Origin: Lobulomyces angularis
Taxonomy: Eukaryota > Chytridiomycota > Chytridiomycetes > Lobulomycetales > Lobulomycetaceae
Length of the DNA stretch: 16,127 bases
Assembly: GCA_027604685.1 (NCBI GenBank)
Contig: JADHYX010000413.1
Span: 3,151 to 19,277 of the forward strand
Direction: 5' to 3'
The notes under the pieces are model-generated. The model ran no database searches and had not been told where the DNA came from. It was given only the letters and a program-made list of their open reading frames with translations. Positions 1 to 16,127 of the stretch are shown here, piece by piece; position 1 is the stretch's first letter; each line of letters opens with the position of its first letter. The position numbers were made by a program, and so were the translations under genes.

Positions 1-328
1 CAAAATGTGTTAAAGGTAATCTTTTTCCAGTTAACTTCTTTAACTAACACATTATTTAGAATCCATTATGTGCCCTCAAGTCATGCCATCTTGTGATGTC
101 GTAAAATGTGCTTCTGGTCTTAGATGTGAAATTTTCCCACAAACTAAAACTACTTGTGCTCAAGCAAAATGTGTTAAAGGTAATCTTTTTCCAGTTAACT
201 TCTTTAACTAACACATTATTTAGAATCCATTATGTGCCCTCAAGTCATGCCATCTTGTGATGTCGTAAAATGTGCTTCTGGTCTTAGATGTGAAATTTTC
301 CCACAAACTAAAACTACTTGTGCTCAAG
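1..328 (+). repeat. Perfect 164-bp tandem duplication of exon plus intron
   Basis: Positions 1-164 and 165-328 read identically by eye, including the 44-nt intron. The unit starts at CAAAATGTGTTAAAG and ends at GTGCTCAAG. A third, diverged copy follows from 329, with changes in both intron and exon. Identity of the intron as well as the exon points to a very recent duplication or to gene conversion. The array touches the window edge and may continue. Confidence 0.95.
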
Positions 329-906
329 CAAAATGTGTTAAAGGTAATTTTTTTCCAGTTAATTTCATTAACTAACACATTATTTAGGTTCCCTTATGTG
401 CCCTCAAGTCATGCCATCTTGCAATGCTGTAAAATGTGCTTCTGGTCTTAGATGTGAAGTTTTCCCACAAACTAAAAATGCTTGTGCTCATGTTAAGTGT
501 GTTGAAGGTAAAACATTTATTAATTTTCATATAAAAAATCTTATTAATTCTTTTAGATGCTCTGGTCTGCCCACAATACTTACCATGTTCAGCTGTTAGA
601 TGTGCTTCTGGATTTAAATGTGAAAATATTCCACAAACCAAAACTTCTTGCGCTTCTGCCAAATGTGTTCCAGGTAAACAAATTAAGTTTTTTTTTTTTT
701 TATTCTTCTCAATTTAATAGACTCCACTTTGTGTCCTCAAATCCCAACTTGCGCTACTGTGAAATGTGGTTCCGGTCAAAGATGCGAAATTTTCAAACAA
801 GGTCCATTTGATTGCCCTCAACCTAGATGTGTTAAAGGTATTTTCTTTTTTTTTAATCAATATTAACTAAAAAAAAATTTTTTTAATTTTTTTTAATCCA
901 GCTTAA
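1..906 (+). CDS. Cys-rich tandem-module protein, 3' part (5'-truncated by the window)
   Basis: Exons are 1-15, 60-179, 224-343, 388-507, 557-673, 721-837 and 902-906 (stop TAA 904-906), joined by GT-AG introns of 44-64 nt, all in phase 1. Each complete exon encodes one module of 39-40 residues with eight cysteines. It begins with CPQ and a Pro, then has C-x4-KC, a C-x-S-G-x2-C turn, PQTK (FKQG in the last), another Cys and a closing KCV. The five complete modules are clearly homologous; the first two are identical. The last exon adds only Ala and the stop. The gene runs off the left edge, so the number of modules, the start and any signal peptide are unknown. I do not recognise the family. 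The regular cysteines suggest a disulfide-rich extracellular protein, perhaps a surface or adhesive one; that is inference. Splicing is supported because every junction keeps the frame and restores the module. Confidence 0.85.
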
Positions 907-1699
907 GATAAAAATAGAAATTATTTATTATAAAAAGAAATTACTTTATTTTTAGATATGTAGAGAAAGTTGTTTTTTTATTTTAATTTATTATTAAATT
1001 TATTTAATTTAAAAAAAAAATATAGTATTATATATATTATTGTTTTTCTAATAATAATTGAAGTCCTAAATATGTTAAAATAAATAATATCACTATTTTC
1101 ATTTAAAAATGTAAATATTTGTAATTCAAAAATTAAAAAAACTTGTAAAAGAAAAATTATTTATTCTTTTTTCAATGTAAAAAGTTTTGGAAACTGCAAC
1201 ACGGAATTGGCAAGAGAAAAACTGAACCCTCAACCTCCATAAACAAACAATGATAAAAAAAAAAACAAAATAAAAATTATAATATCAATTAAAATCAGTT
1301 GTATTCTTTTTATTTTTATATGTTAATGTGTATAAACTTCTACCTTTTTTTTTTTTTTTTTTAAGAAAATATAGTACTTCGACAATAAAATATAACATTA
1401 AAAATGACAGCCAAGAAAAATCAACAGTTGCAATTATAGACCTCTTAAGTTAATATGACAAGTTAAAAGATAGGAAATGGTTGTAATTAACAAATTTTTA
1501 TTTGATATGGAATGACTTTTTTAGAAAAATAACATTTGTTGCTAATAAAATAAAAAAAAACCTTAATAAATTTTAAATTAAATTATTAAAATGTATTTAT
1601 TAAAATTTTTTTTTCTATAATTTATTTATCATTTATCTTAATCTATTTTTTTTTTTTTTTTTTTTTCTTTATTGAAATTATTTGTGTATTTTAGTTTTT
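907..1699. other. Intergenic, convergent 3' ends
   Basis: About 790 bp between the stop of the Cys-rich gene (+) and the stop of the large mosaic gene (-). It is very AT-rich, with many A and T runs. I see no ORF with coding character, no RNA gene and no repeat beyond low complexity. It presumably holds the two 3' untranslated regions. A slightly less AT-rich patch at about 1185-1250 has no coding frame I can support. Confidence 0.7.
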
Positions 1700-4600
1700 T
1701 TAAAAGCTGTACTTCTTAAGTTTACAATTGGCAACTGTAGCTACCACTGCATCGGGTGCAAATTGCATATAATTTGGGAAAGTACCAACCATAAAATCAA
1801 TTTGACAACCTGAAAAACTCCAACCACTATCATCAACTCTAACGCAACCATTATGAATGTCATTGTTCATCATTTTGGCTCCATCTAATTCTCTAATGTA
1901 AATAGTTTTTCCAAATAATTCTGGTTGATTTACTGCTACCGATATAAATGGTTCAAGATGATTACTACGCGACCCAAGTCCAAACTTGGTATTTGGTACT
2001 ATATCAAAACATTCAATTGAGCCAGTGGAAGGTAAATTAATAACTCTCCCTAATTAATATAAAAAATAAATATGATTTTTTAATAATTTTTTACCATCAC
2101 GTAGCTTCAATGTTCCTTCCATTTGAGCTTTTAAATATGTTGCTCTATCTGTCATCTCATATAATTCCCCTGTACAACTTTTCAATGCATGATCTTTTGG
2201 GCCAGAACCCAGTAACAATGGTTTACCATCATTGTCCATATCCTAAAATTCCAAAGTTTTAGTACTAAAAAAAGAGTAAAAAAATGCCTTAGTTCCTTCA
2301 ATTGCCATCCAATATTGGGTAAAGGTAACTAATTGGGGAGTTCTATTTATTTCTTTACACGACACTGAATTGGTAGTAGCCCCTTCATTTGCACAATGAC
2401 CATTACCACATACTAAATCTCCATCACATTGATTGTTCGAAACACATACATCATTAAAGCAGTGGCCAGGCCAACTGCAAGCTGGTAAATTTGGAGGTAT
2501 TGGTAAGGGGGTCCATGGCGTTGTAACTAAAAATCAGACAAAAAAACTTTAAAATCTTAAAAAGTATTTCTTTTTTTACCTGGGGCTACTGGAGGTACAA
2601 AATCAATGCAATTTCCTCCCTGACATAACATGTTTAAGTTGCAACCATTATATTTAACACAATTTGCTCCTTTACAATATCCTGAAAATTTACATTTAGG
2701 TTGAATGGATGGTCGTTCAGTTTTTTCTATAATTTAAATAAAAAAAATATTATTACATAAAGGAAAAAAAAAAATAATAGTTATACTAGAATGAGCAACA
2801 TTAAAACAATCGTTGTTTTTACATAAAACGTCAAATTCGCATCCAACCATGTCAAAGCATGCATCACCAACACAAAAGCCATCCCAAGTACATTCTTTTT
2901 TATGAAAAAACAAAAATTTTAGTTAACAAAAAAAAAAATCATAATAAATTTAAAACCTTGTGTTGAAGAAACTGGTGCAGTTGAAAGCGCCACTTCATAT
3001 TTGATTTGATCTCTATTAACTAATATTATATTCCACTGTCCAAGTGGCAATTCCTTTATGTCAAATTCTACAACTCCTGCGCTAGAAGCGCAATTTTTTT
3101 TTAAGTTAACATTTATGTTACGGTCTTTGGTAATCTAAATCATATAATAAAAGTTTAAACATATTATATTTAAAAAAAAAAAAAAAAAAAGCAGAGTTAC
3201 CCCAACGAAATTATTGGCATCAACTTCAGCCGTTTTATATTCACAACTGATAAAACCAGGTTTATTCTGAACTTGGGCACAATTTAAACTCCACTGTGAT
3301 GTAGGACTTGGAATTATGGGTGTAATGGTTGGTTGTTGATTAGTTGGAATAACAAATACAGAACTATCTAGTTCCAGTGGCAGTTCGACTTTAATTTCAT
3401 TAATGGTGTTTACCAACTGAATGTACCATGTTCCTACTGACAAACTTTTCGTTTCAAAAGTAACACTTCCTTTGTTTGCGTTACAGAATTTCTTTTGTAC
3501 TGTATTCAAATTTTTGTCTTCAGAAATCTTAAAAAAAAAAATCATATATTTTTAATCACAAATACAGATTTAAAAAAAAATAAATAACTCAACTTTTTTT
3601 TGCTTTTTTACTTACTGCGATAAAATTTCCCTCTTGATAAAAATTTTCATAATCACATTTTATTAGAGTGAATCTTTCAGTCAAATAACAATTTAAATCC
3701 CAAGCTTCAGTTTCACCTTCTGGTAATGATGAGGGAACGGATATCACTCCTGTATTAATATCCATGAATAGACCCGTTGGAATTGTAGCATACCGAGTCT
3801 TTATATGTAGTCCTGTAACAGTTGAGCTAGAGTTTGTAGATGTAATTGTTGAAGTTGAAACTGTTGAAGTGACAGTAACGGTTCTTGGTTGGTTGTTTCC
3901 ATTTCCGTTACCTCCATTTGGAAAGAATGTACCACCAGGAGGAGTAATGCTATGTATTATTATTTTGTTAAGAGAATAAAATTTGTATTAATTTTTTACG
4001 GTAGAGGGGGTATTGGACAGGTCCAGCAAACACATGGAATAATGCATCCTACGGGTGCTAATGTGATAAATTTTAGTAAGGGATTAGTATTGTATTTTTT
4101 TTTTTAAGTACGGGGAAAAGGAATTGGAATGCTAGGAATATGAATATCCCAATTAGGCCATGGAGTGCATGGAAAAGGGCATGTATCAGAGTCATCTTTG
4201 CCACAAACTCCGTCTTTACAGACATCATCTCCTGCACAATCGTCATGGGAGGAACAAGGGCCAACTCCGAAGGGTGAACATATTCCATTTTTGCAAACAT
4301 TTTCTCCTGCACAATCATTATCACTCTGGCATGGTCCTGAGAGAATTTTATTAAAGAAAAAAAAAAAAAATTAAATTAAAATTTGCAAACAAAAATAAAA
4401 ATACCGGTTCCAAAGTCTATACATTGTTGATTTTTACAAATTTTTTCCCCCGCACACTCATCATCAGAATTACAAGGTCCTGCAAAAGGTTATTTATAAT
4501 AAGTTTTCTTTTATTAATTAAAAGTTTAATTAACCTGTGCCAAAATCGACACACTTTTGATTTTTGCAAATTTTTTCACCAGAACATTCATCGTTGCTCT

Positions 4601-5951
4601 GACAAGGTCCTAATTTTGTTTTTTAAAAAGTTGAATTCTTTAATATAAATTTTTTTTTTTTTTAATTACCTGTTCCAAAAATTATACATTGCTGATTTTT
4701 ACAAACTTTATCTCCAGCACACTCATCGTCAGAATTACAAGGTCCTGCAAGAAAAATTTTATAATATAAGTCTTAAAAATAATTTAAAGTTTATTTAACC
4801 TGTTCCAAAATCGACACACTTTTGATTTTTGCAAATTTTTTCACCAGCACATTCATCGTTGCTCCGGCAAGGTCCTAGTTTAGTTTTTTAAAAAGTTGAT
4901 TCTTTAGTATAATTTTTTTTTTTTTATACCTGTTCCAAAGATTACACATTGCTGATTTTTACAAACTTTGTCTCCAGGGCATTGGTCATTAGATGTGCAA
5001 GGACCTTTTAATTTTTGAATAGTTAAAATATTTTTTTTATCTAATTTTTTTCAATTTTTATGAATTTAACTCACCAGTTCCAAAATCTACACATTGATGG
5101 TTTTTACAAACTTTTTCACCAGCACATTCATTGTCAGAATTGCACCCTCCTTTTAATATAAGAAATTTAATTTTGAAAAATTTTTTATTTTTTTTTTACC
5201 AGTTCCAAAACCAACACATTGTCCACTTTTGCACACTAATTCCCCAGGACAGTCATTGTCGCTACCACACCCACCTTAAATAAATTCAAAATATAATGTA
5301 GATAAATGCTTTTATTTACCACTTCCAAAAGTAACGCATTGTCGGTTTCTACAAACCAACTCTCCAGGACATTCATTGTCATTATTACATCCCGTATTCG
5401 GATCTGTTGGAGGATTGACTGGAGGATCTGTCGGCGGATTTACTGGAGGATCTGTTGGTGGATTTACTGGAGGATCTGTTGGCGGATTGACTGGGGGACT
5501 TGGAGGATTTACACAAATTTTCTTGATAAAAGAAGAATTTTAATATCAATTTTGTCAATTTTAAATTAGCTTACACGGCAGTGGCCCCAATCGAAGCAAG
5601 CTTTACGGATATCGTTGGGATCATCTTTCAAGAACTCTTTTGGGCACGGAAAATCATTCCAAGGAAGCTGTCCTAGTTTATAAACCCAGCAAGCAGGTGT
5701 AATTTGTCCCCATCCATTACACCATGCTTCAACTTAAGAATATAAGGATGTTAATTTTTTTCAAATTAAGTTTATTGTTTTCTTAAATTTTTTTTTTTTG
5801 ATTTTTTTTCATATTTTGCAACAAATAGTAAAAAAAAAGCAAGAAAAAAAAAATTACCTTGTTCCTTCAACCAATTTTTAACTACATCATCCTGCGCTTT
5901 TAAAGAAAGCAAAAGTACAAAATATATTAATATTTGCTGTTTAAAAAACAT
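1700..5951 (-). CDS. Large secreted mosaic protein: Cys modules, beta-sandwich repeats and C-terminal 3D/DPBB domain
   Basis: Twenty exons, 5' to 3': 5951-5858, 5732-5575, 5521-5320, 5274-5200, 5149-5075, 5004-4930, 4874-4800, 4744-4670, 4609-4535, 4479-4405, 4336-4112, 4057-4000, 3949-3616, 3527-3201, 3134-2957, 2894-2787, 2726-2580, 2526-2288, 2242-2095, 2049-1700. They sum to 3093 nt, or 1030 aa. Residues 1-20 are a signal peptide (hydrophobic, ending LKAQ). Residues 21-88 are a Trp/Cys-rich domain I do not recognise. Residues 93-124 are four PPVNPPTD repeats. Residues 128-376 are ten 25-aa modules of the type GPCxSxDECxGxxxCxNxxC. A Pro-rich linker follows, then two related beta-sandwich-like repeats (about 500-695), three CxxxGxC-type modules (about 700-830), and from about 850 a domain resembling the bacterial-type 3D (three-aspartate) double-psi barrel, with HNGCVRVDDSGWSF and CQIDFMVG. 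In bacteria 3D domains occur in wall-acting enzymes; activity here is unproven. The protein is probably secreted and wall- or surface-associated. The start is the only Met that gives the signal peptide. Confidence 0.85.
2243..2287 (-). other. Non-canonical GC-AG intron in the mosaic gene
   Basis: On the minus strand the exon ends ...ACTAAG, followed by GCATTT, a TACTAAAAC branch-like site and TTTTAG. The 45-nt length matches the neighbouring introns. Reading through gives a TAG stop. Removing it joins EGTK to DMDNDG in phase 0 and keeps the 3D domain intact. No GT donor in reach restores the frame. Confidence 0.75.
4405..5320 (-). repeat. Array of one-exon Cys modules (25 aa each)
   Basis: Seven consecutive 75-nt exons (5274-5200 down to 4479-4405), each bounded by phase-1 introns, encode one 25-residue module apiece. 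An eighth module ends the preceding exon (5320), and two more share the following exon (4336-4112). Copies alternate between a KNQQC type (4479-4405, 4744-4670, 5004-4930) and a KNQKC type (4609-4535, 4874-4800). The flanking introns are also similar at a spacing of about 260-265 bp, so the later growth was by a two-module unit. Confidence 0.9.
5401..5496 (-). repeat. 24-bp minisatellite coding for PPVNPPTD repeats
   Basis: Four in-frame 24-bp copies lie at 5401-5424, 5425-5448, 5449-5472 and 5473-5496, each starting GATCTGT on the plus strand. They encode a rigid Pro-rich spacer between the unknown N-terminal domain and the Cys-module array of the mosaic gene. Copies differ mostly at synonymous positions. 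Confidence 0.9.
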
Positions 5952-6764
5952 TTTTTAAAAAAATTTTTTTTTTTTAAGAATTTATCGGAAAAAATACACA
6001 AAAAGTTGTCTTTCACCAATTACCTTTGATTGCTAAAAAAGGTAGGGGCTATTGAACTAAGAGGCTTAAGACACAAAACAGAACAAAAACATTTTAGGAC
6101 ATAAGTGGAAGAAACAAAAGTTTAAAAATAAGGGTAATTTTTTTAAAAAATTCCGTTTTCTTTTGGCTAGTCGCTAACGAGATGCGGTGGACATTAGTTG
6201 CACTGAAGTATATATTTGGATTTTTTCAAGCCAATGTTCATCGTTAAATGCTTAATTTACCTATATTTTAGTAGAATGTTAGCAATTTTTAAGGTTTAAA
6301 AAAAATAATCAAAAGAAAACGATTATTTTTTGAAATTTTTACCGAGTTAAAATTCTTTATTATGAAAAAAATCGGTTTTTTTTTATAACTTAATGAAAAA
6401 ATAAAAAAAAAGTTAAATAGATCTGAAAAAATGTAATTGCAGAATAACTTTGAATTAAGTACAATGTTCCAAAGTTCGTGGTAGAGTGAAGTTGTGATAT
6501 ACAAGTAATTTTTTTTATCAAGAATCTCTGTCGAAGTGGAGATACCAAATCTGCTCTTGTCCTAATTTAATTTACTAATTTAATGTCTAATTTAATTATA
6601 GATATTTTCCGTTAACTCCACTATTAAAGACTACAGACACAAAAATTACTCAAATCTGAACTACTCCTATAATCTTTTCTTAAAACTGTCTGTTATTTAT
6701 TCTTTCACACTCTAAAACTAAAAAAAAAAAAAAAAATAAAAAATAAAAAAAATTTAACATTATA
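5952..6764. promoter_or_regulatory. Divergent intergenic region between mosaic gene and M43 protease
   Basis: About 810 bp lie between the two start codons, which face away from each other, so promoters for both genes must lie here. I see no coding sequence or RNA gene. The string CTAATTTAAT occurs three times (6562-6571, 6575-6584, 6587-6596). An A-rich leader with AAATAAA-like units (about 6719-6752) precedes the protease ATG. No TATA box can be called reliably in such AT-rich DNA. Confidence 0.5.
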
Positions 6765-8206
6765 ATGAAATTAGCTATCTTATTAGCTTTTGCAAGTTTT
6801 ATTCAATCTCAAAATGTAGTGACTGTCACCGAAAGTGTAACAGCAACTACAACTACTTTTGTGCCAGTAACGGCCACTCCGACAGCATGCCCTTTATCCA
6901 ACATTCCTTGTGACTCCAATGATGAAACTGACTTTATAAAAATGAATATAGTATGTAGAAATTAAGAACCGACTGATTTTTTTTATCAATAAAATTTTGT
7001 ATATATTTAGAGCCCATTGAGATTGAAAAAAAGAGCTCAACGTAATGTTAATGTATATTTTCATATAGTGTACGATGATTCTTGCAAAAGCCCTCCCGGA
7101 AGCGAGGAATATGAAACAATGTGTGGTTATTTAACTGATACCACTTTGGATCTCCAAATGGAAAAGCTAAATGAGTTGTATGCTGAAGCAGGATTTACAT
7201 TCACCAAAGTGAAGACAGAGTATATTATGAATTCCAAGCTTTCAACCAGCTTCTTTCCAATGGTTAAAACACAAAGACCAGCCTTTAATTCAATTGTTAA
7301 ACAACAATACCACATTGGTACCTTCAGTGATTTGAATGTTTACACTACCCATTTAACGCAAGGGCTATTAGGTAAGTTTTAATTTTTTTTTTAAAAAAAA
7401 AATTTTTGTACCTGGTTGTAATAAAAAATAAAGGTAGCACCACTGCCGTTAAGCAGATGGAACAAGCTATGTTATCGAAACCAAGTACTTTAACTGGAAG
7501 CATGAAGCATGATGGTGTCATGGTTAACTTTCGAAGTTTTCCAGGCATTACAAAAAAAGTTGCAGATAAAAAGTTTCCAGGTGGATATGCTGCACTGATA
7601 GCAAATGCTGCGCAACGTTCAAAGTCTGAAAGACTAGGAGTCACTTTAGTTCACGAAGTTGGTACGAAACATTTTTTGTTGGTTGTTGCATCCATTAATA
7701 GTTTACTTTAATTTTTTAATAAAAAAGGTCACTGGTTAAATTTGAGACATCCAATGAATAAAGACCTTCAACCTCCACATAAACAGTGTTCTTATCCGAA
7801 TGACGAAATTAGAGATACTCGACCAATGAGTAGTTGTGCTTACCAAGATAATGATGGCCTTTGTAAAAAAGGTTGTTATTAAAAAAGAATAGTAAATATA
7901 TTTAATACTTTTTCAACAGTTGGTTCAAAACCTATACCAAAAAAATGTGCTTTAAAGGGTGAAGTGGGAAGCGCTAGTGCCTCTAATGATTGTTCATGTC
8001 ACAATTACAACATGGTATTAAGTGATTTAAGTTCTGCAAGCAATACTATATCGCCATTATATGAAAGGCAGTGGAAAGAAGATAGGGATAAATATGCGGA
8101 ACCCACTACAAACATAATGGCATATTTCAACGATGACTGCAGAGTAGAATTCAGCCCTATGCAAATTGAAAGAATGCAGCAATTTTGGGACAAATATAGA
8201 AAATAA
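6765..8206 (+). CDS. Secreted M43 (pappalysin-like) zinc metalloprotease
   Basis: Exons 6765-6950, 7011-7371, 7434-7661, 7728-7871 and 7920-8206 sum to 1206 nt, or 401 aa. The first about 15 residues (MKLAILLAFASFIQS) are a signal peptide. A Thr/Ser/Val-rich stretch follows to about residue 45, then a pro-region and the peptidase domain. Splicing at 7661/7728 creates the zinc-binding helix HEVGHWLNLRH (about 256-266), in which the three His bind zinc and Glu257 is the catalytic base. The Met-turn NIMAYFNDDC (Met about 373) and the following FSPMQIERM are typical of family M43. Size and layout fit a secreted M43B enzyme. It is probably an extracellular endopeptidase for feeding or host/substrate degradation. 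It sits head-to-head with the secreted mosaic gene. No defect is visible: all metal ligands are present and the frame is intact. Confidence 0.93.
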
Positions 8207-8847
8207 ATTAAATTTTTAGAACATTTTATTTTATTTTTTTTTTTTAGAATATTAATATTTTAGAATAAAAAATAAAATTAAAAAATATACAATAAATACA
8301 TATATACTTTTTAATTACATAAACGCTAAATCTATTTCTTTCTTTTTTTTTATTGTTCTTTTTTGGTGTCAAGTAAAAAAATACAAATTAATTATTTTTC
8401 TAAGATTTTACTAACATTTTTTTAAGTGAAAAAGGGTATTAAAAAACATTACTAGTTCCCTCAGCTAAATTCTTAAGAAAATGAATGTTCTTTGATTTTT
8501 TCAAATTAAATGGAAAAATCAATATTTTTTCTTTTTCAGAAACAGTGAAATCAATAAAAAGTGTGGTTATTCAAAAAGATGTGAAGCTGAAAAGGCTTCA
8601 AAATCAGTGGCTTTTTTCTTCTCGTTTATATTTGAATCTTTGTAAAAGTTATTCACAAATTTGTAAAATAGGAGAAAGGTGGAATTATTTGCCGTCCCTC
8701 CTATTTTTGTGTTTAATGAAGCTACGAAGTTAGACTCTCATTAAAAAACTTGAAAAAAACCAATCTGAAAAATAAATAATAAAAAAAAAATTTAAATAAA
8801 AAATAAATAAAATAAAAAATTTTTTTTTAAAAAAAAATTAAGAAAAA
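8207..8847. other. Intergenic region with an unassigned less AT-rich patch
   Basis: This 640-bp stretch holds the 3' UTR of the protease gene and the promoter of the next gene. The first 280 bp and last 110 bp are low-complexity A/T. The middle (about 8485-8733) stays open for 82 codons on the plus strand, but the product has no signal peptide, no recognisable motif and no cysteine pattern, so I do not call it a gene. A 10-bp inverted repeat lies at 8665-8674 and 8698-8707. Confidence 0.5.
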
Positions 8848-9471
8848 ATGGTATCAACAAATCAATTCATGATGCTTTGCCTGTTAATAACTTCAGCTGC
8901 ATTGGTGAAGGCAGCCAACATCATTTCAGATTCAATTAAATTAAGTGCTAGAGATTCTTGTTCATGGCCAGGACATTGTGAAGGTAGTAAATGTGCAACC
9001 CATGATGATTGTGCCGATTCTTTCGAATGCCGCAATTTGATATGCAGTAAAGTACAGGTTTTTGGTGAAGGTAGTAGCTGCACCTCAGATGATCAATGTG
9101 ATGGTGATTTAGAATGCCGAAATCTTGTATGCAGTAAACCAATCGTTGGAAGCTGTTCGTGGCCTGGTCATTGTTTAGGTGACGTTTGTGCATCAATGGA
9201 TGAATGTGCTGATGATCTAACCTGTATAAATGGCTTGTGTGGAAAAGAAGCGGAAGGTAGTTTAAGTTAAACCGTTTACATAACTTAAATTTTTTTTTTA
9301 AAACTTCTAGTCCCAACTCCAGATGTAACAACTGTTGTTGCCACTACAACAACTGCAACTGTAGTTACTGGAACAATTAAACCAGGATTTAAATGCAACT
9401 TGGAACTACAAGACTGTTGTTGTAATAAAAAGTGTATTAAAGGTGTCAGATTTGCTGTTTGTGAACTTTAA
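8848..9471 (+). CDS. Small secreted Cys-rich protein with CSWPGHC modules
   Basis: Two exons, 8848-9256 and 9311-9471, are joined by a 54-nt phase-1 intron (570 nt, 189 aa). Without splicing the frame stops just after the donor (EGSLS). Residues 1 to about 23 are a signal peptide (hydrophobic MMLCLLITSAALVKA core). Three Cys modules follow: CSWPGHCEG...CADSFECRNLIC, then a short CTSDDQCDGDLEC...C, then CSWPGHCLG...CADDLTCINGLC. Exon 2 gives a Thr/Val linker (TTVVATTTTATVVTG), probably O-glycosylated, and a tail with a CCC run ending VCEL. The modules are homologous to one in the mosaic gene (about 2440-2490), which also carries CSWPGHC. It is likely an extracellular binding or adhesive protein; the ligand is unknown. 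Confidence 0.88.
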
Positions 9472-9621
9472 ACCCAAATAATTAAAAGAGATTTAAGTTT
9501 ATAAAAAATTTCTCCTTTTTTCTTATAAAAAAATTTTATAAATGGAAAGTTAAAAGAATGAAAAAAATAAAATAAAAAAATAATAATCCTTTATTTTCAC
9601 ATTTTTTTTTTTCACAAGTTT
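9472..9621. other. Short convergent intergenic spacer
   Basis: 150 bp separate the stop codons of the Cys-rich gene (+) and the ketopantoate-reductase-like gene (-). It is AT-rich, with nothing recognisable beyond poly(A)-signal-like AATAAA strings on the plus strand. Confidence 0.6.
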
Positions 9622-11182
9622 TTATTGTGTCCGTATTTTATTCAAAGATATGAAATTTTCTAATTTATTTTTTTTTACTAGTTCGCGATTTTCTTCAAGA
9701 ATTAATTTAATAAAATAATTTGTTTGGTCCAAGACTTTGGTAAAATGGTACTCAAGATAAACCTCTATATCAAAAGGAAAGATCCATACAGAAATTTTTA
9801 ATAACAGCTTAACTAAAAATGAGGTGAATATAAATTTAACAAATCTTAAGAGGAATCTATGAAAAAAAAAAAAAAAAATTAAAATTACAGTAAAATTTAT
9901 TCATCTACCTTGTAATTTTTGAACCACCTTCTTCTAAAGAAGAATTCTTGTTTATTTCTATTGTTAATAATTCACCAACCGCTTTTACTAAGAGGTGTAA
10001 AACATTTTTTTCATTATTTTTTAGATTTAAAAACTTCCAATCTACTGATTCCAGTGCTAAAAAATATATTAAGATTAGATTTGCAAAAGTATTATTAATA
10101 ATTTTTTTTTTTTTCTAACCCATCAGTAATGGTGTAATAACGCTTTGAGCAATGAGAATCGGGGCAGGAGGTTCAATTTTTTTGTTTTTGTACAATTCTA
10201 CATGTGTTGCTGATGATTTTAATCCTCCTTTATTGAAAAGAGAAGAAAATTTCTCAATGCTGGTGTATCCCACATCAGTTTTTTTTCCGTAGTACTGAAT
10301 ATTTTCAGAACTAGGTGCTAAATACGCAAAACAGTCTTGAGAAATATCAGTTTTTTTTACCTTATAAAAAAAAAAAAAAATTAAAAAAAAAAAAAACATT
10401 CAGAAAGTTATTAATTTTCTCAATACTTCAAAAGGGGAAAAAGATTCTTTTTCCAAAGGTGCAGAATAGCTAATAATTGTAATAAAACCACTGGCAAAAT
10501 TTAGATTTTCAACCCCACCACATACGTTCATTAATAGCTCCACATCTTCTTTTCCTTTTGGTATAAGTATATTTTTTTAAAAAAATTTTAAATCTTTAAA
10601 ATAATAAAAATTATTTACCTGGCGTAAACGTTATGAGATTTTTTGCTTCAGTTTTTTGAACTAAAAAAGAAACAAAAAACAAAAAAATTTTAAATTTTTC
10701 TTTTCAAATAAAATTGGTTTACCCAAGTCTTTTATCCAGCCACCATCGTTAGACCTTAAAGCAGCAGAGGAAATTGTCAATAAAATATACTCATACTTTA
10801 AATTTTCCTGGCTTGATAAAATCTCTTCTAGATTTCTTACGTTATATTCAGCAAAAGTAACAAGACTTTTATTTTTTGAATTAAAAAATTTTTCAACCAT
10901 ACTATATTGATATAGCAGTATTGGAAAGTTTTTTAAATTTTTAGCGTATTTTTCGCGGACCATAAAGGTCACCTCAGCACCACCTTTCATTAAGTGATAC
11001 CCATATACCTTGAATTCTGGTGATTAGAGATTTTTCATTTGCAATAATATATATGACTTACTGCACCTACTGCACCTAGTTGTGGAAAAATTTTAGTTAA
11101 ACAATCAAGAGGAAATTTTTAAATTAGAAATTAATTATATTTTACCCGCTCCTACAATAAGAATTTTAGGTTTAACAGACAT
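9622..11182 (-). CDS. Ketopantoate reductase-like (ApbA/PanE family) NAD(P)-dependent oxidoreductase
   Basis: Eight exons, 5' to 3': 11182-11146, 11075-11062, 11008-10723, 10660-10619, 10554-10427, 10360-10120, 10056-9909, 9856-9622. They sum to 1131 nt, or 376 aa. The N-terminus KILIVGAGAVGAVYGYH is a Rossmann dinucleotide-binding motif (Gly11, Gly13, Gly16), followed by the typical GGAEVTFMVREKYAKNL, which in the family helps select NADPH. The C-terminal part ends with DIEVYLEYHFTKVLDQT, a pattern I associate with the fungal members, then a Lys-rich tail. True PanE reduces 2-dehydropantoate to pantoate for coenzyme A synthesis. Many fungal paralogues have unproven substrates, and I cannot place the PanE catalytic Lys/Asn/Glu with confidence here, so the substrate is left open. 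There is no targeting signal; it is probably cytosolic. The second exon is only 14 nt, and both flanking introns are needed for the glycine motif. Confidence 0.85.
11062..11075 (-). other. 14-nt microexon in the nucleotide-binding loop
   Basis: On the minus strand, ACTAG precedes GTGCAGTAGGTGCA and GTAAGT follows. The exon enters in phase 1 and leaves in phase 0 and encodes most of the GxGxxG loop (GAVGA). Skipping it shifts the frame and removes the last Gly, so its inclusion is required. Confidence 0.85.
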
Positions 11183-11690
11183 CTTTTAAAGAATAGTTGA
11201 TTTTTATTTTATTTTTATTTCTTAAATAATATTTTTTTTTTTACTTCTTTAATTACAGCTTTTTTTTATTACAAATAATTCGGTTATAATTTTTTCCCGC
11301 ACTATTCTTAATGACACAAGAATCACTGTTCCATTTTTATTTAATTTGAGGTCAGTTTCTTTTATCAATTTTTTTTATTGTTGCTTGCTGTCAATAAAAA
11401 ATTGCATTCCTTATACATCAATGTATATTGTTTTTTTTTAAGTTAGGGACAATGAGTTCCTCTTGTTCATAGATTGCTTTTGTTATTTCTTTATCATATT
11501 TTGAAATGAATGTGATTCCTATTGTGATAAGTTTTTATAAAATAAAACTTGTTATTTTTGGTTGGTATATAATTCAAAAATTGAGTTTTCGAAATTCTAG
11601 TTAATTTTAACTGATGCTAAACTAAAACTTATTTTTTTTTTTTTCCGACAAGATTAAATTCTAAAAACCTTTTCAAAATTTTAAAAAGTT
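11183..11690. other. Intergenic region between two minus-strand genes
   Basis: About 510 bp between the stop of the DUF4804-like gene and the start of the reductase-like gene. It must contain the reductase promoter. Immediately upstream of that ATG (about 11200-11222) the minus strand reads AAATAAAAATAAAATAAAAA, an A-rich leader like those of other genes here. I see no coding or RNA feature. Confidence 0.55.
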
Positions 11691-13208
11691 TTATTTTTTG
11701 GTATCCATAACACTAATTATACTGATATTTTCAAAAAAACGATTAATATAAGGATTTTGAAGTTCAGGGATGGTAGAACAGCAGGCTAAATTTTTTTTTT
11801 AAAAGATTTGATTAAATAATTAATTACCTGCGGCTGGATCTCCTGAAGCAGTTAAAGAACTTATCCAATATTCATTTCCTGGAAAAGAATTACTAAATAT
11901 AAATTATATAAAATTAGTTGAAAAAATCAATAAACACAAAAAGAATTGATAATAATGAGCCCATTGTTTATTATATATAAAAAATCTACCTATCCCAAGC
12001 GTAACTTGCAATCAAGAGATACTCCTCAGGTAACTTTTTTGCCGGATTATTCTGTGAAAATAACAGTTCAATTGGATTACCATTTTGCGTTTGTATTATT
12101 TTATTTGTAAATTGTGTATCCTGTGTGTCAAACCATGTAAAATCAACAATTTTGATATTTTTGAAATTGCTTGAAATTAAAACATCAATGAAAACACTCA
12201 AGAAATTTTTCGTTTGAATTTTTTTGTCATATGTCCAAACCCCCAAACCAAAACCTACTAATCGACACCATACTGATTTTTTATATTCAGATCCTCTCAT
12301 CTCGGCTTCAGTAAAAAATGTCTCTGCTGTAATTCTCATTCTTATTTTATATGCTTCCTCGTTAAACTTTTTGTTCAATGCACTGTTTTTGTCCTTTTTA
12401 TAAAGAACTTCCCATTCTTTCTCAAAATCTTGATTCAAAATAAACCTTGATTCCATTTCCTTATTATTTTCAAACCTTGCGCCAACTAATGCTACGTATA
12501 TCCCGAATTCTAATTAAAATTTTTTTTTATAAAATAACTTATTCACTTAACAAAAAAAAAAAATGGAAAAAACCTTGAAAGGTCCCTGGCTTTCCTAATA
12601 AAAAAAAAAACATTAAAAAATTTAAAAAAACCAGAAAGTTTTAAAATTTTTAAAAAAAAAAATTTTTTTATTATACCAATTTCACCACTGTTGTTACGAG
12701 AACCATCATTGATAAAAAATGTTGGTGTGGATACACCCAAATAGGCAGAAATCGCCATTTCTTCGTATGATATGTAATCCTCAATTTGTAAATCATCAGG
12801 GTACTTTAACTTTTGTCCAGTTCTGGAAATAGTAAAATCATTGGATCCCATAAACACTAACGGTCGTTTTAAAATGCATCGTTTTACAAAGTCCATAACT
12901 GACATATTTGCATAGAGTTGTTTTTCTCTAGTTGAACCTTCAATACATTTTCTTTGTAAAAACTTTTCAATAACTTCAATAATTTTGCTATGTACAATGA
13001 TCCTCACCCCTAAAATTTTAAGGATTTGAGAATTTGACTATTTTTTTTCTTTAATTTAATACTTGCCTCTGGCATGACTCACTATTTCTTTTTGCTTCTC
13101 AAAAGTATTTCCTAATACTTCAATCAGATTGTTTTTAGTGGGAAAAACACAAAATTCCCTCTGAAATTTGTTCGAATTTGAAAGCAACACATCAAATTCT
13201 GGTATCAT
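11691..13208 (-). CDS. DUF4804/MavL-like (macrodomain-related) protein
   Basis: Six exons, 5' to 3': 13208-13067, 13009-12677, 12594-12574, 12509-11990, 11892-11828, 11785-11691. They sum to 1176 nt, or 391 aa. Joined, they give the hallmarks of this family in order: RGVRIIVHS, ISYEEMAISAYLGVSTPTFF, IND plus GxR then GKPGTFQEFGIYVALVGARF, AETFFTEAEMR, YAWDSNSFPGNEYW and SGDPAAACCSTIPELQNPYI. Family members occur in Legionella (effector MavL) and scattered eukaryotes. As I recall, MavL is an arginine-specific ADP-ribosylhydrolase with a macrodomain fold, so removal of ADP-ribose from protein is the best guess for function. That is inference by family; I have not checked catalytic residues. No signal peptide or membrane span: intracellular. 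Two of its five introns are notable: one GC-AG, and one pair isolating a 21-nt exon. It is divergent from the LAGLIDADG gene, with 127 bp between the ATGs. Confidence 0.82.
13010..13066 (-). other. Non-canonical GC-AG intron with consensus donor
   Basis: Exon 1 of the DUF4804-like gene ends CCAGAG, followed by GCAAGT, and the acceptor is AAATTTTAG. AG|GCAAGT is the textbook GC-AG donor. Splicing gives SHAR-G-VRIIVHS in phase 1. The nearby GT (inside GCAAGTATT) would shift the frame and hit a stop within a few codons. Confidence 0.85.
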
Positions 13209-13335
13209 TTATCACTATTTAATAATATAACTTTTGAATTTTTTTTTTTTTTTTTATTTTAATTAAAAAAAGGTTTTTTCTAACTCCAAAAAAAAAAGGT
13301 TATTTTCTTGAACAATTTTGTTACACATTCAAAAA
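13209..13335. promoter_or_regulatory. Compact divergent promoter region
   Basis: 127 bp lie between the ATG of the DUF4804-like gene (-) and the first ATG of the LAGLIDADG gene (+, spliced model). The region holds a T17-type run and A-rich stretches, but no motif I can name. If the spliced model is wrong, the LAGLIDADG leader extends to 13552. Confidence 0.5.
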
Positions 13336-14404
13336 ATGTTTAGAATTAAAAACCTTCTTCTACCTTTTAAAATCAATCAAACTCATTCAAAATGCATAAA
13401 TGTTCCAATTACAAAAATATATGATACCAAGAGGTTCTTTAGGTAGTATTTAATTTTTCGAAATTTTTTCAGTTTTTTTTTAACTTCATTTTCCCAATGT
13501 AGATCCTTCAATTATATATAACTTTTTAAAAATCTTTTTTTTCAATCTAAAAATGTATTTATATGTCCTAAATTTTACTGTAACATCTAGTGACGAAACT
13601 CCTCAAATTATGAACGAAAATGTAAAAGAAATCTCTGTTCATGTACCTAAACATAAAAAACCTGATAATCAAGAGGATTTTGGGCATTATTTGGCTGGTT
13701 TGATAGATGGGGATGGCTGGTTTTCAAACAATACTGCAAATCTTGTTCTACATGAGTTAGATTATTCGTTGGCTTATTATGTTAAAAAACGTATAGGATA
13801 TGGAATTGTATCGAAATTAAAAACAAATAATTCTATTTTCTATAGTATAAAAAAACGTGAAGGACTTTTAAAATTTCTTACCTTTATTAACGGAAAACTT
13901 CGAACCCAAGAAAAGTGTAACTACATCCAAAAGCATCTTCTAGAAGTAGATGAAGATTCATTTGGATTAAATGACAACTTTACTATAAATTCTGTCGATA
14001 ATTTAAATAATTATTGGTTAGCTGGTTTTATAGACTCTTGTGGTAGCTTTCAACTGGAGACTGAAGAATATCCACAGCCTAAAGGCGATACTTTAATGAA
14101 AGTGCGTTTAGTGTTGAAGCTTTCTCATAAAACACCCTCTGTTTTTGATGCAATTAAAAGCAGACTTGGAGGAAATATCACTCATGACAAAGAAACCGAT
14201 ACTTATTATTTTGCTACTTCCACATTTGAATCCGCGAAAAAGGTTGTTGAATACATCAATAAATATCACATACTATCCTCAAAGTATGTAGATTATGTTA
14301 AATGGAGAAAATCCTATATATTGGTGCAAAATGGTAAATACCTTACACCAGCAGGGCAAGAGAAACTTTTAAAATGCAAATCATCCATCAGAGGTTATTT
14401 TTAA
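13336..14404 (+). CDS. Nuclear-encoded LAGLIDADG maturase/homing-endonuclease-like protein with candidate mitochondrial presequence
   Basis: The long exon (13591-14404) encodes a complete two-motif LAGLIDADG protein of the fungal mitochondrial cox1-intron type: DFGHYLAGLIDGDGWFSN, then KKRIGYG, NGKLRT, NYWLAGFIDSCGSFQLE, and the typical end SSKYVDYVKWRKSYILVQ. It is in standard code: three Trp codons, all TGG, no TGA. The frame also opens at an ATG at 13553 (283 aa). An upstream exon 13336-13442, starting MFRIKNLLLPFKINQ, is rich in Lys/Arg and hydrophobics with almost no acids. It joins in phase 2 through a 148-nt GT-AG intron (13443-13590) to give 306 aa. A donor 3 nt downstream (GTATTT) also keeps the frame. 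Such an N-terminus looks like a mitochondrial presequence. The family cuts DNA at intron-insertion sites or helps group I introns fold. Motif 1 keeps its acidic residue; motif 2 has Cys where Asp/Glu is expected. The domain is certain; the first exon is moderately supported. Confidence 0.85.
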
Positions 14405-14669
14405 CCAATTTGCAAATTAATTTAGAAACTATACTAATATAATTTAACCTTCTTTTAATTTTAGATTTTTTTTTTCTTTTTTTTTCTTTTTTAAAAAAAG
14501 TTTCAGCAATTTTGTATTTATCCTAAATTTTTTAAAAATTGTTTTTATAAAAAAAAAAAAAAATTTTGGGATTAAAAAAAAAAATAAAAATAAAATTTTT
14601 TTTTTTTTATTTTTTAACTAAAATTTAAAATAAAAAATAAAATAAATAAAAATAATATTAAACTTCATT
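14405..14669. promoter_or_regulatory. Low-complexity spacer and leader of the FkbM gene
   Basis: 265 bp of almost pure A/T, including long T and A runs and an AATAAA-like repeat tract at about 14624-14656 just before the ATG at 14670. It must carry the LAGLIDADG gene's 3' end and the FkbM promoter. Nothing else is visible. Confidence 0.5.
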
Positions 14670-16083
14670 ATGTCTCAAAAGGTATTTTTTTTATAACTAA
14701 AAAAAAAAAAAAAGGTTAATTTTTAAACTTTTAATTTTGTAGGATTCTTTTTTTTTTTTGATATCCTTTTTTTTAATTTCCTTTATACTCTTGAGCTACC
14801 AACAACTCGGACTAAAAAGCCTTGTTAAAAACAGTCTTAATTATCAATCTAATTCAGAAAATTCAATTAATGAAAATTTATCACTTCAGTCGGAGTATGA
14901 CGGTGAAAAAAGAATTGATTTTAGCAACTCTAAACCCAAAGATAAAGATGATCTAGATCAGTTTAAAGATTTACAGAATTTATTTTGTTCCGAATTTTTT
15001 CCATTACCAGAAACCAGTTTTAGAAAGGTGGAACTAAATTTTAACAATTTTGTAAAGAAAGGTGAAAAACCGTTGATCAATCAAGGCTCTATGTTTGTAA
15101 TTCCTTTAAACGACATTGTTTCAAATGGAATCATATCAGGCAAAGTATATATTTTTTAATATTGAATTTTTTTTACTAAAAAAAGCATTTTTTTTTTTTT
15201 TTTTTTTAAAACTTTATTTTTTTTATAGTCTTGGGAATATACTGAAACTTTACAAATGCTAGCTATTATGAGTAGAGCGGCCTCAAACGGAGTTAATACC
15301 CCATATTTTCTTGATATTGGAAGTAATGTTGGCTGGTAAAAAATTTTAAAATTTAAAACTATTTTATTTGATATCATTTATATTTTATTAAATTTTTTTG
15401 CAAAATAAAATAGGTTTTCTACAGTAATGGCAGCGTTAGGATATAATGTTATTGCATTTGATGCTATGAAATCTAACGCGTTACTTTTTCGAAGTACTCT
15501 CTGTGAAAATCCTAAAATGATGGAAAAAGTTACTTTTATTAATAAAGGTTAATATATATATAATTGTTATTTGTTTTTTTTTTTTTTTTTGATAAGTGTT
15601 TTTAAATCAATCGTAAAATTTTTTTTTTTTTTAGGTCTAGCCGAAACGGAAGGAACCTGTATTATTTTTTCAGGAGATATCAATACAGGTGATGGTCACG
15701 TAAGATGCCCTAGCTACGAAGGAGAAACCTTTCCTATTCCTGCAGATTACCACATCAGAGAAAAAATGCAAGTTGTGAGGTTGGACAATTACCTCAAAAG
15801 AGATATATGGCTAATGAAGATGGATGTGGAGGGATACGAAAAAAAAGTGCTGGACGGTGCAACAAAATTTTTTGAAAACTACAAAGTAAAATACCTTTTT
15901 ACTGAGGCAAATCTTTTAGCTGGTGTGGGATCAGATTACAAAGACTTTTACAATTTACTAAAAAGTTTTGGTTTCGAATGCAGTAAATATAATTTTGACG
16001 GACCGTACTTCCCCATTCCAGTAACGGCTGACCCACTTATTGGAGGAACTGGGAATGCCTATTGTATAAACCGAAAATTTTAA
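14670..16083 (+). CDS. Membrane-anchored FkbM-family SAM-dependent methyltransferase
   Basis: Exons 14670-14681, 14743-15144, 15229-15335, 15414-15547 and 15635-16083 sum to 1104 nt, or 367 aa. The first coding exon is only four codons (MSQK) and is needed, because the next in-frame Met lies far inside. Residues 6-22 form one strongly hydrophobic segment (FFFLISFFLISFILLS), so this looks like a type II signal anchor with a luminal C-terminal domain. A polar stem of about 80 residues follows. The catalytic part has SAM motif I FLDIGSNVGWFS (about 165-176), an acidic motif II AFDAMKSN, and the FkbM signature RLDNYL...LMKMDVEGYEKKVLDGA (Asp282). FkbM enzymes O-methylate hydroxyls of glycans and other small molecules. 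A Golgi/ER-anchored form suggests methylation of glycans on secreted material; the substrate is unknown. The CDS looks complete, ending 44 bp before the window edge. Confidence 0.9.
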
Positions 16084-16127
16084 AAAAGAAAAAAAAAGAA
16101 GGAAAAAAAAAATTCAATTCTTTCTTT

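Follow-up and report, generated by a model that had tools for sequence, protein, structure and literature searches.

A gene for a LAGLIDADG protein of the kind found in mitochondrial cox1 introns lies in the nuclear genome of the chytrid Lobulomyces angularis, within a window (the whole stretch of DNA that was analysed) of 16,127 nucleotides. Our analysis shows that this gene is nuclear, written in the standard code and conserved, that it has lost one catalytic acid, and that its cognate intron is absent from the cox1 gene of its host. Proteins of this class encoded in introns are usually viewed as selfish genes, tied to the fate of their intron. We put at about one in two the probability that the nuclear gene comes from the LAGLIDADG protein of a cox1 FFGHPEV-type intron and that its product, imported by means of a spliced upstream exon, acts in trans as a splicing factor for group I introns. 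A more detailed account, in which the captured protein was recoded from an organelle reading TAG as leucine, received an import exon, lost its nuclease and survives the loss of its own intron as a maturase working in trans, is tentative and falls somewhat short of even odds.

The gene and its nuclear neighbourhood

The coding frame (13484-14404, plus strand) runs for 306 codons in the standard code without a stop, and in a Pfam scan of exon 2 it matches the PF00961 profile at 85.3 bits, where the cut-off is 23.1. Such a score above the curated cut-off, together with two LAGLIDADG helices, makes the protein a member of the LAGLIDADG family of PF00961 type, and the two-domain fold is predicted to be intact. 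The original prediction, which saw here a full cox1-intron-type LAGLIDADG protein in standard code, is borne out on this point. No PPR family was found in the same scan at E up to 1, and NCBIfam gave zero matches. A family search returned 18 matches, one on the contig of the window (C412), 15 on C82 and two on C126, with a single copy outside the mitochondrial contigs.

The flanking genes, a MavL-like ADP-ribosylhydrolase gene (E 4.6e-24 and 3.7e-18 to PF16062 for two exons) and an FkbM methyltransferase gene, can be read only with GT-AG introns, in agreement with the position between intron-containing nuclear genes that had been proposed (Table 1). The MavL-like gene is divergent, its modelled ATG (13208) standing 127 bases from the ATG at 13336. 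Sitting between two nuclear genes, the LAGLIDADG gene is not encoded in a group I intron. A group I intron around the frame was also considered and rejected, as Rfam matched nothing at gathering level anywhere in the window, nor at E up to 1 in 12900-14800; this null is weak, for at E 0.1 that library also failed to recognise any of the group I introns in C82:1-30000. The same gene is present in a second public assembly, that of Clydaea vesicula, on a contig of 75,460 bases, and its protein there (P0001) differs by one residue up to the point where the two models diverge, which argues against the scaffold-join artefact that had been named as a possible flaw. No paper in the literature searched pairs C. 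vesicula with the word 'mitochondrial'.

Elsewhere in the window, a 164-base unit occurs three times in tandem at positions 1-511 (94% matches); as read by eye it apparently comprises one Cys-rich exon plus an intron, as if from a recent exon duplication. At 4337-5400, on the minus strand, there is a gene for repeated Cys-rich modules (e.g., GPCNSDDECAGEKICKNQQCIDFGT), several of which apparently take up one exon each, judging from the gene model and reading by eye.

Table 1. Features around the nuclear LAGLIDADG gene, in window coordinates.
Feature	Position	Strand	Basis or remark
MavL-like ADP-ribosylhydrolase gene (PF16062), with introns	11820-13208	-	Gene ends and introns predicted by model
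Candidate exon 1, presequence-like, 35 codons + 2 bases (MFRIKNLLLPFKINQTHSKCINVPITKIYDTKRFF)	13336-13442	+	Sequence reading
Candidate spliceosomal intron, 148 bases, GTAGTA...TCTAG, T 0.50	13443-13590	+	Splice matrices
Alternative start ATG (MYLYVLNFTVTSSDETPQ...)	13553-13555	+	Database model P0001, codon-only gene finder
Exon 2, LAGLIDADG protein and stop codon TAA	13591-14404	+	ORF, profile match
LAGLIDADG motif 1, LAGLIDGDG	13691-13717	+	Acid retained at the catalytic position
LAGLIDADG motif 2, LAGFIDSCG	14018-14044	+	Cys in place of the acid, codon 14039-14041
FkbM methyltransferase gene, with introns	14670-16083	+	PF05050 in last exon; start and first exons by eye

Kinship with cox1 intron proteins and constraint on the gene

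The homologue search was followed through its best 120 of 604 matches, among which the nuclear protein shows 41-54% identity over 85-100% of the query to cox1 FFGHPEV-intron proteins (P0002-P0120). HPEV stands ahead of the first motif in 54 of these 119 relatives, and a cox1 stretch bearing GGGDP is present in 33 of the 120 proteins (P0001 counted); in all 25 of the 33 that were inspected, FFGHPEV is followed by non-cox1 sequence, which places the family in a cox1 intron after FFGHPEV. The nuclear protein and the family share a conserved start, ENIKxISxHVPxHLKP. The family members are intron ORFs, many of them fused to the upstream cox1 exon, whereas the nuclear protein is a free gene. Decayed or TAG-rich relatives are under-counted here, because the database keeps ORFs that are open in its chosen code.

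A quick tree of 125 rows (119 relatives with P0001 dropped, the nuclear protein and five mitochondrial ORFs of the same organism) put the nuclear protein in a 16-row set with SH-aLRT 97, a set not recovered in a careful tree of 50 of the 125 rows. The careful tree has it on the 31-row side of a 99/99 branch, opposite the 19 rows chosen as outgroup, on a side that also includes a mitochondrial ORF of the same organism from another cox1 site. A tree joining the nuclear protein with that ORF lies 2.76 log units above the free tree (p-AU 0.594), both branches being long, and a sister relation between them is thus neither supported decisively nor rejected. The end branch of the nuclear protein measures 1.07 changes per site in the quick tree and 0.95 in the careful one. 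The comparison with mitochondrial homologues that had been suggested therefore sets the protein within cox1 FFGHPEV-type relatives, the careful tree giving it no firm place inside them. On these alignments and trees, the nuclear gene is shown to belong to the FFGHPEV family of cox1-intron LAGLIDADG proteins. Its nearest homologue in the same genome, the intron ORF C82:9819-9079 in the cox1 intron before TRAYF (34% identity), differs from it in being mitochondrial, in having 15 TAG in the aligned part and acids in both motifs, and in its insertion site.

Motif 2 of the nuclear protein carries Cys where the aligned domains of solved proteins have an acid, among them the DNA cutters I-OnuI, I-PnoMI and I-SmaMI (19-24% identity), so that the acid in both motifs which marks an active homing endonuclease is not found. 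Acids are also missing from one or both motifs in 24 of the 124 other rows of the quick tree, including 8 of the 15 other members of the 16-row set (two of the 24, P0010 and P0017, have an insertion in the motif). Proteins that are full-length yet lack part of the active site are therefore frequent among these rows, as would suit a second role (RNA binding, for example) but also ordinary decay; acid loss among intron ORFs may be just such decay, and no sign of maturase use. P0015 and P0019, which lack the acids in both motifs and do not begin with a cox1 word, might be other copies that have moved or that serve as maturases only.

TAG in the cox1 exons faces Leu of yeast at 10 of 14 aligned positions (Ile at two, Lys and Phe at one each, with one further TAG facing a gap), and on this alignment the mitochondrial code of the organism is one that reads TAG as Leu, as stated for other chytrids in a passage of PMC6131824. 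A trnL(CTA) gene, which would account for this reading, was not found in a scan of the whole of C82 and of 10 kb of C126. In the mitochondrial intron ORFs TAG makes up 73 of 203 Leu codons, and in the nuclear gene 0 of 27, an outcome with a probability of ~6e-6 under independent draws at the mitochondrial rate. Being TAG-free, while its own mitochondrion reads TAG as Leu, the nuclear gene is not an unaltered copy from that mitochondrion, although a donor using TAG as stop would equally yield a TAG-free gene. In codon tables from hand-chosen sets (10 pieces of window genes, nine cox1 exons and seven intron ORFs), its GC3 of 0.237 exceeds that of all seven mitochondrial ORFs and is inside the range of the 10 nuclear pieces. 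Its synonymous-codon score, 0.043, comes between the nuclear (-0.029 to 0.294) and mitochondrial (-0.220 to -0.002) values while falling inside the lower part of the nuclear range.

With respect to the 119 relatives, the majority residue is kept at 51 of the 58 columns conserved at 95% or more, and at 38 of 69 (80-95%), 16 of 42 (60-80%) and 20 of 87 (below 60%) of the others. Neutral simulations of the same divergence, which started from a consensus of six relatives and drew bases from intergenic composition, kept a mean of 29.9 of the 58 (maximum 41 in 2000 runs) and gained 13.3 stops on average, with a minimum of 3. This shows that constraint acted along the whole branch, its shares before and after transfer not being separable, and selection inside a mitochondrion, ahead of the transfer, could account for the conservation.

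The candidate upstream exon

The candidate exon that starts at ATG 13336 has no D/E and four K/R in its first 25 residues, with a net charge of +6 over 35, and removing 13443-13590 joins its end (13442) in frame to the start of exon 2 (13591); the alternative donors 13434 and 13446 also preserve the frame. The candidate spliced product reads KRFF|S at the junction, which we take to resemble a processing-peptidase site. From ATG 13553 the first 25 residues contain three D/E and one K/R. The hydrophobic moment at the start of exon 1 (1.01) is no higher than at the 13553 start (1.24), and so no special amphipathic helix is indicated.

The donor score, 3.38, is inside the range of 27 window introns (1.4 to 6.6), and that of the acceptor at 13590, 2.21, is slightly below the lowest of them (2.6); equal or better scores are reached by 15% of the 729 GT and 25% of the 686 AG in the window. 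These figures come from a matrix trained on the same 27 introns used for comparison, all of them predicted by a codon-only gene finder and a number of them likely wrong: in the FkbM gene it gave one intron versus four by eye. The hand-read introns, three of the four with coordinates off by one or two bases, were excluded from the matrices. The coding log-odds of exon 1 is -3.4, and that of the 12 residues preceding the domain from the 13553 start is -2.0. With a penalty of 9 per intron, the gene finder prefers a single exon from ATG 13553, where the database model P0001 also begins.

How often such an exon arises by chance was assessed with criteria chosen after exon 1 had been seen. An in-frame upstream exon at these splice scores appeared in 5 of 1000 shuffles, and a presequence-like one in 2 of 1000; in other real stretches of the window the counts were 42 and 4 of 554, and in a denser scan 98 and 6 of 1108. 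Looser splice limits raised the presequence-like cases to at most 11 of 1108, and any in-frame exon ranged from 98 to 268 of 1108, while the combination of a presequence-like exon with a KRFF|S-like word occurred in none of the 1000 shuffles and none of the 554 stretches. At a limit of 3.38 the donor at 13443 is lost to rounding; at 3.3 all three donors are recovered, two of whose three products are classed as presequence-like. A presequence-like, frame-compatible upstream exon would thus, on these counts, seldom be met by chance. No copied source of exon 1 was found; beyond itself there are just three short matches, which lie on C403 and concern window 13230-13271, ahead of ATG 13336. Of the presequence-like exon originally predicted, the ATG at 13336, the acid-poor composition and the in-frame join at 13442/13591 were recovered; the splice is a candidate one, with a weak acceptor and a low log-odds for exon 1.

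Host mitochondrial introns and a possible role in trans

The cox1 gene of the same organism occupies the minus strand of C82 (68,662 bases) from 25297 to 3183, with at least 13 exons by tblastn, five of five PF00115 matches on that contig, and an 11-base exon read by eye (GGTTTTTTGGT, C82:13390-13380). It spans ~22 kb, and besides many LAGLIDADG introns it contains two of group II that Rfam matched. C82 also holds a second, degenerate cox1-like stretch on the opposite strand to cox1 (46737-46984, plus) and, by eye, open plus-strand frames resembling parts of a family B DNA polymerase as carried by linear mitochondrial plasmids (35056-35968 and 67827-68249).

The exons leave 13 gaps (12 between the 13 tblastn exons, one divided by the 11-base exon), and 10 of them contain an open frame of at least 263 codons, some including the preceding exon. 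The suggestion that host introns might lack their own ORFs thus holds for three of the 13, C82:18176-17064, 13379-12407 (a broken ORF) and 11190-10039, and fails for the 10 with their own. The family's own site is empty, as HPEVYILILPGF reads unbroken from C82:12406 downwards. About twelve bases upstream of it, a 973-base intron separates FFG from HPEV, and its ORF (C82:13379-12407) contains TAA codons and frame changes; we assume that this intron is of group I from the word AAGATATAGTCC at C82:12454. The yeast aI4-alpha (I-SceII) and bI4 maturases are LAGLIDADG proteins with endonuclease or maturase roles, encoded in the mitochondrion, and the cox1 site concerned is at or beside FFGHPEV. Outside C82, the survey of introns took in about one fifth of C126 plus short loci, and short loci of C145, so that nad5, cob and others are covered in part; on C145, an RF00028 group I match (71.9 bits) lies between two open frames that are nad5 by eye, with a 90-codon LAGLIDADG remnant beside it.

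In the mechanism that we propose, the gene would derive from a LAGLIDADG protein encoded in a mitochondrial group I intron that is inserted in cox1 after FFGHPEV, and the short upstream exon, spliced on, would serve as mitochondrial import signal. In the organelle the protein, without efficient DNA cutting, might still bind group I intron RNA and aid its folding, and so promote in trans the splicing of one or more mitochondrial group I introns; the best candidate targets would be introns, such as cox1 FFG|HPEV and nad5, in which no intact ORF is left. Against this proposal stand the empty family site, the 10 of 13 cox1 gaps with long ORFs of their own, the weak acceptor, the non-coding look of exon 1 in codon use and its omission by both gene models.

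Other accounts of the gene have to be weighed with the same evidence. Were it a single exon from ATG 13553 with no import signal, its product would be a domesticated or orphan nucleic-acid-binding protein in nucleus or cytosol. The codon-only model and P0001 begin there, the acceptor at 13590 is weak and the family's own intron is missing; we hold this unlikely nonetheless, since the 12 residues before the domain have negative log-odds, a presequence-like, frame-compatible exon just upstream would seldom arise by chance, and the conserved core is the one expected of a mitochondrial intron protein. It is quite unlikely, too, that the gene is an intron ORF which entered the nucleus passively, from the mitochondrion of another species or as an old one of its own, functionless and too recent for decay. 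A large part of the constraint could be older than the transfer, we know of no other nuclear orthologue, and the slightly higher tree with the mitochondrial ORF, both branches long, leans the same way, but the absence of TAG among 27 Leu codons, the nuclear-like GC3, a long end branch without stops and the presence of the gene in two assemblies speak against it.

The acid retained in motif 1 and the intact predicted fold would suit a homing endonuclease still acting in trans on mitochondrial or nuclear DNA, a reading made highly improbable by the Cys at the catalytic acid of motif 2 and by the single copy off the mitochondrial contigs. An assembly artefact or contaminating DNA, to which the short length of C412 (19,277 bases) might point, is scarcely credible when the neighbours are spliced genes and the longer C. 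vesicula contig carries the same gene.

No fungal case of a nuclear-encoded LAGLIDADG intron protein was found among the papers listed in the literature searches, mainly non-subscription ones. The closest published idea, in PMC8393795, is that of the plant proteins OTP51 and nMATs. As described there, OTP51 of Arabidopsis is nuclear-encoded, has two LAGLIDADG motifs and is required for organelle intron splicing, and it differs from the present protein, PPR-free in exon 2, by its PPR repeats and its chloroplast group II intron target. The same source describes nMAT1-4 as nuclear maturases of intron origin whose action in trans extends to several organelle introns; they are group II intron proteins, and not LAGLIDADG proteins as here.

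A nuclear, nuclease-impaired and conserved copy, alongside a very intron-rich cox1, would show a route from intron protein to host splicing factor, in parallel with the group II maturases that became host splicing factors in plants. A testable prediction arises for group I introns that have a broken protein gene of their own, and, if the proposal is true, the gene would be a LAGLIDADG counterpart in fungi to the nMAT proteins of plants.
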